A DNA stretch of 64,000 nucleotides. Source: Okeania hirsuta. GTDB taxonomy: Bacteria > Cyanobacteriota > Cyanobacteriia > Cyanobacteriales > Microcoleaceae. The stretch is taken from positions 1-64,000 of the forward strand of contig NZ_RCBY01000002.1 in assembly GCF_003838195.1 (NCBI RefSeq), written 5' to 3'. The position numbers and the translations under genes are program-made. Each line of letters starts with the position of its first letter. The first letter of the stretch is position 1. The notes beneath the pieces are model-generated. The model searched no databases, was not told the origin of the DNA, and saw only the letters and a list, made by a program, of their open reading frames with translations. Shown piece after piece: positions 1 to 64,000 of this stretch.

Positions 1-575
1 CTGAAGCTCTAGAACAAGTAATTTTAAATTACCTAGATAGACAGTGTGTTAGATTCTCTTGATTTTTTATAACTAGGCAACATTGTTTCTTTTTCCGGCA
101 AAACCTAACCATTTCAACCTGTAATTTTTTCTGGTAATTTCTGTAGGTTAACCACTACTAAAGTCTCCAGAACCTGTTGTGTAGAAACTCTGGGTTTGCT
201 CTAGATTAATATCAATAACTGTCAAAGTATTTCTGGGAGATAAGTTAGTACTAATTAAATTATGCAGACTTCTACCTGAAGCTCTAGAACAAGTAATTTT
301 AAATTACCTAGATAGACAGTGTGTTAGATTTTCCTGATTTTTTCTAACTAGGCAACATTGTTTATTTTTCCGGCAAAACCCAACCATTTAAACCTGTAAT
401 TTTTTCTGGTAACTCCTGTAGGTTAACCACTACTAAAGTCTCCAGATCATAGGTAGCATAAAAACTCTTGTTTTCCTCTAAATTAATATCAACAGCAGGA
501 CCCCACCTAAAGCTCTAGAATCAAGTAATTTTAAATTACCTCGATAGACAGTATGTCAGATTATCCCAATTTTTG
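1..575 (-). pseudogene. Two decayed 3'-terminal copies of the adjacent metallophosphoesterase gene
   Basis: Two diverged copies of the last ~245 bp of the neighbouring phosphoesterase gene lie immediately beyond its stop codon. The anchor sequence around the stop (TAACTAGGCAACATT) is seen near 70, near 345 and in the gene at 577, giving spacings of about 275 and 232 bp. Copy 2 lacks an internal block. Each copy covers roughly codon 300 to the stop and is followed by a ~30 bp tail. Both carry in-frame stops, for example in the stretch matching LREKEVMLPS. The first bases of the window match the upstream end of a unit, so the array probably continues outside the window. Confidence 0.85.
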
Positions 576-1709
576 TTAACTAGGCAACATTACTTCTTTT
601 TCTCGTAAAACCCAACCATTTAAACCTGTAATTTTTTCTGGTAACTCCTGTGGATTAACCACTGCTAAAGTATTCATGTCATAGGTAGTATAAAAACTCT
701 TGTTTTCCTCTAGATTAATATCAACAACTGTCAAAGTATTTCTGGGAGATAAGTTACTACCAATTAAAGTACGCGGACCGCTACCTAAAGCACCAGAATA
801 AAGCAACTTCAAATTACCTTTATAACCAGGAAAATAAGCATGATGATGACCGCTAATATATAGGTGAACATTATACTTTTCTAGGATAGTTCGTAACTCA
901 TCAGCTTTAGCTAAAACATCACCAATTTTATTTTTAGTAGGAGCAACAGCATAAAAAGGTAAATGCCCCATGACAATTCGCATTTTTGCTGTTTGTGCTT
1001 GACTACTTGCGAGACTTTTTTCTACCCATTCTAATTGTTGTTTAGGAATCCGAAGCATAGAAGCATCCCAAATTAAATAAAAAATTTCTTTATGGAGAAA
1101 GCTGTAATAAAAAGGAAATCCATCTGCTTCTAAAAAATTTATGTTTAAATCATTTTGATGTTTGCTCCAATAAAGTTGTGCTTGTCTGCGCTCTTTTTCA
1201 TACTTATATCCATCCCCAGATTTTTTGAAATAACCTGAAGCATCATGATTGCCAATAGTAATAGCAAAAGGTTGTTTTGCTTGACGTAATGGTGTGACAA
1301 TATAACGGTCAAAACCATTCCACATAGCTTGAATATTTTCTTCAGTAAGTGACAGTTTTTGTCCGGCAATCATATCACCGGCACAAAGTAATAAATCTGG
1401 CTGCCATTCAGATATTAAAGGAATAGTTTTTTCTACTTGCTGTTGGTAAGTTGTGGAACCATAACTACTGTTTAAATCGCTGATAACTACGAGTCGAATA
1501 TCTCCTTGTTTTGGGGCAAACATTCCTGGAGGAGCGGGTGTTGATGGAGTCGATATTTCTGAGGGATTAAAAGTCTGATTGCCGGGAATTTGAGACTTAA
1601 AATTTTCTACGTTTGTAGTCTTGGTTTGCTGAAAATTTTTGCAAGAATTAAAAGCTAATCCTAATGCACTGCCGAGAGAAATTAGGAAATAACGACGGTT
1701 GAATTTCAT
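576..1709 (-). CDS. Calcineurin-like metallophosphoesterase, exported
   Basis: A predicted metal-dependent phosphoesterase of about 377 residues. Seen motifs in order: SDLNSS, GDMI, GNHDA, GHLPFY and SGHHHAYF, matching the calcineurin-like series although the first (normally D-x-H) and second (normally GDxxD) are diverged. The N-terminus (MKFNRRYFLISLGSALGLAFNSC) has twin arginines, a hydrophobic stretch and a cysteine, suggesting Tat or lipoprotein export. I place the start at the ATG at 1709, because GGAG lies 6-7 bases upstream; a GTG at 1721 is in frame but contains that Shine-Dalgarno sequence. Substrate is unknown. Partial copies of its 3' end follow it downstream. Confidence 0.85.
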   Translation of the reverse strand: MKFNRRYFLISLGSALGLAFNSCKNFQQTKTTNVENFKSQIPGNQTFNPSEISTPSTPAPPGMFAPKQGDIRLVVISDLNSSYGSTTYQQQVEKTIPLISEWQPDLLLCAGDMIAGQKLSLTEENIQAMWNGFDRYIVTPLRQAKQPFAITIGNHDASGYFKKSGDGYKYEKERRQAQLYWSKHQNDLNINFLEADGFPFYYSFLHKEIFYLIWDASMLRIPKQQLEWVEKSLASSQAQTAKMRIVMGHLPFYAVAPTKNKIGDVLAKADELRTILEKYNVHLYISGHHHAYFPGYKGNLKLLYSGALGSGPRTLIGSNLSPRNTLTVVDINLEENKSFYTTYDMNTLAVVNPQELPEKITGLNGWVLREKEVMLPS

Positions 1710-1800
1710 TTTTTTCTCCACAATTACAATTAATTAGGTTAATTATATCTGAACTTTAAGTAAAGGTTTGATTAGCTTGGTGTGAAATATAAAATTTTAT

Positions 1801-2010
1801 GCAAGCATTCAGGTGTCAGCTATCAGCTATTAACTTAATTACCCTTTTTTGAGGAATCAGAGTTGAAAGATTTAACAGAATTAAAAGTACCAAATATATT
1901 AGATATATTAGCTACTTGCTCACGACTCAATATTACTCAAATCCTCAAACTACTAATTCCTGTTAACGTAGTTCCTCCGGAGGAGGAAAGCTGACCCCCC
2001 ATGGCTGAAT
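1801..2010 (+). repeat. Dispersed repeat with small coding remnant, copy 1 of 2
   Basis: A ~200 bp sequence starting GCAAGCATTCAGGTGTCAGC is repeated at 49625-49835. Inside it, a TTG-started frame at 1863-1994 reads LKDLTELKVPNILDILATC and then CSRLNITQILKLL before a stop. The second copy has the same frame but with a stop codon inside, so this is probably the remnant of a short gene or of a mobile element. No family is recognised. The rest of the gap 1722-2260 is AT-rich with no further feature seen. Confidence 0.6.
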
Positions 2011-2260
2011 GCTGACAATTTTATTAATCTCTTGTTAACCTCTTTTTAAACAACTAATCCCTATTTTTGTTAGCTGTTATACATTGATTAAAACAAATAA
2101 AAATATTGATAAACTGCCTAAAAAATCCTGCTATTCTTTTTATTGGTATTTTTCAAATATTTAGATAAATTCAAACTAGATTGTCATTTTTTATCCTATA
2201 GACAACTGTGGGAAACTTTCCAAAATTTGCTTTTTCTGTTCCTTCAAAAATCGACTAAAA

Positions 2261-4003
2261 ATGGCTAACAATCACAATCGACTCAGTTTATATCTGAGTT
2301 TAACTCTATTAATCGGACTATTGCCAGAACCAATAGTTGCTCAAACTACCTCTAATTTGAAATCTCTTAAATCTTGCAACAATGACAATATTCAATTATC
2401 AGAAATATCAGTCGATAATTCAGTAAATAAGTTACTAACTATTTCTAACTGGATGACGAATCCAGAAATGGGATTAGCTAACTTAATTACAACACTGGGA
2501 GAACAAACAATTGTTGCTGCTAATACCATCCCTAATCCTTGGCCGACAATTCACGAACGAGCAAGATTAGGGAAAGTTCCTGTAATGATGTATCACGATA
2601 TTTTGCCCAAGAAAAAAGTTTCCTTTGATGTCACAGTAAAACAATTTGAAAAGCATCTTGAATTAATTCAAGAAAGTGGAGCAACACCCATTAGCTTAGA
2701 CCAATTAATTCAGCATTTACGCACAGGAGAAGCATTACCAGAAAAACCAATAGTTCTGACATTTGATGACGGATATATTGGTCATTATGAAATAGTTTAT
2801 CCCCTACTCAAAAAATATAATTATCCAGCAGTTTTCTCAGTATATACAGACAAAATAGAAGGCAAAATAGTTGGTCGTTCTACTCTCACTTGGTCACAAT
2901 TGCAAGAAATGGCAAAAAATTCATTAGTCACAATTGCTTCCCATAGTGTTACTCATCCCAAAGATTTAACTAAATTATCTGACCGAGAACTACAAGCAGA
3001 AATTTTCAAATCAAAGCAAATTTTAGAGAAAAAATTAGGAATAAAAATTAACTATTTTACTTATCCAGAAGGTAAATATGATGAACGTGTTAGTGCTTGG
3101 GTAAAAGTAGCGGGATATGAAGCAGCACTAACAATGGAAAATAATAAAAATATCTTTAGTAATGAATCAAAAAGTTTATTGGCAATAGACCGCTTTGGTC
3201 AATCAGGATTAAAAAAGGCAATTGCAAAAACTTTTGGTGGATTACAATTACCTCCCTGGAAATTTGGGTTTGATTTTACTGGTCAAATTATCAAAAATGA
3301 AATAACTCTTCAAGGAATTCCATTAATTTTAATTTCTGGAGGAAAACCAATAACTATTCATGCAGATAGTCGGTATCAAGTTAAAGATATTGTGGCAAAA
3401 AACGAGGCGATCGCTGGAGTGGATGGAGTATTTTTTTCTCTGGAAAAACTAGATTCTAACAAAGTAATTGGTCCGATTTTTAGTCAGAATACAAAAAAAT
3501 TTGTGCCTGGAGATAACTATGACAACAATAAATTAAAGAATCGTCCGTTAGTATTAATTAGTGATGATCAAGTAAATTTTATTCCTTTTAATCCCGAAAA
3601 TCACAATACAATCAAAGGCATAAAAGCAGAGATGCCAAATTTTACAGATGCTTTTGTGGGAGCTGCATTTTTAGTGAGAAATTATCAACCTCAACCACCA
3701 GAAAGTTTTGGTGAATTATTCAAGTTCAACGAACCTCGTCACCGAGCATTTTGGGGTATTCATCGTAGTGGTCAACCTATCATTGGTGTATCTTATAAAA
3801 GAATTGGTTCCGTTAAACTTGCTCAACTTTTAGCACAAGTAGGATTTCGGGATGCAGTTATGTTAGATTCTGGAGCTAGTACGTCTCTAGTTTATGAAGG
3901 TAAATCTTTAGTCAGGTATACTCCACGTCCTGTTCCTCATGTAGTGGCTTTAGTTTCACCAAAGTCAGCTTCCAAATCAACTTGTGTTGTCGCTCAGTAT
4001 TGA
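2261..4003 (+). CDS. Polysaccharide deacetylase (NodB) fused to phosphodiester glycosidase domain
   Basis: A 580-residue exported two-domain enzyme. Residues 1-28 form a signal peptide ending near VAQ. Residues ~105-300 are a NodB carbohydrate esterase (CE4) domain with VPVMMYHD, TFDDG at ~167-171, the metal-binding SHSVTHP at ~227-233, and FTYPEGKYD. Residues ~340-575 match the phosphodiester glycosidase (DUF2233/NAGPA-like) family, with GVDGVFFSLE, the AFWGIHRSGQPIIGVS strand and the near C-terminal MLDSGASTSLVY, where the family usually has DGGGS. Likely role: N- or O-deacetylation and trimming of cell-wall or sheath polysaccharide. No strong Shine-Dalgarno precedes the ATG. Confidence 0.88.
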   Translation: MANNHNRLSLYLSLTLLIGLLPEPIVAQTTSNLKSLKSCNNDNIQLSEISVDNSVNKLLTISNWMTNPEMGLANLITTLGEQTIVAANTIPNPWPTIHERARLGKVPVMMYHDILPKKKVSFDVTVKQFEKHLELIQESGATPISLDQLIQHLRTGEALPEKPIVLTFDDGYIGHYEIVYPLLKKYNYPAVFSVYTDKIEGKIVGRSTLTWSQLQEMAKNSLVTIASHSVTHPKDLTKLSDRELQAEIFKSKQILEKKLGIKINYFTYPEGKYDERVSAWVKVAGYEAALTMENNKNIFSNESKSLLAIDRFGQSGLKKAIAKTFGGLQLPPWKFGFDFTGQIIKNEITLQGIPLILISGGKPITIHADSRYQVKDIVAKNEAIAGVDGVFFSLEKLDSNKVIGPIFSQNTKKFVPGDNYDNNKLKNRPLVLISDDQVNFIPFNPENHNTIKGIKAEMPNFTDAFVGAAFLVRNYQPQPPESFGELFKFNEPRHRAFWGIHRSGQPIIGVSYKRIGSVKLAQLLAQVGFRDAVMLDSGASTSLVYEGKSLVRYTPRPVPHVVALVSPKSASKSTCVVAQY

Positions 4004-4112
4004 TAAATAAAAGTCAATTATTAGATTGAAAAAATGATTAACTAAATCAATATAAATTCATATAGCAGTCGGAAATTATTTACTGCTACATAACTAATTA
4101 GCATTCAGAATA

Positions 4113-5215
4113 TTGCTAAGGCAAAGCTACCTCACCAGTATTAAAAATGCTATACTTGTTAAGCTGACTTTTAAAAAAGTTAATATTGAATCAGCATTAG
4201 AATTAACTTTAGCAGAAGTTTGTCAAACAATGAATTGGGATTTTGGAGAAGCATGGATTCCTGACCCAGAAGCTACAATGCTCAAATTTAGTAGAGGATG
4301 GTATTCTAGTAATAGTAATAACGGTACTTTACCAGCAGCTTTAAAATTTCGACAACAGCATCAAATTATTACCTTTAACTCCCAAGAAAGCTTACTACAA
4401 AGGGTGTGGAATTCTCAGCAAACAGAATGGGTAAAAGATATTTATCAGGAAAAAGATTCAGTTTTTATTTGTTTTAAAATTGCCGAAAAAATAGGTATTA
4501 AATCTGCATTGGGAATACCGATTATTCTAGATAAACAGGTTTTAGCTATCTTAGTATTTTTCCAGAAATTTTCTCAAACATTAGATCAAAATTCTATACA
4601 GTTAGTTAATGCTGTGGCAACTCAGTTAGGTGGATTAATTCAACGTAAAAAATCTGAGTTAGCTCTGAAAAAAGCAAACCAAAATTTAAAACTAATTGCC
4701 AGTTTTGATATTTTAACTTCTTTGGCTAATCGTCGTACATTCGATGAATATTTTCATCAAAAATGGGAGCAACTTAGACAAGACAAAAAATATTTATCTC
4801 TCATCCTTTGTGATGTGGATTATTTCAAATATTATAATGATTTTTATGGGCATCCAGAGGGAGACAAATACCTCAAAAAAGTTGCTCAAGCTATTAGCAA
4901 GGTAGCTAAATTTTCTACAGATTTAGTCTGTCGTTATGGTGGCGAAAAATTTGGAGTTATATTACCAAATACAAATATTAAGGAAGCTTTACGAAGAGCA
5001 GAATTAATTAGGAGAGAAATCAAAAGGTTTGAAATACCTCACGCTTGTTCAAAAGTAAGTCCTTATGTAACTGTAAGTTTAGGAGTAAGTAGCGTAATTC
5101 CTACGTTACAATTATCTGTCGTACATGATTAATAGATGCTGATCAGGCGCTTTATCAAGCAAAAGAACAGGGACGAGATTGTGTTATTGCTCATAGAATT
5201 AATTATGTTTGTTAG
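4113..5215 (+). pseudogene. GAF-GGDEF protein, frameshifted and with degenerate active site
   Basis: The main frame (4113-5132, TTG start) has a GAF-like sensor domain over residues ~20-180 and a GGDEF domain over ~190-335. The signature loop reads GGEKF instead of GG[D/E]EF, so a metal-binding glutamate is replaced by lysine. The frame stops at 5130, but the missing end of the GGDEF domain (LIDADQALYQAKEQGRDCV) is present in another frame at 5129-5215. A single frameshift around 5121-5128 therefore separates the two parts. The start is also weak, with no ribosome site. Most likely a decaying diguanylate cyclase gene; a non-catalytic c-di-GMP receptor is less likely given the truncation. Confidence 0.85.
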
Positions 5216-5786
5216 GAAAGAAAAAATCATATAAGACTCAGGTATAATTTTTTTTGTTTCCCCTACTGATATTAAATACTAAAATTTTTGCTACAAATAC
5301 TTAGGCTGTTTCAAACAGTCAGGAGTCAGTAGGAATAGCCTATATATTATTTAGCTAGAGTCAAACTCTGTTTTTAGTAAAATCTATATTTCTAAGTACA
5401 GTCTTTTAAGCAGGGAAATTATTCATAGCGTTCTTTTTTATAGTTCATATGATTACTAAATTGAAGTGAGGTTATTCAACCTGATTTGAGATGATATGAA
5501 ATACGAAAAATAATGGTAGAGTTATTTCACAAAGGCTGAAAGTTGAACTAGAGAGTCAAAGATCAATTTTATCTGAAATACAAGTAATGATCTTTTCCCT
5601 TATGGATTTAATACACTACCGTCACACTGTTTACAAGCTTGTTGGGGTTTGTATAGGTAAAGTTGCAATTTTTCAGTATCCCCATGCACTTTTTCCTTCT
5701 CTCCTAGGATATAACTAAAGCTTTCTTCCTTCTTCAAAACTAATTTATTCAAAATTAATATCAGATATTTCAATACACCCTTGAAT
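5216..5786. other. Intergenic, no clear gene
   Basis: Mostly AT-rich sequence. On the minus strand, roughly 5605-5750, an open frame ends LQLYLYKPQQACKQCDGSVL, with a CxxC pair, and then a stop. It has no good start codon and overlaps the downstream end of the next gene in another frame, so I read it as a possible gene remnant only. Confidence 0.4.
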
Positions 5787-6146
5787 TTAATTATTAGATT
5801 TAGTATATATTTCCATTATAACTCCTACGAATGAGCCAAATATTCCTCCAATAATTGCTCCCCAAAAAGGGATAAGTAGTGGACTGAAACAGGCATAAAA
5901 TCCATCTAAACCATCTGCACAATTTAGAGGTTGAATTTTTTGATGAGCTACAACTATAAAAATGAACGTACTAAAAAGTGAAGTAAAAGTTGCTGCATTG
6001 AATATTCTCATCGTGCATCTAAATTTAGTGATTAAATTAGTAATTGCACCAACAATTCCCCCAATAGTACCTCCAATGATAATACCTACACAAGCTCCAA
6101 ATAATGTGATAAACCATACGAAAATAACAGGAATTATACTACTCAT
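5787..6146 (-). CDS. Small glycine-rich membrane protein, unknown function
   Basis: A 119-residue hydrophobic protein with about three predicted membrane segments. Two are glycine-rich (GACVGIIIGGTIGGIVGA near residue 17-35 and GAIIGGIFGSFVGVIM near the C-terminus), a pattern typical of glycine-zipper packing. Between them lies FTSLFSTFIFIVVAHQ and a short loop with two cysteines. The start is well supported: AAGGAGG stands 7 bases before the ATG at 6146. I do not recognise the family. It stands alone between repeats. Confidence 0.7.
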   Translation of the reverse strand: MSSIIPVIFVWFITLFGACVGIIIGGTIGGIVGAITNLITKFRCTMRIFNAATFTSLFSTFIFIVVAHQKIQPLNCADGLDGFYACFSPLLIPFWGAIIGGIFGSFVGVIMEIYTKSNN

Positions 6147-6205
6147 AAAATCCTCCTTCTCTTGTTAATAAATATTGGTAGTACTGTACAAGTAGTAATA
6201 TTTTA

Positions 6206-6457
6206 ATACCCAATTAAAATAAAGCTGTATAGAATAAGATTCAATTTTGAATTGACCGTAGATCGACAGAGATAAATGAATTAATTTCATAATTATCTAT
6301 ATTTATTTTAATATTAGGTTCAAGACTCTCAGTATATTTAAAAAAATTAGTGGTACACCTTTGTGGCGGATCTGAGTCCTCCATCATACACCTGAATTTC
6401 GCACTTCCGACCCAGGAGACTAACTGATTCAAGTGCAGCCTTACATAAAATTGGTAT
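6206..6457. mobile_element. MITE family B, long copy
   Basis: The ends ATACCCAATTAAAATAAAGC and, inverted, ATACCAATTTTATGTAAGGC match those of the 127 bp copy at 59714-59840, and the internal block GAATTGACCG is shared. This copy is 252 bp because it carries extra internal sequence. A 63-codon minus-strand frame inside it has no support as a gene. Confidence 0.65.
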
Positions 6458-6650
6458 TAGAAAAAGTCAAATAATTTGTCAATACTATTTCTTTGAAACT
6501 TAAAAATTGGAAATATTTTTTGTTTCCTCTTTTTTTACACTACCAGGTTTGTTTATGCCGACCCATTATCCCATCTCTGTTACCTGACTCCACAGGAAAT
6601 TACTACATCTATAAAATGACCGATAATATTTTAGTTTTTTTTTGCTGTTT

Positions 6651-8087
6651 TTAAGTCCTCCAAAAAAGCTTTAATTTGCTAAAAATACTTACAATTAATG
6701 CCACTATTAATGTATAAATAAATCCCGTTAATAATCCTAACCTTGTTGTTTGAGTCATTTGTGCAATTTTTTCATACCATCCAGTTAATTTCAAGATAGG
6801 TAAGAGTAAGTTACCAAAAACCACATAAGCTATCATTGGATTTTGACCATTATAGATAAATAATTTGAGAATACTTTTTTGCTGAAAATAATCTCTAACA
6901 ACAGTGAATAGAATTAACAAAAAAATAGACATTCCTGTAGTAATGAAAAAGTAGCTTAGAGTAGCACTATCTTTTTTAATTCCACCTTGAAAAGGTTCAA
7001 AAGCTAATCCTAATACTAGCCAATAAATTCCCCAACCATAAAGTTTATTGAGTAAATTTTCTATCTGATTACTTGGTTGCTGGAATAATAACCAACCAGA
7101 AGCACATAAAACTCCGCTGATTAAAGTTGTTTCTAAAACTAGCCTAGATTGTAACCCAATCAATAATACCAAGTCAATAGTAAGCATTAATACTGCAATA
7201 ATAAAAAAACGACTAGCTGGCCATTTTTCTAATGTCGAATCGCGATCGCTACTTTCATTATTTCTCATCCATTTTAAAATTAAATCTCCGCTAATAGTAC
7301 CTGGAATGACGATAAATAAGTACTTCAAATAATCAAATCTAAAAATCCAAGGCAAAGGAGAGTTAAACCAAAAATCTTTTACCCATCCATCATCAGCAGC
7401 AGAAAATCTTAGCCCTAATAATATTCCCAATAATCCTAAACGTAACCACCAATTAGATTGAGTAAATAACCAAATTATCGAACCAAAAACAGCCATATTA
7501 GTTAAAACGATGAGGATAATATCACTGCGTTCTAATGAAAAGTTACTACCATCTGGATATGTTAATCTACTCAGAATTAAAATACATATACTCCACCCAG
7601 CTATACTCATAAATTGATTGAGAAATTTGGGGATAAATTTTGGCAAACGACTGTACATTAAAAATAGGATTAAAAATCCCAATAAAGCAAGTTTCCACTT
7701 TTCCGGAATTTCCTCTGCATTATTAATAATGTGCGGTCGAAAATGTTGAAGCACTATAGCAAAAGTTCCCAACAAAAATCCTCTTTTCAGGATGAATAAA
7801 AATATTGAAATGTATCGCCACCCTTTATTTATTAATCGAGATAAAGCTAGGGGTATAGATGCTCCCATTGCAAATAAGAAAATTGGAAAAACAATATCTA
7901 CCCAAGTTAATCCAGGAATATTAGGATTAAATACATAATTTGGTGGTGGTGTTTGAGCATGATACATCCAAGTAGGAAGTGTTCCATCACGAGGAATTAT
8001 GCCTGATAATACCATCATTAAAATAGCAAATCCTCGTAGAGCATCTAGAGCTTCAGCACGTTTTTTAGAGGTTAGTTGTTTTACCAT
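6651..8087 (-). CDS. Heparan-alpha-glucosaminide N-acetyltransferase-like membrane protein
   Basis: A 478-residue polytopic membrane protein with about ten to twelve hydrophobic segments. The N-terminus has EALDALRGFAILMMVLSG, then TPPPNYVFNPNIPGLTWVDI and VFPIFLFAMGASIPLALS. This is the signature of the HGSNAT/DUF5009 (also called DUF1624) acyltransferase-like family, related to YeiB. Members are thought to move acetyl groups across the membrane to glycans; the cyanobacterial substrate is unknown. Start ATG at 8087 has only a weak GGATGA upstream. It stands alone on this strand. Confidence 0.8.
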   Translation of the reverse strand: MVKQLTSKKRAEALDALRGFAILMMVLSGIIPRDGTLPTWMYHAQTPPPNYVFNPNIPGLTWVDIVFPIFLFAMGASIPLALSRLINKGWRYISIFLFILKRGFLLGTFAIVLQHFRPHIINNAEEIPEKWKLALLGFLILFLMYSRLPKFIPKFLNQFMSIAGWSICILILSRLTYPDGSNFSLERSDIILIVLTNMAVFGSIIWLFTQSNWWLRLGLLGILLGLRFSAADDGWVKDFWFNSPLPWIFRFDYLKYLFIVIPGTISGDLILKWMRNNESSDRDSTLEKWPASRFFIIAVLMLTIDLVLLIGLQSRLVLETTLISGVLCASGWLLFQQPSNQIENLLNKLYGWGIYWLVLGLAFEPFQGGIKKDSATLSYFFITTGMSIFLLILFTVVRDYFQQKSILKLFIYNGQNPMIAYVVFGNLLLPILKLTGWYEKIAQMTQTTRLGLLTGFIYTLIVALIVSIFSKLKLFWRT

Positions 8088-8650
8088 AGTTATATAGTCA
8101 TCCTAATTTCATTTGTGATATTTTAGTGTTGGTTAGGAGCAAGAATTGCTGGAGTCAGCGAGTCAGAATATAAAGGATTTTTAATAGATATAGCAATCCT
8201 ATTTTATTCGTGTCAAAAATCTTACTGCTTTTTAGGGAACACTTAACTGGGAATAGGGAACAGGGAACAGGTAAGAGTTTCAGTTTTTTTATTTACTTTT
8301 TGATTTGTCACGACCTATTTAGGATTGCTATATCTACAGAAAATCAACTTGCTCTTTATTTAAGATAAGCTAAAGTTGTAAAAGTCACTTACAAAATCAT
8401 TTTTCGTATCTTGATTGCGAAAATATATTCTCTGTTTCCTGTTCTCTACTCTTGCAAAAATCTATATCTTTTTGGAATAGTTATAGTGCCTATTAACTAT
8501 AATAATATTTTTCACAACCTATTTAGGATTGTTATATAAAAAATAGTTAGATTAAAATGTCAAAAAATTCAATTAGAATACAGTCTTTACTGAAAATTAG
8601 ATTAATTAGAAAACTTTAGGCTGTAATTAATTTTTGCTAATTCTCTATTT
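8088..8650. other. Intergenic, simple repeats
   Basis: Contains GGGAACAGG short repeats near 8235-8270 and a duplicated phrase (CCTATTTAGGATTG, near 8309 and 8518). No coding or RNA gene is seen. Confidence 0.5.
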
Positions 8651-8832
8651 CTAATTTTTTAAAGCTATACCCATAATGTTACCTCCACCTTGAGCTTTAG
8701 ATAGACGCATTGCCAAAGCAACTTCAGGTAATGTTTTACCATATCCTATAGTGCCAGTTAATCCAGTTCTCTATTTGTAAATTCTCTGTAAATCCTTTAG
8801 TAAACTTATACCATTTATCCATGAATTTGCAC
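8651..8832 (-). pseudogene. Remnant of a P-loop protein
   Basis: Read on the minus strand, a frame gives NSWINGISLLKDLQRIYK, one in-frame TAG, then RTGLTGTIGYGKTLPEVA and LAMRLSKAQGGGNIMGIALK before a stop at 8651. GTIGYGKT fits a Walker A (GxxxxGKT) nucleotide-binding loop. Nothing continues the domain on either side, so it is a fragment. I cannot name the parent family; an ATPase from a mobile or defence locus is a guess. Confidence 0.5.
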
Positions 8833-8910
8833 TTAATATAAAGATGAGAATAGTCAGTTTAATAAGGTCTGAGCAACAATTATTAAGCGCATTGTTACAG
8901 AGAAATGGTA

Positions 8911-10362
8911 TTACCTGATAAGGTGCTTTAAATAGAATATTATCTCCTTCTGCAAAAAGTACACTTTTGTTGCTTTGTAGATTAACTTTTTCAACTCTCC
9001 AATAACTTCATGTACTATATGACTTCGTTCTCTTACTTCATCTTCATTTGATTTTTCAAACGCCATTTCTAAATAGTCACCTCTAAAATCACCATCAAAC
9101 CCAAAATAAAAAATTGTCTGATTTTTATCTGTTGGAGTTTCTAGAATTTGAACATTTACAAGTTGAAACTTTTTATCTAGAAAAGAACTTAGTGTTTTAG
9201 TGATAAATTGTAGAAATGCAAATGCTAACTGAGAAGACAAGCGAGATTGAATAGCTATTATATCCTTTGAATAACTATTTTCTGAAGAAGGATGAGCAAT
9301 ATCATTTCGTACTGAAGTGATTAGTCTAGTGATATGTTCTAGTATTTCAGTATTAACGAAGTATTTTGGATTTTGAGAAAAAATATTTCGCACTTCATCT
9401 AACTTTTTTCCTAGTGTTTTGTTTTCCAAATCAGCACTTTTTATAATCGTTAAAATGATATTTGCGACTTCTTCAACTCCAGCAGAGAAAGAAAAAATAG
9501 AATGACGATAACTATAGGTTTCTTCAGTTACTTCACCAATTAGGCGAGAATTTACCCCAGAGAAAAGCGATTCTCGTAAATGTTCAATATCAAATCCAGA
9601 AGGTAATAAATTTGTTAGGCAATTTACAAGATAGTTAATATTTGAGCGATGGCGTAAAACTTCTGTGTAATTTAATTTTCCGAAATTATCAAACTCCCTT
9701 ATCGGAGGAAATTTGCGATACTTTATACTTACGCCTGCTTTTTCTAAATCATGGTAAAAAAGACTAGCTTGCTTTTTTCTAGTATAGCAATGAGCGCTGG
9801 TATATTTACAAATTGCAGGAAAGGCCAAATAACTAAAAGTCTTATATTATCGGCAATTTATTCCCCCTGTTGCCTGTTGCCTGTTGCCTGTTGCCTGCGC
9901 ACAGCGCTATACCTGAATCTTTAGAAAAATCTATTTCCAACGAATAAATATTTTCTATATCAAGTACATAAGCAAAAACAGCAAGTATAGACTTAAGAGA
10001 TGAAATACCACCTGTCAAGTCAATATAGTTTTGTGGGTTATCAAAAGGGTTAAATTTTTTCGTAGTTGCTCTACAAAATCCCTAAATGTATCAACATTAG
10101 AATCTTCTATTTTTTTGACATGATGTACTAAACTTGTTGAATAAATTTTATAGTTGCTTAGATATTCTTACCAATCTACTGAAGTTGTCAAAGCTTGTAA
10201 TGATTGTTCTGAATGAAAAATCTATACTTGACCAAAAATTAAATCGCTATTTTTAGTATCATTTCGCGCTTGAAGGGTAGCTCCAATAATAGCGTTAATC
10301 ATTGCAGGAATGTTTGTCTCTCCCGCTAAAATTAGCTTGAATGATTTTTGATAAATGTTCAT
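8911..10362 (-). pseudogene. CARF-like plus HEPN protein (Csm6/Csx1-like), disrupted by a MITE
   Basis: The intact downstream part (8911-9828) encodes a helical domain with RNDIAH at residues ~174-179 of that frame, the R-x4-H motif of HEPN ribonucleases. Its first ~16 codons come from a 125 bp element at 9785-9909. Upstream of the element the reading continues: ATG at 10362 gives MNIYQKSFKLILAGETN, two in-frame stops, one lost base in an A-run near 10055, then YIDLTGGISSLKSILAVFAY and IENIYSLEIDFSKDSG. The LTGG strand-turn and following helix resemble CARF-type domains (TGGTK). Removing the element and one TA copy joins SG to TRKKQ in frame, giving about 440 codons, the usual length of Csm6/Csx1. 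The HEPN call is fair; the CARF call is inference. Confidence 0.55.
9785..9909. mobile_element. MITE family T (TA target), copy 1
   Basis: A 125 bp element with inverted ends TAGCAATGAGCGC and TAGCGCTGTGCGC, flanked by TA on both sides. It contains a short (TTGCCTG) repeat tract. Matching copies are at 11207-11331 and 51451-51560, each also flanked by TA. The TA target and terminal inverted repeats fit non-autonomous elements of the IS630/Tc1-mariner type; no transposase lies in the window. Confidence 0.85.
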
Positions 10363-10520
10363 TTTTGCTTTGTTTAATTCCCGATAATATAATTTATCTA
10401 CTGTATAGTGGAGTTTAAATTTTATACTAATTCCAGTTATGAAAAGATACTTTTTCCAACTCTTTTTTAATCCTTCTGCCTTTTGCCTTTTGCCTTCTCC
10501 TCTTTAGAAAGATACTAATT
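10363..10520. other. Spacer upstream of the CARF/HEPN remnant
   Basis: No gene seen. Contains a short CTTTTGCCTTTTGCC repeat near 10478. Confidence 0.4.
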
Positions 10521-10756
10521 AGGGTTTGCGTATGGAAAGTCTTTTTGCTCGGGTAAGAGACAGGAGACAGCAGACAGGAGAAATGGGAACTATAGAGGAA
10601 ATAGTAGGAAGAATCGTCCGTTGATTTTTCTGCTCAACTCTTGACCAAAATCCACTCATTTTTGAACCATTACCACCTAAAACCTCGCATTTTTTGATAC
10701 TTAAAAAGGCTGAAAACTTTGTCTATAAAGACTTTTAGATTTAATCGGCAAGCCCT
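10521..10756. mobile_element. MITE family A, copy 1
   Basis: Ends AGGGTTTGC and, inverted, AGGGCTTGCCGATTAAATC. Flanked by AATT on both sides (4 bp target duplication). Copies at 10761-10997, 20179-20453 and 61771-62046 have the same ends and also 4 bp AT-rich duplications. Confidence 0.85.
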
Positions 10757-10760
10757 AATT

Positions 10761-10997
10761 AGGGTTTGCTAAAAAAGTCTTATAGTTGAGGATATAATTC
10801 AGGATTTATAATTCTGAACTCATAATTCAGAATTTAGAGGATTTAGGAGGAATAAATATCCCTTGATTTTTCTATCCTTATCTACTCAAAACTCTAACTT
10901 TTTTAGCTTTTTAGACCAAAAACCTTGCACCTTTTTTAACTCTAAAAATCATCAAGTATTGACAGATAAAGGATTTGACAGTTAATCAGTAAGCCCT
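10761..10997. mobile_element. MITE family A, copy 2, abutting copy 1
   Basis: Starts AGGGTTTGCTAAAAAAGTC and ends TTAATCAGTAAGCCCT. It is flanked by AATT and shares the AATT between the two copies with copy 1, so one element landed in the target duplication of the other. The interior is diverged from copy 1. Confidence 0.8.
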
Positions 10998-11015
10998 AAT
11001 TAAATTAAATTTGTA

Positions 11016-11204
11016 TTATACCAATTTTAAAAAAGAATGCTATGAAAAGTGCCTCTCTATCAGATATTCTTAAAAATAGTGACTATCGTGGATTTTAGAT
11101 AGTTATTTATATCGTTTTTACCTTTTTTAAAATATTTCCTTCTTCTTCCTTCTTCCTTCTTCCTTACTTCTACTATTTGTAAAAAACACTTATCAAATTG
11201 GTAT
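11016..11204. mobile_element. MITE-like repeat family H
   Basis: Left end ATACCAATTTTAAAAAAGAA and right end, inverted, ATACCAATTTGATAAGTG. A related sequence in opposite orientation spans about 60085-60380, where it is split by other repeats. The interior holds a CTTCTTCCTT repeat run. Confidence 0.5.
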
Positions 11205-11206
11205 TA

Positions 11207-11331
11207 TAGCAATGAGCGCTGGTATCTTTACAAATTGCAGGAGAGGCCAAATAGCTAAAAGTCTTATATTATGAGCAATTTATTTCCCCTGTTGCCTATT
11301 GCCTGTTGCCTGTTGCCTGCGCACAGCGCTA
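11207..11331. mobile_element. MITE family T, copy 2
   Basis: Same ends and TTGCCTG tract as the element at 9785-9909, with TA on both sides. It sits directly beside the family H repeat, 105 bp beyond the stop codon of the UbiB-type kinase gene. Confidence 0.8.
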
Positions 11332-11435
11332 TATTGCTCAATCAAGGCTCCATTTTTTGAAAAAAAAATTAGTTGCCAGTAAAAACTTTTCCTACTAACA
11401 ACTAATAATAATTAACTATTAAATAATTAATCAAC

Positions 11436-13475
11436 TTACCTTGGAATAGGCAAAGAAAGTTGAGGTTTAGTATCTGGTTTATCACCATTACCATTACCAT
11501 TAGAATGCTCTGGAGATAATAACACTTGACGAATTAAACGAGCGATCGCCCTTTGAGTCAAACCACTTGCCACTTGTTGCCCCATCTGTTGCATTTCTGG
11601 TTTAGCCAACAAATTTGGTACTAATTGCGCTAACTGCATAGCATCAAAACCAGGAGTATCTTGAATAATTTGCCAAATACGTTGAATATGCTCTGCTCTT
11701 TTTTCTTCTGGAGAATTTGTAGATGCTATTCTGGTCGGTTTTTCTTCTTTCATACCCAACAATTCACCCACTCTATTTCTCACATTAGAAAAAGTATTTC
11801 TGGATGCTAAGTCAAGACTATTAATCAATTCTTCGACTAAACGTACCCTAATAAAATCACCACGTTCAGATAATAAGAAATCTAGAGCTTGGTCTAATAC
11901 CTTGCTAATATCATAATCCTCACTATTACTCGCATTTCTTAATAGATTTTCCAATCTATTCCAACGAAAATCACCATCCTTAAAAAGTAAATCTTTCAGA
12001 GAAGTTCTTAACTCAGGAGCTGGGTCAGTTAATAAACGTTTTGCCACATAAGGATAAGCTTTACTCAACACCTTAAAATTAGGTTCGACATTAATCGCAA
12101 TACCTTCCAAAGTTACCAAAGAACGAATAATCAAAGCATAATAAGCAGGCACAGTAAATGGATACTCATACATTAAAGCTGATAACTGGTCTGTAATACT
12201 CTTAAAATTAAGTTCTGCCACACTAGCACCAAGAGCATTATTAAACACACCAGCTAAGGCAGGAATAATTGGAGTTACATCAGTATCAGGAGTCAAAAAT
12301 TCCAGCTTAATATAATCCTGAGCCAAAGCTTCAAAATCACGATTTACCAAATGTACAACTGCCTCTAATAAACCATATCTCTGATAAGGTTTGACCTCAC
12401 TCATCATGCCAAAATCTAGATAAACCAACTTACCTTCTGGACTAGCCAATAAATTACCAGGATGAGGATCGGCATGAAAAAAACCATGTTCTAATAACTG
12501 TCTCAAAGAACATTGCACACCAATTTCTATCAGATATTTAGCATCAATATTTTTAGCTTTTACAGCTTCCAAATTAGTTAATTTAGTACCCGTTATCCAC
12601 TCCATTGTTAATACACGACGACCTGTATATTGCCAATAAATTTTAGGAACATAAATATCTGGAAGATGACCGTAAAGTTGCTTAAATTTTTCCGCATTAC
12701 GACCTTCTTGAGTGTAGTCCATTTCCTCAAATATTCGAGCCCCAAACTCATCCATAATAGCTACTAAGTCACTGCGGAGTCGCTTAATACTTTTATGTGT
12801 CCAAATAGCTAGTGTTCTTAATATATAAATGTCTAAAGCAATATTTTCCGCTAAACCAGGACGTTGTACTTTTACCGCTACTGCTTCGCCTGTTTTAAGT
12901 TTGCCTTTATAAACTTGTCCAAGAGAAGCTGCAGCAATGGGATTAGGTGTTAATTCTGCATAAATTTCTTCTGGACGGAAACCTAATTCTTCTTCTATAA
13001 AACGATAGGCTAATTCATTAGGAAAAGGGGGTAATTGGTCTTGTAATTTAGTCAACTCTTCTAAATATGTGGGAGAAGCTAAGTCTGGTCGAGTAGATAG
13101 TGCTTGTCCCACCTTAATAAAAGCAGGACCTAGATTTGTCAAAATTTCTCTTAACCTAATTGCCCGTTTTGGTTCATTTTTAGTGGCATTACCTGTAATT
13201 TTGTCCAACCACAAGCTAAAAGCAAATGATAAAAAAGTCCATAAAACACTGATGCGTCTTTTCCATACTGGCAAAGGGCGTTTACTGTAGAAGGCTGTGA
13301 TTGCTTCTGGGTCATAGCGTAGAGCATTATTTTCTACTGGTTTTGAATAATCTTGAGACTTAACCATATTTATATTTGTCACTGGCATTGCCTCTATTTC
13401 TAATGTGTCTAATTTCTTAGTATGTGAATTCAAATATTCTTTTTGGGTATTAGATGATATTTTTTCCAGATTCAT
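11436..13475 (-). CDS. ABC1/UbiB-family atypical kinase
   Basis: A 679-residue protein of the AarF/UbiB/ADCK family. Seen motifs: the KxGQ helix as FIKVGQALSTRPDL (~residue 120), the alanine-rich loop PIAAASLGQVYKG, the lysine strand VAVKVQRPG, the catalytic HGFFHADPHPGN and the metal-binding YLDFGMM. A hydrophobic stretch (ISVLWTFLSFAFSLWL) precedes the kinase domain. Family members support quinone (plastoquinone, tocopherol) biosynthesis or turnover; in plants relatives sit in plastoglobules. Cyanobacteria carry several paralogues, so the exact role is open. The N-terminal ~50 residues are poorly conserved and the start could lie further inside. Confidence 0.9.
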   Translation of the reverse strand: MNLEKISSNTQKEYLNSHTKKLDTLEIEAMPVTNINMVKSQDYSKPVENNALRYDPEAITAFYSKRPLPVWKRRISVLWTFLSFAFSLWLDKITGNATKNEPKRAIRLREILTNLGPAFIKVGQALSTRPDLASPTYLEELTKLQDQLPPFPNELAYRFIEEELGFRPEEIYAELTPNPIAAASLGQVYKGKLKTGEAVAVKVQRPGLAENIALDIYILRTLAIWTHKSIKRLRSDLVAIMDEFGARIFEEMDYTQEGRNAEKFKQLYGHLPDIYVPKIYWQYTGRRVLTMEWITGTKLTNLEAVKAKNIDAKYLIEIGVQCSLRQLLEHGFFHADPHPGNLLASPEGKLVYLDFGMMSEVKPYQRYGLLEAVVHLVNRDFEALAQDYIKLEFLTPDTDVTPIIPALAGVFNNALGASVAELNFKSITDQLSALMYEYPFTVPAYYALIIRSLVTLEGIAINVEPNFKVLSKAYPYVAKRLLTDPAPELRTSLKDLLFKDGDFRWNRLENLLRNASNSEDYDISKVLDQALDFLLSERGDFIRVRLVEELINSLDLASRNTFSNVRNRVGELLGMKEEKPTRIASTNSPEEKRAEHIQRIWQIIQDTPGFDAMQLAQLVPNLLAKPEMQQMGQQVASGLTQRAIARLIRQVLLSPEHSNGNGNGDKPDTKPQLSLPIPR

Positions 13476-14995
13476 AAAATTTCAGATTTTTTTTATAAAG
13501 GTTGTTAAATATTGTAACAATATGGCTGTTGTTTCACTGAAGTCTTTGGTGAAGTCAAAAGTCAAAAGTCAAAAGTAAGAATTTGACTATATTTCTACCC
13601 AGAATTTCCTCTAGTCACAGAAAAATTATTAGTGAATCAAGAATCGAAAAATTAATTATTAAATCTGACTATTGCGACATACGCAACAGTAGAACATTAA
13701 ACCTAGAGAGCAAGGAAACTCAGAGTTGATTTCTGCATCCCAGAAAATATTTGACTATCTCTCTACCGGAAACTTCCTTTAGTCACAAACAAATTATTAG
13801 CAAATCAAGAATCGAAAAATTAATTATTAAATCTGACTATTGCGATATACGCAACAGTAGAACATTAAACCTAGAGAGCAAGGAAACTCAGAGTTGATTT
13901 CTGCATCCCAGAAAATATTTGACTATCTCTCTACCGGAAACTTCCTTTAGTCACAAACAAATTATTAGCAAATCAAGAATCGAAAAATTAATTATTAAAT
14001 CTGACTATTGCGATATACGCAACAGTAGAACATTAAACCTAGAGAGCAAGGAAACTCAGAGTTGATTTCTGCATCCCAGAAAATATTTGACTATCTCTCT
14101 ACCGGAAACTTCCTTTAGTCACAAACAAATTATTAGCAAATCAAGAATCGAAAAATTAATTATTAAATCTGACTATTGCGATATACGCAACAGTAGAACA
14201 TTAAACCTAGAGAGCAAGGAAACTCAGAGTTGATTTCTGCATCCCAGAAAATATTTGACTATCTCTCTACCGGAAACTTCCTTTAGTCACAAACAAATTA
14301 TTAGCAAATCAAGAATCGAAAAATTAATTATTAAATCTGACTGTTGCGACATACGCAATAGTAGAACATCTAACCTAGAGAGCAAGGAAATTGAGAGTTG
14401 ATTTCTACATCCCAGAAAATATTTGACTCTATTTCTCCCTACCCGGAATTTCTTCTAGTCACAGAAAAATTATTAGTAAATCAAGAATCGAAAAATTAAT
14501 TATTAAATCTGACTGTTGCGACATACGCAATAGTAGAACATCTAACCTAGAGAGCAAGGAAATTGAGAGTTGATTTCTACATCCCAGAAAATATTTGACT
14601 CTATTTCTCCCTACCCGGAATTTCTTCTAGTCACAGAAAAATTATTAGTAAATCAAGAATCGAAAAATTAATTATTAAATCTGACTGTTGCGACATACGC
14701 AATAGTAGAACATCTAACCTAGAGAGCAAGGAAATTGAGAGTTGATTTCTACATCCCAGAAAATATTTGACTCTATTTCTCCCTACCCGGAATTTCTTCT
14801 AGTCACAGAAAAATTGTTGGTAAATCAAGAATCGAAAAATTAATTGTAAAATCTCACTGTTGCTACATACGCAATAGTAGAACATCAAACCTAGAGAGCA
14901 AGGTAACTCAGAGTTGATTTCTACATCTAAGAAAATATCTAACTCTGTCTCTCTACCCAGAATTTTTCGACTCACAGAAAATTTATTAGTTATTA

Positions 14996-15505
14996 GTCCG
15001 GAAGTTTTAGTATACTTTCCGTATTAATGAGTATTAATGATAGTATTGCGACTTTAAATCATGAAAAACTTGATATGTCTGTAACAAATACGAGTCAACA
15101 AAATCACATAATAAATGGGTGTACCTTTATGAGAAGTACACCCTCAAATGCTAATTACGAACTTACTTTAGCAAAAGATTGGTCTATTATTTCAATAAGC
15201 TTTCCCTCCTTACCTCAAACTTCACTGGTACATCACATATCTCTATTTCAATTGATGTAGTTGATGAAGTTAGTAAACACACAGTTACAGACGTAATCAA
15301 AGGCAATACTAGCTTTGCTAGAATCCAACCTTTGTTGTTGTGATTCGTATTTTTCATTGATTTTTTCCTGTTAATAACCAAGCTAGGTTGCAGTAAAATA
15401 ATGTTTTCCGCCAAAAAACATTTATGGCAACTGAGCTTTTATTTTGCCGTTGCCGTTTTACTTTATTACTAATATCTATCTAATGTATTTGTTTATTTCC
15501 GGACT
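14996..15505. mobile_element. Inserted cassette with AGTCCGGAA inverted ends
   Basis: About 510 bp unrelated to the repeat units interrupts the array. It begins AGTCCGGAAG and ends TTCCGGACT, a 9 bp perfect inverted pair. About 85 bp of the expected repeat unit is missing at the site, so the insertion involved a deletion, and no clean target duplication is seen. It carries one small minus-strand frame and a strong hairpin (GGGTGTAC...GTACACCC, 15118-15144). No transposase is present. Confidence 0.65.
15187..15357 (-). CDS. Small membrane protein of the inserted cassette, unknown
   Basis: A 56-residue frame from ATG at 15357, preceded by AGGAAA. It has a charged start (MKNTNHNNKGW), one hydrophobic segment (ILAKLVLPLITSVTVCLL) and a basic C-terminus. 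The hairpin at 15118-15144, just after its stop, could end its transcript. An overlapping plus-strand frame (15027-15260) competes with it; I favour this one for its membrane segment and hairpin. Family not recognised. Confidence 0.35.
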   Translation of the reverse strand: MKNTNHNNKGWILAKLVLPLITSVTVCLLTSSTTSIEIEICDVPVKFEVRRESLLK

Positions 15506-16240
15506 AGAAAATAAAATAGACAGCAAGGCAACTGAGAGCTGATTTCTATATCTAAGAAAATATCTAACTCTGTCTCTCTACTCGGAATTTCCTCTAGTCA
15601 CAGAAAAATTGCTAGTAAATCAAGAATCGAAAAATTAATTGTTAAATCTGACTATTGCGTATGTCGCAATAGTAGAACATCAAACCTAGAGAGTAAGGAA
15701 ACTCAGACTTTATTTCCACTGACAGAAAATATTTGACTATCTCTCTACTCGGAATTTCCTCTAGTCACAGAAAAATTGCTAGTAAATCAAGAATCGAAAA
15801 ATTAATTGTTAAATCTGACTATTGCGTATGTCGCAATAGTAGAACATCAAACCTAGAGAGTAAGGAAACTCAGACTTTATTTCCACTGACAGAAAATATT
15901 TGACTATCTCTCTACTCGGAATTTCCTCTAGTCACAGAAAAATTGCTAGTAAATCAAGAATCGAAAAATTAATTGTTAAATCTGACTATTGCGACATACG
16001 CAACAGTAGAGCATCAAACCTAAAAAGTCAGGAAACTGACAGTTGATTTCCACACCCCAGAAAATATTTGACTGTCTCTCTACCTAGAATTTCCTCTAGT
16101 CACAAACAAATTATTAGTAAATCAAGAATCGAAAAATTAATTGTTAAATTTCACTATTGCGACATACGCAACAGTAGAACATCAAACCTAGAAAGCAAGG
16201 AAACTGAGAAAGGTGAAATAATACCAAATAGAAATTTGAT

Positions 16241-16546
16241 TTTATTTCAAAAATTCTTGCAGTTTTACTTTAATCAGTAATACCCAGATTGTTGTTTCTG
16301 TCAGGATAGTAAAAGAAAATAATCTGAAAAATCTTTGACAGAATTTGAGCGTATCTCTCTACCTAAAATTTCCTCCACTCACAGAAAATTAATTGTCAAA
16401 TCTGACTATTGCTCTATACACAATAATTAGAAAATACACCCATCTCCCTATCACCCCATCTCCCTATCACCCCACCTCCCCATCTCCCCATCTCCCTTTC
16501 AGCTATAATTACCAGGAATCCTCAACAAAAGAAAAAGCCTTACCCC
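16241..16546. other. Spacer between array and treS, with partial unit and CT-rich repeat
   Basis: A partial array unit is visible around 16340-16430 (AATTGTCAAATCTGACTATTG). It is followed at 16439-16500 by a CT-rich run built from CCCCATCTCCCTATCA. The treS promoter should lie here but I cannot place it. Confidence 0.5.
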
Positions 16547-19500
16547 ATGCTAAAAAACGACCCACTTTGGTTCAAAGACGCCATAATTTATGAAGTACCA
16601 GTTCGAGCTTTCGCTGATAGTAACGGTGACGGTATTGGAGACCTTCAGGGACTTACAGAAAAATTAGACTATTTGCAAGACCTGGGAGTAACAGCAATTT
16701 GGACTCTACCATTTTTTCCCTCTCCCCTCAGAGACGATGGTTATGACATTGCTGACTATAGAAGTATTAACCCCATCTACGGCAACATAGAAGACTTTCA
16801 ACAACTTCTAGATGCTGCCCATGACAGAGGAATTCGGGTCATTATCGAACTTGTAGTCAACCATACTTCTGACAAACACCCTTGGTTTCAAAGAGCACGT
16901 CGCGCTCCCAAAGGTAGTGTAGAAAGAGACTTTTATGTTTGGAGTGATAGTGCTGATAAATTCCCAGAAGTTCGGATTATTTTCCAAGACTTTGAAAATT
17001 CTAACTGGGCATGGGATTCTGTAGCTCAAGCTTACTATTGGCATCGCTTTTTTTATCATCAACCAGACCTAAACTACGAAAACCCTGCGGTACAAGATGC
17101 TGTTTTAGAGTTGGCAGACTTTTGGTTGAGCATGGGGGTTGATGGAATGCGCCTTGATGCGGTTCCCTATCTTTGTGTTGAAGAGGGTACTAACTGCGAA
17201 AACCTGCCAGGAACCCATGTCTTTCTGAAAAAGTTACGGGGGCACATAGATTCCAAATATCCCAACCGAATGTTATTAGCAGAGGCTAATCAATGGCCTG
17301 AAGATGCGGCTAAATATTATGGGGCGGGAGATGAATGTCACATGAATTTCCATTTCCCTTTGATGCCTCGTTTATTTATGGCTTTGCGGATGGAGGATAA
17401 TTTTCCAATCTCTGATATTCTCAAACAAACTCCTTCTATTCCTAATAACTGTCAATGGGCTTTGTTTTTGCGTAACCATGATGAGTTGACTCTGGAAATG
17501 GTGAGCGATGAAGACCGAGATTATATGTATAAGGCTTATGCTCAAGACCCACAGGCTAGAATAAATTTGGGTATTCGTCGCCGTTTAGCGCCTCTATTGG
17601 GAAATGACCGTCGGCAAATAGAGTTGCTGAATAGTTTGTTGTTGTCTTTACCTGGGACTCCGGTTTTGTATTACGGTGATGAAATAGGTATGGGAGATAA
17701 TATTTATTTGGGCGATCGCAATGGTGTACGGACTCCGATGCAATGGACTGCGGACCGGAATGCTGGTTTTAGTCGTACAAATCCACAAAAGTTATATGCT
17801 CCTGTTATTGTTGACCCTGAATACCATTACGAAACAATTAATGTGGAGGCTCAACAGGCTAATTCTAATTCTTTGTGGTGGTGGATGAAGCGTTTGATTT
17901 CTACCAGGGAACGTTTTCAAGCTTTTGGACGGGGTTCCTTTGAGTTGTTGCATCCGGAAAATAGGAAGGTCTTGGCTTTTACTCGTACTTATGCTGGTCA
18001 ACATATTTTAGTAGTAGCTAATCTCTCTCGTTTCGTGCAAGTAGTAGAGTTAGATTTATCAGCTTTTAATGGTATGGTTCCTGTGGAAATTTTTGGTAGA
18101 ACTAAGTTTCCAGCTATTGAAGAGCATCCATACTTTTTTAGTTTAAGTCCTTATGCTTTTTACTGGTTTACTTTACAACCACAACAAACTTATATTGAGA
18201 CTCCAAAACCTCTAAGTAAACTTCCTGTTTTGACCGTAGCAGGTAATTGGAAAGATATATTTTCTCAGGCAGAAATCAAGAGTAGATTAGAGTCAACTTT
18301 ACCTAATTATTTGAGCAGCTTCCCTTGGTTTGGAGGTAAAAATAAGGTGATTCAATCTACAGAAATTACAGAAGTTATTCCTATTGATTATCAACAAAAA
18401 GAAACTGCTTTAATATTTTTAGAATTTAATTATACAGAGGGGTCGCCAGAAACATATTTGATTGGTTTGAGCTATTTAATTCCCACAGAAATAACTCCTC
18501 AAATTCCTCGGGAACAGATTGTTGCAGAGTTGCAAATGCAGCAGCAAGAAAAGCCTGGAATTTTGTTTGATGTGTTGGGAGATAGAGATTTTTTAAATAT
18601 GCCTTTTGATGCCATCGCCCAAAACCAAAAATATCACGGAAATAAAGGTGTTATTCGAGGAAAATCTAACGATGTATTAGCAGAGATGATGCAGACAAAT
18701 ACAGGGAATATTAATCCTCAGATTTCCTCAGAAAAACATGATAAAACTCTGATTAATTTCGGTACAGGATTAATGCTTAAGTTATTACGAAAACTAGAAA
18801 TTGGTATTAATCCAGATTTAGAAGTTGGCAACTTCTTGACAAATAAATCTAGGTCTCAAAACTCAGAAATTTCAGGAAATATTTCTCAAATAGCAGGATA
18901 TCTGGAATATCACCAACAGGGAACTAATTTAATAACCATTGGTATATTAGAACAATTTATTCCTGAAGCAATGGATTGTTGGTCTTATACTTCTGATATT
19001 TTGAGGGATTATTTTGATAGAATAATGGTGGAACAAACCTCTGTAAATGAGTTAGAAATTCCTCAGATTACTGTTAATAATGCTTTAAATATTGAAATCA
19101 CTGAAGAAGTCTCCGACCTGATTGGTTCTTATATAAGTTTCGCTGAAAATTTAGGCAAAGTTACAGGAAATATTCATCATGCCTTAGCTTCTGATTTAGA
19201 GAATCCAAATTTTGCTCCCGAACAGTTTACACCTTTTTATCAAAGGTCGGTTTATCAGTATATGAGAAACCAGACAGGAAGAATTTTATTAAAGCTGAAA
19301 AAACACCTATCAGGATTTTCACAAGATAAACAACAATTAGCGAAAAATGTAATTAATCGTCAGGACCAAATTATGACACATTTAGGTTCTGTCGTAGAAC
19401 GAAAAATTACTGCGATGCGTACTCGTTGCCATGGAGATTATCATTTAGAAAACGTTTTATTTACAGGTAAAGATTTTGTAGTTGTTAATTTTGAAGGGGA

Positions 19501-19879
19501 AGGTGTTCGACCTTTAAATGAACGTCGCATGAAGCGTTCCTTACTTCGAGATATAGCAATAATGTTAGAGTCATTTTATTATGCAGCTAACGTTGCTCTC
19601 CAGGAAGAAATTAAAAATGGAATGATTCGTCCTGAAAATTTGCTTGCCATGGAACAATGGTCTACATTTTGGTATAGCTGGGTGAGCATATCTTTTTTAA
19701 AAGCTTACCTCAACAATACAATGTCAAGTTCATTCTTGCCAAAAACTGAAGAGGAAATACAGGTACTTTTAGATGTTTATCTCTTAGAAAAAGTTGTTTA
19801 TGAACTTGATTATGAACTGAATTATCGTCCTGAATGGGTGGAAATTCCTTTGGCACGAATTCAACAGTTAATTCCATGA
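16547..19879 (+). CDS. treS: Trehalose synthase-maltokinase fusion
   Basis: A 1110-residue fusion. Residues ~1-540 are a GH13 maltose alpha-D-glucosyltransferase that interconverts maltose and trehalose: DGYDIADYR, VNHTSDKHPWF, the nucleophile region DGMRLDAVPYL, the acid residue in LLAEANQWP and FLRNHDEL. Residues ~560-1110 are a maltokinase (Pep2/Mak) that makes maltose-1-phosphate with ATP; HGDYHLENVLF holds the catalytic Asp. In this domain the usual DFEGE motif reads NFEGEG, replacing the metal-binding Asp by Asn, which could weaken kinase activity. The pathway links trehalose to glycogen-like glucan synthesis and osmoprotection. Start ATG at 16547 gives the family-typical N-terminus WFKDAIIYE. 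Confidence 0.93.
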   Translation: MLKNDPLWFKDAIIYEVPVRAFADSNGDGIGDLQGLTEKLDYLQDLGVTAIWTLPFFPSPLRDDGYDIADYRSINPIYGNIEDFQQLLDAAHDRGIRVIIELVVNHTSDKHPWFQRARRAPKGSVERDFYVWSDSADKFPEVRIIFQDFENSNWAWDSVAQAYYWHRFFYHQPDLNYENPAVQDAVLELADFWLSMGVDGMRLDAVPYLCVEEGTNCENLPGTHVFLKKLRGHIDSKYPNRMLLAEANQWPEDAAKYYGAGDECHMNFHFPLMPRLFMALRMEDNFPISDILKQTPSIPNNCQWALFLRNHDELTLEMVSDEDRDYMYKAYAQDPQARINLGIRRRLAPLLGNDRRQIELLNSLLLSLPGTPVLYYGDEIGMGDNIYLGDRNGVRTPMQWTADRNAGFSRTNPQKLYAPVIVDPEYHYETINVEAQQANSNSLWWWMKRLISTRERFQAFGRGSFELLHPENRKVLAFTRTYAGQHILVVANLSRFVQVVELDLSAFNGMVPVEIFGRTKFPAIEEHPYFFSLSPYAFYWFTLQPQQTYIETPKPLSKLPVLTVAGNWKDIFSQAEIKSRLESTLPNYLSSFPWFGGKNKVIQSTEITEVIPIDYQQKETALIFLEFNYTEGSPETYLIGLSYLIPTEITPQIPREQIVAELQMQQQEKPGILFDVLGDRDFLNMPFDAIAQNQKYHGNKGVIRGKSNDVLAEMMQTNTGNINPQISSEKHDKTLINFGTGLMLKLLRKLEIGINPDLEVGNFLTNKSRSQNSEISGNISQIAGYLEYHQQGTNLITIGILEQFIPEAMDCWSYTSDILRDYFDRIMVEQTSVNELEIPQITVNNALNIEITEEVSDLIGSYISFAENLGKVTGNIHHALASDLENPNFAPEQFTPFYQRSVYQYMRNQTGRILLKLKKHLSGFSQDKQQLAKNVINRQDQIMTHLGSVVERKITAMRTRCHGDYHLENVLFTGKDFVVVNFEGEGVRPLNERRMKRSLLRDIAIMLESFYYAANVALQEEIKNGMIRPENLLAMEQWSTFWYSWVSISFLKAYLNNTMSSSFLPKTEEEIQVLLDVYLLEKVVYELDYELNYRPEWVEIPLARIQQLIP

Positions 19880-19892
19880 TTGATCGAGAAAG

Positions 19893-20015
19893 AATTCAGG
19901 AGTCAGTCCTCAGAAGTCAGAAGTTGTTTTTATAACGGGGATCTGAGCAAGTCTCCAAAAAGATTTCGCCAATCAAAGCGGGGTTGCGCGACCCAATTAT
20001 TTTGATAAATAAATG
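19893..20015 (+). repeat. Dispersed repeat family C, copy 1
   Basis: About 120 bp: CAGAAGTCAGAAGTTG, then AACGGGGATCTGAGCAAG, TCTCCAAAAAGATT, GCGGGGTTGCGCGACCC and AATTATTTTGAT. Copies at 24085-24205 (same strand) and 27480-27606 (opposite strand, inside the group II intron). Confidence 0.7.
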
Positions 20016-20178
20016 GGTTTAATATCCCCACTAAGTTTGATGATTTGCTGGTACTCAATTAGTTGCGGGTCTGAATACCACTAATTGATTCAGACTCCTT
20101 CTTCAAGTCAAAAAAACTTTTATTATACCAATTCTCATGCATTAATGCTATACTAAGGTGACGCTTCATTTATTAAAT

Positions 20179-20453
20179 AGGGTTTGCTGAATAAAGTCTT
20201 TTTGCTGGGGTAGGAGACAACCCACCCCTAACTCCTCCCAGGAGGGGAAGACATCTATACTGGAGACAGGAGAAATGGGTCGGGAGCGAGGAAGTAGGAG
20301 TAAGAATTGTCAGAATGATTTTTCTGCCCAACTTTGAACCTAAAATACGCCCCATGCATGAGCGTTTTAGACGTGATACCAGGTACTTTTTTCGACCCCA
20401 AAAAGGCTAAATTCTTTATATTTCAATGCTTTTAGATTTAATCAGCAAGCCCT
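20179..20453. mobile_element. MITE family A, copy 3
   Basis: Begins AGGGTTTGCTGAATAAAGTC and ends with inverted AGGGCTTGCTGATTAAATC. Flanked by AAAT on both sides. Its interior closely matches copy 4 at 61771-62046, including ACCCCTAACTCCTCCC. A 60-codon minus-strand frame inside is not credible as a gene. Confidence 0.85.
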
Positions 20454-20901
20454 AAATAATTAATACAGACAAAGTCCCTTTTTGCTAATTAACAACTCCG
20501 TTAATGTTAATTATTCTTATGTTTATTTCTCCCTGTACGGACGTTGCATGCAACATCCCTACCTACTCCCTTACTCAAGAAAATGTAGAAAAATTTTTGA
20601 GAAATGGTATTATTTAGAGCCAATTTAGGAATAATAGCTGTGAGTTGATTTTCCAACAAATTTATTAATACTCAATCACAAATTTTGCTAAATTATATCC
20701 TTAATAAATGGTTTATTTGACTTGCCATTTATTAGGGATTCATACAACTATTATTTTGCATAAGATGTTTGCATTAACACGATTAGATAAAACTTATCAA
20801 TAAAATAATTTTATGGCAAGATATATACTGTATTAATTAGCAACATTGTAGTGCTAAAATAAAAGTAAAGTATATAAAAATTGGGATATTAAATATATTA
20901 G
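20454..20901. other. Intergenic upstream of the PP2C gene
   Basis: Contains a copy of a palindromic phrase (GACGTTGCATGCAAC near 20539) that recurs near 23352 and 25614. The rest is AT-rich; a promoter for the downstream operon is expected but not identifiable with confidence. Confidence 0.4.
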
Positions 20902-20949
20902 GTGGATAATAAACATCAAAATGGGACAAAAAGCCTTCAACTAAACTCT

Positions 20950-21681
20950 ATGAAATTGAATTTCGCAGGCACTACTGATAAAGGTTGTATTCGCTCAGTT
21001 AATCAAGATTCTTATTACATAGACCCTGAAGGACGATTTTTTATTGTTGCTGATGGTATGGGAGGACATGCAGGTGGCCAAGAAGCTAGTAGAATTGCTG
21101 CGGAAGTAATTAAAAATTATCTTGTTAGCCATTGGCAGGATGTTATAGAATCATCAAAATTGTTAGAAGATGCTTTTCTCAAAGCCAATGAAGCCATTTT
21201 ATACGACCAACTAGAAAACCCAGAACGTTCAGATATGGGCACCACCGCAGTAGTTGTTATCTTCCGAGAACAAGAACATTGGTGTGCAAATGTAGGTGAC
21301 TCTCGCTTCTATCGACTTCGAGACCAAAACTTAGAACAAATTACAGAAGACCAAACTTGGGTAGCTCAAGCAGTGAGACAGAATGCTTTAACTCCCGAAC
21401 AAGCTAGAGTACATCCTTGGCGTCATGTACTATCTCAATGTTTAGGTAGGAAAGATATGGGTAAAGTAGACACCTTATCTATTGATATTCAAACAGGCGA
21501 TCGCCTATTACTCTGTAGTGATGGATTAACAGAAGATTTATCTGACACGGTAATTGCCCCCATGTTAAGTTCTAGTGATGATTGTGAACCTATTGCTCAA
21601 GAACTTGTAGATGCAGCTAAAGATCGAGGAGGTCGCGATAATATCACAGTAGTAATTGTCATTGTTGGTAATGAAAAATGA
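20950..21681 (+). CDS. PP2C-family serine/threonine phosphatase
   Basis: A soluble PPM/PP2C phosphatase that removes phosphate from Ser/Thr residues with Mn/Mg. Seen motifs: [57 protein letters not shown] and GGRDNITVV, all metal-binding aspartates present. The ATG at 20950 gives the family-usual start [12 protein letters not shown]; an in-frame GTG at 20902 would add 16 unconserved residues. Length ~243 residues is normal. Its stop overlaps the next start by four bases (ATGA), so it is translationally coupled to anmK. It likely acts with Hanks-type kinases encoded elsewhere. Confidence 0.9.
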
Positions 21682-22823
21682 CCAAAATTATTGGTTTGAT
21701 TAGTGGCACTTCTGTCGATGGTATAGATGCAGCTTTAGTTGATGTTGCTGGTGGTCAAACAAATTTAAAAGTTGAACTGCTAGCAGCAACTACTTATCCC
21801 TACTCAGAAAAATTACGCTCCCAAATTCTTAGTGTTTGTGGCGGTGCATCTCTGTCAATAGCTGAATTGGCAGAACTTGATGATGCTATTGCCCAAGAAT
21901 TTGCCCAAGCAGCATTTACAATTAATCAAAAAAGCGATCAAAAAGCAGAAATTATTGGCTCTCACGGTCAAACTGTTTATCACCGTCCACCATCTCAACA
22001 ATTAGGTTATAGCCTTCAGTTAGGACGTGGTGAAGTAATTGCTAACATCACAGGTATTCCCACTATTAGTAATTTTCGAGCTGCTGATATTGCTGCAGGA
22101 GGTCAAGGTGCACCCTTAGTTCCTTGTGTAGATATTCATTTACTGAGCCACCCTGAATATAATCGCTGCATTCAAAATTTAGGTGGAATAGGAAATGTCG
22201 CTTATATTAAAAGTCAAAAATCACCATACCTCAAAAATAGTATTTTAGGTTGGGATACAGGTCCGAGTAATACACTATTAGATTTAGCAGTACAACACCT
22301 TTCTCAAGGTAGGAAAACCTACGATAAAAATGGAGAATGGGCAGCCAGTGGAATACCATGTCAAGACTTAGTAGAAAAATGGTTAAAACAAGACTTTTTC
22401 CAACAAAAACCACCAAAATCTACAGGTAGAGAATTATTTGGCAAAGACTATTTATTTAACTGTCTTGCTGATGGAGAAAATTATAATTTAAGTGCTGCTG
22501 ATATACTAGCAACTCTCACAGAATTAACAGCAGCTTCTATTAATCATAGCTATCGAAATTTTTTGCCAAATTTACCAGATCAAATATTATTATGTGGTGG
22601 TGGTAGTCATAATTTATATTTAAAAGAACGGATACAGAATTTATTAGTACCAATTCCAGTAATTACCACTGCTGAAGTAGGTGTAGATGTAGATTTTAAA
22701 GAAGCGATCGCCTTTGCAGTTTTAGCTTATTGGCGTTCTTTAGAAATTCCCAGTAATTTGCCAGAAGTTACCGGAGCTAAAGCCAAAGTAATGTTAGGAG
22801 AAATTCATCAACCAATTATTTAA
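21678..22823 (+). CDS. anmK: Anhydro-N-acetylmuramic acid kinase
   Basis: Phosphorylates and hydrates 1,6-anhydro-MurNAc to MurNAc-6-phosphate in cell-wall recycling. The 381-residue frame has the family start [30 protein letters not shown], the GQGAPLVP loop, [24 protein letters not shown] and the C-terminal [10 protein letters not shown]. Length is typical of the family. It overlaps the PP2C gene by ATGA, so both are probably one operon. Confidence 0.93.
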
Positions 22824-22848
22824 TTAGGAGTCAGGGAGTCAGGGAGTG

Positions 22849-22900
22849 GCTCACACGGATTATGGCACGGATATACGGATTAGGTCAGGGAGTAGGGGAG
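22849..22900 (+). repeat. Short dispersed repeat (GATTATGGCACGGATATACG)
   Basis: GGCTCACACGGATTATGG followed by CACGGATATACGGATTAGG. The same phrase occurs twice in tandem, inverted, at 25652-25739, where it truncates the intron-encoded protein. Confidence 0.7.
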
Positions 22901-22906
22901 ATTAGA

Positions 22907-23020
22907 GGGTGCATCTCATCGCAAGCAAAAATACTTTTTTCCTATATATTCCCTATTCCCTATTCCCTGTTGCCTAAAAGGGATAAATTTTTGGTTTTAT
23001 TCATACATTGAGATGCACCC
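22907..23020. mobile_element. MITE family D, copy 1
   Basis: Ends GGGTGCATCTCA and inverted GGGTGCATCTCAATG. Flanked by AGATTAGA and AGATTGGA, an 8 bp target duplication with one mismatch. Copies at 45856-45998 and 52293-52423. Confidence 0.85.
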
Positions 23021-23065
23021 AGATTGGATATTGAAGTAATTATAGAATTATCCACGTATACTATT

Positions 23066-23154
23066 AGGACTTACGCAGATACGCTATATATAGCGCTCAA
23101 AACTATTGTCCAACAGTTACTTTACTCTATAAATAGTGCCTTTCCGTAAGTCCT
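23066..23154. mobile_element. MITE-like repeat family E, copy 1
   Basis: Ends AGGACTTACGCAGAT and inverted AGGACTTACGGAAAG. Other copies: 28112-28223, 60248-60336 and a diverged one near 29838-29935. A right-half fragment (CAGATGGTGG...AAGTCCTG) is at about 23255-23295. Confidence 0.65.
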
Positions 23155-23285
23155 GACTATATAACCGGATTTTAGATTACGCAGTAATATTATGTCTGGA
23201 TAATTAGTGATAAAAAAACTTTCCCCTTTAGCGATAGCCAATACCATTTGCCCCTACAGATGGTGGTTTAAAAGTCAATTTGCAT

Positions 23286-23580
23286 AAGTCCTGAATAAAA
23301 AATAAAATCAATTATCCCACTGTTATTCATCAATTATTTCCCCCTACTTTGTACGGACGTTGCATACAACCTCCCTACTACGTTCTTACCGAATAATTAA
23401 TAATTAATAATTAATAATTAAATAATCCTGGTTTAAAGCCTCCCCTTTTAAGGGAAAAAAAGTGCTAGGATATTTCCTTATATTCAATTCCGTAACTGTT
23501 TTAACCAGAGGTAATTATCAATTATCAATTATCAATTATCCATTATCAATTAATTACTCCCTCTTTTCTAGAAATGTCTA
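23286..23580. mobile_element. MITE family I copy with a nested family G repeat
   Basis: The left part (AATAAAATCAATTATCCCAC, CCCCCTACT) and right end (TTTTCTAGAAATGTCTA) match the complete 97 bp copy at 45634-45730. Between them sits a family G repeat (TTACCGAATAATTAATAATT ... AGAGGTAATTATC). The right end touches the start codon of the next gene. Confidence 0.6.
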
Positions 23581-24084
23581 ATGAAAACAACCGATTATTT
23601 TCAAAGATTATCTCAATATAATCAATGGATGAACGAAAAAATTTACCAAGTTTGTGCATCCATACCCGATGAAATACGCCGGGAAGATAAGAGAGCATTT
23701 TTTAATTCAATTCACGGCACACTCAACCATATTTTGTTAGCAGATAAATTGTGGTTAAGTCGTTTTGAAAATTATAATTTTGAAATTGAATCTTTAAGAC
23801 AAGAATTAATTTATGAATTCGATTTATTATGGGAAGAACGTCAAAAAACAGACAAAGAAATTCAGAGTTATATTGATTCGTTAACAGATGAAAAATTGTC
23901 TGAAACTTTGACTTTTACAAGTAGGTCTCAGAAACGAGAATGTACATTTCCAGTTTGGTTCTTACTCTTACATTTTTTCAATCATCAAACTCATCATCGC
24001 GGTCAACTTACTACTTTAATTAGTCAATGTGGCAAAGATTTCGGAGTAACAGATTTATTGTGGTTACCAGAAGCTGAATTATAA
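23581..24084 (+). CDS. DinB-family putative metal-dependent hydrolase
   Basis: A 167-residue four-helix-bundle protein of the DinB/YfiT superfamily. Three histidines in family positions are visible: one in GTLNHILLADKLWLSRF (~residue 48) and two in FNHQTHHRGQLTTLI (~residues 138-142), which bind a divalent metal. Relatives include thiol-dependent S-transferases such as bacillithiol or mycothiol transferases, but the substrate here is unknown. The ATG is adjacent to the end of a MITE, so its promoter or ribosome site may be supplied by that repeat; no Shine-Dalgarno is evident. Confidence 0.85.
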   Translation: MKTTDYFQRLSQYNQWMNEKIYQVCASIPDEIRREDKRAFFNSIHGTLNHILLADKLWLSRFENYNFEIESLRQELIYEFDLLWEERQKTDKEIQSYIDSLTDEKLSETLTFTSRSQKRECTFPVWFLLLHFFNHQTHHRGQLTTLISQCGKDFGVTDLLWLPEAEL

Positions 24085-24447
24085 CGAAGTCAGAAGTCAG
24101 AAGTCAGAAGTCAGAAGTTGTTTTTGTAACGGAGATTTAAGCAAGTCTCCAAAAACATTTTGCCTTAAAAGGCGGAGTTTTAGACCCAATTATTTTGATA
24201 AAAAAATTTATTTTGGTAATAAATAAGAAACATAGCTTCCCTATGATTTACTTCCTCTTTTTGTAACCCTACAATTTATTCCGCAAATATGCCAAGCTAG
24301 ATTTAGTATTAATTTATATCTAACCTAATTAATATTATGTGCCCTTTCCAGGGGAGCTACGCTATTAGTAGAACAGTTATAATTAGGCTATTATTAGGGC
24401 TAAAGCCCAACTAGAAAAAGCTCCCCCGGAGGGGTACACCCTCGACT
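24085..24447 (+). repeat. Dispersed repeat family C, copy 2, plus spacer
   Basis: 24085-24205 carries GAAGTCAGAAGTTGTTTTTG, AACGGAGATTTAAGCAAG and TCTCCAAAAAC as in the copies at 19893 and 27480. The rest of this spacer up to the methylase stop codon has no gene. Confidence 0.65.
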
Positions 24448-27400
24448 CTAAACTGAAAAATTTAAAACTATAATTTCATTAACTTTACCTCTTTTCAAAC
24501 CTTTAGAATTGATATTTCGTGCTGCCTTAACTATGTGAATTTTATCATGATAATCTTGATATAAATCCATAATAAAACCAGTCTGAGAATTACTCAACAT
24601 AACTCGACAACCTCTCTCTGTTAAATTATCAACAACTTCCTTCAATCTTTCCTGTTCATTCCGGTTAAAACCATTAGCATCATATCCAGTAAAAGATGCT
24701 GTATCAGAAACTGGGTCATAAGGTGGATCGAAATAGATAAAATCACCTTTTTTTGCCTTCTTAACAGCCTCTGCAAAATCCATATTTAATAGTTTTACTT
24801 GAGGTTTGTTTAAATATTTACTAACAGCTTTTAAAACATCTTCATCTAATATTTTAGGTTTTTTGTATTTGCCAAAAGGAACATTGAATTGACCTTGAGA
24901 ATTCACTCTAAATAAACCGTTGTAACAAGTTTTATTCAAATAGATAATTCTGGCAGCCCTTTCTACTGCTGACAAACTTTTATATTTAGACATACGGTCT
25001 AAATTTCTTACTTCATAATAATAATCTGGACTATTTTTTTCTTGATGTTTTTTTAACTCCACAATTAAATCATCCAATGAATCTTTAACTACCTGGTAAC
25101 AGTTAATTAATTCCGGATTTTTATCGTTAATAACTGCCCTAGTTGATTGTAGCTCAAATAAAAGCGCTCCACCTCCAATGAAAGGTTCATAATAGGTATG
25201 CTTTTTTAGAGATTTTTCATCAATATATTTGATTAACTCAGGCAATAATTGTCTTTGTTAGAGTCGAATGGGATATCACTATCCCAAACTCTCCTTCAGA
25301 ACCGAACATGAAAGTTCCCCTTCATTCAGCTCCTCCTAGCTAGTTTGACTTGCGATCGCGACTACCATCTTGAAAAATTTTCTGATGATGGCAGTAATTG
25401 TGCAGGAATTTTTTGTTAGCCATATTGTTTTTACCCTCTAAATATTAGAGAGTTATATGGTCTATTTCCAGGTTGTCTTCACTGGTAAAATACTAGGGAA
25501 TTATAGGGAATTATATGGTTTATTTCCAGGTTGTCTTCACTGGTAATTATGTAGAATCCGGTTATATAATACCTATGTTTATAATTCTATAATTACTCTC
25601 CCACTCCCTGTAGGGACGTTGCATGCAACGTCCCTACCCACTCCCTGACCTATCCGTATATCCGTGCCATAATCAGTGTGAGCAACTCCCCCACTCCCTG
25701 ACCTATCCGTATATCCGTGCCATAATCAGTGTGAGCAACTCTCCTTATGGTTTCGCAATACTTTCCCGTCTGGTGTGATAAACTTCCATCCTTGTCCCTT
25801 ATCAACTCCCCAATATTTGTTTACAGTATGCTTTTTACCCTGCATGGAGGCACGATAGTATCCCCATCTGAGAAGTTGATGGAATAAGATATTATCCATC
25901 TTTGCGAAGACTCTTGAACTTACCACAGAGTCATAATAATTGCTCCACTCCCTTATTTTAGGTGTTAGCACTTCTATTAATTTCTCTTGCGCTGCATTGC
26001 GATACAGTCGAATTGTATGTTTTAGGACTCTGGTATGGCGTTTGATAGCTTCCTTTGTAGGTTTTATGAGAGTTTTAAACCCTAGTTTGTTACCATTTCC
26101 ATCCGTTGCACTGTTTATATCTTTGACTGGATATTGCCTAACATTAAACCCTAGATAGTCAAATCCTGTCTGAACTTTTCCATCTCCTAGAGTGTGAGCA
26201 ATTCTTGTTGTTGAGTCTTTGAGTTTTAGACCAATATTTTCCAAGTAGTCATTGATAATTTCCAGGCATTCCTCTATCACCTTTTTGCTTTCGTGCAAGA
26301 TAACAAAATTACCCGCATATCTATGGAATAGAGGTGGATTGAAATTGATATCAGGTTGTATCCCATAGGTGGTATTTTTCTCAGAAAATACCTCTTGTAA
26401 TGCTTCCTGCATTCCATGTAAAGCTATGTTAGCTAATAACGGAGAAATTACACCACCTTTTGCAGTACCATTTTCGGCTTTGTAGAAGACATCCTTTTCA
26501 ATAACCCCTGCTTTAAGCCATGCCTTAATTTGACGACGCATAGCTGGATAAGTATTGAGTTTATCCAATAATCTTCCATGGTTTATTTGGTCGAAGCACT
26601 GCTCTATTTCAGCACCTAGAACATAGTAACTTGTTTTTTTGATGTCACTATAGATAGCTGTGATCGCATCTTTAGCACTTTTTCCCGGTCTGAAACCATA
26701 AGAGTTAGCTTCAAACCTTGCTTCCCATTCTGGTTCTAGAGCTATTTTAGCTAATACCTGTTTAGACCAATCTTCCATGGTGGGTATTCCGAATGGTATT
26801 TTCTCCTGTTTGTTTCGCTGAGGAATTTCAATCCTGCGGACAGGTTGAGCTTTGCCATCCAGTTGAATTTTTTGGGCTATTTGAGCTATTCCATCAATTC
26901 CTGGAGTATTTTGTCGGGTAATATTGGACTGTGTTACTTTCCTGACTGCGAGTAGTTTAGCTGATTTAGACTTTACCAGTAATTTCTGTAGTTTCCTGAC
27001 AGTTTTGGTATCACCATTTAGCGACGCTTTGTAGATTCTTTTCTGAAGGCGAAATACTGCTCTATTAACCGATTTCCAGTTAATATCACTCCATTTCATT
27101 TCCACCGTAGTTGTTTCACTCGTATTGGTCATTTTGCCTCTTACTTAGTTTCTACTCTCTAGACTTAGGGATGTCCGTCTGCATATCCTGGAAATTACTC
27201 CAGACATTAGCTTTTGACATCATCCTTCCCCAATAAAGTTTATAGCTTGGCTGCCTACTCAATGAGAACTTTATTCGGGTTACTTCGTTCCGTAGAGGTT
27301 TTGTCTGGTCGGGTTGGGTTCTGACTATACGCCGAGGAATGCTCTTATCGGTAAGAGAAGGATGTTAATCAGAAAGAGGAAATTCTCTGATTCTCATTCC

Positions 27401-28003
27401 TATAGCAGGGAACAGGGAACAGGGAACAGGGAACAGGGAACAGGGAACAGTAGGAAAAAAATTTCCCTGTCTAAAGATCATTATCAAAATCATAAGGGTC
27501 GCGCAACCCCGCCTTGATTGGCGCAATATTTTTGGAGAGTTGCTCAAATCCCCGTTACAAAAATAACTTTTGACTTCTGAGTTCTGAGTTCTGAGTTCTG
27601 ACTTCGTTAACAGTCTATGTCCGCACCCCATCTGTCTATTGCTATATTTGGATAGAGACTTGACCTATCGTATCTCCATCTTGGACTAACGACGCTTCCA
27701 ATCATCAGTTCACAAATGTTAACCCTTTCGACCTCCCTCGCAGGGATTTAACCTAGATAGTTTAGTTATTACCTGCTTTTTATCCCGCTTCACTAATTCG
27801 AGCGCCACTCTCCTTAATGGGGATAATGGATTCAATCGAACATCTCGATGCTAGGACTTAAACCTAGAAACTCTCTACAGTTGTAGTTGATCTAAAAAAA
27901 TCAACCCAGGTCATCCCCCGCTCCTAAAAGCAGTTTCGACCTAACGAATCGCACTACCTCCTGCCCATTTTAAAAAAGGTCTAGCTACTGAATTTTTGCT
28001 CAC
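24448..28003 (-). CDS. D12-class DNA adenine methylase, split by a group II intron
   Basis: Exon 1 is 28003-27955 (49 nt, GTG start with GAGG 7-8 bases upstream) and reads VSKNSVARPFLKWAGGK. Exon 2 is 25256-24448. Joining them across the intron (27954-25257) gives KWAGGKRQLLPELIKYI in frame and 285 residues in total, the usual length for Dam/D12 methylases. Motifs: FLKWAGGK and YYEPFIGGGALLFEL bind S-adenosylmethionine, and DFIYFDPPYDP is the catalytic DPPY. It methylates adenine N6; the site (GATC in Dam) is not shown by sequence. No restriction partner is seen. Activity requires intron splicing. Confidence 0.9.
25370..25560 (-). pseudogene. Detached remnant of the intron HNH endonuclease domain
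   Basis: Minus-strand frames read SEDNLEIDHI and, after a stop, EGKNNMANKKFLHNYCHHQK and IFQDG. These fit the HNH core (EVDHI...GG...N..LLH..CH..K). The part SEDNLEI is duplicated (GGTTGTCTTCACTGGTAA at two places ~70 bp apart). The domain is separated from the maturase by repeat insertions at about 25560-25735. Confidence 0.65.
25652..25739 (-). repeat. Tandem pair of dispersed repeat inside the intron
   Basis: Two copies of CTATCCGTATATCCGTGCC ... ATCAGTGTGAGCAACT. Just upstream (25611-25639) is a long perfect palindrome centred on GACGTTGCATGCAACGTC. The repeat supplies the last residues and stop of the intron protein. Confidence 0.75.
25726..27132 (-). CDS. Group II intron-encoded protein, reverse transcriptase inactive
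   Basis: A 468-residue LtrA-type protein. Residues ~10-330 match the reverse-transcriptase domain (QNTPGIDGIA, EIPQRNKQEKIPFGIPTMED, SYGFRPGKSAKDAI, KGGVISPLLANIALHGM). The catalytic YADD is replaced by YAGN in HRYAGNFVILHES, and the other catalytic Asp position reads GAEIEQCFDQINH (Glu for Asp), so DNA synthesis should be lost. The maturase (X) domain follows (REWSNYYDSVVSSRVF). The C-terminus ends inside a repeat (KESCSH stop), removing the HNH endonuclease. Likely remaining role: helping the intron splice. Confidence 0.9.
   Translation of the reverse strand: MTNTSETTTVEMKWSDINWKSVNRAVFRLQKRIYKASLNGDTKTVRKLQKLLVKSKSAKLLAVRKVTQSNITRQNTPGIDGIAQIAQKIQLDGKAQPVRRIEIPQRNKQEKIPFGIPTMEDWSKQVLAKIALEPEWEARFEANSYGFRPGKSAKDAITAIYSDIKKTSYYVLGAEIEQCFDQINHGRLLDKLNTYPAMRRQIKAWLKAGVIEKDVFYKAENGTAKGGVISPLLANIALHGMQEALQEVFSEKNTTYGIQPDINFNPPLFHRYAGNFVILHESKKVIEECLEIINDYLENIGLKLKDSTTRIAHTLGDGKVQTGFDYLGFNVRQYPVKDINSATDGNGNKLGFKTLIKPTKEAIKRHTRVLKHTIRLYRNAAQEKLIEVLTPKIREWSNYYDSVVSSRVFAKMDNILFHQLLRWGYYRASMQGKKHTVNKYWGVDKGQGWKFITPDGKVLRNHKESCSH
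27405..27606 (-). repeat. GGGAACAG tract and dispersed repeat family C, copy 3
   Basis: 27405-27450 is about six head-to-tail AGGGAAC units. 27480-27606 is family C in reverse orientation. Both lie in the structural 5' half of the intron, upstream of its reading frame. Confidence 0.75.
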
Positions 28004-28449
28004 TCAAAAACCTCTATAAATCTAAGAAAGAAAATTATATAGCAGGGAACAGGGAACAGGGAACAGGGAACAGTTGGAAAAACATTTTCTAGTCTAAGAT
28101 TCGTCATTATCAGGACTTACGCAAATTAACTTTTAAAGTACCATTTGTAGGGGCGAATGGTATTGGCTAACGCCAAGCTCCGAATGGCGCCCTTGCTATA
28201 TGTAGAGTCTCTGCGCAAGTCCTACAAATTAAATGTTTGTAGTGCGGACATCTTGCCCGCGATGGGTGTATCTCACACTTAGTGGAATCTGCTGTATCAA
28301 AAGCTTAAAACTCAGACAATGCCAGATTTTTCCTTATTCCTTCTGCTATACAATCAAAAAACAGGGAATTGGTCTGCTATTTTCCCTGCCAATTCCCTCA
28401 ATATTTTGTATTTGTTATTACTGAGTTCTTAGTCTGCAAAATTGTAACT
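28004..28449. other. Intergenic with GGGAACA tract and family E repeat
   Basis: GGGAACAG units at 28041-28075; family E element at 28112-28223 (AGGACTTACGCA at one end, AGGACTTGCGCA inverted at the other). No gene is credible here. Confidence 0.55.
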
Positions 28450-29580
28450 TTACGGATCTACTGACTTGTCTGTACTATCCTTTGATAAATCTGATTCTAA
28501 ATTCTTATTTTCAGATTTTTCCTCAGAAGAAATGGAAGTACCTTTTACTTCCAATTTTTCACTATCTTGAGTAGTTATTTCGTCTGATGACACCGAACTA
28601 TCTTGAGTTTCAATACTTTGTGTATTAGTCTCTAAAATAGCTTTTTCGGAATCCGTAGATGTATAATTTATATCTGAAGATATAGTTGATTCTTCCTCAA
28701 CTTCTTCCAAAGTAGTCTCTTTTTGTACATCAGATACAACAGGTGCTTCTTTATCTACTAAAAGTTCTGGATCAGATGAATTTTCTTTTCCATCACTAAC
28801 TAAACTATTAACCTCAGAAGTAACTTCTTCACTAGAGACTAATTCTTCTGTCTCAACTTGATTTTCTTTGGATACTAAGTCAGAATTTGTATCTGTATTT
28901 TTACTATCTTTACCTTGAATTGCATTTTTAATATTACTCAATAGACCACTAACAGGTGTCAATAACTGAGAAAAACCACCACCTTTTTTAGATGAACTTT
29001 TCTGTGAATTCTGGGGTGTTTCTGAAACATCTTTCGTCGTATCTGTTATGACATTTTGTTCTGCCATATTTGTAACTGCATCTACCTCAGAATCTTTTGT
29101 TATATTGCTTGAATCTAAATTAGTTTCAGATGATACTAATTCAGATTCAGTTTCCGCAGGTTTAACTTCATTTTCTTCCTCTTGAATAGAGGTAGCTATT
29201 TCCGTAATATCTGATTTTGAGATAGTGTCTACTTCTTCTGTAGATGGTGCTTGAGGAACAGTAGTTGATTGTTCTTGAGTTTTATCTTTAGTACCTTTCT
29301 GAGTAGATATTTTTGTTTGCTCTACTACTGGAGTAACTTGGCGACGCAATGTCAGGGTTTGCCAACCAAAATAACCCAATAAAGCTACACTTGCCATTTG
29401 ACCCAATAACACTGCACCTGTAATTCTACCTGCACAGAACCATAATACTAAGCCATAGAAAAGACCTAAACCACTCCAGATAAAATCATTTTTTCGATGG
29501 ACTTCTGGAAAGAAAAAGGCCACCAGATATAAGGCTAAACTACCAAGACCAACAGTTAAGGCCAGTATTTTTGTCAGCAT
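28450..29580 (-). CDS. ycf66: Ycf66-family membrane protein with long acidic tail
   Basis: Residues ~1-90 fit Ycf66: membrane segments in LALTVGLGSLALYLVAFFF, FIWSGLGLFYGLVLWFCAG and GAVLLGQMASVALLGYFGWQ, then LRRQVTP. The remaining ~285 residues are a low-complexity Ser/Thr/Glu/Asp-rich region, probably disordered. Ycf66 occurs in cyanobacteria and some plastids; its function is unknown. I choose the ATG at 29580 (GGGAG 11 bases upstream), giving 376 residues; a TTG at 29634 would add 18 residues. It stands alone. Confidence 0.85.
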   Translation of the reverse strand: MLTKILALTVGLGSLALYLVAFFFPEVHRKNDFIWSGLGLFYGLVLWFCAGRITGAVLLGQMASVALLGYFGWQTLTLRRQVTPVVEQTKISTQKGTKDKTQEQSTTVPQAPSTEEVDTISKSDITEIATSIQEEENEVKPAETESELVSSETNLDSSNITKDSEVDAVTNMAEQNVITDTTKDVSETPQNSQKSSSKKGGGFSQLLTPVSGLLSNIKNAIQGKDSKNTDTNSDLVSKENQVETEELVSSEEVTSEVNSLVSDGKENSSDPELLVDKEAPVVSDVQKETTLEEVEEESTISSDINYTSTDSEKAILETNTQSIETQDSSVSSDEITTQDSEKLEVKGTSISSEEKSENKNLESDLSKDSTDKSVDP

Positions 29581-30364
29581 AAGTTGATGTACTCCCACTA
29601 TATGTTTGGTATATGGGGTAATTTTATCGTTCAATAACTCCTGCTATAGCAGAAGGAAGAAGGAAGAAGGAATTTGGTTATCTATAGCGCTACGCAAATA
29701 TGTTAGGACATTCATCTATTTCCTCTCTTGGTCAGCATTCCCTTGGGTATGTCGCACCTCGGGGAGTCGCACCGTTGTTCCCTTACAACTAAAATTTATT
29801 GTCAAGCGCCAAAAGACGTAGTGCTATAGGACAGACAGGATTTACGCAAAATATTACATTATACGCCATTTGTAGGGGTTGACAGCGGTTAACCCCTACT
29901 ATATTTGGTGGTTATACGTAACTCCTAACATAAGGAAGAAGTAGAGAAGACTTTATTCATCTAGGAAACAAGGAAAAATCTGGCGTTATCTGAGTTTTAA
30001 GCTTTTGATATCTTCTAACCTTGTGCTTAGACTGCTATAACTTCTACATTTTTAACTTCAACCGCTCGGAGTGGACTAAATAGGGATATGTCGCCAGAGT
30101 CTTCCCAGCTTACATCTGAATTATTTGAACTAATTGATCTTGATTTATTAATTAATTAAACAGTGATTAAACTCACGATTTTACCTACTTTCAAGTCACA
30201 GACAATTAGTAAGTTTGTTTTGTAATATTTACCTAAATAACATGGGAGCATGAAAGCCATCTTCTTTTAAGCGATGGATGAAAGGTGACTCGTCGGATTT
30301 TAATCCACGGTAGCCTTAAGACTAATTGTTCTATATTTTAAGTAAAATTAAATTTAGGTGTGAG
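29581..30364. other. Intergenic with repeats and possible IS200/IS605-type end
   Basis: GAAGGAAGAAG tract near 29650; diverged family E repeat near 29838-29935. At 30241-30316 a structured stretch (GGGAGCATGAAAGCC, GCGATGGATGAAAGG, GACTCGTCGGATTTTAATCC) resembles the ends of IS200/IS605-type elements, but no tnpA/tnpB is beside it. Confidence 0.35.
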
Positions 30365-30568
30365 ATGTGGGAAAAATTTTGGTTAGCAGTTGCTGTTACT
30401 TTATCTTTACATATATTTGCTGGGATAGATTTATCTGATATTAAATTGCCCTTTACTTCTCTATCTCCTGTGGTTAAAGCAGACAGTGAGATACCCGATA
30501 CATTATTTGTGGAAAAAAATTTTCCATCTTCAAATCTAACAAATATCAAGATTTTGATTAACCGATAA
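30365..30568 (+). CDS. Small putative exported protein, unknown
   Basis: A 67-residue frame from ATG at 30365 (MWEKFWLAVAVTLSLHIFAG) with a signal-peptide-like start and a short polar remainder ending ILINR. A GGTG-containing sequence lies just upstream. No family is recognised. It lies 92 bases before the next gene on the same strand and may be co-transcribed. Length and lack of known relatives make it uncertain. Confidence 0.35.
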   Translation: MWEKFWLAVAVTLSLHIFAGIDLSDIKLPFTSLSPVVKADSEIPDTLFVEKNFPSSNLTNIKILINR

Positions 30569-30660
30569 TCTAAATTTATTGCTGCAAAAAATAAATAATT
30601 TTCATTGATATTATTTGCAGCAGTAGAGTAATTCTGAAGTCGCAATAAATTAGAATAAAT

Positions 30661-30960
30661 GTGTTTAAAATTTTACTAATTTTTTTGATAGGTATGACTC
30701 CTTGGATAGTTTCTTTGTGGATACTGCACAAGTTTAAAGCACGAACTAGAGAAAGACTTATGTCTATTAGATTGGCAGTAAACTATACAGGAATACCAAC
30801 TATATCTAGTCAACCAGAACAACAATATATTGAAGGATTAGGATATATAATAGGAGACCTAAGTTGTAAGTTCAATGCTAGGTCTCCCCTAATTCGTTGT
30901 GCTGTTAACCCTTTCGGTCCATGTAAGGATTGTTCTGATTATAAGTCCATAGATACCTAA
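30661..30960 (+). CDS. DUF6464-family protein
   Basis: A 99-residue protein from a GTG start. It begins with a membrane segment (FKILLIFLIGMTPWIVSLWI) and ends in the conserved block YIEGLGYIIGDLSCKFNARS ... RCAVNPFGPCKDC, which matches the cyanobacterial DUF6464 family. Four cysteines there could bind a metal. Function unknown. No obvious ribosome site precedes the GTG. Confidence 0.75.
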   Translation: MFKILLIFLIGMTPWIVSLWILHKFKARTRERLMSIRLAVNYTGIPTISSQPEQQYIEGLGYIIGDLSCKFNARSPLIRCAVNPFGPCKDCSDYKSIDT

Positions 30961-30973
30961 TATTAATAATTTA

Positions 30974-31154
30974 ATACCAAATTCATTTCTAAATTCCATA
31001 GAATAATATCTCGATTGGGGTTGACTGTAGATTGAGATAGACAAGTTAATAAATTTCTTCAAGAAGGGAGAAGGAAGAAGGAAGAAGCAAAAAATAATTG
31101 TGTGCCACCTCAAATAAAATTTTTATCAGACCTAACACCTAATTATGTGCCACC
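30974..31154. repeat. Partial family B element and GCCACCTCAAATAAAAT repeats
   Basis: 30974-31062 matches the left part of family B (ATACCAAATTCATTTC ... GAATAATATC ... GACTGTAGATTGAG). Then comes a GAAGGAAGAAG tract and two copies of TGTGCCACCTCAAATAAAAT, which occur inverted near 33016. Confidence 0.55.
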
Positions 31155-31718
31155 TCAAATAAAATTCGACTTGTGCAAATATTCCAATCCTAAAAATATT
31201 GCTGCTATAGTTCCAGAAACACTTATTTCTCCTATCAATACTCTTTTAATAACTTCATCGACAGGTATTAAAACTACTTCAATTTCTTCTGTAATATCAA
31301 GCTCTTGTTGTTGAGACTTAATGACATTTTCAGCAACAAATAAATGAATAGAATTGGTATCTTTAACAGGATTATCATATAAAGTTGTTAATTTAATTAA
31401 TTTCTCAGCAACATATCCAGTTTCTTCAGTAAGTTCTCTACTAGCAGCTACTTCAGGAATTTCTACTTGAGGATTAAAAGATCCTGCGGGTAGCTCTAAT
31501 AAGACTTTACCAACTCCATGTCTATATTGACGGACAAATACAATTTCTTGTCGAACAGTTACAGGAAAAACAAGAGCAATATCTGGTCTAACATTAACAA
31601 AAAAATCATCTATAATTTTGCCATTCGGTAATTCAACTTCATCCTGTCTTACCTGACACCATTTATTATTAATTACTAACCTAGATTGTAAAAGCTTCCA
31701 TTTTTTTAAATTAGTCAT
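31155..31718 (-). CDS. NUDIX hydrolase, ADP-ribose pyrophosphatase type
   Basis: A 187-residue NUDIX protein. The Nudix box is visible as GSFNPQVEIPEVAASREL followed by TEETGY (~residues 85-108), giving the metal-binding REx2EE core. Upstream VRQYRHGVGKVLLELPAGS is typical of ADP-ribose/nucleoside diphosphate sugar pyrophosphatases. Probable reaction: ADP-ribose to AMP and ribose-5-phosphate, as housecleaning. Cytosolic. Start ATG at 31718. Confidence 0.9.
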   Translation of the reverse strand: MTNLKKWKLLQSRLVINNKWCQVRQDEVELPNGKIIDDFFVNVRPDIALVFPVTVRQEIVFVRQYRHGVGKVLLELPAGSFNPQVEIPEVAASRELTEETGYVAEKLIKLTTLYDNPVKDTNSIHLFVAENVIKSQQQELDITEEIEVVLIPVDEVIKRVLIGEISVSGTIAAIFLGLEYLHKSNFI

Positions 31719-32090
31719 AAATCAATAGATATGAGTAACCATTTAATCAATTCAACTAGACCCAGAAAGGATGCAGTGGACATGGCAAGAACCCACATTC
31801 CGCACCACAAAATGTAACATCAAAATATAAGTCAAAAGTCAAAAGTAAGAAATAAGAAGTAAGAAATAAGAAATAAGAAGAAAATTATAGTGGTCAATAG
31901 GAGTCAAGGATTCAGTAAGTATTTATGCTGGCATATTTAACTGAGAATTTGACTCCCGATCGAGGTAAATGAAGATAATTTATATAGTATAAATACTTAA
32001 GCAAGCTACGGATTTTATACTAATTTTCATGTGACAAATTGAAGTGCCGAATGTGGGCAAGAATATCAAAATTCTGATTACATCCGATTT
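31719..32090. other. Intergenic, simple repeats
   Basis: AAAAGTCAAAAGTAAGAAATAAG-type tract near 31830-31880. Two copies of a short phrase around GTGGACATGGCAAGAACCCA / GAATGTGGGCAAGAA at its ends. No gene seen. Confidence 0.4.
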
Positions 32091-32624
32091 TTAGAGATTA
32101 TCTGGCAGTAACTCTTTAAATAAATTATTTAACTCTTGAGGATGAATCGGAGAAAGTATAGCATCATCTAAAATAACAGCAGCTCCAAAATGTCGATTGT
32201 GTAAAATTTCCCAGTCAATAATAGTTAAATGATTGCGTGTCATAAAGGGCAGTTTTCTATGCCAATGTATCTTCATTTCTAATACTGACCCCCCACCTTC
32301 TCTCTCTGCTAACGAAATTGGTTCTGTTTTGTCAAACTCTCCGTGGGGATGAATAATTAATATAGCTAATTTCCCAATTTCATTCCTTTTACTGTTGAGA
32401 TTTTTCTGTAAATCTAAAGCTAATTTATCGGCTGATTTTTGACTTTGCCCTACGGTAATTTGCAAATCATTTTGTGCAGACAAGCTAAATCCTGAGAGAA
32501 TATTTTCTGCATTAGCTACAGGTAGATTAAAGTTAGGTATTGCAACTGATAATAAAATCAAAACTATAGCCAAGATGAGAGAATTTACCTTGTTAATCAT
32601 TGGTTTGAAGACAAAATAACGCAT
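32091..32624 (-). CDS. Exported protein of unknown function
   Basis: A 177-residue protein with an N-terminal signal peptide (MINKVNSLILAIVLILLSVA ... PVANAEN, cleavage after ANA). The mature part is polar, with WHRKLPFMTRNHLTIIDWEI near the C-terminus. I do not recognise the family. The ATG at 32624 places eight residues before MINKV; the second methionine (32600) would give a more usual signal peptide and may be the true start. Confidence 0.65.
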   Translation of the reverse strand: MRYFVFKPMINKVNSLILAIVLILLSVAIPNFNLPVANAENILSGFSLSAQNDLQITVGQSQKSADKLALDLQKNLNSKRNEIGKLAILIIHPHGEFDKTEPISLAEREGGGSVLEMKIHWHRKLPFMTRNHLTIIDWEILHNRHFGAAVILDDAILSPIHPQELNNLFKELLPDNL

Positions 32625-33080
32625 AAATAAATAAAAGCTGAAAATTGAAATAAGTCTAGAAACTTATAGCATTTTAAAATAAGATGTCAAACAACTGTTG
32701 GTGATTTTCTGACATTAAAAAGTCCTGGAAACCTTTTTACCGAAAAATTGTTGTCTAAAGCTTCCCCTTTTAAGGGGATCAAAAAAAAGATAATTCCGTA
32801 TTTCAAGTCTCCTTATTGCAGAGGTACTGATAACTGATAACTGAAATGACACCGATGTTTTTCTTTTCTTTTATCTATCAATTTCTGCTGTATGTTTTTC
32901 TCGTTCCAACTTAAATACATTATCTTCCAGATTAAGTGGAATTAGTTCTCTAAATCAATCATTTAACTCTTATACCAATTTTATGTGAGAGTAGGTGTTA
33001 GGTCTTAGGTGTTATACCAATTTTATTTTAGGTGGCACACAATTATTTTTTCCTTCTTCCTTCTTCCTTCTTACTTCTTC
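32625..33080. other. Intergenic with family G repeat
   Basis: 32738-32830 is a family G repeat (TTACCGAAAAATTGTTGTC, CCCCTTTTAAGGGGATC ... CAGAGGTA). Further phrases ATACCAATTTTATGTGAG and ATACCAATTTTATTTTAGG lie at 32971 and 33014. No gene seen. Confidence 0.5.
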
Positions 33081-34580
33081 TTAAAAATTTAACCACTGTA
33101 TTACCATTTTTGGTGCAGGCAATAAAATCATTACCAATAAACCTAGCATTAATAATCCTAAAAAGTCGCGTTTGTCATCTAATTCACTAACATCATTCAA
33201 AGCAGGTTCATCAGCAAGAGGCATTAAAAATAAAAAGATTGCTAGAAATAAAAATTCCTGATTTATAAAAGCTAATAGTAATAACAAAAACCGAGAAATT
33301 TGACCAATAACCATACCAGTTCGTTGCCCAAACATTGCGTGTACTATATGACCGCCATCAAGTTGTCCAATAGGCATTAAATTATATGCAGTTACTACTA
33401 AACCTACATAACCTGCTACTGCTATAGGATGTAAATCTATGCCTTTGTTATAAGTTAATTCTGTACCTAATGCTAATTTACTTAATACAGCTAATAAAAA
33501 AGAAAAAGTGGGATTTAAAGAGTCTATCGATAATATTCCTGATTCCTCAGATAAAGGAACTATATTAGAGTGGGACAAACCCCAAATTAATAGTGGGATT
33601 GTAACTACTAACCCGGCAATTGGACCTGCTATACTAACGTCAAATAAAGATTTACGATTAGGTACAGGACTCTGCATCCGAATAAATGCTCCAAAAGTCC
33701 CTAAGAAAAACGGTACTGGAATGAAATATGGTAGAGTAGTACGAATTTTGTATAAATGAGCTGTTATGTAGTGGCCAAACTCATGTAATCCTAGAATCAG
33801 GATTAGAGCAACTCCATAAGGTAAACCCTGGATTAATAAATTAGGGTTAGATTGTATGGCATCTTCAGAAATACCAACTATTTCTCTAGCTCCTACTAAA
33901 GTAGTGGTGAATAAAGTTATGAGCAATAATCCTAAAGCCAAGAGTACAGGTTTTTGAGACTCCTGAGGAATCTGAGTTTCGTCATTTTTGCCACGGGGGT
34001 TAGGAACTAGAGCAAAAAAAGGTTTACCTTGAAAGCTATTTTGAAATACTACTAGGAAGCGATCGCCAAATTTTCCTTCTATATTTTCTGTTACTGTTTG
34101 ATACGCTTTTTCAGGGTTTGAGCGTAACTGACCTCGACAAATAACTGCTTGAGGTCTAAATTCAAGATTCCTGAGATAGTAAACTGTCCAAGGAAAACAA
34201 TTTCTCAGACTAGCTTCTTCTGTTTTATCTATTGTTAGTTTGGGTGGAGTTTGATTGAGAGTTTGAGTAGGAACTATTTTTGGTTTAGTCTGGGAATTAC
34301 TATTATCTTTTGTTGATCGATCTGATTCTGATTGATTGGGTTGCTGTTGTCCCCATTGCACTAATAACCAGTATAAGTAAGGACAGAAGATAAAGGGAAT
34401 GATAATTAATCCTGGTGGTAGTTGCTTTTCACCATAAATTAACATCCAAGTTGTCCATATTAAAGCTGGTGTCATCATTACTAGCCATAATATCCAGATT
34501 GGAGTGCGGGTAATTTTACTTACGCTGCGTTGTAACATGAAGTATGTCATCAACCCTAATAAAATCAATAAAAAGAGCAT
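33081..34580 (-). CDS. Site-2 protease family zinc metallopeptidase (M50)
   Basis: A 499-residue membrane protease of the cyanobacterial/plastid EGY1-like group. Residues ~1-75 contain two membrane segments, then a soluble N-terminal region, then the catalytic membrane domain: LILGLHEFGHYITAHLYKI carries the zinc-binding HExxH, followed by PYFIPVPFFLGTFGAFI, SIAGPIAGLVV and NLMPIGQLDGGHIVHAMFG, the third zinc ligand region (usually NPxPxxxLDGG). It probably cleaves membrane-embedded substrates. Start ATG at 34580; the next gene starts divergently 42 bases away, so the promoters overlap. Confidence 0.9.
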   Translation of the reverse strand: MLFLLILLGLMTYFMLQRSVSKITRTPIWILWLVMMTPALIWTTWMLIYGEKQLPPGLIIIPFIFCPYLYWLLVQWGQQQPNQSESDRSTKDNSNSQTKPKIVPTQTLNQTPPKLTIDKTEEASLRNCFPWTVYYLRNLEFRPQAVICRGQLRSNPEKAYQTVTENIEGKFGDRFLVVFQNSFQGKPFFALVPNPRGKNDETQIPQESQKPVLLALGLLLITLFTTTLVGAREIVGISEDAIQSNPNLLIQGLPYGVALILILGLHEFGHYITAHLYKIRTTLPYFIPVPFFLGTFGAFIRMQSPVPNRKSLFDVSIAGPIAGLVVTIPLLIWGLSHSNIVPLSEESGILSIDSLNPTFSFLLAVLSKLALGTELTYNKGIDLHPIAVAGYVGLVVTAYNLMPIGQLDGGHIVHAMFGQRTGMVIGQISRFLLLLLAFINQEFLFLAIFLFLMPLADEPALNDVSELDDKRDFLGLLMLGLLVMILLPAPKMVIQWLNF

Positions 34581-34622
34581 AATAGTTTGAGTTCAGTTTA
34601 TTTTTAATCTAAGAATACTGCT

Positions 34623-35291
34623 TTGACACAACAGCCTTTTGTCTCCAAATATCCCCAGTTTGTCCTAGAAAATATTTTTGCTTTTTCGCCAAATCGGGAT
34701 ACTTTAGGAGGAACATCTTATTTTATTGTAGATAATCAGACCAACATTCTCATTGATTGTCCTGCCAATATTGAAACTAATCAGAAGTTTATCTCTCAAC
34801 AAGGAGGAGTAAAGTGGTTGTATATTACTCATCGTAGTGCTATTGGCAAGGCACAAGACATTCAAAAAGCTTTCAACTGTGAGATTCTGATTCAAGAACA
34901 GGAAGCGTATTTGTTGCCCAACCTTAAGGTAACAACCTTTGAGCAAGAATTTAGTTTAAGTCAGAATATTACTGTTTTCTGGACGCCTGGTCATTCTCCT
35001 GGTTCGTCTTGTTTATACTACTCGGAAAATGGTGGGGTCTTATTTACAGGCCGTCATTTATTGCCTAATAGTCAAGGGCAACCTGTGCCATTGCGTATTG
35101 CTAAGACTTTTCATTGGCCTAGACAACTTCAGAGTGTTAAATTTTTGATTGACAGATTTTCACAACAGACTCTACAGTACATTTGTCCTGGTGCTAATAC
35201 TGGTGCTTTGAGGGGTAAGCGAGTAATTGAGTCAGCTTATGATAAATTGACATCTTTAGATTTAGAAGTTTTTTCTGAGGTTAAACCATAA
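34623..35291 (+). CDS. MBL-fold protein with lost metal site
   Basis: A 222-residue metallo-beta-lactamase fold protein (GTSYFIVDNQTNILIDCPAN, WTPGHSPGSSCLYY, VLFTGRHLLP). The HxHxDH motif after WLYITH reads HRSAIGKA, and the usual GD before the next ligand reads GRH, so the di-metal centre cannot form as in active relatives. It is probably a non-catalytic family member rather than a pseudogene, because the frame is complete. Start TTG at 34623, with no strong ribosome site. Divergent from the M50 protease. Confidence 0.75.
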   Translation: MTQQPFVSKYPQFVLENIFAFSPNRDTLGGTSYFIVDNQTNILIDCPANIETNQKFISQQGGVKWLYITHRSAIGKAQDIQKAFNCEILIQEQEAYLLPNLKVTTFEQEFSLSQNITVFWTPGHSPGSSCLYYSENGGVLFTGRHLLPNSQGQPVPLRIAKTFHWPRQLQSVKFLIDRFSQQTLQYICPGANTGALRGKRVIESAYDKLTSLDLEVFSEVKP

Positions 35292-36073
35292 CTTTTAATC
35301 GGTTGCTCGGATATTTTCTATTACCGAATAATTAAGGTTTAAAGCTTCTCCTTTAAAGTAGCAGTCAGCACTCAGCTATCAGCAGTCAGCTTTTCAAGGT
35401 GTATAATGGGGGTTTGAATCCCCCATAAAAGGCGCACCACTAATTTTTTCAAATAAGCGTGGGGGACTTAAACCCTCGAATTTTTAGTGATCCAGCTAAA
35501 TGCTATTTGCGGAGCATTCCGTAAGGAAAAGCTGATAGCTAGTTAAAGGGGAAAAAAGCCGTCGTTAGCGTAGCTTCCCGCAGGGTGGGATGGCTAGGTC
35601 TCCTCGACATATCCAACCGACCAAGAGAAGAAAAAATTTTCACGCTCCGCGTCAATCTTCTTCTTTTCAAGCAGAGGTAATTGTTAATTATTAATTGTTG
35701 AACAGTTGCTCGTCATTAGGTAGGAAAAAAGCTTGATCTAGTAACCTTTTAGCAATTAGCAATTCCAAAAATTTGTAAATATATAGCACTACGTCTTTTG
35801 ATTAGGAAAGTAAATTTGGGTTTTAAGGGAACAGGGAACAGGGAACGGAGGAATGTCAAGAGGGTATTTGTGTAGAGCTATACCAATTTGTCTCCCTGTA
35901 GTATCTAAATATATTTTTAGTAGGAAAATAGCCCATAATAACTTACATAAGCTTATTTTTACACAAAATTTTGGTTTGCTCAATTTTAGTATCAGATTTT
36001 TTTGAGGAGTTAGTTACCTGAGTTGGTAAAATTAAGACTTATGTATCTAAAGAATTAAAAATTAGAATAGCTT
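35292..36073. other. Intergenic, repeat fragments
   Basis: Contains a family G left end (TTACCGAATAATTAAGG, 35323), CAGTCAGC/TATCAGC repeats, and self-complementary stretches (GGGGGTTTGAATCCCCC near 35408). A GGGAACA run is at 35828-35845. No gene or tRNA is supported. Confidence 0.5.
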
Positions 36074-36538
36074 ATGGCAACTGTTTCTGCTTATCCTAAT
36101 GCCCCAGATTTATCTACTGATGACTATTTGGTTATTGGTTTGGCAACCTGCTTTATCAAGGAAGATGGTGAAATTTCTCAAGTAAAAGTTGTTGAACCAA
36201 TACCCTCAGCAGCTCTCGAAGCTATTGTTAAAGGAATTCCTACTTCATATCAAATGGCTTGTGGGACAACTTTGGGTGCAGTTTTATCTGGGGACACACC
36301 TCTACTACCTCAAGATTTTCCTCCGGAAGCTCAATTCTCTGATAATTTTGCCTCAAGAGCGATCGCTACTGCTCGTACATATAAAATTCACCCAGAAGTT
36401 AAATCTTTAGTTCCTCTGGGCACTCGTCGTGATGATTTGAATTATTCTTTGGAGCGTAAGCGGATACTAAATGCCGAAAATATTGTCAGTTCAGAAGACA
36501 ATGTGAAGCAACATGAATATACTCACAAAGTTCTTTAA
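36074..36538 (+). CDS. Conserved-looking soluble protein, unknown function
   Basis: A 154-residue protein with no membrane segment or signal. It starts MATVSAYPNAPDLSTDDYLV and contains GLATCFIKEDGE and QMACGTTLGAVLSGD, then a charged C-terminal tail. I do not recognise a named family. Codon use looks like neighbours. It lies 66 bases before the broken glutathione S-transferase gene on the same strand. Confidence 0.7.
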   Translation: MATVSAYPNAPDLSTDDYLVIGLATCFIKEDGEISQVKVVEPIPSAALEAIVKGIPTSYQMACGTTLGAVLSGDTPLLPQDFPPEAQFSDNFASRAIATARTYKIHPEVKSLVPLGTRRDDLNYSLERKRILNAENIVSSEDNVKQHEYTHKVL

Positions 36539-36604
36539 TGTTTCTGTTTATTTACTTAGGTAAAATTGTAGAAGTTACAGTTATCAAAAATTAGGTATAT
36601 AGTC

Positions 36605-37162
36605 GTGCTAAAACTTTATGGTGGCGCTCGTAGTCGAGCATCAATTATTCTCTGGTATCTTGAAGAAATAGAAGCTGATTATGAATTTATTACTCTCGAT
36701 ATGCAGTCAGGAGAGCATCTCAAATCAGATTTTTTAGAGATTAATCCGATGGGAAAAGTTCCTGCTATTGTTGATGGAGAATTTAAACTTTGGGAGTCAG
36801 GAGCTATTCTGTTATATGTTGCATAAAAATATGGCAAAATGCCTGATTCTTTAGAACAGAAAGCTGAAATTTTTCAGTGGGTTTTGTTTGCTAATGCTAC
36901 TCTCGGACCGGGAATTTTTGTAGAGGCAAGTCGTGAAAAGGAAACTCCTCGTTTATTAACTCCATTGAATCAAATTTTTGATACTCAACCTTATTTAATG
37001 GGTGAAGAATTCAATGTAGCAGATGTAGCTTTAGGTTCAATTTTAGCCTATATTCCCATGATGTTAAAGTTGGATTTAAGTTCTTATCCTCATGTTTTGA
37101 CTTATATCAAACGTATATCTGAAAGACCTGCTTTCCAAAAGACAATTGCTAATCCTTCTTAG
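36605..37162 (+). pseudogene. Glutathione S-transferase gene with an internal stop
   Basis: Two in-frame parts form one GST. The first (GTG at 36605 to 36826) is the thioredoxin-like domain: KLYGGARSRASIILWYLEE, NPMGKVPAIVDG and the glutathione-binding ESGAILLYVA. A TAA at 36824-36826 sits where relatives have Asp or Glu (LADKYGKMP), and the frame continues KYGKMPDSLEQKAEIFQWV through the helical C-terminal domain (EFNVADVALGSILAYIPM) to 37162. One base change explains the stop. The rest of the frame is clean, so the mutation is recent, or the stop could be a sequencing error. Confidence 0.85.
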
Positions 37163-38560
37163 ATTTATCTAAGTTTTTTTACTAACGATAATCAAATAAT
37201 TTTCAAGTAAGAAGTATAGCAGAAGTAAGAAGGAATAAGAAATAAGGAATAAGGAATAAGGAATAAGAAGGAACCGAAGTTGGAAAATATTACCGAAAAA
37301 TTGTGGTTTAAAGCCTCCCCTTTTAAGGGTATAAAAAGAAAAAAAATCCTTTTGACCAATCCTCTTATTTATAATAACAGGTAATTCTTAATTCTCAATT
37401 CTTAATTCTCAATTCTTGAAGTTGTCTGAGTTTATAGCTATCAATATGTCCTAACCTTTCCTTTGACTGCTATAAGTAGAAATAAAGACATATAACAATT
37501 AGGAATCAGATGTGATAATTTTATTGCTTTGGTATTTCCCATTCCCTGTTCCCTGTTCCCTATTCCCTAAAAATCTACAATAATCTCACAACTCAAATAA
37601 GAGCGCTATAAATCAAGAAAAATAATCAGTGTTGCATATTAAATTGATAATTAGTAATAGCTAATTTTCAAGAAGCAATTAATTATTCCCTAAAAGTCGT
37701 TTTATCCTCCTACAATGCAACACCGATTTAGCTTATATTCCCATGATGCTAAAGTTGAATTTAAGTTCTTATCCTCATGTTTTGACTTATATTAAACGTA
37801 TATCTGAAAGACCTGCTTTCCAAAAGACAATTGGTAATCGATCTTAGATTTATCTAAGTTTTTTTACTAACGATAATTAAATAATTTTCAAGCAAGAAGT
37901 ATAGCAGAAGGAAGAAGGAATAAGGAAAGACTGAAGTTGGAAAAATCTTACGTTATCTGAGTTTTAAGCTGTGGATATGTATTAACCTTTCCTTCGACTG
38001 CTATAGACAGAAAAAAGACATATAGCAATCAAGAATCAGATGTGATAATTTTATGGCTTCGGTATTTCCCATTCTCTAAAAATCTAGAATATCTCACAAC
38101 TCAAATAAGAGCGCTATAAATCAAGAAAAATAATCAGTGTTGCATATTAAATTGATAATTAGTAATAGCTAATTTTCAAGAAGCAATTAATTATTCCCTA
38201 ACAGTAGTTTTATCCTACTACTATGCAACACCAATTTAGCTTATATTCCCATGATGTTAAAGTTGGATTTAAGTTTTTATCCTCATGTTTTGACTTAGAT
38301 AAAACGTATATCTAAAAGACCTGTTTTCCCCAAAAAAAATGCTAATCTGTCTTAGATTTATCTAAGTTTTTTTTAGCGACGATAATCAAATGATTTTCCA
38401 GTAATAACTAAGTAGAAAGAAGACATAAATCAAGAAAAATAATCAGTGTTGCATATTAAATGAATAATTAGTAATAGCTAATTTTCAAGAAGCAATTAAT
38501 TATTCCCTAACAGTAGTTTTATCCTCCTACTATCCAACACCAAATTACTTTGGAAAACAA
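37163..38560 (+). repeat. Tandem copies of the 3' end of the GST gene and of a companion sequence
   Basis: The last ~125 bp of the GST gene plus ~80 bp after its stop recur at about 37727-37920 and 38232-38405, each with small changes (for example TTATATTCCCATGATGTTAA). Alternating with them is a second unit (AAGAAAAATAATCAGTGTTG ... GCAACACC) at about 37610-37725, 38112-38231 and 38430-38545. A family G repeat lies at 37291-37400. The total array is about 1.4 kb with no other gene. Confidence 0.85.
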
Positions 38561-39010
38561 ATTATCTTATCTTATAGATGAGTAACCTAAATTTTTTTTA
38601 TAGGTCTATTTAACTGATGCAATTAATACTGGTTAAATAAGTTAGGTTAACCACCATGTGCTGTGGGATGGTACGTTAAATAACACACTTCGCACCCCAC
38701 GTTTCTAAATATTTATTTGATATTTATTTGACAAAGACTCTATTATAAGTTTATCTTTTCTGTAGTGGGTTTAATGCTCAACCGTCTACACAATGTTTAA
38801 AATTTTTTGGGGTTTGTAGACACGAAGTGGCTTGTCGTTGACTATCCATAAGCAATTTTCCCTTCTGCCTTCTGCCTTCTGCCTTCTTCAATGAACTTAT
38901 CCTATTAATACTGGTTAAAAAAGTTAGCTATCAGCTTCCCAATTATTATGCCTAATAAATTCTGATAAATAATTAGAATGGTAACTGATAGCTATCTTTA
39001 AGATTAATCT
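38561..39010. other. Intergenic before psbK
   Basis: CTTCTGCCTTCTGCC tract near 38865. Otherwise AT-rich, nothing recognised; 38605-38930 contains two similar phrases (AATACTGGTTAAATAAGTTA and AATACTGGTTAAAAAAGTTA). Confidence 0.4.
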
Positions 39011-39148
39011 TTATTTGAAACCAACTGCTGCTTGCCACACAAAAGCTAACAACAAGAAGAAAACAGGAATTACTGGTAAAACATCAACTAACGGGTCAAA
39101 AATAGAGTAAGCTTCTGGCAGTTTTGCCAATAACATTGTTAATTCCAT
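39011..39148 (-). CDS. psbK: Photosystem II reaction centre protein K
   Basis: A 45-residue protein. The mature form after the short leader ([20 protein letters not shown], then [17 protein letters not shown]) matches PsbK, a one-helix subunit at the periphery of the photosystem II core in the thylakoid membrane. The precursor begins MELTMLLA, and processing occurs before KLPEAY in this family. Start ATG at 39148; AGGTAGG is 9-15 bases upstream. It stands alone between repeats. Confidence 0.95.
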
Positions 39149-39440
39149 AAAATCTACCTACCTTTTTCACAAAATTTTTATGATATTTAGTATATCTTAA
39201 CCTGAGCAATTAACATCAAAACTTATCTCCTCATATCTAAATCTCAACTAATGGAAATATTGGTGTTGGTAAATCCAGTAATTAATATCTGAGGGACAAA
39301 AATATTTCAAAACTTCAGATAGTAAATGAACGGCAGGCTAAAATATTTGAGCATTTCTACGGACTAGGAATAGCACAAAGTTTTAGGATTTAATCTAAAG
39401 TAGAATATCTACTATTAATAGAATATTGAATAACAAAAGA

Positions 39441-40046
39441 ATGTCTGAGATAGAAACAAACCAGTGGTTAAAGTGGATTTGTTCGAGTCAAAATATTGAT
39501 GAGTTAGTGGAAAACTACGACCAATGGGCAGATACCTATGAGACAGATATTGAGAGATTTTGGAAACCAGTGCCTTTAGCAGCATCACTTATGCTTGCTC
39601 AATATGTGGCCAATAAACAGGACACAATTCTTGATGTTGGGGCGGGAACAGGTCTAGTTGGTGTGGCCTTAGCTGAATTGGGATTTGAACAAATCATAGG
39701 TATGGACATATCACCTAGTATGTTGACCAAAGCAGCAGAAAAAGGCATATATAAATCCTTAGTTTGTTGCTTTATAGGTGATGAGCAATTCAGAAACTTA
39801 GAGAGGGCGAGTGGTATTGTCGCTACAGGAGTATTTGCGGAAAACCATGCTGGTTCAGCAGAACTGAATCAACTTCAAGACAATATCAAGTCTGGAGGTG
39901 TGTTGGTTTTCACGGCACGTCAGAGTTTCTTGCCTAAACTTGAGAAAGTCTTAAACCAACCAGAATGGACTCTTATTGATTCCAAAGTAATGCCGATTTA
40001 CGATGATCCTATTAATCTTTTAGCGTACAAAATTTGTCAAAAATGA
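39441..40046 (+). CDS. Class I SAM-dependent methyltransferase
   Basis: A ~201-residue Rossmann-fold methyltransferase. TILDVGAGTGLVGVALAEL (motif I) binds S-adenosylmethionine, followed by the acidic IIGMDISPSMLTKA. The N-terminal part DELVENYDQWADTYETDIER resembles WBSCR27/METTL27-type small-molecule methyltransferases. The acceptor is unknown. I take ATG at 39441 (MSEIETNQWL); a TTG at 39426 is in frame. Its stop overlaps the next start by ATGA, so it is coupled to the hydrolase gene. Confidence 0.85.
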   Translation: MSEIETNQWLKWICSSQNIDELVENYDQWADTYETDIERFWKPVPLAASLMLAQYVANKQDTILDVGAGTGLVGVALAELGFEQIIGMDISPSMLTKAAEKGIYKSLVCCFIGDEQFRNLERASGIVATGVFAENHAGSAELNQLQDNIKSGGVLVFTARQSFLPKLEKVLNQPEWTLIDSKVMPIYDDPINLLAYKICQK

Positions 40047-41071
40047 ATTCAGAATTGAAAAGACTTAAGCAAATTAATCAAAAGTTGGCAACATCTCCTA
40101 ATCTAAGTCGCCGTGAATTGCTGGAGATGAAAGTGATTCAAGAAAGCCAAGAATTGGTTAATCGAGTCGGTGCTACAAACGAACCTAAACAAAGTCTGCC
40201 ATTCACGAAGTTATATCTACCGATGGCCTTCACAGGTATTTTAGAGCCAAATAAGTTAGTTGATGATACTCATCGTGCAATTCAGATCCTATTACCTGGT
40301 ACTGGAACGACCTTTTCTGTTGCTGAAACACTATGTGATGTTGCAGGTACTTTTCATGGGCGAAAAAGCAAAAACCGTGGACGTGGGCGTAAAAGTAACC
40401 AAAGCTTACTAACTGAATTACTACCCGATGGTGAGACATTCCGTGTAGCATCTTTTCCTACTGACCTTCCTCTCAATGGTATGGGTTCAGATGCCCCATT
40501 TGAGTTTGCCAGCGAGCAAGGTCTAATGATCATGCTTCGTCATGTCCACCTGGTTTTGTCACGACTTTATCCCGATCGCCCAGTTTTTATTGCTGGACGT
40601 AGTCAAGGTGGTATAGCTGCCATACTTTATGCACAACATTATGATGACTTAGCTGGGGCAATTGCAGTTAATCCGCCACACCCAGACCCAGAGTTGTTCC
40701 AGTTTACTGTTCAATATTTGGAGGATAAAGCGGAAGTTTTGGCCGACCTTCTCCATGCTCCCGGTGTTACTTTGCATCCTCGTAGTTGGGAAGCTTACAA
40801 GACTTTTACTCCTGAGTTTAACTATCCATCTAGAACATCCCGATCTCCAATCCTAACTTTGGTTAGCTTGGGCGATCCATTCAACTTGTTTCCCCAGTAT
40901 GCTCATGCACTGAAGGAATTTGCAGAAAATGACGAAAAATGTAAGTTACATATACTTGATGCAGGACACAATCTTTGGGATAGAAAATCAGAAGATACAT
41001 ATCGAGAAGTAATTCGTTTGCAAACTCAATTCATTTTGAACCAGATGAAATATGAGTTTGCTCTAGCTTGA
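40043..41071 (+). CDS. Alpha/beta hydrolase
   Basis: A ~342-residue protein. The nucleophile elbow is AGRSQGG (GxSxG) after RPVFI, and a C-terminal histidine is in LHILDAGHNLWDRK, with acid LGDPFNLF between them. The first ~90 residues (KRLKQINQKLATSPNLSRRE) are a basic helical extension not typical of the fold. The ATG at 40043 overlaps the methyltransferase stop (ATGA), supporting an operon. Substrate unknown; pairing with a methyltransferase suggests small-molecule metabolism, which is inference. Confidence 0.8.
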   Translation: MNSELKRLKQINQKLATSPNLSRRELLEMKVIQESQELVNRVGATNEPKQSLPFTKLYLPMAFTGILEPNKLVDDTHRAIQILLPGTGTTFSVAETLCDVAGTFHGRKSKNRGRGRKSNQSLLTELLPDGETFRVASFPTDLPLNGMGSDAPFEFASEQGLMIMLRHVHLVLSRLYPDRPVFIAGRSQGGIAAILYAQHYDDLAGAIAVNPPHPDPELFQFTVQYLEDKAEVLADLLHAPGVTLHPRSWEAYKTFTPEFNYPSRTSRSPILTLVSLGDPFNLFPQYAHALKEFAENDEKCKLHILDAGHNLWDRKSEDTYREVIRLQTQFILNQMKYEFALA

Positions 41072-41879
41072 ATGCTATGGGAGATAAAACAGATATTATG
41101 ATAATCTAAATAACTTAGGCTTGTTAATTATCAGAAAGGTATGAACTCAAGTAATTAGAAGTTAATAAAACATGAAGTGAATTAGGATAAAAGAATAAAA
41201 TTTTGGAGGAATTACTTTCACATTTTTATTACTATGCCAATATTTTTTAGATCTAAAAAATACTCATCAAGAAGATATTGAAGTCCTTTAAACTGTTCAG
41301 CGCGGTGGCGTTGCTGAGGGGCGGGATGAATCTTTTTTGAACAGGTAAATCTCATCCTTAATACTTCATACTTCTTTTTTGCCCAAGCATACAATTCGTC
41401 CCACAAATATGCAACGCCGGGGGGTTAATCATCTTTAGGTTAAAAGAAAAGCTTATTTATCATTAATATTAAATCGGAAGCTATTGAATGGGAATAAATA
41501 ATTTTTGAACGAATGGAAAAATTGACTAAAAAGACATTAGATGTTGAAGTATATCTAAATTTGCATAGCTATTTTAACCATAATTTACGATCTATAAAAA
41601 TCTTGATCTGTGATTAGCTATTTTTTGCTTTAGTCAAGATATTCACTTCAAATGTATAAATATTGTCTCGTTGTTTTAAAAATATTAATTTCAGGTTGCC
41701 GATCAAATAGTAAGTTACTAAAAAAGCATTAGATGTTTAACTCGTTTTGAGAAATTATTCGCCAGTAAGTGTATATTATTATGTTTTCTACTACCCTACT
41801 CCTCCACTCAAGAAAACATAGAAAAGTTTTTGATATTTGGTATTAAATATTTTAGGAAATCCTCAAACAATTAATAAGT
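41072..41879. other. Intergenic, no convincing gene
   Basis: A phrase GCGTTGCTGAGGGGCGGGAT at 41309 recurs near 62326 and shares its first bases with the ends of the element at 61097-61197. A minus-strand frame (41218-41406) across it looks accidental. A promoter for the dehydrogenase should lie at the right end. Confidence 0.45.
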
Positions 41880-42962
41880 ATGTATCAAGTCACAATCTTA
41901 GGAACAGGAAAAATTGGATCGGCGATCGCCAAGCTCTTACATTACAGTGGAGATTACAGCATACTTGTTGGAGATATAGACCCTAGAGCTTTAGAAAACT
42001 TAACCGCATCTTTGCCAGTCAATACTTTTGTCATAGATGTGACTGATGAAGTTGCTCTTGCAGAAAAACTAGAAGGCCAAGATTGTGTTGTTTCTGCTTG
42101 CTCCTATGAGGTCAATCCTATTATTGCTCGTGCTGCTGCCAAAGCTGGAGTTAGTTATTTCGATCTAACAGAAGATGTGGCCACTACCAATGCAGTTCGC
42201 TCCATTGCTGAAAAAACTCCTGATGATTTGATCTTCGCACCCCAATGTGGACTTGCTCCAGGGTTTATCGGCATCCTTGCTCATCATCTGTGTAGTGGTT
42301 TTGAGAAGCTTGACGAGGTAAAAATGCGTGTCGGTGCTTTACCCCAATATCCATCTAATATGATGATGTACAACCTCACCTGGTCTACCAAAGGTCTGAT
42401 TAATGAATACTGTAATCCTTGCGAAGCTATTCATAACGGTCGTAAAATTGAGGCAATGCCTTTAGAAGAGGTAGAACATTTCTCTGTAGATGGGGTAAAT
42501 TACGAAGCATTTAATACTTCTGGCGGCTTGGGGACTCTTTGTGAAACTCTTGAAGGCCAAGTGCGTACTCTCAACTACAAGACCGTGCGTTATCCAGGTC
42601 ATCAATATCTGATGAAATTTTTAACTCAAGAATTGGGTTTAAGCGATCGCCGCGAACTTCTGCAAGAAATATTGGAAAATTCTATTCCTATTACTAAGCA
42701 AGATGTAGTAGTTATTTTCTGTACTGTAACTGGTTGGAAAAATGGCTATCTTCAACAAATAAGCGATGTCCGCAAGATTTACTCCCTCAATTTGCATGGA
42801 GAAACCTGGAGTTCTATCCAGCTTACAACTTCTGCTTCTGTTTGTGCTGTCTTAGATATGTATCTCCATGGGGAAATTCCACATACTGGTTTCCTCAAAC
42901 AAGAGCAGATTAACCTAGATGCCTTTCTTAGAAATCGTTTTGGTTGTTATTATAACCTGTAA
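41880..42962 (+). CDS. Saccharopine dehydrogenase-family oxidoreductase
   Basis: A 360-residue protein. The N-terminal Rossmann domain starts with VTILGTGKIGSAIAKLL (nucleotide-binding GxGxxG), followed by DVTDEVALAEKLEGQDCVVS and YFDLTEDVATTNAVRSIA. The middle APQCGLAPGFIGILAHHL is typical of the saccharopine dehydrogenase/lysine 6-dehydrogenase-like family. It is expected to reduce or oxidise an amino-acid-derived substrate with NAD(P). It follows the methyltransferase-hydrolase pair on the same strand after ~800 bases, so operon membership is unclear. Confidence 0.85.
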   Translation: MYQVTILGTGKIGSAIAKLLHYSGDYSILVGDIDPRALENLTASLPVNTFVIDVTDEVALAEKLEGQDCVVSACSYEVNPIIARAAAKAGVSYFDLTEDVATTNAVRSIAEKTPDDLIFAPQCGLAPGFIGILAHHLCSGFEKLDEVKMRVGALPQYPSNMMMYNLTWSTKGLINEYCNPCEAIHNGRKIEAMPLEEVEHFSVDGVNYEAFNTSGGLGTLCETLEGQVRTLNYKTVRYPGHQYLMKFLTQELGLSDRRELLQEILENSIPITKQDVVVIFCTVTGWKNGYLQQISDVRKIYSLNLHGETWSSIQLTTSASVCAVLDMYLHGEIPHTGFLKQEQINLDAFLRNRFGCYYNL

Positions 42963-43045
42963 CTGTTACAGGATTTTTGCTCCTAATTAACAATGGTTTC
43001 CACTTGTCGAGTTTGATATTTTTTAGACCGTAAACTTTGTGAGTT

Positions 43046-43137
43046 ATACCATTTTCAAAAAATACTGTTACAGTGCTTTATTCTGTTAGTAGGAGTTTTG
43101 AGATTAATACTGTAGCGACCTTTTTTGAATTTGGTAT
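43046..43137. mobile_element. MITE family F, copy 1
   Basis: About 92 bp with ends TATACCATTTTCAAAAAATA and, inverted, ATACCAAATTCAAAAAAGG. The same sequence in reverse orientation is at 59864-59956. The rest of the gap 42963-43356 shows no gene. Confidence 0.75.
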
Positions 43138-43356
43138 TAAACTATATTCAAGCATATTTTTCGTGACATCCTCTCTAGCTATTAGGCGCGGAGATCCCTA
43201 CTAAAATTATAGCTCTTCAGTGAGTTGGCGTTTTTATGGCGCAAAGCTTCTGCTAAAATCGGATGCTGCGAACTAATACGGTAGTCCTACACTTTCCTCT
43301 GCGTCCGTTTAGAGTTTCTGAGTGGCCCTCGGCAGCTAATATTAAAACTTAAATTA

Positions 43357-43986
43357 TCAACCTGTATTTTCTTTTCCTTTCTTCAAAGACTCTAACCAAA
43401 TAGGAATCAAAATCCAAGCTACCACTAACACCAAAGCAGCTACACCAAATTGTGCCACCCAAGATACTAACTTTTCTAGAGGTACAACTTGTCCCAAAAA
43501 GAAGGATAAACTGACCATTGTTAATGCCCAAATAGTCGCTCCACTAGCATTGCATAATAAAAATTTCCAGTAAGGCATTTGAGCAATTCCCGCCAAAGGG
43601 CCAGCAAAAATCCGTAGTAACGTAATAAATCGACCAAAAAATACTGCTTTAGCTGCATTTTTACTAAACTGATTTTTCGCGTCTATCAGTTTTTCTTCTT
43701 TAATCCGAAATATTTGACCTAACTTCAACATTAATGGCCAGCCACCATACTTGCCAAGCAAATATCCACAACTGTCGCCGAATACTGCACCTATAATTGC
43801 ACAGCTAAGTACATATCTATAAAGTAATTCCCCACTACCTGCAAGGAACCCACCTACGAGTGTAACTGTTTCTCCTGGTAAGGGAACTCCTGCATTTTCG
43901 AGGGCTATTCCTAAAAAAATGGCTAGATAGCCGTATTTATTGGCAATTAATTGAATTGTTTCTAATGATACAAATTCTAGGGACAT
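43357..43986 (-). CDS. DedA-family membrane protein
   Basis: A 209-residue integral membrane protein of the DedA/SNARE-associated (VTT domain) family: FLGIALENAGVPLPGETVTL, GAVFGDSCGYLLGKYGG, FFGRFITLLRIFAGPLAGIA (the conserved FxRF...GxAG) and a hydrophobic C-terminus. Members include lipid flippases/scramblases such as those that recycle undecaprenyl phosphate; the specific lipid is unknown here. Basic tail (LKKGKENTG) is cytosolic by prediction. Confidence 0.9.
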   Translation of the reverse strand: MSLEFVSLETIQLIANKYGYLAIFLGIALENAGVPLPGETVTLVGGFLAGSGELLYRYVLSCAIIGAVFGDSCGYLLGKYGGWPLMLKLGQIFRIKEEKLIDAKNQFSKNAAKAVFFGRFITLLRIFAGPLAGIAQMPYWKFLLCNASGATIWALTMVSLSFFLGQVVPLEKLVSWVAQFGVAALVLVVAWILIPIWLESLKKGKENTG

Positions 43987-44465
43987 TATACGGTAATCTT
44001 TAAGCGAACTTGATCAAATTTATCATTTTTTTATATTTTATTGCCAAATAGTGGCTTGTAAAGTCTGTAAAGATGGTTTTGAGGGGTAGCCAATCTCAAA
44101 AAGCATTACCCAAAAATCATGTCTTACAAAAATCTATCCATCATTTCAAAGTTGATAGACCAGTAGTTATATCTAAACGGAACTTATTTATTACTCAAGC
44201 AATATTTATAGATTATAGAGAACTAATTGATGTACCCAAGAATTATTAAATATATCACAAAAGTTAACAACTTGCACTATAATTGACAATAATTACTGTC
44301 AATTTTGTATTTTATACAGGGAACTCTATTTCTAGTAAAGTGAATTTCCTGAGTATCATTACAACTTCTGGATTGTTGATAATTAGGGTGTAATGAATTA
44401 TCTTTAATCTAAAACAATTTATATTTCAGAGCAAAGTAAAAAATAATTTTTTTTCTTTTTAATTA
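43987..44465. other. Intergenic, nothing recognised
   Basis: Divergent promoter region between the DedA and STAS genes. A short self-complementary pair (AATTGACAATAATTACTGTC / AATT) is at 44281-44306. No gene or repeat family member is seen. Confidence 0.4.
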
Positions 44466-44825
44466 ATGGTGATACCTATGAAAGCTATTGATGTCAGTCA
44501 ACATATTATTCTCATTCCGAATCACCGCTTAGACTTAGCTGGAGCAAATGTGATTAAGCAGCAATTCATATCTCTACTAGAAAAAAACTACAATCTTTGG
44601 ATTATTGATATGGCCAATGTGGAGTTTATAGATAGTTCTGGTTTAAGTGCATTAGTTATTGGTTTAAAAAAGGCTCGTGAACATGGCTGTAATTTAGCTA
44701 TCTGTAACCTTAACCCCACAGCTAGATTGGTTTTTGAAATTACTCAGTTAGATAGGGTTTTTCAAATTTTTGATAGTATTGATGATGTTTTTTTAGATTC
44801 TCATGGAAAATTAATAACAGCTTAA
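44466..44825 (+). CDS. STAS-domain anti-sigma factor antagonist-like protein
   Basis: A 119-residue single STAS domain. The phosphorylatable serine is in EFIDSSGLSALVIGLK (~residues 57-70), and LAICNLNPTARLVFEITQLD completes the fold. Such proteins relay signals in partner-switching with serine kinases of the RsbW type and PP2C phosphatases, controlling sigma factors or other outputs. ATG at 44466 or 44478 (MKAIDVSQ) could be used; AAATAATTTTT upstream offers no clear ribosome site. Confidence 0.88.
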   Translation: MVIPMKAIDVSQHIILIPNHRLDLAGANVIKQQFISLLEKNYNLWIIDMANVEFIDSSGLSALVIGLKKAREHGCNLAICNLNPTARLVFEITQLDRVFQIFDSIDDVFLDSHGKLITA

Positions 44826-44989
44826 GTTAAGCTGATTTTTAAATTCTCGGCTCAGATGCTAAATTTAATAGTAACTGAGCCGTTCTTACAGTAGTTCACT
44901 AATTATAAAAATACTATTCTCTTGAGATAAAACTTGATAATAATGCTAAGATAGAATATCATACCTATCTCAGCAAATATTTACTTAAA

Positions 44990-45547
44990 TTAAGCATTTC
45001 CAAACGTCGGCATCTCTACAGAAGAACCTGGTTGTCCCTGACCAAAAGCAGGTAAATCTAGGCCATTAGCACGACGATTTCTAACTGCTAGACGATAACT
45101 AACACTTTGTAACTCTGCATGAAGTTGACGGTTTTCCTTTTGCAATATTTCCACTTTTTCAAGTACTTCTGCAAGTCGTTCGGAGAATTTTTGACGATAG
45201 ACTTCTGGTAGCTCTTGTACTACTTGTTCTAACATTTGGGAGCGGTCTGTTAACTCTTGCACAGAATGACGTAAATTATATACTTCTGCATCTCGTTCAG
45301 AGATTTGTTCTTGATAAAAATTTACTTGTTGTTCAACTTCATTGAGTTGTTCCTTTAAACTCTGCATTTGAGATTGGTAACTTTCAGGAACTGTTGATGT
45401 TGGTACTATACTTGTATTTCCCTTAACTAATCGAAAAAGTTCTTGAGACAATTGTTGAATTAATTGGTCTCGCATTTGTAATTCTTCGTTAAGACGAGAT
45501 ACTTCAAGTTGAAGTTGTTGTGAATTTAACTTTTGCATCTGCTTCAC
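44990..45547 (-). CDS. Coiled-coil protein, unknown function
   Basis: A 185-residue protein that is almost wholly alpha-helical coiled coil by heptad pattern (LQLEVSRLNEELQMRDQLIQ, EQLNEVEQQVNFYQEQISER, LEKVEILQKENRQLHAELQS). The tail LPAFGQGQPGSSVEMPTFGN is short and flexible. Possibly structural or a scaffold. No enzymatic motif. Start at ATG 45547 or the nearby internal ATG (MQKLN). It precedes rpsF on the same strand by ~480 bases of repeats. Confidence 0.7.
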   Translation of the reverse strand: MKQMQKLNSQQLQLEVSRLNEELQMRDQLIQQLSQELFRLVKGNTSIVPTSTVPESYQSQMQSLKEQLNEVEQQVNFYQEQISERDAEVYNLRHSVQELTDRSQMLEQVVQELPEVYRQKFSERLAEVLEKVEILQKENRQLHAELQSVSYRLAVRNRRANGLDLPAFGQGQPGSSVEMPTFGNA

Positions 45548-45633
45548 TTTAAGTTTGCTCCTAATTATTCAGTAGTTCCTATATAACTTATATTTTATAT
45601 TTAGAAATAGTATAGCTCTATAGCTAATATAAT

Positions 45634-45730
45634 TAGACATCTCCAATAATAAAAAATAAAATCAATTATCCCACAGAAATTATCAATTCTTTCCCCCTAC
45701 TCCCGACTCCCTTTTTTCTGGAGATGTCTA
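45634..45730. mobile_element. MITE family I, complete copy
   Basis: 97 bp with ends TAGACATCTCC and GGAGATGTCTA (11 bp perfect inverted repeat). Related copies: 23286-23580 (with an insertion) and about 60390-60462. Confidence 0.8.
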
Positions 45731-45855
45731 TTGATAATGTAAAGGAAATAGGAGAGGAGTCTCCCCTATTTTAAGATGCTCAAGTTCTACTTTTTTGTTG
45801 AATTTGCCTTTTTTGGGTTAATCAAAACTCTCAAATTTGTTAGTCCAAATAATTA

Positions 45856-45998
45856 GGGTGCATCTCAATGCAAGAATAAAGCCAAAAAATTATCGCTTTT
45901 AGGCAACAGGCAACAGCTCATCTGGCAACAGGCAAAAGGGAATAGAGAATAGGGAATATATAGGAAAAAAGTATTTTTGCAAATATTGAGATGCACCC
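45856..45998. mobile_element. MITE family D, copy 2
   Basis: Ends GGGTGCATCTCAATGCAAG and, inverted, GGGTGCATCTCAATATTTGC. Flanked on both sides by AATAATTA, an exact 8 bp target duplication. Interior has GGCAACAGGCAAC repeats. Confidence 0.9.
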
Positions 45999-46026
45999 AA
46001 TAATTATGTGCTGCCGTGAAACATTA

Positions 46027-46392
46027 CTATTCCACTGCTGCTAATGGTTTTGGTCGTTCTTGAGTATCTGGTACAGTAGTATCTGGTGTAGTATTTTTGG
46101 GTACTTCCTGTTTAATCGTTAAGTAACGAATAACCTCTTCACTCAAACGCATTGCCCTCTCCAATACAGCTATTTGAGTCGGAGGACCTTGATAATTCAT
46201 CTGAACATATGTACCTTCTCGATGATCGTTGATCTCATAGGCTAAACGACGCTTACCACGATGTTGAATTTCTATGTCGTAAGCGCCCTGCTCCTGCAAT
46301 AAATCTTTATATTTTGCAATTTCTTGTTCTACCTGTTCTTCATTCAGGTCTGGACGCAGGATATACATTGTTTCATAAATGAATGGTTTCAT
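46027..46392 (-). CDS. rpsF: 30S ribosomal protein S6
   Basis: A 121-residue S6, a 30S subunit protein at the platform that binds S18. The sequence has the S6 start [40 protein letters not shown] and [16 protein letters not shown], then an unconserved tail ending RPKPLAAVE. The ATG at 46392 has AAGGAGA 9 bases upstream; a longer frame to 46446 is in the 5' leader. No rpsR is nearby, as often in cyanobacteria. Confidence 0.95.
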
Positions 46393-46511
46393 GGAAATAA
46401 TCTCCTTTCGGACTACATGGCTTCTAGCAAATTTATGCAGAAGCAAGGATCTTTTATTTTACAAAATTTTCACCACAAAGACAAAATAAAGGGTGTGAGT
46501 GTGAAAAATAT

Positions 46512-46985
46512 TTAGCGCACTTGCATATAAACAGCTTCAGAAATAGTAGGTATTTCTGCGTAGCGTCCCATGACTGATTGAACTACTGCATAGATAAATG
46601 ATGCTAGAATTCCGATGAATATCATATTAGAGAGAGTTTCCAGAATAAATCCTCCTAAACTTGCTCCCAAGATTTGCAGAATTAGACCACACAAGATTAA
46701 AATAATATCCAGTAAAATTGCTTGCATTGTATTGAAACGAATAAAGTGAGATATATTTTCATTTCTCACTACTAACAAGAACAGAGCGAAGAAAACTATT
46801 AGGCCAAAGAAGGGTATACCTCTATAAATCTGTAACAAAGGGCTAAGAAGAACTGGTATTATCTGTATGGGAGGGAACTGTTGGAATAAATATCTGCCAT
46901 ACACTAACCCATCTAGCAAGGGTAATAGATAAGGTAAGCTAGCAAAAATTCGGTCTTGAACAGTTGTAGAACCGCGCCAATTCAT
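46512..46985 (-). CDS. Tic20-family membrane protein
   Basis: A 157-residue protein with four predicted membrane segments. WRGSTTVQDRIFASLPYLLP and LLDGLVYGRYLFQQFP at the start, and HFIRFNTMQAILLDIILIL in the middle, match the cyanobacterial Tic20-like group, homologous to the plastid import channel subunit. Function in cyanobacteria is not established. It is 65 bases upstream of rpsF's longer reading frame on the same strand, so both may be co-transcribed. Confidence 0.85.
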   Translation of the reverse strand: MNWRGSTTVQDRIFASLPYLLPLLDGLVYGRYLFQQFPPIQIIPVLLSPLLQIYRGIPFFGLIVFFALFLLVVRNENISHFIRFNTMQAILLDIILILCGLILQILGASLGGFILETLSNMIFIGILASFIYAVVQSVMGRYAEIPTISEAVYMQVR

Positions 46986-47911
46986 TGTAAAATACTCCTG
47001 AGTTTGATGATAAGTAAGTAAATATAAATTCAGGATAGCGCAGTAGTTAGATAACTTCAGCCCTGGATCGTATTTTGTGGCCTAAAAAATCACTAAACTT
47101 TCAAATTTTCAGTAATTTTAAGAAAAAAATAAAAATACTTTCTTTCTTTGGGAAAAAGTCAAAGGTAGGCCCTTCCTTACTAGGACTCAAGTTTCAAGCA
47201 CAAGTGCCTAGTTTTTCACTATAATTAGGTAGATAGTCACCATCTAAAAAATGATGCAATAGAAGCAATACTTGTATTAGTCTACCTGTTGGTGCCTCTA
47301 AAAATATTATTCTATATTCTTCAAATAAGTAGTCCTAAATAATTGATCAAAAAAACAAAAAAGTAGATAATTAAAGTGTTAAGTGTTTAAAACTGTGTTT
47401 TGCTCAGTAATGAAGATATTTTCTACACAACTCAAATCTGAGCGAACTATTTTGTTTACTTTTAAGATACATTTAAATGATTAGCTTCAAGGCTAAATGC
47501 ACTATTTTAATCTACTTTTAATTTTCATCCTGACTATAGTTTTTTTATTTGAGATGTAAATCTAGATAGAGTTTTTTGTTATAAAAAAAAGCGCACCGAA
47601 CAAATACCCTATCTCCTGGTGTTTGCTACTAACTATATTAATGCTGTTTTTCCTCCTTTACTATTCCCTGTTTAATAGTACTTGGTTTTCACTTCCCAGA
47701 TAAAAATGCTATATCAAACTAATAATTTTTTGTAATTATATGAAATCCGGTTATACAGGTTATACAATTATTGCAAAACTACCTCCACTCAATGTAGACA
47801 TTTCACGGAATACCTCTAGATAATTGCCATGCTCAATTCTTCTTTTCTCCTGACTCGCTCTTCCTGACTCCTGACTCCGAGGGCTATACGATAAATTATC
47901 CGGATTCTATA
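46986..47911. other. Long intergenic with a terminator-like hairpin
   Basis: A plus-strand hairpin at 47179-47210 (ACTAGG...CCTAGT) is followed by TTTTT, as in a Rho-independent terminator, yet no plus-strand gene lies upstream. A 20-codon hydrophobic frame (MHYFNLLLIFILTIVFLFEM) at 47498-47560 is too short to call. The remainder shows nothing. Confidence 0.45.
47179..47216 (+). terminator. Possible Rho-independent terminator of an unannotated transcript
   Basis: ACTAGGACTC, a loop, then AAGTGCCTAGTTTTT: a stem of at least nine pairs with one bulge and a U-run. It ends nothing known, so it may mark the 3' end of a small RNA starting in the preceding ~190 bases. Confidence 0.4.
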
Positions 47912-48109
47912 TTATTCTATACTGGCAACGCGGAAACCCATTTGACACTCATACTGATCTGCTTGAGTATCTGATAACTTAGGAACTGGATGACCACAAC
48001 GTAATTGACCACCTTTCCATCGGGGTTGACCACTTCTATCGGCTAACAAACAACTTTGACAAACTTGTTGAGGAGCAACTAGCTGATTTTCCATTAAAAT
48101 AACTAACAT
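47912..48109 (-). CDS. Small cysteine-rich protein conserved in cyanobacteria
   Basis: A 65-residue protein with four cysteines in a zinc-ribbon-like layout: VCQSCLLADRSGQPRW, then LRCGHP and QYECQMGFRVASIE. The pattern is one I recognise as typical of a small uncharacterised cyanobacterial protein; function unknown. The ATG at 48109 is supported by GGAGGTG 7-8 bases upstream; an inner ATG at 48094 also fits the conserved start MENQLV. Confidence 0.75.
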   Translation of the reverse strand: MLVILMENQLVAPQQVCQSCLLADRSGQPRWKGGQLRCGHPVPKLSDTQADQYECQMGFRVASIE

Positions 48110-48466
48110 AAATTACACCTCCAGGAATATCCCATATGGTGTATCTATTGTAAGCGATGATTATAGCAGAAGTAGGTATATTGGTACAGAAATTAACATT
48201 TACTGAAGATGCAGTGATGAAATCAGCTTATGAAGTCAAAAGTCAAAATTTAAAAGTCAAAAGTCAAAAGTAAGATTTTAACTTTTGAGTTAAAAATTAT
48301 GGGATGAAGTCAAAAGTCAAAATTTAAAAGTCAAAAGTAAGATTTTATAGGCTCGAAACTTTAATCTCATAGTAATTTCAGGAAATTATTTCATATCTAC
48401 ATATCTAAAAAAGTATGAAAATTTTGACTCACTTCCACTGATTTTAACAGAATTTGTAGTAATCAA
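48110..48466. other. Intergenic with AAAAGTCAAAA repeats
   Basis: Repeated GAAGTCAAAAGTCAAAATTT runs at 48233-48345. No gene. Confidence 0.45.
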
Positions 48467-49333
48467 CTATTTATTCCCCCGCACTAGACCAAATTTTATT
48501 AATCCTCGTTCATATCCACTACTCATTAACTCCAAGGAAAGGGCAGCTTGAATTGTTGTCCAACCACTAAAGAGTAAGTTCATAATTACTTTAGGGTCAA
48601 AAGCTGATTCGATCACAATATTCCAGAAGGGAGCAGCAGCAGTTGACCAGTCAGCAGTGCAGATATTTTGAAAGCCGACATTTTGGGCGATCGCTTCATA
48701 TTCTGGCAAAGAAATAACATAAGGCAGAGCATAGACGCGATATATTTCGGCTAGATGTCTCCTTTCATCGTCAGTTAGTTGTCCATAGGAGCTACCAACT
48801 GGACGATGACACCAAGTAGCCATAATTATAGTTCCACCTGGTTTGAGGACTCTATGGCATTCTTGCAAAAATTTCTGTTTATTAGGCATGTGTTCTCCAC
48901 TTTCGAGAGACCATACCAAGTCAAATGATTCATCGGCAAAGGGCATTTCTAAAGCATTTGCCACTATAAAATTAGTAGTTTGACTTAAGTTGGCTACATC
49001 AGCTCGTTCTTTAGCTCTTTGGGCCTGGACGGGAGAAAGGGTAATGCCAGTGGCAGTGGCATGAAATTTTTCGGCTAAGTACAATGTACTACCGCCTATA
49101 CCACAACCGACGTCCAGGATCGAGGTAGGAGGCCAAAAATTTGATTTTTCATTTAATGCTCCCCATTGAAGTAGTTCTTCAATCATGTCTATTTGGGCTT
49201 GTCGTCTATTTTTTTTCTGCTTACCATCTTGTCCATAATGGCCATGGTGCATGTGTTCGCCCCACGCTTGTTCCCATAGACTGGAGGAAGCATCATAGAA
49301 TTGTTGAATCTGTTCGATTAAGTTTGAGGTCAT
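48467..49333 (-). CDS. Tocopherol/2-methyl-6-phytylbenzoquinol methyltransferase
   Basis: A 288-residue SAM methyltransferase. The N-terminus QFYDASSSLWEQAWGEHMHH and GHYGQDG are typical of gamma-tocopherol and MPBQ methyltransferases (VTE4-like) of cyanobacteria. SILDVGCGIGGSTLYLAEKF is motif I, then DLVWSLESGEHMPNK and LKPGGTIIMATWCHR. It should methylate a tocopherol ring late in vitamin E synthesis at the membrane. It is probably gamma-tocopherol methyltransferase or MPBQ methyltransferase; sequence alone does not decide. The phytyltransferase of the same pathway lies 3.5 kb away. Confidence 0.85.
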   Translation of the reverse strand: MTSNLIEQIQQFYDASSSLWEQAWGEHMHHGHYGQDGKQKKNRRQAQIDMIEELLQWGALNEKSNFWPPTSILDVGCGIGGSTLYLAEKFHATATGITLSPVQAQRAKERADVANLSQTTNFIVANALEMPFADESFDLVWSLESGEHMPNKQKFLQECHRVLKPGGTIIMATWCHRPVGSSYGQLTDDERRHLAEIYRVYALPYVISLPEYEAIAQNVGFQNICTADWSTAAAPFWNIVIESAFDPKVIMNLLFSGWTTIQAALSLELMSSGYERGLIKFGLVRGNK

Positions 49334-49624
49334 AATTATTAATCAATTAAGATTGAGGATTTATTTTCCTGGACTATTATATAGCAATCATATTTCAGTT
49401 GTAAGATTTTAGTAGTAATTAGGAGTCAGGAGTCAGGAGTCAGGATTAAGAATATAAAAGGATTTTGATGGCTTTTAATTGTTATTAAATATCTCATAAA
49501 TTTTTCCTGATTACTACATAATTTAACACAAAATTTAAAGGTTTAAAATTATTATTTTTCTAGAAAAAAATTAAGTGTTTGTAATTTTAGATGTTAATTT
49601 ATGCCATTATTAATGTGAATTACT
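49334..49624. other. Intergenic, simple repeats
   Basis: GGAGTCAGGAGTCAGGAGTC at 49421-49442. Nothing else seen. Confidence 0.4.
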
Positions 49625-49835
49625 GTAAGCATTTAGGTGTCAGCTAGTCTCCTACTGAGAAACTATGTTAACAGCCATCAGCTATTAACTTAATTGCCCT
49701 TTTTTGAGGAATCAGAGTTGAAAGATTTAATAGAATTAAAAGTCTGAAATAAATTAGCTACTTGCTCACGACTCAATATTACTCAAATTCTTAAACTACT
49801 AATTTCTGAAAGCTGACCGCTAATGGCTTAATGGT
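49625..49835 (+). repeat. Dispersed repeat with small coding remnant, copy 2 of 2
   Basis: Matches 1801-2010. The same frame (LKDLIELKV, then a stop, then ATCSRLNITQILKLL) is broken here, plus a ~30 bp insertion in the first part. Confidence 0.6.
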
Positions 49836-49908
49836 TACGAATTAGTATAAGTTATTTGTGATTGAAATAACTCGCCTAAATTTTAAATATACATACTAAA
49901 AATTTGAA

Positions 49909-51240
49909 ATGAGTTTAGCTAGAACTGTATGTAAAGGTTTTATTGCTGTTATTATTATTGGTGCTATATTACTCATGTTACCTATTTCTGTGAGTAATGG
50001 AAATTGGAGTCATCCTGTAACTGCTTTATTCACAGCAACTTCTGCTGTTTGTGTGACGGGACTTTCTGTTGTGAATGTGGGGGAATATTATTCTTTTTGG
50101 GGGCAATTATTTCTATTGTTATTGGTTCAAATTGGAGCTTTGGGTTATATGACTGCTACAACTATTCTTTTGTTGTTGCTTGGTCGTAAATTTCGTCTGC
50201 GGGAAAAAGTGGCTCTTCAGCAATCTTTGGAACAAGTAGGATTGGCTGGTGTAGAACCTTTAATTAAGTCGATTTTGGCTACAACAATTGTGTTTGAATT
50301 GACTGGTATTTTGTTGCTTTTGTTTGTTTTTGTTCCAAATTATGGGTTTAAAGAAGGTCTTTGGTATTCTGTTTTTCATAGTATAAATGCTTTTAATAAC
50401 GCTGGTTTTAGTTTATATGCAGATGGGTTTATTAAGTATGTCAAATCTCCGTTACTAAATTTTGTGATTACTGGCTTGATTATATTTGGAGGATTGGGTT
50501 ATCAAGTGATTATGGAAATATATTTATGGCTGAAAAGTTGTTGGAAAAAAGAGCAAGTTTTTCACACTTTTTCTCTACATTTTAAAGTGGTTACTAATAC
50601 AAATATTTTTTTATTAATTTTTGGTATTATTACTTTTTTTATTGCCGAATTTAACAATCCTCAGACTCTAGAAAATTTTAACTTAGGGCAAAAATTAATT
50701 GCTGTTTGGTTTCAATCTGTTACTACTAGAACGGCGGGTTTTAATACTATTGATATTGGGAATTTGACTGATGCTGGTTTATTTATCACGATTGTTTTAA
50801 TGTTTATTGGTGCTAGTCCGGGTAGCACTGGAGGGGGTATTAAAACTACAACTTTTAGAATATTATTGAATAGTACAAAAGCAGCTTTACAGGGTAGGGA
50901 AGAAGTTTTATGTTATCAACGTAAGATTCCGGTTATAGTTATTATTAAGGCTATTGGTGTGGTTTTTGCCTCAGGTTCATTAGTGGCGATCGCTACTACT
51001 TTAGCTGCTTTTGCTGACCCAGAATTAGAGTCAATTCAAATTTTATTTGAAGTTATATCTGCTTTTGCTACAGTTGGTTTATCTACGGGAGTTACTTCTA
51101 ATTTTACAATTCCCGGGCAATTAGTATTGATTTTAACTATGTATATAGGTAGGGTGGGTGTCTTACTATTAGTTTCTACTATTTTTGCTGAACAAAATCC
51201 TAGTGCGGTTCAGTATCCAGAGGAAAATTTATTTGTATAA
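49909..51240 (+). CDS. ktrB: Potassium transporter subunit KtrB (TrkH family)
   Basis: A 443-residue channel-like potassium transporter subunit with the four pore repeats of the Trk/Ktr/HKT superfamily. Visible: TALFTATSAVCVTGLSVVNV, SINAFNNAGFSLY, VTTRTAGFNTIDIG and SAFATVGLSTGVTSNF, each carrying a selectivity-filter glycine. Pairs with the cytosolic KtrA ring encoded just downstream to take up potassium (in cyanobacteria sodium-dependent), important for osmotic adaptation. ATG at 49909; no strong ribosome site. Confidence 0.93.
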   Translation: MSLARTVCKGFIAVIIIGAILLMLPISVSNGNWSHPVTALFTATSAVCVTGLSVVNVGEYYSFWGQLFLLLLVQIGALGYMTATTILLLLLGRKFRLREKVALQQSLEQVGLAGVEPLIKSILATTIVFELTGILLLLFVFVPNYGFKEGLWYSVFHSINAFNNAGFSLYADGFIKYVKSPLLNFVITGLIIFGGLGYQVIMEIYLWLKSCWKKEQVFHTFSLHFKVVTNTNIFLLIFGIITFFIAEFNNPQTLENFNLGQKLIAVWFQSVTTRTAGFNTIDIGNLTDAGLFITIVLMFIGASPGSTGGGIKTTTFRILLNSTKAALQGREEVLCYQRKIPVIVIIKAIGVVFASGSLVAIATTLAAFADPELESIQILFEVISAFATVGLSTGVTSNFTIPGQLVLILTMYIGRVGVLLLVSTIFAEQNPSAVQYPEENLFV

Positions 51241-51592
51241 TTTTTGAGTTTTAGGGAGTAGAGAGTAGGGAATAGAAAAGAAGAAAAATAACTTTACCTT
51301 AGTAACTTGAGAAACCCTATATTGATGCTAAAGTTAAAAACACAGCAAAAAAACTAAGAGAACAAATTTAGTTAGTTGTGAAAAATTTTTCTCAGCATTG
51401 GTAAAATCTGAAAATAGATATTTTGGAGGCAACGTTATTTTTGCTATTTATAGCAATGTGCGCTGGCATATTTACAAATTACAGGAACTGTCCAATAGCT
51501 AAAAATCTTATATTATCAGTTTTTTATTCCCCTATTGCCTGTTGCCTGCGCGCAGCGCCATACAATATAGAAGCTATAACGTTGAATTTTTA
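51241..51592. other. ktrB-ktrA spacer carrying a MITE
   Basis: Contains the family T element at 51451-51560. In many cyanobacteria the ktr genes are close; here the element occupies the leader of ktrA. GGGAGTAGAGAGTAGGG occurs near 51255. Confidence 0.5.
51451..51560. mobile_element. MITE family T, copy 3
   Basis: Ends TAGCAATGTGCGC and, inverted, TGGCGCTGCGCGC, flanked by TA on both sides. Its right end runs into the extended reading frame of ktrA. Confidence 0.8.
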
Positions 51593-52291
51593 GTGAAATT
51601 ATCGTCTTGGAATTTTTGGCAAAATTTAAAATCTGAAACTAAACAATTTGCAGTAATTGGTTTGGGAAGATTTGGTAAAGCAGTGTGTCTAACTCTGCAT
51701 AATTTGGGCTATGAAGTTTTGGCTATTGATAGAGAAGAAAAAAGAGTAAATCAAGCTTTAACTGACAAAATATCTTCTCATGCTTTAGAGCTTGATTCAA
51801 CAGAAATTAATGCCATTAAACAAGCTGGTATTTCAGATTTTGATACAGTAATTGTTGCAATTGGCAATTATTTGTCGGAAAGTATTATTACTACTCTCAA
51901 TCTTAAAGAAGTAGGAGTAAAATTTGTAGTAGCTAAAGCTTCTTCAGAAACTCATGTCAAACTTTTAAACAAGGTTGGAGCAGACTATGTGGTATTTCCA
52001 GAGAGAGAAATGGGTTGCGAATTAGCACGATTATTGAGTAAACCTAGAATACTCGATAAATTTGATATAGACCCAGATAATAGTATTGTAGAATTTATTG
52101 TACCAGAAAAATTTGATGGTAAAACTATTGCTGATTTAGAACTACGGAATAAATATGGTTTAAATTTACTGGCAGTGAGCGACGGAAGTGAAAAATTTCA
52201 AATTAATCCGAAGCCTAGTACAATTTTAACTAAAGGAATAATAATGATTGTACTTGGCTCTAATCAAGATATTAATCGCTTGCCAAATTAA
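51593..52291 (+). CDS. ktrA: Potassium transport regulatory subunit KtrA
   Basis: A 232-residue RCK-domain protein (TrkA-N plus TrkA-C). The nucleotide-binding fold begins KQFAVIGLGRFGKAVCLTL and YEVLAIDREEKRV, with TVIVAIGNYLSESIITTLNL and VVAKASSETHVKLL; residues ~145-230 form the TrkA-C lobe. It gates KtrB in response to ATP/ADP or NADH. The longer frame from 51542 (TTG) begins inside a MITE, so I choose the GTG at 51593, which gives VKLSSWNFWQNLK and normal length. The original promoter or start region may have been replaced by the element. Confidence 0.88.
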   Translation: MKLSSWNFWQNLKSETKQFAVIGLGRFGKAVCLTLHNLGYEVLAIDREEKRVNQALTDKISSHALELDSTEINAIKQAGISDFDTVIVAIGNYLSESIITTLNLKEVGVKFVVAKASSETHVKLLNKVGADYVVFPEREMGCELARLLSKPRILDKFDIDPDNSIVEFIVPEKFDGKTIADLELRNKYGLNLLAVSDGSEKFQINPKPSTILTKGIIMIVLGSNQDINRLPN

Positions 52292-52871
52292 TGGGTGCAT
52301 CTCAATGCAAGAATAAAGCCAAAAATTTATTGCTTTTAGGCAACAGCTCATCTGGCAACAGCTCATCTGGCAACAGGAAATATGTAGGAAAAAAGTATTT
52401 TTGCAAATAATCTTAGATGTACCAAAATTAATTAATATTACCGAATAATTAATAATTAATAATTAAATAATTAAATAATTATGGTTTAAAGTCTCCCCTT
52501 TTAAGGGTAAGAAATAAATAATATTTCCTTATATTCAATTCCGTAACGGTTAAAATCAGAGGTAATTATCAATTATCCATTATCAATTAATGAAAGCGTT
52601 TTTCATTTAAGTAAACTACAAAATTATTTTTGCTTACGGAGGATGGAGTAGGGAGTAGAGAGTAGAAAAATGCTTTTATTACCGAAAAATTGTGGTTTAA
52701 AGTCTACCCTTTTAAGAGGATAAAAAGAAAAATTTTCCTTTTAGTCAATCCTCTACTTTAAAAGAAGAGGTAATAATTAATTATTAATTATTAATTCTTG
52801 AATATAGTCTATCTATGTGAAAACTGCTATAAAATAATCGTAAATTAAGATAAAAATCATTCAAGGTAGTT
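52292..52871. other. Intergenic with family D and two family G repeats
   Basis: Family D copy at 52293-52423; family G repeats at about 52439-52585 and 52678-52775 (TTACCGAA(A/T)AATT at the left, AGAGGTAAT at the right). Confidence 0.6.
52293..52423. mobile_element. MITE family D, copy 3
   Basis: Left end GGGTGCATCTCAATGCAAG, right end diverged (TCTTAGATGTACC). Flanked by AAATTAAT on both sides (8 bp). Duplicated GGCAACAGCTCATCT inside. Confidence 0.75.
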
Positions 52872-53921
52872 ATGGGAGAAATTTCACATTATCAGGAAGC
52901 AAAAATCACAACTAATTTGGTGCAAAAATATTTTCCATGGCTATATAGTTTTTGGAAGTTTGCACGTCCCCATACAATTATTGGCACAACATTAAGTGTA
53001 TTAGCAATATATCTAATTGCTCTGGGCGATCGCTCTGATTTTTTCAATCAATCTTTGTTCATCTATAGTTTAATTCTGTTATTGGTAACTTGGATAAGTT
53101 GTCTATGTGGAAATATTTATATAGTAGGATTGAATCAATTAGAAGATGTGGAAATAGACCGAATTAATAAACCTGATCTTCCTATAGCTGCTGGTGAATT
53201 TTCTCGGTTTTCTGGTCAAGTAATTGTGGCAATAACGGGAGTTTTGGCTTTAAGTTTTGCTCTAGTTTGCGGACCTTTTTTATTAGGTACGGTGGGAATA
53301 AGTTTAGTAATTGGTACATTTTATTCTTTGCCTCCTATTAGATTAAAAAGATTTCCTTTTTGGGCAGCTTTATGTATTTTTACTGTGCGGGGAGTAATTG
53401 TTAATCTAGGGTTATTTTTAAGCTTTGTTTGGGGATTAGAAAAAGTTGAGAAAGTTTCAGGAAGTTTAAATAAATGGATAGAAGGAGTAGGTGAAATAAT
53501 TATCCTCAAAAAAAGCTTGATCATTCCAGAAATTCCTCCAACAGTATGGGTGCTAACTTTGTTTGTAATAGTCTTCACTTTTGCTATTGCAATTTTTAAG
53601 GATATTCCAGATATTGAAGGAGACCGTAAATTTAATATCACTACATTTACAATTAAATTAGGGACATTTACTGTATTTAATTTGGCAAGGTGGGTATTAA
53701 CAATTTGCTATGTCGGTATGATTATATTGGGTGTAGTTTGGTTGGCAAATGTTAATTTCATTTTTTTGGCAATAACTCATTTTTTAGCTTTATGTTTAAT
53801 GTGGTGGCGTAGTCAAAAAGTAGACTTGGAAGATAAAAGAGCGATCACTGATTTTTATCAATTTATTTGGAAACTATTTTTCCTAGAATATTTAATTTTT
53901 CCTATGGCTTGTCTTTTATAG
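52872..53921 (+). CDS. Homogentisate phytyltransferase (UbiA family)
   Basis: A 349-residue membrane prenyltransferase, the first committed enzyme of tocopherol synthesis: joins homogentisate and phytyl diphosphate. The two aspartate-rich loops are visible: NQLEDVEIDRINKPDLPIA and FKDIPDIEGDRKFNITTF; multiple membrane helices fill the rest. A ~25-residue insert (VEKVSGSLNKWIEGVGEIII) separates the halves, compared with my expectation for the family. The protein ends FFLEYLIFPMACLL. Decayed copies of its 3' end follow downstream. Together with the methyltransferase at 48467 it points to vitamin E synthesis. Confidence 0.9.
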   Translation: MGEISHYQEAKITTNLVQKYFPWLYSFWKFARPHTIIGTTLSVLAIYLIALGDRSDFFNQSLFIYSLILLLVTWISCLCGNIYIVGLNQLEDVEIDRINKPDLPIAAGEFSRFSGQVIVAITGVLALSFALVCGPFLLGTVGISLVIGTFYSLPPIRLKRFPFWAALCIFTVRGVIVNLGLFLSFVWGLEKVEKVSGSLNKWIEGVGEIIILKKSLIIPEIPPTVWVLTLFVIVFTFAIAIFKDIPDIEGDRKFNITTFTIKLGTFTVFNLARWVLTICYVGMIILGVVWLANVNFIFLAITHFLALCLMWWRSQKVDLEDKRAITDFYQFIWKLFFLEYLIFPMACLL

Positions 53922-54900
53922 CAATCAGATTTTGGTTGTGTCAAAAATTTCTGAGAATCAGGAAAAGTCTGCTCTGGGAAAAAAAAGGTAATAATTTCAG
54001 ATTTTCTATTGTTACTTGGGTTATTTTTTCGGAAACTATTTTGCCGAGAATATCTAATTTTTCCTATGGGTTTTCTTTGATAGTATTCAGATATTGGTTA
54101 TGTCAAAAATTTCTGGGAATCAGGATAAAGTCTACTCTGGGGAAAAAAGGTAATCATTTCATATTTTATATTGTTGCTCAGGGCATTTTTTGTGATAAAT
54201 ATGGGTGTAGAGGATAGCAAGTAAAATTATTACAAACTAGATGATAATGTTGATTTTTATCTATTTATTGGAAAAGTACTTTTTCTTATGAATCTTCAAT
54301 TTTACTATGGGTTATCTTTTATAGTAGTCAGATTTTGGTTCTTTCAAAATTTCTAGGAATTAGGAAAAGTTATCTCTGGGGAAAAAAGGTAATCATTTAA
54401 GACTGTACTAGATAACTAAATTATTCCTCCTTCTTCTATATTTTTCCTTTGAATATTTAATTCTCCTATGGGTTGTCTTTGATAGTAGCCAGATTTTGTT
54501 TGTGTCAAAAATTTCTAGGAATTAGGAAAAATTAGCTCTGTGAAAAAAGGTAATAATTTCAGATTTTATATTGTTGATCGGGGTATTTTTTCTGATAAAT
54601 ATACCTGTAAGGGATGGCAAATAAAATTATTACAAACTAGACGATGATGTGGAATTTTATCAATTTATTTAGAAATTATTTTTCCTTTGAATATCTAATT
54701 TTTTCTATGGGTTGTCTTTGATAGTAGTCAGATTTTGTTTGTGTCAAAAATATCTAGGAATTAGGAAAAGTTAGCTCTGGGTAAAAAAAAGTAATAATTT
54801 CAGATTTTCTATTGTTGTTCGGGGTATTTTTTCTCCGAAATATGAACAAAACGCAGCATAATTACTCATTGTATTCTTCACACAAAAATAATATTAATTA
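53922..54900 (+). repeat. Degenerate tandem copies of the phytyltransferase 3' end
   Basis: The end of the gene (TTTTTCCTATGGCTTGTC, then TTTTATAGCAATCAG) recurs with changes near 54059, 54307, 54464 and 54705; spacings are about 158, 248, 157 and 241 bp, alternating short and long. Intervening sequence such as AAAAATTTCTGGGAATCAGG and GGTAATCATTTCA is repeated with it. A frame across the first copies (53867-54217) arises from this and is not a gene. Confidence 0.85.
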
Positions 54901-54930
54901 TTATGTAAAGCACCAAAAATCAGCTAAGTG

Positions 54931-56130
54931 ATGAAAAACATAAAATCAATAGTCCTAATATTAACTTTAGCCTTTCTGTTTTGTTTCATTATCAAATCAA
55001 TAGTGCTGACATTAGCTTTAGTCTTTCTGTTTTGTTTCATTAACCTAATGCCTCCTGCTTACGCTTGTACAGGTATTACCCTAAAAGCAGAAGACGGTGC
55101 TATGGTCTATGGTAGAACAATGCAATGGGGTAAGTTTGATCTAGAATCTCGAATATTGATCCTCCCCAGAGAGCACCAGTTTGTGACTGAACTCTCTAGG
55201 GATGAAAATGTCCATTTGCCTGGTATACGGTGGACTGGCAAATATGGAATAGTAGGAATTGATGCTGTAAATAGGCCAATTCCTCTTGACGGCATGAATG
55301 AAAAGGGATTAGTTGCTGGAGTCTTTGATCATCCAGACTTTGCTGAATATGTGGATTATGATTCAACTATGGCAGAGAAATCTATGGCACCGACCGATGT
55401 TGTCCAGTATCTTCTTTCCACCTGTGCCACAGTAGATGATGTTCGTGAGGCAATAGACCAAATCTTAGTGGTAAACGTTGTTGAACCAGTTATTGGGAAA
55501 ACTGCACTATATCATTTGATGGTCAGCGATCCTTCGGGGGAACAGATCGTCATTGAATGGTCACAAGGCAAACCAAAAATTTTTGATGCTGAACTAGGGA
55601 TTATTACTAACTCCCCAACATACGACTGGCATATTACTAATTTACGAAATTATGTCAATATTTCTCCTGTAGCTTATCCAGATCGGAATATTGGCTCAAT
55701 TAATTTTAGCCCATTAGGTGTCGGTAGTGGTATGATTGGGCTTCCAGGAGATTTTACGCCTCCATCACGTTTCATCCGTGCTTTTGCTTTTTCTCAAACT
55801 GCAAGAGCAACTACTGACGGACCTGAGACGATGTATGAATTGTTTCGTATACTTGATAATTTTAATGTTCCGCTCGGACCACCCGAAGAATCTGAAGATG
55901 AATATATAGACACATCAGGTATGCGGAGTGCGACCGTTTGGACAACAGCTTACGACCTCACAAATAAGGTAATCTATTACCACACTCAACATAACCGTCA
56001 AGTCCGCAAAATTGATGTTGGCAGCTTAGACTTTGAAACTATTAGGGATATGCAGGTGTCCCCCCTTGATATAGTGAAGGAACAGAATATTGAGGATCGG
56101 ACTCCTGGAAAGCTTAAGGTTTCATCATAA
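54931..56130 (+). CDS. Choloylglycine hydrolase-family amidase, exported
   Basis: A ~399-residue Ntn hydrolase of the penicillin V acylase/bile salt hydrolase family. The catalytic Cys follows the signal peptide (PPAYACTGITLKAEDG), with MVYGRTMQWGKFDL, GMNEKGLVAGVFDHPDF, ITNSPTYDWHITNL and RSATVWTTAYDL. It cleaves amide bonds of linear amides; possible substrates include acyl-homoserine lactones, but this is not shown. The signal peptide carries a tandem duplication of ~17 codons (IKSIVLILTLAFLFCFI, then IKSIVLTLALVFLFCFI), making it unusually long. GTG at 54928 is an alternative start. Confidence 0.85.
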   Translation: MKNIKSIVLILTLAFLFCFIIKSIVLTLALVFLFCFINLMPPAYACTGITLKAEDGAMVYGRTMQWGKFDLESRILILPREHQFVTELSRDENVHLPGIRWTGKYGIVGIDAVNRPIPLDGMNEKGLVAGVFDHPDFAEYVDYDSTMAEKSMAPTDVVQYLLSTCATVDDVREAIDQILVVNVVEPVIGKTALYHLMVSDPSGEQIVIEWSQGKPKIFDAELGIITNSPTYDWHITNLRNYVNISPVAYPDRNIGSINFSPLGVGSGMIGLPGDFTPPSRFIRAFAFSQTARATTDGPETMYELFRILDNFNVPLGPPEESEDEYIDTSGMRSATVWTTAYDLTNKVIYYHTQHNRQVRKIDVGSLDFETIRDMQVSPLDIVKEQNIEDRTPGKLKVSS

Positions 56131-56480
56131 ACTTTCGGCTATGCTTTTAGATTTTAAATTGAAGATTGATATAGATAAGGAATGAGGATTTTATTATCTA
56201 CACAATTTAAATTATTTAAAGTCCATATAATCTGAGTTCTTTCAAAAAAATTCTGGAATTTATTTAATTATCATTCCTAGTAATGGGATATAAACAACCC
56301 CCACTATCTAAACTTTTATGGAATAGAAATTAAGACCTCTCATCCAACCTCTCTTTTTTCTTCAAGGGAGGGGGGTTGAGAGGTTATAAAATTTTTCAAT
56401 GGGATTTTGTTTTCGATGCTATATATCTCTCAGGAATTTAGAAATTTGGTATTAGGTTCTTTTTATAAATATTGATATTG
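56131..56480. other. Intergenic
   Basis: Short CT-rich phrase (CCAACCTCTCTTTTTTC) and its complement form a weak hairpin at 56343-56385. No gene. Confidence 0.4.
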
Positions 56481-56710
56481 AGCAATTATATAGTCAGATT
56501 AAAAAATCTAATGAAGATATTGTTTTACATAAATTAAGATGGTACAAAATTGCGGATAATTACTCTCAAAAACAATGGCATGATGTATTAGCAATTCTTA
56601 AAGCTAGACTAAAAATATTAGATTTTAACTATTTGAAACTGTAGAGCAATTATCTAAAATTAACTCCATAATTAGAAAAAGCTTTTGATGAAACAAACTT
56701 GACTTGATAT
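56480..56710 (+). pseudogene. Remnant of a nucleotidyltransferase-like (AbiEii/DUF6036-type) protein
   Basis: A frame reads DIEQLYSQIKKSNEDIVLHK, LRWYKIADNYSQKQWHDVLA and ILKARLKILDFNYLKL before a TAG, then a further TAA. It resembles the C-terminal helices of nucleotidyltransferase-like proteins (DxxLxKLxWYxxG...S.RQWxDVxGxLK). There is no upstream half. Family call is by pattern only. Confidence 0.5.
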
Positions 56711-56828
56711 TACTAAACTAGAAAACTCTATATTCACTCAGAGATTATTTTTAACTTTTAACTTTTGACTTGTGCATAGCGCTTCGGAGAGATTATCAGT
56801 AGGTAAGTGGGAAAATTTACAAGTACGT

Positions 56829-56950
56829 CAAATGTGTTGCCATAGTCAAAAAGTAGACCTGCAAGATAAAAGAGCGATCGCTGATTTTTATCAATTTATT
56901 TGGAAATTATTTTTCCTATGGCTTGTCTTTTATCATACTTATAATAGAAG
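56829..56950 (+). pseudogene. Distant copy of the phytyltransferase 3' end
   Basis: Encodes SQKVDLQDKRAIADFYQFIW then KLFFLWLVF, matching the last residues of the phytyltransferase ~2.9 kb upstream but missing the EYLIFPMA segment. Nucleotide identity is high (GATAAAAGAGCGATCG). Confidence 0.8.
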
Positions 56951-56985
56951 GTAAAAATTTAGGATTTTATTTAACCATTAAAATT

Positions 56986-58082
56986 ATGCCGTTAAGAGCT
57001 ATTTTAGATAATCAAGAATTATTAGCCCCACTACTATCTGATAAAGAATGGGAAGAATTAAAACGTAAAAAAGTTTAAGTTATTTTACCTTGTTGTGAAG
57101 CAAAAGGACATTTAAGAACTTCAAAATTGGGAACTAAGCATTTTGCTCATAATAAGTAAAGATGGATGTAATTATAAATCAGAAACATGGCAACATCTTT
57201 TATGCAAAACAGAAATTGCTAAAGTCTGTAACATTATGGGTTACGCTGTTAAAACTGAAGCAAGTAGATTAGATTGGAGAGCCGATGTTTTAGCTACTAA
57301 GCAGGAGAAACATCAATTAGTTCAACTGGCTTTTGAAGCTCAATGGAGTCCTCAAATCTTAGAATAAACGAAAGAACGTCAAGATAAATATGCCAGAGAT
57401 GGTATTAGTTGTTGCTGGTTATTTAAGAAGTTACCAACATCCGAAGAAAGACAAGATATACCGATGTTTCAATTACAGTTTGACCAATCTGAAAATCATA
57501 CAGTAATTTTTGATAATAACACCTATCTTTTAAAGAATTTTATTACTGAAATTTTATCTGGTCATTTTAAATTTTCTCAATTTTACCGATATAAAACACA
57601 GCAAGATATTAAAATCAGATTTTTTCCTGTTAATTGTTGGAATTGGAAGTGTCACGGGAAATATTATATTTATCACGTTCACAATGAGTCTTATGAAACT
57701 TTATGTGGGTGTAATTTTAATTTAATAGACTACATTATATTAACAGAAAAAATTATAGATGAACCTCAATTTCTTCCTGAAATTGTAAATAAAGCTTATG
57801 AATGCTTGAAGACTGAAAAAGCTAAACGTCAAAATATGAAAATGGGCAAAATTAAATATCGCTATAGCAAAACTGTTGGAAGCTCTTACACTTCATTCGG
57901 TTGTCCTTATTGTGATGCAATATTTGGAGATAATCATTATTTATTTTGACAAAATTTGCGAGGTTGAGTATGGATATATTCAACACATTGATTTTGAAAC
58001 AACTGTTAATATCTCTTCCGAAAAACTAAATATTCTTCATTGGTGCTATTCTCCAACTAAAGATTTTTGTTGCAACTACTAA
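56986..58082 (+). pseudogene. CoiA-like nuclease pseudogene
   Basis: Pieces in several frames form one gene: MPLRAILDNQELLAPLLSD, a TAA near 57078, CCEAKGHLRTSKLGTKHFAH, a TAA, SETWQHLLCKTEIAKVCNIM, TEASRLDWRADVLATKQ, LAFEAQWSPQILE, a TAA at 57365, then KERQDKYARDGISCCWLF and a zinc-binding-looking tail (CHGKYYIYHVHNE, FGCPYCDAIFGD), and a frameshift near 57945. CoiA family members have such an H-A-H start, a restriction-endonuclease-like D...ExQ core (RADVL...FEAQ) and the RxxxYxxxGIxxxW motif. It ends just inside the next gene's leader. At least four disruptions. Confidence 0.7.
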
Positions 58083-58108
58083 TTTGGATTAACTTAACTC
58101 ATACAAAC

Positions 58109-59686
58109 ATGACTAAATTACTAGGAAAAGTATATATTGTTGGAGCTGGACCTGGAAGTAAAGAATATTTGACTGTCAAAGCACATTCTCTCATTACTCA
58201 AGCTGAAGTATTAATTTATGATGCCTTAGTTGATGATTCAATTCTAAAATTAGCACCAGAAAATTGTTTAAAAATAGAGATGGGTAAACGTGGTGGTAAA
58301 CCCAGTATGTCTCAGTCAGAAATTAATAGCTTGTTAGTAGAAAAATGTCGTTTAGGCAAACAAGTAATTAGACTAAAAGGAGGAGATCCTTTTATTTTTG
58401 GTCGTGCTTCTTCAGAAATTCAAGCATTAATTGAAGCTGGTTGTGAATTTGAAGTTGTACCAGGAATTTCTTCTGCATTAGCTGCACCTTTACTCGCAAA
58501 TATTCCTCTGACAGATGCAGTAATGAGTAGAGCTTTTATCGTCTTGACTGCTCACGATATAGAAGCATTAGATTGGGAAAGAATATCTCAGATTGAAACT
58601 TTAGTAATTTTAATGGGGGCACGAAATTTAGATGAAATTGTGCGTCAGTTATTAAGACATAAAAGAACATCTCAAACTCCTGTGGCAATTATTCAAAATT
58701 GTGCCACTCCAAAACAACAAATTTGGATTGGTAGTTTAGGGGATATTGTTCAACAAACATACACTGAATATTTGTCCCCTTGTGTGATAATAGTAGGGGA
58801 AGTAGTCAGGTTACGAGATTATTTAAAGTCTCCAAATAATATGGTTAAAGAAAATTCAGTAGCCAAAATTGAAATAGCGCCTTTAGCAAATAAAACTGTT
58901 TTAGTGACTCGTGCAGCAGGTCAGTCTAGTAAGTTTAGCGATCGCCTACAAAAAGCAGGGGCAAAAGTAATTGAAATGCCTGCTTTAGTGATTACTCCTC
59001 CTTCAAGTTGGCATGATTTAGATGTGGCTATTAATAATATAGATACTTTTGATTGGTTAATTTTGACTTCTACAAATGGGGTAGATTACTTTTTTGAAAG
59101 GTTGGCAGAGAAAGATAAGGATAGTCGTGCTTTATCTGGCGTAAAAATAGCAGTTGTTGGTAAAAAAACTTCGGGAAGTTTGAATGCTCGTGGTTTGAAG
59201 GCGGATTTTATTCCACCTAATTTTGTTGCTGATTCTTTGGTGGTAAATTTCCCAGAAAATTTGAGTGGAAAAAAGGTTTTATTTCCCAGAGTAGAGACTG
59301 GTGGTAGGGAAGTATTAGTGAATGAGTTAAATAGTAAAGGTGCGGAGGTAATAGAAGTAGCTGCTTATGAGTCTAGTTGTCCAGAAAATATTTTACCGGA
59401 AGCTTTATTAGCACTACAAAATTGTCAGATAGATATTATGACTTTTGCTAGTTCTAAAACGGTGCGAAATTTTTGTTATTTGACGGCTGAAAATAAAGAT
59501 AATTTACCGCAAGATTGGTTAGAAAATATTTGTATTGCTTCTATCGGACCTCAAACTTCTCAAAGTTGTCACAGTTTGTTAGGTAGAGTAGATGTGGAAG
59601 CTCAAGAATATACTTTGGATGGGTTGACTGAAGCTATTATTAAATGGGTAGAAATTGAAAGTCAAAAGTCAAAATTCAAAAGTTAA
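58109..59686 (+). CDS. cobA-hemD: Uroporphyrinogen-III C-methyltransferase / uroporphyrinogen-III synthase fusion
   Basis: A 525-residue fusion. Residues ~1-245 are SUMT (CobA): YIVGAGPGSKEYLTVKA, IRLKGGDPFIFGRAS and VVPGISSALAAPLLANIPLT, methylating uroporphyrinogen III at C2 and C7 with two SAM to precorrin-2. Residues ~265-510 are HemD-like uroporphyrinogen-III synthase (VLVTRAAGQSSKFSDRLQKA, WLILTSTNGVDYFFERL, IASIGPQTSQS). The product feeds siroheme and cobalamin. I start at the ATG at 58109; the longer frame begins in the pseudogene upstream. Confidence 0.92.
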   Translation: MTKLLGKVYIVGAGPGSKEYLTVKAHSLITQAEVLIYDALVDDSILKLAPENCLKIEMGKRGGKPSMSQSEINSLLVEKCRLGKQVIRLKGGDPFIFGRASSEIQALIEAGCEFEVVPGISSALAAPLLANIPLTDAVMSRAFIVLTAHDIEALDWERISQIETLVILMGARNLDEIVRQLLRHKRTSQTPVAIIQNCATPKQQIWIGSLGDIVQQTYTEYLSPCVIIVGEVVRLRDYLKSPNNMVKENSVAKIEIAPLANKTVLVTRAAGQSSKFSDRLQKAGAKVIEMPALVITPPSSWHDLDVAINNIDTFDWLILTSTNGVDYFFERLAEKDKDSRALSGVKIAVVGKKTSGSLNARGLKADFIPPNFVADSLVVNFPENLSGKKVLFPRVETGGREVLVNELNSKGAEVIEVAAYESSCPENILPEALLALQNCQIDIMTFASSKTVRNFCYLTAENKDNLPQDWLENICIASIGPQTSQSCHSLLGRVDVEAQEYTLDGLTEAIIKWVEIESQKSKFKS

Positions 59687-59713
59687 AAGTAATAAAATAA
59701 GCACTTAGCTCTT

Positions 59714-59840
59714 ATACCAAATTGAAATGAAGCTGCATAGAATAATATTTTAAGCATAATTGACCGCAGGTAAGCGTAGATAAAGATAGATCGATTTAAT
59801 GAATTTCATCATTCTATGCAACCTCATATAAAATTGGTAT
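59714..59840. mobile_element. MITE family B, short copy
   Basis: 127 bp, ends ATACCAAATTGAAATGAAGC and, inverted, ATACCAATTTTATATGAGG, both continuing into TGCATAGAAT. Another copy at 6206-6457 and a partial one at 30974-31062. Confidence 0.85.
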
Positions 59841-59863
59841 TAGCAGTCAGCTATCAGCAAATA

Positions 59864-59956
59864 ATACCAAATTCAAAAAAGGTCTCTACAGTATTAATCT
59901 CAACACTCCTAGTAACAGACTAAAGCACTGTAACAGTATTTTTTGAAAATGGTATA
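59864..59956. mobile_element. MITE family F, copy 2
   Basis: Reverse-orientation copy of 43046-43137 (starts ATACCAAATTCAAAAAAGG, ends TTTTTTGAAAATGGTATA). Confidence 0.75.
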
Positions 59957-60084
59957 ATGAATGATTCCTTCTAAGGTTAAAAGACCTTACTTTGGCAGTA
60001 ACTTTTAATTCCCTCTCAATTTCAAGGGTTGCTTTTGCCTCTTTCTGTTATTTTTCTCTCATTAGATATCTTCAGAAAAGAGGT

Positions 60085-60380
<296 letters not shown>

Positions 60381-60587
60381 AGGGAGTAGTGAGTAGGGGG
60401 AAATAATTGATGATTTCTGTACGATAGTTGATTTTATTTTTTATTATTGGAGATGTCTATTAGTAGCTGATAGCTAATAGCTGATGGCTGAATGCTTACC
60501 TAAAATCCGGTTATACAGTTATCGCACTTTCTACTTCCATCCAATGCAGACATAAAATGCCGGAATATTCCCAGATAATTCCCACTC

Positions 60588-61010
60588 TCATCCTTTCTTC
60601 CTACTGACTCCTGACTCCTGACTCCTCTCATCATAAAATTTGAAGTAACGTAAAAATATCCAAGTCAATGTACAACCTAATATATAGTACAAAAAATCCC
60701 ACCATACAAAAGTATTTCCTAACAACAGTCTGCCAATTAAAGTTGCTCGAATAGTTTGTAAAAAAGGTGGTTTCCATAACTGCATAAATTCTAGAAAACA
60801 GGTGACAATAAATACCCAAAAAGCTACTAAACCTGGTTTAAGTCGAGGTCGAATAAAAATTACTAAAAAAATCCAGAATGCTTCATAAAAAATTGAACTA
60901 AAAGAATTATTTAGCCATTCTGAAAATAGTCCTTCATAAAATTTAGTTGCAAAACCTAAAATTACAGTAAATATCAAACAAATTATAATTTTAATTCTAT
61001 ATCTTTTCAT
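60588..61010 (-). CDS. DUF2809-family membrane protein
   Basis: A 140-residue protein with about four membrane segments: IKIIICLIFTVILGFATKFY, SIFYEAFWIFLVIFI, FWVFIVTCFLEFMQLW and YYILGCTLTWIFLRYF. The conserved core FMQLWKPPFLQTIRATLIGR and LLLGNTFVWWDFLYYILG matches DUF2809. Function unknown. The last residues (RSQESGVSRKKG) are encoded by a GGAGTCAGGAGTC-type repeat, so the original C-terminus was replaced. Confidence 0.8.
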   Translation of the reverse strand: MKRYRIKIIICLIFTVILGFATKFYEGLFSEWLNNSFSSIFYEAFWIFLVIFIRPRLKPGLVAFWVFIVTCFLEFMQLWKPPFLQTIRATLIGRLLLGNTFVWWDFLYYILGCTLTWIFLRYFKFYDERSQESGVSRKKG

Positions 61011-61096
61011 CTTTTCAGAAAAATTATATGAAATATAAAAAAGAATGCTACGAAGAATTTTCCTCCTGAAAAGACTTTATTTAAAAATGCCTATTT

Positions 61097-61197
61097 GGCG
61101 TTGCTGAATGATAATGATTTTTAGATTAAGTATCAACGCAAAACATAAGTTTTTCAATTTGACCTTCAGCTACTTACCATTACATTTCAGCAACGCC
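61097..61197. mobile_element. Small element with GGCGTTGCTGAA inverted ends
   Basis: About 101 bp: GGCGTTGCTGAATGATAATG at the left and, inverted, GGCGTTGCTGAAATGTAATG at the right. CTATTT occurs at both sides. Confidence 0.65.
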
Positions 61198-61770
61198 GTC
61201 TATTTGACTAAAAACAGAGTTTTACTTTAGCTAAATGAGATAGCAATTTCCATGCTTATGGGGTCATTTCAGTTATCAGTTATCAGTACCTCTGAAATAA
61301 GGAGGCTTAAAATCAGGAATATTCTCTTTTTTTATCCCCTTAAAAGGGGAGACTTTAGACCACAATTTCTCGGTAAAAAATTCCTTTGCTTTAGAGAGTA
61401 GGGAGTAGGAAATAGAAAAAAGGATAAAGGAGAGGCTTTAAACCTTAATTATTCGGTAAACGACCAACCACTTCATGTCTTATAACCCCAAATAATTTTA
61501 AGCGCCCCCGTTGACCGTAGGGTATTAAACCCGCCACAGAAAAGATAAAAGAAGGTTACAAAATTGTTTTTATAGACAAGGGAAAACAGGAAACAAATAT
61601 TTGTTGCTAAATAAATACAGCGTATTTCAGGTTAATGAAGTACAGTAATATCATGTCTGAAAATAGCGTGAGAAAAACAACTTTCTTCCCCTCTTACTTC
61701 CTCTTTTCTATTGTAACTCCCTAATCTGATAGCTTCCCTACCTATAAGTCCCCAATCCAATGCCCTATTT
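61198..61770. other. Intergenic with reversed family G repeat
   Basis: 61283-61458 carries family G in reverse (TACCTCTGAAATAAGGAG, CCCCTTAAAAGGGGAGAC, AATTTCTCGGTAA). No gene seen. Confidence 0.5.
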
Positions 61771-62046
61771 AGGGTTTGCGCTCAAAAGTATTTTAGTAGG
61801 GGTAGGAGACAACCCACCCCTAACCCCTCCCAGGAGGGGAAGACAGCTATACTGGAGACAGGAGAAATGGATCGGGAGCGAGGAAGTAGGAGCGGGCGTT
61901 TTGTCCCAAGATTGTTCTGCCCAACTATGCGCCTAAAATACGCTCCATGCATGAGCGTGAAGAGCTGAAACAGGCGCACTTTTTTCGTTCCCAAAAAGGC
62001 ACTTGTCTTTATATGTCAATGCTTTTATATTTAATCAGCAAGCCCT
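61771..62046. mobile_element. MITE family A, copy 4
   Basis: Ends AGGGTTTGCGCTCAAAAG and, inverted, AGGGCTTGCTGATTAAATA; ATTT on both sides. Interior very similar to copy 3 at 20179-20453. Confidence 0.85.
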
Positions 62047-62455
62047 ATTTAGCTTTATAGCTATTTATAACTATTCAACCAGACATAATATATACCAGAA
62101 GGAAGAAGGAAGAAGGAAGAAGGAGGAAGGCTATTAAGCAAAAAAAAACCTAAATTTCCTGTAGATATTCACCCTTGAATTTACACAAACTATACTAACG
62201 GACATGATATTAATTATGAAGAACTATTTGCTCAAATTCTCTTCTACAAATAATTATCTTTTCTGTGCCGGGTTTAATATCAAATCCATTTAATTCGGTA
62301 TAAAAACATTCTCCATCTTCACGGCATTGCTGAGGGGCGGGATGAATATCAGTGGGATGTGTATCCTGCCTGCGGTGAAAATATAAGGAACGGGTAAGAT
62401 GCCCATTCCACAAAACACAAAACTATAATTGCCTTTAATTGTCTCAAAAATATCT
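62047..62455. other. Intergenic after lpxB
   Basis: GAAGGAAGAAGGAAGAAG tract at 62098-62125; the phrase GCATTGCTGAGGGGCGGGAT at 62325 recurs near 41309. A 67-codon minus-strand frame is not credible. Confidence 0.45.
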
Positions 62456-63655
62456 TTATTTTCCGCTCAAAACTGAATCTAAAATTGCTTGAGCTGCACG
62501 ACTACAAACTCCTTCTTTTCCCAAAGCATGACGCATTTCCTGATAATTTACTATCATTTTTTCTCGGCACTGAGAATTTAATAGAAGTTCCAAAGCTTCA
62601 GAAACAATTTTTTCAGGAGTAGCATTTTCTTGAAACAATTCTGGCACAATAGCTTTCATTTGTACCAAATTTGGTGGCGACATAAATGGAATTGAAAATC
62701 TCAAAATATTCCTAGCAATCCAAACAGTTATTGGATTAACTTTATAAACTACTACTTGCGGTACATTTAGCAAAGCTATTTCCAAATTTACAGTACCAGA
62801 TTTAGCGATCGCTAAGTCGGCTGCAGCCAGAATTTCTAAATTTTTACTTTCTTGTATTTCTTGATTATTTTGTGGCAGAGATGGATAAATTTTTGCCTGT
62901 AGTTGATACTTCTTAATTGCCTCTTCAATAGGATGACGATAACTTTCTAAAGAAAGAGGAATTAGAAAATGAACTTGAGGTAATTTTTCCTGAATTATTT
63001 GTGCTGCTCGAAATATTACTGGCATTAAATATTTAATTTCTTGTCGTCGAGATGCTGGTAATAAAGCGATCGCTATTGTATCTGATTTTATGCCCAAATT
63101 ATGACGTGCTTTTTTCCGACTAGGAGCTATTTTTATTCTGTCAATTATGGGATGACCTACCCAAGTAACTTTAGCTCCTTTTTGTCGAAAATAATTTGCT
63201 TCTTCCGGAAAAATTGCCAAAATTTTGTTTGCTAAATTTACTATTTTATTTGTTTTACCCTTTCCCAGAGACCAAACCCATTCTTGAGGAGCAATGTACC
63301 AAATAATCGGTAAATTCGGCCAGGTTTTACGGATATAATTACCAATACTAATATTAGGTCCCATGTAGTCAATCAAAACAACTATATCAGGGGATTCGTT
63401 ATGTAAATATTCCTTTGCTTTTTGTTGTAATTTCAGAGTAGGAAAAACGAAAGGCAAAGACTCAATAATTCCGACAGCACCAATTTTTGTTGTATTTCCT
63501 AATAAAGTAGCACCAGCAGCAGCCATTCTATCGCCCCCCAAGGCGACAATATCTAAATTTAAACCTTGAAGTTGAGCTTGACGGTAGAGTGCTTCAACTA
63601 ATAGAGACCCTTGTAAATCTCCAGAAACTTCACCTGTACTAATAAAAATTTTCAT
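62456..63655 (-). CDS. lpxB: Lipid-A-disaccharide synthase
   Basis: A 399-residue GT19 glycosyltransferase that joins UDP-2,3-diacylglucosamine and lipid X to make the lipid A disaccharide at the cytoplasmic membrane. Start MKIFISTGEVSGDLQGSLLV, ALGGDRMAAAGATLLGN, VLIDYMGPNISIGNYIRK, IIWYIAPQEWVWSLGKG, VGHPIIDR, ALLPASRRQEIKYLMP and LAIAKSGTVNLEIAL match the family throughout. Length is normal. ATG at 63655; no strong ribosome site is seen. The other lpx genes may lie upstream, beyond the window. Confidence 0.95.
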   Translation of the reverse strand: MKIFISTGEVSGDLQGSLLVEALYRQAQLQGLNLDIVALGGDRMAAAGATLLGNTTKIGAVGIIESLPFVFPTLKLQQKAKEYLHNESPDIVVLIDYMGPNISIGNYIRKTWPNLPIIWYIAPQEWVWSLGKGKTNKIVNLANKILAIFPEEANYFRQKGAKVTWVGHPIIDRIKIAPSRKKARHNLGIKSDTIAIALLPASRRQEIKYLMPVIFRAAQIIQEKLPQVHFLIPLSLESYRHPIEEAIKKYQLQAKIYPSLPQNNQEIQESKNLEILAAADLAIAKSGTVNLEIALLNVPQVVVYKVNPITVWIARNILRFSIPFMSPPNLVQMKAIVPELFQENATPEKIVSEALELLLNSQCREKMIVNYQEMRHALGKEGVCSRAAQAILDSVLSGK

Positions 63656-63945
63656 AAGACATGGGGGACTGGTTATTTCAGTTGTCAGTTATCAGTTATC
63701 AGCAAAAGAGGTGCAAATATAAAAATTCAAACCTCAGTTACTTCATTCCAACTGAAATAAACTATATACCAATCGAAGCAAAAATTAAGACATTTCTAGA
63801 TAATTGAACTCAATCATAGATTATTTTTGACTTTTGCTTTGTCCATAGCGCAACAAGACTTTTAAATAATAGTATATTAATTAAAATTATAATTAATTGA
63901 TTAAAATATTGATAATTTAAATTGATTTTGACAAAAAAAGTTCAA
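63656..63945. other. Intergenic at the right edge
   Basis: Includes CAGTTATCAGTTATCAGC repeats. AT-rich before the last frame. No gene recognised. Confidence 0.35.
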
Positions 63946-64000
63946 ATGAGCTATCGAAAGCCAAATTTGAGGGAAAAATTGCGATTTCGCGCCTATATGA
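63946..64000 (+). CDS. Possible start of a gene running off the window
   Basis: An ATG at 63946 opens MSYRKPNLREKLRFRAYM and stays open to the last base. Too short to identify. It could be spurious. Confidence 0.25.
   Translation, partial: MSYRKPNLREKLRFRAYM

Follow-up and report, generated by a model that had tools for sequence, protein, structure and literature searches.

The 64,000-nucleotide stretch of Okeania hirsuta DNA analysed here (the window) carries, on its reverse strand, a decayed CARF-HEPN-mCpol gene with neighbours as in other Okeania. Where the gene is still open, sequence and predicted structure suggest that it probably encodes a one-protein system in which synthase, sensor and effector are joined. 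This overall account, a dead gene in the window and a self-contained nucleotide signaller among its open relatives, is considered likely, the guard-like logic discussed below being its least certain part. mCpol (minimal CRISPR polymerase) is a miniature cyclase of the Cas10 type and produces the signal in Panoptes. Nothing of the proposed signalling can still work from the window copy.

The family assignment comes from profile searches. The best PADLOC family for the window ORF is CARF_HEPN_mCpol (PDLC01967, E 3.3e-100). The open homologue from Okeania sp. SIO2B3 matches this profile at E 7.5e-201, compared with E 1.5e-5 to 4.8e-4 for the Csx1 and Csm6 profiles. In the window genome, the profile is recovered as four collinear pieces (positions 1-95, 94-166, 130-407 and 422-470 of 471, with a gap at 408-421), all of which map to this locus and together represent the whole profile with its domains in order; no further mCpol match appears in that genome at E 0.001. 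The Pfam mCpol model (PF18182, cut-off 26.4 bits) scores 28.9 bits on the window ORF alone, 29.9 and 28.6 bits on the window pieces covering model positions 1-48 and 68-113 of 114, and E 1.2e-26 on the intact homologue. Across 14 control genomes, PDLC01967 gave one match at 0.001 (Thermotoga maritima) and none at 1e-15. An NCBIfam search returned one weak, irrelevant match only. Matches by phmmer and profile to a designed 'circular tendon repeat protein' (7rdr) were set aside; they look like helix-repeat artefacts, each repeat contributing 5 to 8 bits.

Lesions were called against the nearest intact homologue, the open SIO2B3 gene (L022), which has 496 codons rather than the combined length of about 440 given in the preliminary description. 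That description, of a two-domain Csm6/Csx1-like gene broken by a TA-targeted MITE, also ended the gene at 8911. This position is the edge of a second MITE, the rest of mCpol lies beyond it, and the real end is at 8651; the start is an ATG at 10362. Its account of the upstream damage is borne out. The 125-bp element has a TA on both sides, and its removal predicted a junction, SLEIDFSKDSG-TRKKQASLFYHD, that is found naturally without the element in Okeania SIO3B5. Upstream YIDLTGGISSLK and downstream RNDIAH are both present, as are the two stops in the CARF region, in the first third of the gene (TAG at 10222-10224, codon 47; TAA at 10168-10170, codon 65), and the one-base loss at codon 104, near 10047-10062. 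Relative to the homologue, the element appears as a 127-bp insertion at codon 151, comprising MITE 1 and one TA.

The mCpol region carries further damage: a 10-bp deletion at codon 423 (near 8959-8981), a 105-bp insertion at codon 445, which is MITE 2, and a third in-register stop at codon 457 (8771-8773). In total, two MITEs, three in-register stops and two small deletions interrupt the gene, which no longer forms a single open frame. The mCpol motifs can still be located, FDGD at 9099-9088 and EGD within 8950-8935, and the catalytic Asp pair is still encoded, the second Asp being out of frame. The pseudogene is flanked by a DUF5009 gene (478 aa) on one side and by an ABC1-type gene (679 aa) on the other. 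The former occupies the same side in Okeania SIO3B5 and SIO2C9 and the latter is a flank in SIO2B3; the position of the locus looks fixed within Okeania.

Table 1. Features of the CARF-HEPN-mCpol locus in the window.
Feature	Position	Strand	Remarks
CARF-HEPN-mCpol pseudogene	8651..10362	-	PADLOC PDLC01967, four profile pieces
CARF sensor region	9697..10347	-	homologue codons 6-180; split by MITE 1; ends computed from codon positions
HEPN region	9181..9678	-	homologue codons 187-352; frame still open; RNDIAH at 9309-9292
mCpol (minimal CRISPR polymerase) region	8654..9117	-	homologue codons 374-496; broken by 10-bp deletion, MITE 2 and stop
Remnant ORF, 305 aa	8911..9828	-	TTG start inside MITE 1; HEPN and first mCpol part; ends at MITE 2 edge
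MITE 1	9785..9909	-	125 bp; TA both sides (9783-9784, 9910-9911); internal GTTGCCT repeats
MITE 1, second window copy	11202..11333	+	94% identical; between pseudogene and 679-aa ABC1-type gene
MITE 2	about 8807..8911	-	about 103-105 bp; inverted ends ATACCATTT/AAATGGTAT; apparent TA target

Both elements are short non-coding repeats with conserved ends, target duplication and many copies. The genome contains at least 40 copies of MITE 1, a minimum because 40 of the 401 candidates were scored. When 20 rows, representing 19 independent copies, are aligned, they have common ends running from TATAGC (once TATAGT) to GCGCTATA and unrelated flanks, as a MITE should. For MITE 2, at least 25 genome matches were obtained, including itself (40 scored of 45 candidates). 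Okeania SIO2C9 carries a copy of MITE 2 at the same site as the window and has the same one-base loss. It also has an insertion site at codon 467 in common with SIO3B5, absent from the window, at which the inserted segments (L021, about 8948-9081, in SIO3B5; L023, about 9289-9438, in SIO2C9) have partly different insides. Because the window and SIO2C9 on the one hand, and SIO2C9 and SIO3B5 on the other, share conflicting lesions, the history of the damage is not a simple tree; the codon-467 pattern suggests recombination or a repeatedly used target. The window copy, although only a pseudogene, illustrates how a gene of this kind can be destroyed by MITEs.

The readable remainder lies between the two MITEs, where the HEPN frame is open and a start codon is supplied by MITE 1. 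That this 305-aa ORF has been retained as a HEPN protein is scarcely credible. Codons 181-372 are free of lesions in the window, SIO2C9 and SIO3B5, and window-specific changes, nonsynonymous to synonymous, number 4/6 in HEPN and 12/2 in CARF (Fisher P 0.03, uncorrected); both observations speak for retention. The hint did not hold up when the window was compared with SIO2C9, the other dead copy with which it has lesions in common: dN/dS is 0.49 for HEPN, 0.61 for CARF and 0.51 for mCpol. Against a neutral simulation, HEPN gave P 0.135 while the dead CARF gave 0.02, so the test shows no constraint specific to HEPN. Elsewhere, in G196, G222, G642 and G305, HEPN itself is damaged. The retained-ORF reading was rejected.

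The roles of the three domains are best considered on the open SIO2B3 homologue. Its AlphaFold2 model, built from nine aligned sequences (mean pLDDT 76.5, pTM 0.48), has three domains: Rossmann-like (residues about 6-180), helical (187-352) and palm (371-496). Using VIA-align 2, the palm domain aligns with the Panoptes cyclase OptS (9pd0) at Z 16.7 over 117 residues (2.0 Å) and with Cmr2 at Z 13.4. The N-terminal domain, which the preliminary description had already recognized as CARF-like, has the CARF Rossmann fold, aligning with SiRe_0806 at Z 13.4 (137 residues, 3.0 Å) and with Cad1-CARF at Z 12.6 (146 residues, 3.4 Å). The helical domain was modelled alone (pLDDT 80.3, pTM 0.78) and aligns with AF_0298 at Z 11.5 (3.1 Å, 123 residues) and with two more HEPN proteins at 11.0 and 10.7, values that lie below the Z of about 13 under which, according to the tool, helical bundles can mislead. 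Among its top 20 rows, 11 are titled HEPN, the first unrelated helical protein appearing at Z 8.1; Foldseek on this domain gave a best E of 0.096, with nothing under E 0.001. The Z values, along with the RNxxxH motif and a location downstream of CARF, suggest that the middle domain is HEPN, as had been proposed. The predicted structure thus agrees well with known CARF and mCpol folds and moderately with HEPN. The best whole-model Foldseek match is Csm6 (E 1.1e-6) with an rmsd of 20 Å, indicating that the individual parts resemble Csm6 and their arrangement does not. Given this value and the pTM of 0.48, the model does not fix how the domains are arranged in the whole chain.

Residues expected at the active sites are retained in every open copy. 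In a nine-sequence alignment, one member of which (L035) begins inside its CARF, the following are invariant in 9/9: HEPN R310, N311 and H315, giving the R-x4-H spacing; mCpol D381, G382, D383, S405, G434 and D435; and CARF D115, T117, G119 and S121 (DxTxGxS). According to the available sections of PMC12657218 and PMC12657230, OptS Asp6 and Asp57 are catalytic, and Ser30 together with Asn34 is linked to nucleotide selectivity. In the profile alignment, OptS Asp6 and Asp57 correspond to D381 and D435, and OptS Ser30 to S405; the position of Asn34 is not conserved among the CARF-HEPN-mCpol copies. Sequence comparison of the five closest of 8 genes (10 pairs) gives dN/dS of 0.04-0.33 in each of the three domains, a rough indication of purifying selection on all three, since dS often approaches or exceeds 1 and saturation affects the 18 more distant pairs (ratios reach 1.03, and some are undefined).

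Taken together, these data bear on the earlier proposal that the gene encoded an accessory nuclease, like Csm6 or Csx1, working with type III CRISPR. Its CARF-then-HEPN order stands and recurs in the intact orthologues; the architecture does not, as a third, C-terminal domain, mCpol, is added. The accompanying caution was well placed: it allowed for an orphan gene or for some other defence protein based on HEPN. Domain order, the whole-model match to Csm6, the weak PADLOC Csm6/Csx1 matches of the Okeania homologue and a Cas10 palm match in 13/17 carrier genomes all speak for an accessory role. Against it, the CARF_HEPN_mCpol profile wins by far, and the search of the window genome for Cas10 palm and RAMP was negative, as it was for SMODS (the RAMP search covered five genomes). 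Cas10 palm is found in 245/388 genomes of the order sample and is no commoner in carriers (12/16) than in others (233/372, P 0.43). Two genomes with open copies, G264, which consists of one contig, and G322, likewise have no Cas10, RAMP or SMODS match; a third, G250, has Cas10 and RAMPs. The proteins share with Csm6/Csx1 the CARF-HEPN order and RNxxxH, and differ in carrying their own cyclase domain, with no link found to type III systems or dependence on a Cas10-made ligand. An accessory role is very improbable, failing on architecture and on the missing type III link, and was rejected.

The immediate surroundings of the open copies do not supply a partner either. Neighbours were inspected at 8 of the 9 open copies, and no gene is common to all of them; among the 20 neighbour proteins scanned with PADLOC, none is a Cas protein and 16 have no match. 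The open gene of G018 (6162-7679) adjoins dndC, dndD/pbeC and dndE-like genes (L067 8086-12214), the one clear defence neighbourhood among the eight. In G201, an ABC-type neighbour protein matches generic ATPase and sensor models. A DUF433 gene lies directly beside the open copy in G234 (L068 3285-3503) and in G322 (L070 6016-6222), by chance or as a loose partner. In this small sample, none of the dnd-like, ABC-type and DUF433 neighbours was taken as a required partner. A CBASS link was also rejected: SMODS, a model that may miss some CBASS synthases, is found in 1/17 carriers and 31/388 order genomes, and within the order sample in 1/16 carriers compared with 30/372 others (P 1.0).

In the order sample of 388 genomes, PDLC01967 matches 29 at E 0.001, 16 with a CARF-HEPN-mCpol gene and 13 whose mCpol-type matches are all shorter or distant. 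A class sample (388 genomes, partly overlapping) has five matches at 1e-15, one of them new (G642), and a family sample (61 genomes) has nine at 1e-15, none new. The resulting 17 copies comprise 9 open and 8 broken. The open gene of G322 (L070 6282-7856) has about 36 extra in-frame residues in CARF, possibly an in-frame insertion. Carriage on plasmids or phages was considered and rejected, tblastn at E 1e-5 giving no match in either a plasmid or a phage collection.

The broken copies differ in which domain is affected. Three are wrecked (the window, SIO2C9 and G305). In G196, G642 and G222, mCpol is open and HEPN is damaged, G222 also having a CARF frameshift. In two copies, mCpol alone is damaged and CARF-HEPN is open with its motifs. 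Okeania SIO3B5 has a 134-bp insertion (codon 467) followed by a stop at codon 476, with no earlier lesion, and Lyngbya aestuarii BL J has 2 bp inserted at codon 447, leaving aside differences at the extreme end. Separate decay in other cyanobacteria is seen at L042 (G222), L041/L057 (G196), L058 (G642) and L043 (G305). In G642, an in-frame deletion joins the start of CARF to the open mCpol in one 188-aa frame.

Split relatives were found among the genomes with only shorter or distant mCpol matches, ORFs having been inspected in 9 of these 13. In G122 and G136, mCpol adjoins a separate gene that matches the CARF-HEPN part of PDLC01967 (E 2.4e-6 and 5e-4) and bears, by eye, RNFTSH or RNISAH. In five of the nine, mCpol adjoins a CARF-TM gene (by PADLOC for the scanned L047, by eye for the rest), and in two it is fused, mCpol first, to CARF-TM (L045 478-1938, L046 592-1872), another single-gene mCpol architecture in the order.

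We infer a self-contained device because of the folds, the invariant catalytic residues, the lack of a shared partner gene and the existence of split two-gene relatives. The proposed signalling would involve: synthesis of a cyclic nucleotide, probably from ATP, by the C-terminal mCpol; binding of that nucleotide by the N-terminal CARF; and control of the middle HEPN, a putative RNase, by the CARF-bound signal. By analogy with Panoptes, the signal may restrain HEPN, so that the protein acts as a guard, a tentative reading whose likelihood falls slightly short of even. If so, mCpol would need no trigger, and the ever-present signal would keep HEPN inactive. Removal of cyclic nucleotides by a phage, through degradation or sequestration, would then free the RNase, and cell growth would stop. 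The chain has no visible phage-sensing or trigger domain, and the available sections of PMC12657230 report that the Panoptes mCpol is constitutively active when it stands alone; both count in favour of a guard.

The opposite sign is almost as credible: HEPN would be activated by the mCpol product, in the way that Csm6/Csx1 respond to cyclic oligoadenylates. Here, the rest of the chain must keep mCpol inactive until infection, a requirement that sits poorly with the absence of a visible trigger and with a constitutive stand-alone enzyme. Consistent with activation, the CARF-HEPN RNase Csx1 is turned on, as a dimer, by its ligand, according to PMC11229360. The pattern of natural damage points the same way. 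Two copies without a working mCpol keep CARF-HEPN open, a state that should be tolerable if the signal activates; these copies count against a guard because loss of the sole restraint should be harmful. Among the five lightly damaged copies, two are damaged in mCpol only and three in HEPN with mCpol open. Losses confined to mCpol are not depleted, as this domain makes up 25% of the length and the chance of at least two in five is 0.36. They form a weak natural hint against Panoptes-style inhibition; the entire protein may become unstable when its last domain is truncated, and frameshifts in draft genomes may be sequencing errors. The lack of CBASS enrichment in carriers, unlike Panoptes, is a further point against a guard. 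A one-protein alarm independent of CRISPR and CBASS, with a logic the reverse of that of Panoptes, would explain the persistence of mCpol-only losses if the mCpol product fires the effector; this fuller version is judged rather unlikely.

Compared with known systems, the window gene has the three domains of PDLC01967 in the same order and differs in being dead. Panoptes (OptS, an mCpol, with OptE, an S-2TMbeta protein) is alike in mCpol fold and catalytic residues. It consists of two genes with a beta-barrel sensor and a membrane effector; the CARF-HEPN-mCpol protein is one chain with a CARF sensor and a HEPN effector, and at the eight inspected open copies there is a single gene with no shared adjoining gene in place of an operon with an S-2TMbeta effector. 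The CBASS link of Panoptes is not seen. The CARF-TM pairs and fusions are alike in combining mCpol with a CARF sensor, and have a membrane segment instead of HEPN.

A 2015 and a 2020 paper are said to have first classified mCpol and CARF architectures. Among the literature found, only PMC12657218 combines mCpol, HEPN and CARF; it states that coupling or fusion of mCpol with HEPN RNases is less frequent, and that whether the nucleotide then acts negatively or positively is still to be seen. The main text of PMC12657230 contains none of HEPN, CARF or 'fused', the available sections of PMC12669027 and PMC11229360 describe no fusion of this type, and the literature searched yielded no experimental study of an mCpol-HEPN fusion. 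The architecture is thus already known, being named in PADLOC, with mCpol-HEPN fusions mentioned in PMC12657218. New here are the dead member, the decay patterns, including natural losses of single domains, and a testable question. The open cyanobacterial copies are single-gene test cases for the sign of the mCpol signal on HEPN, one of them from a genome of a single contig that gave no match to Cas10, RAMP or SMODS, and the natural copies broken in one domain are ready-made comparisons.

Elsewhere in the window, a 339-aa ORF at 4113-5132 (+) appears by eye to be GAF-GGDEF-like, with RYGGEKF in the active-site place; its GGDEF domain looks cut short, a stop following soon after the SLGVS strand.
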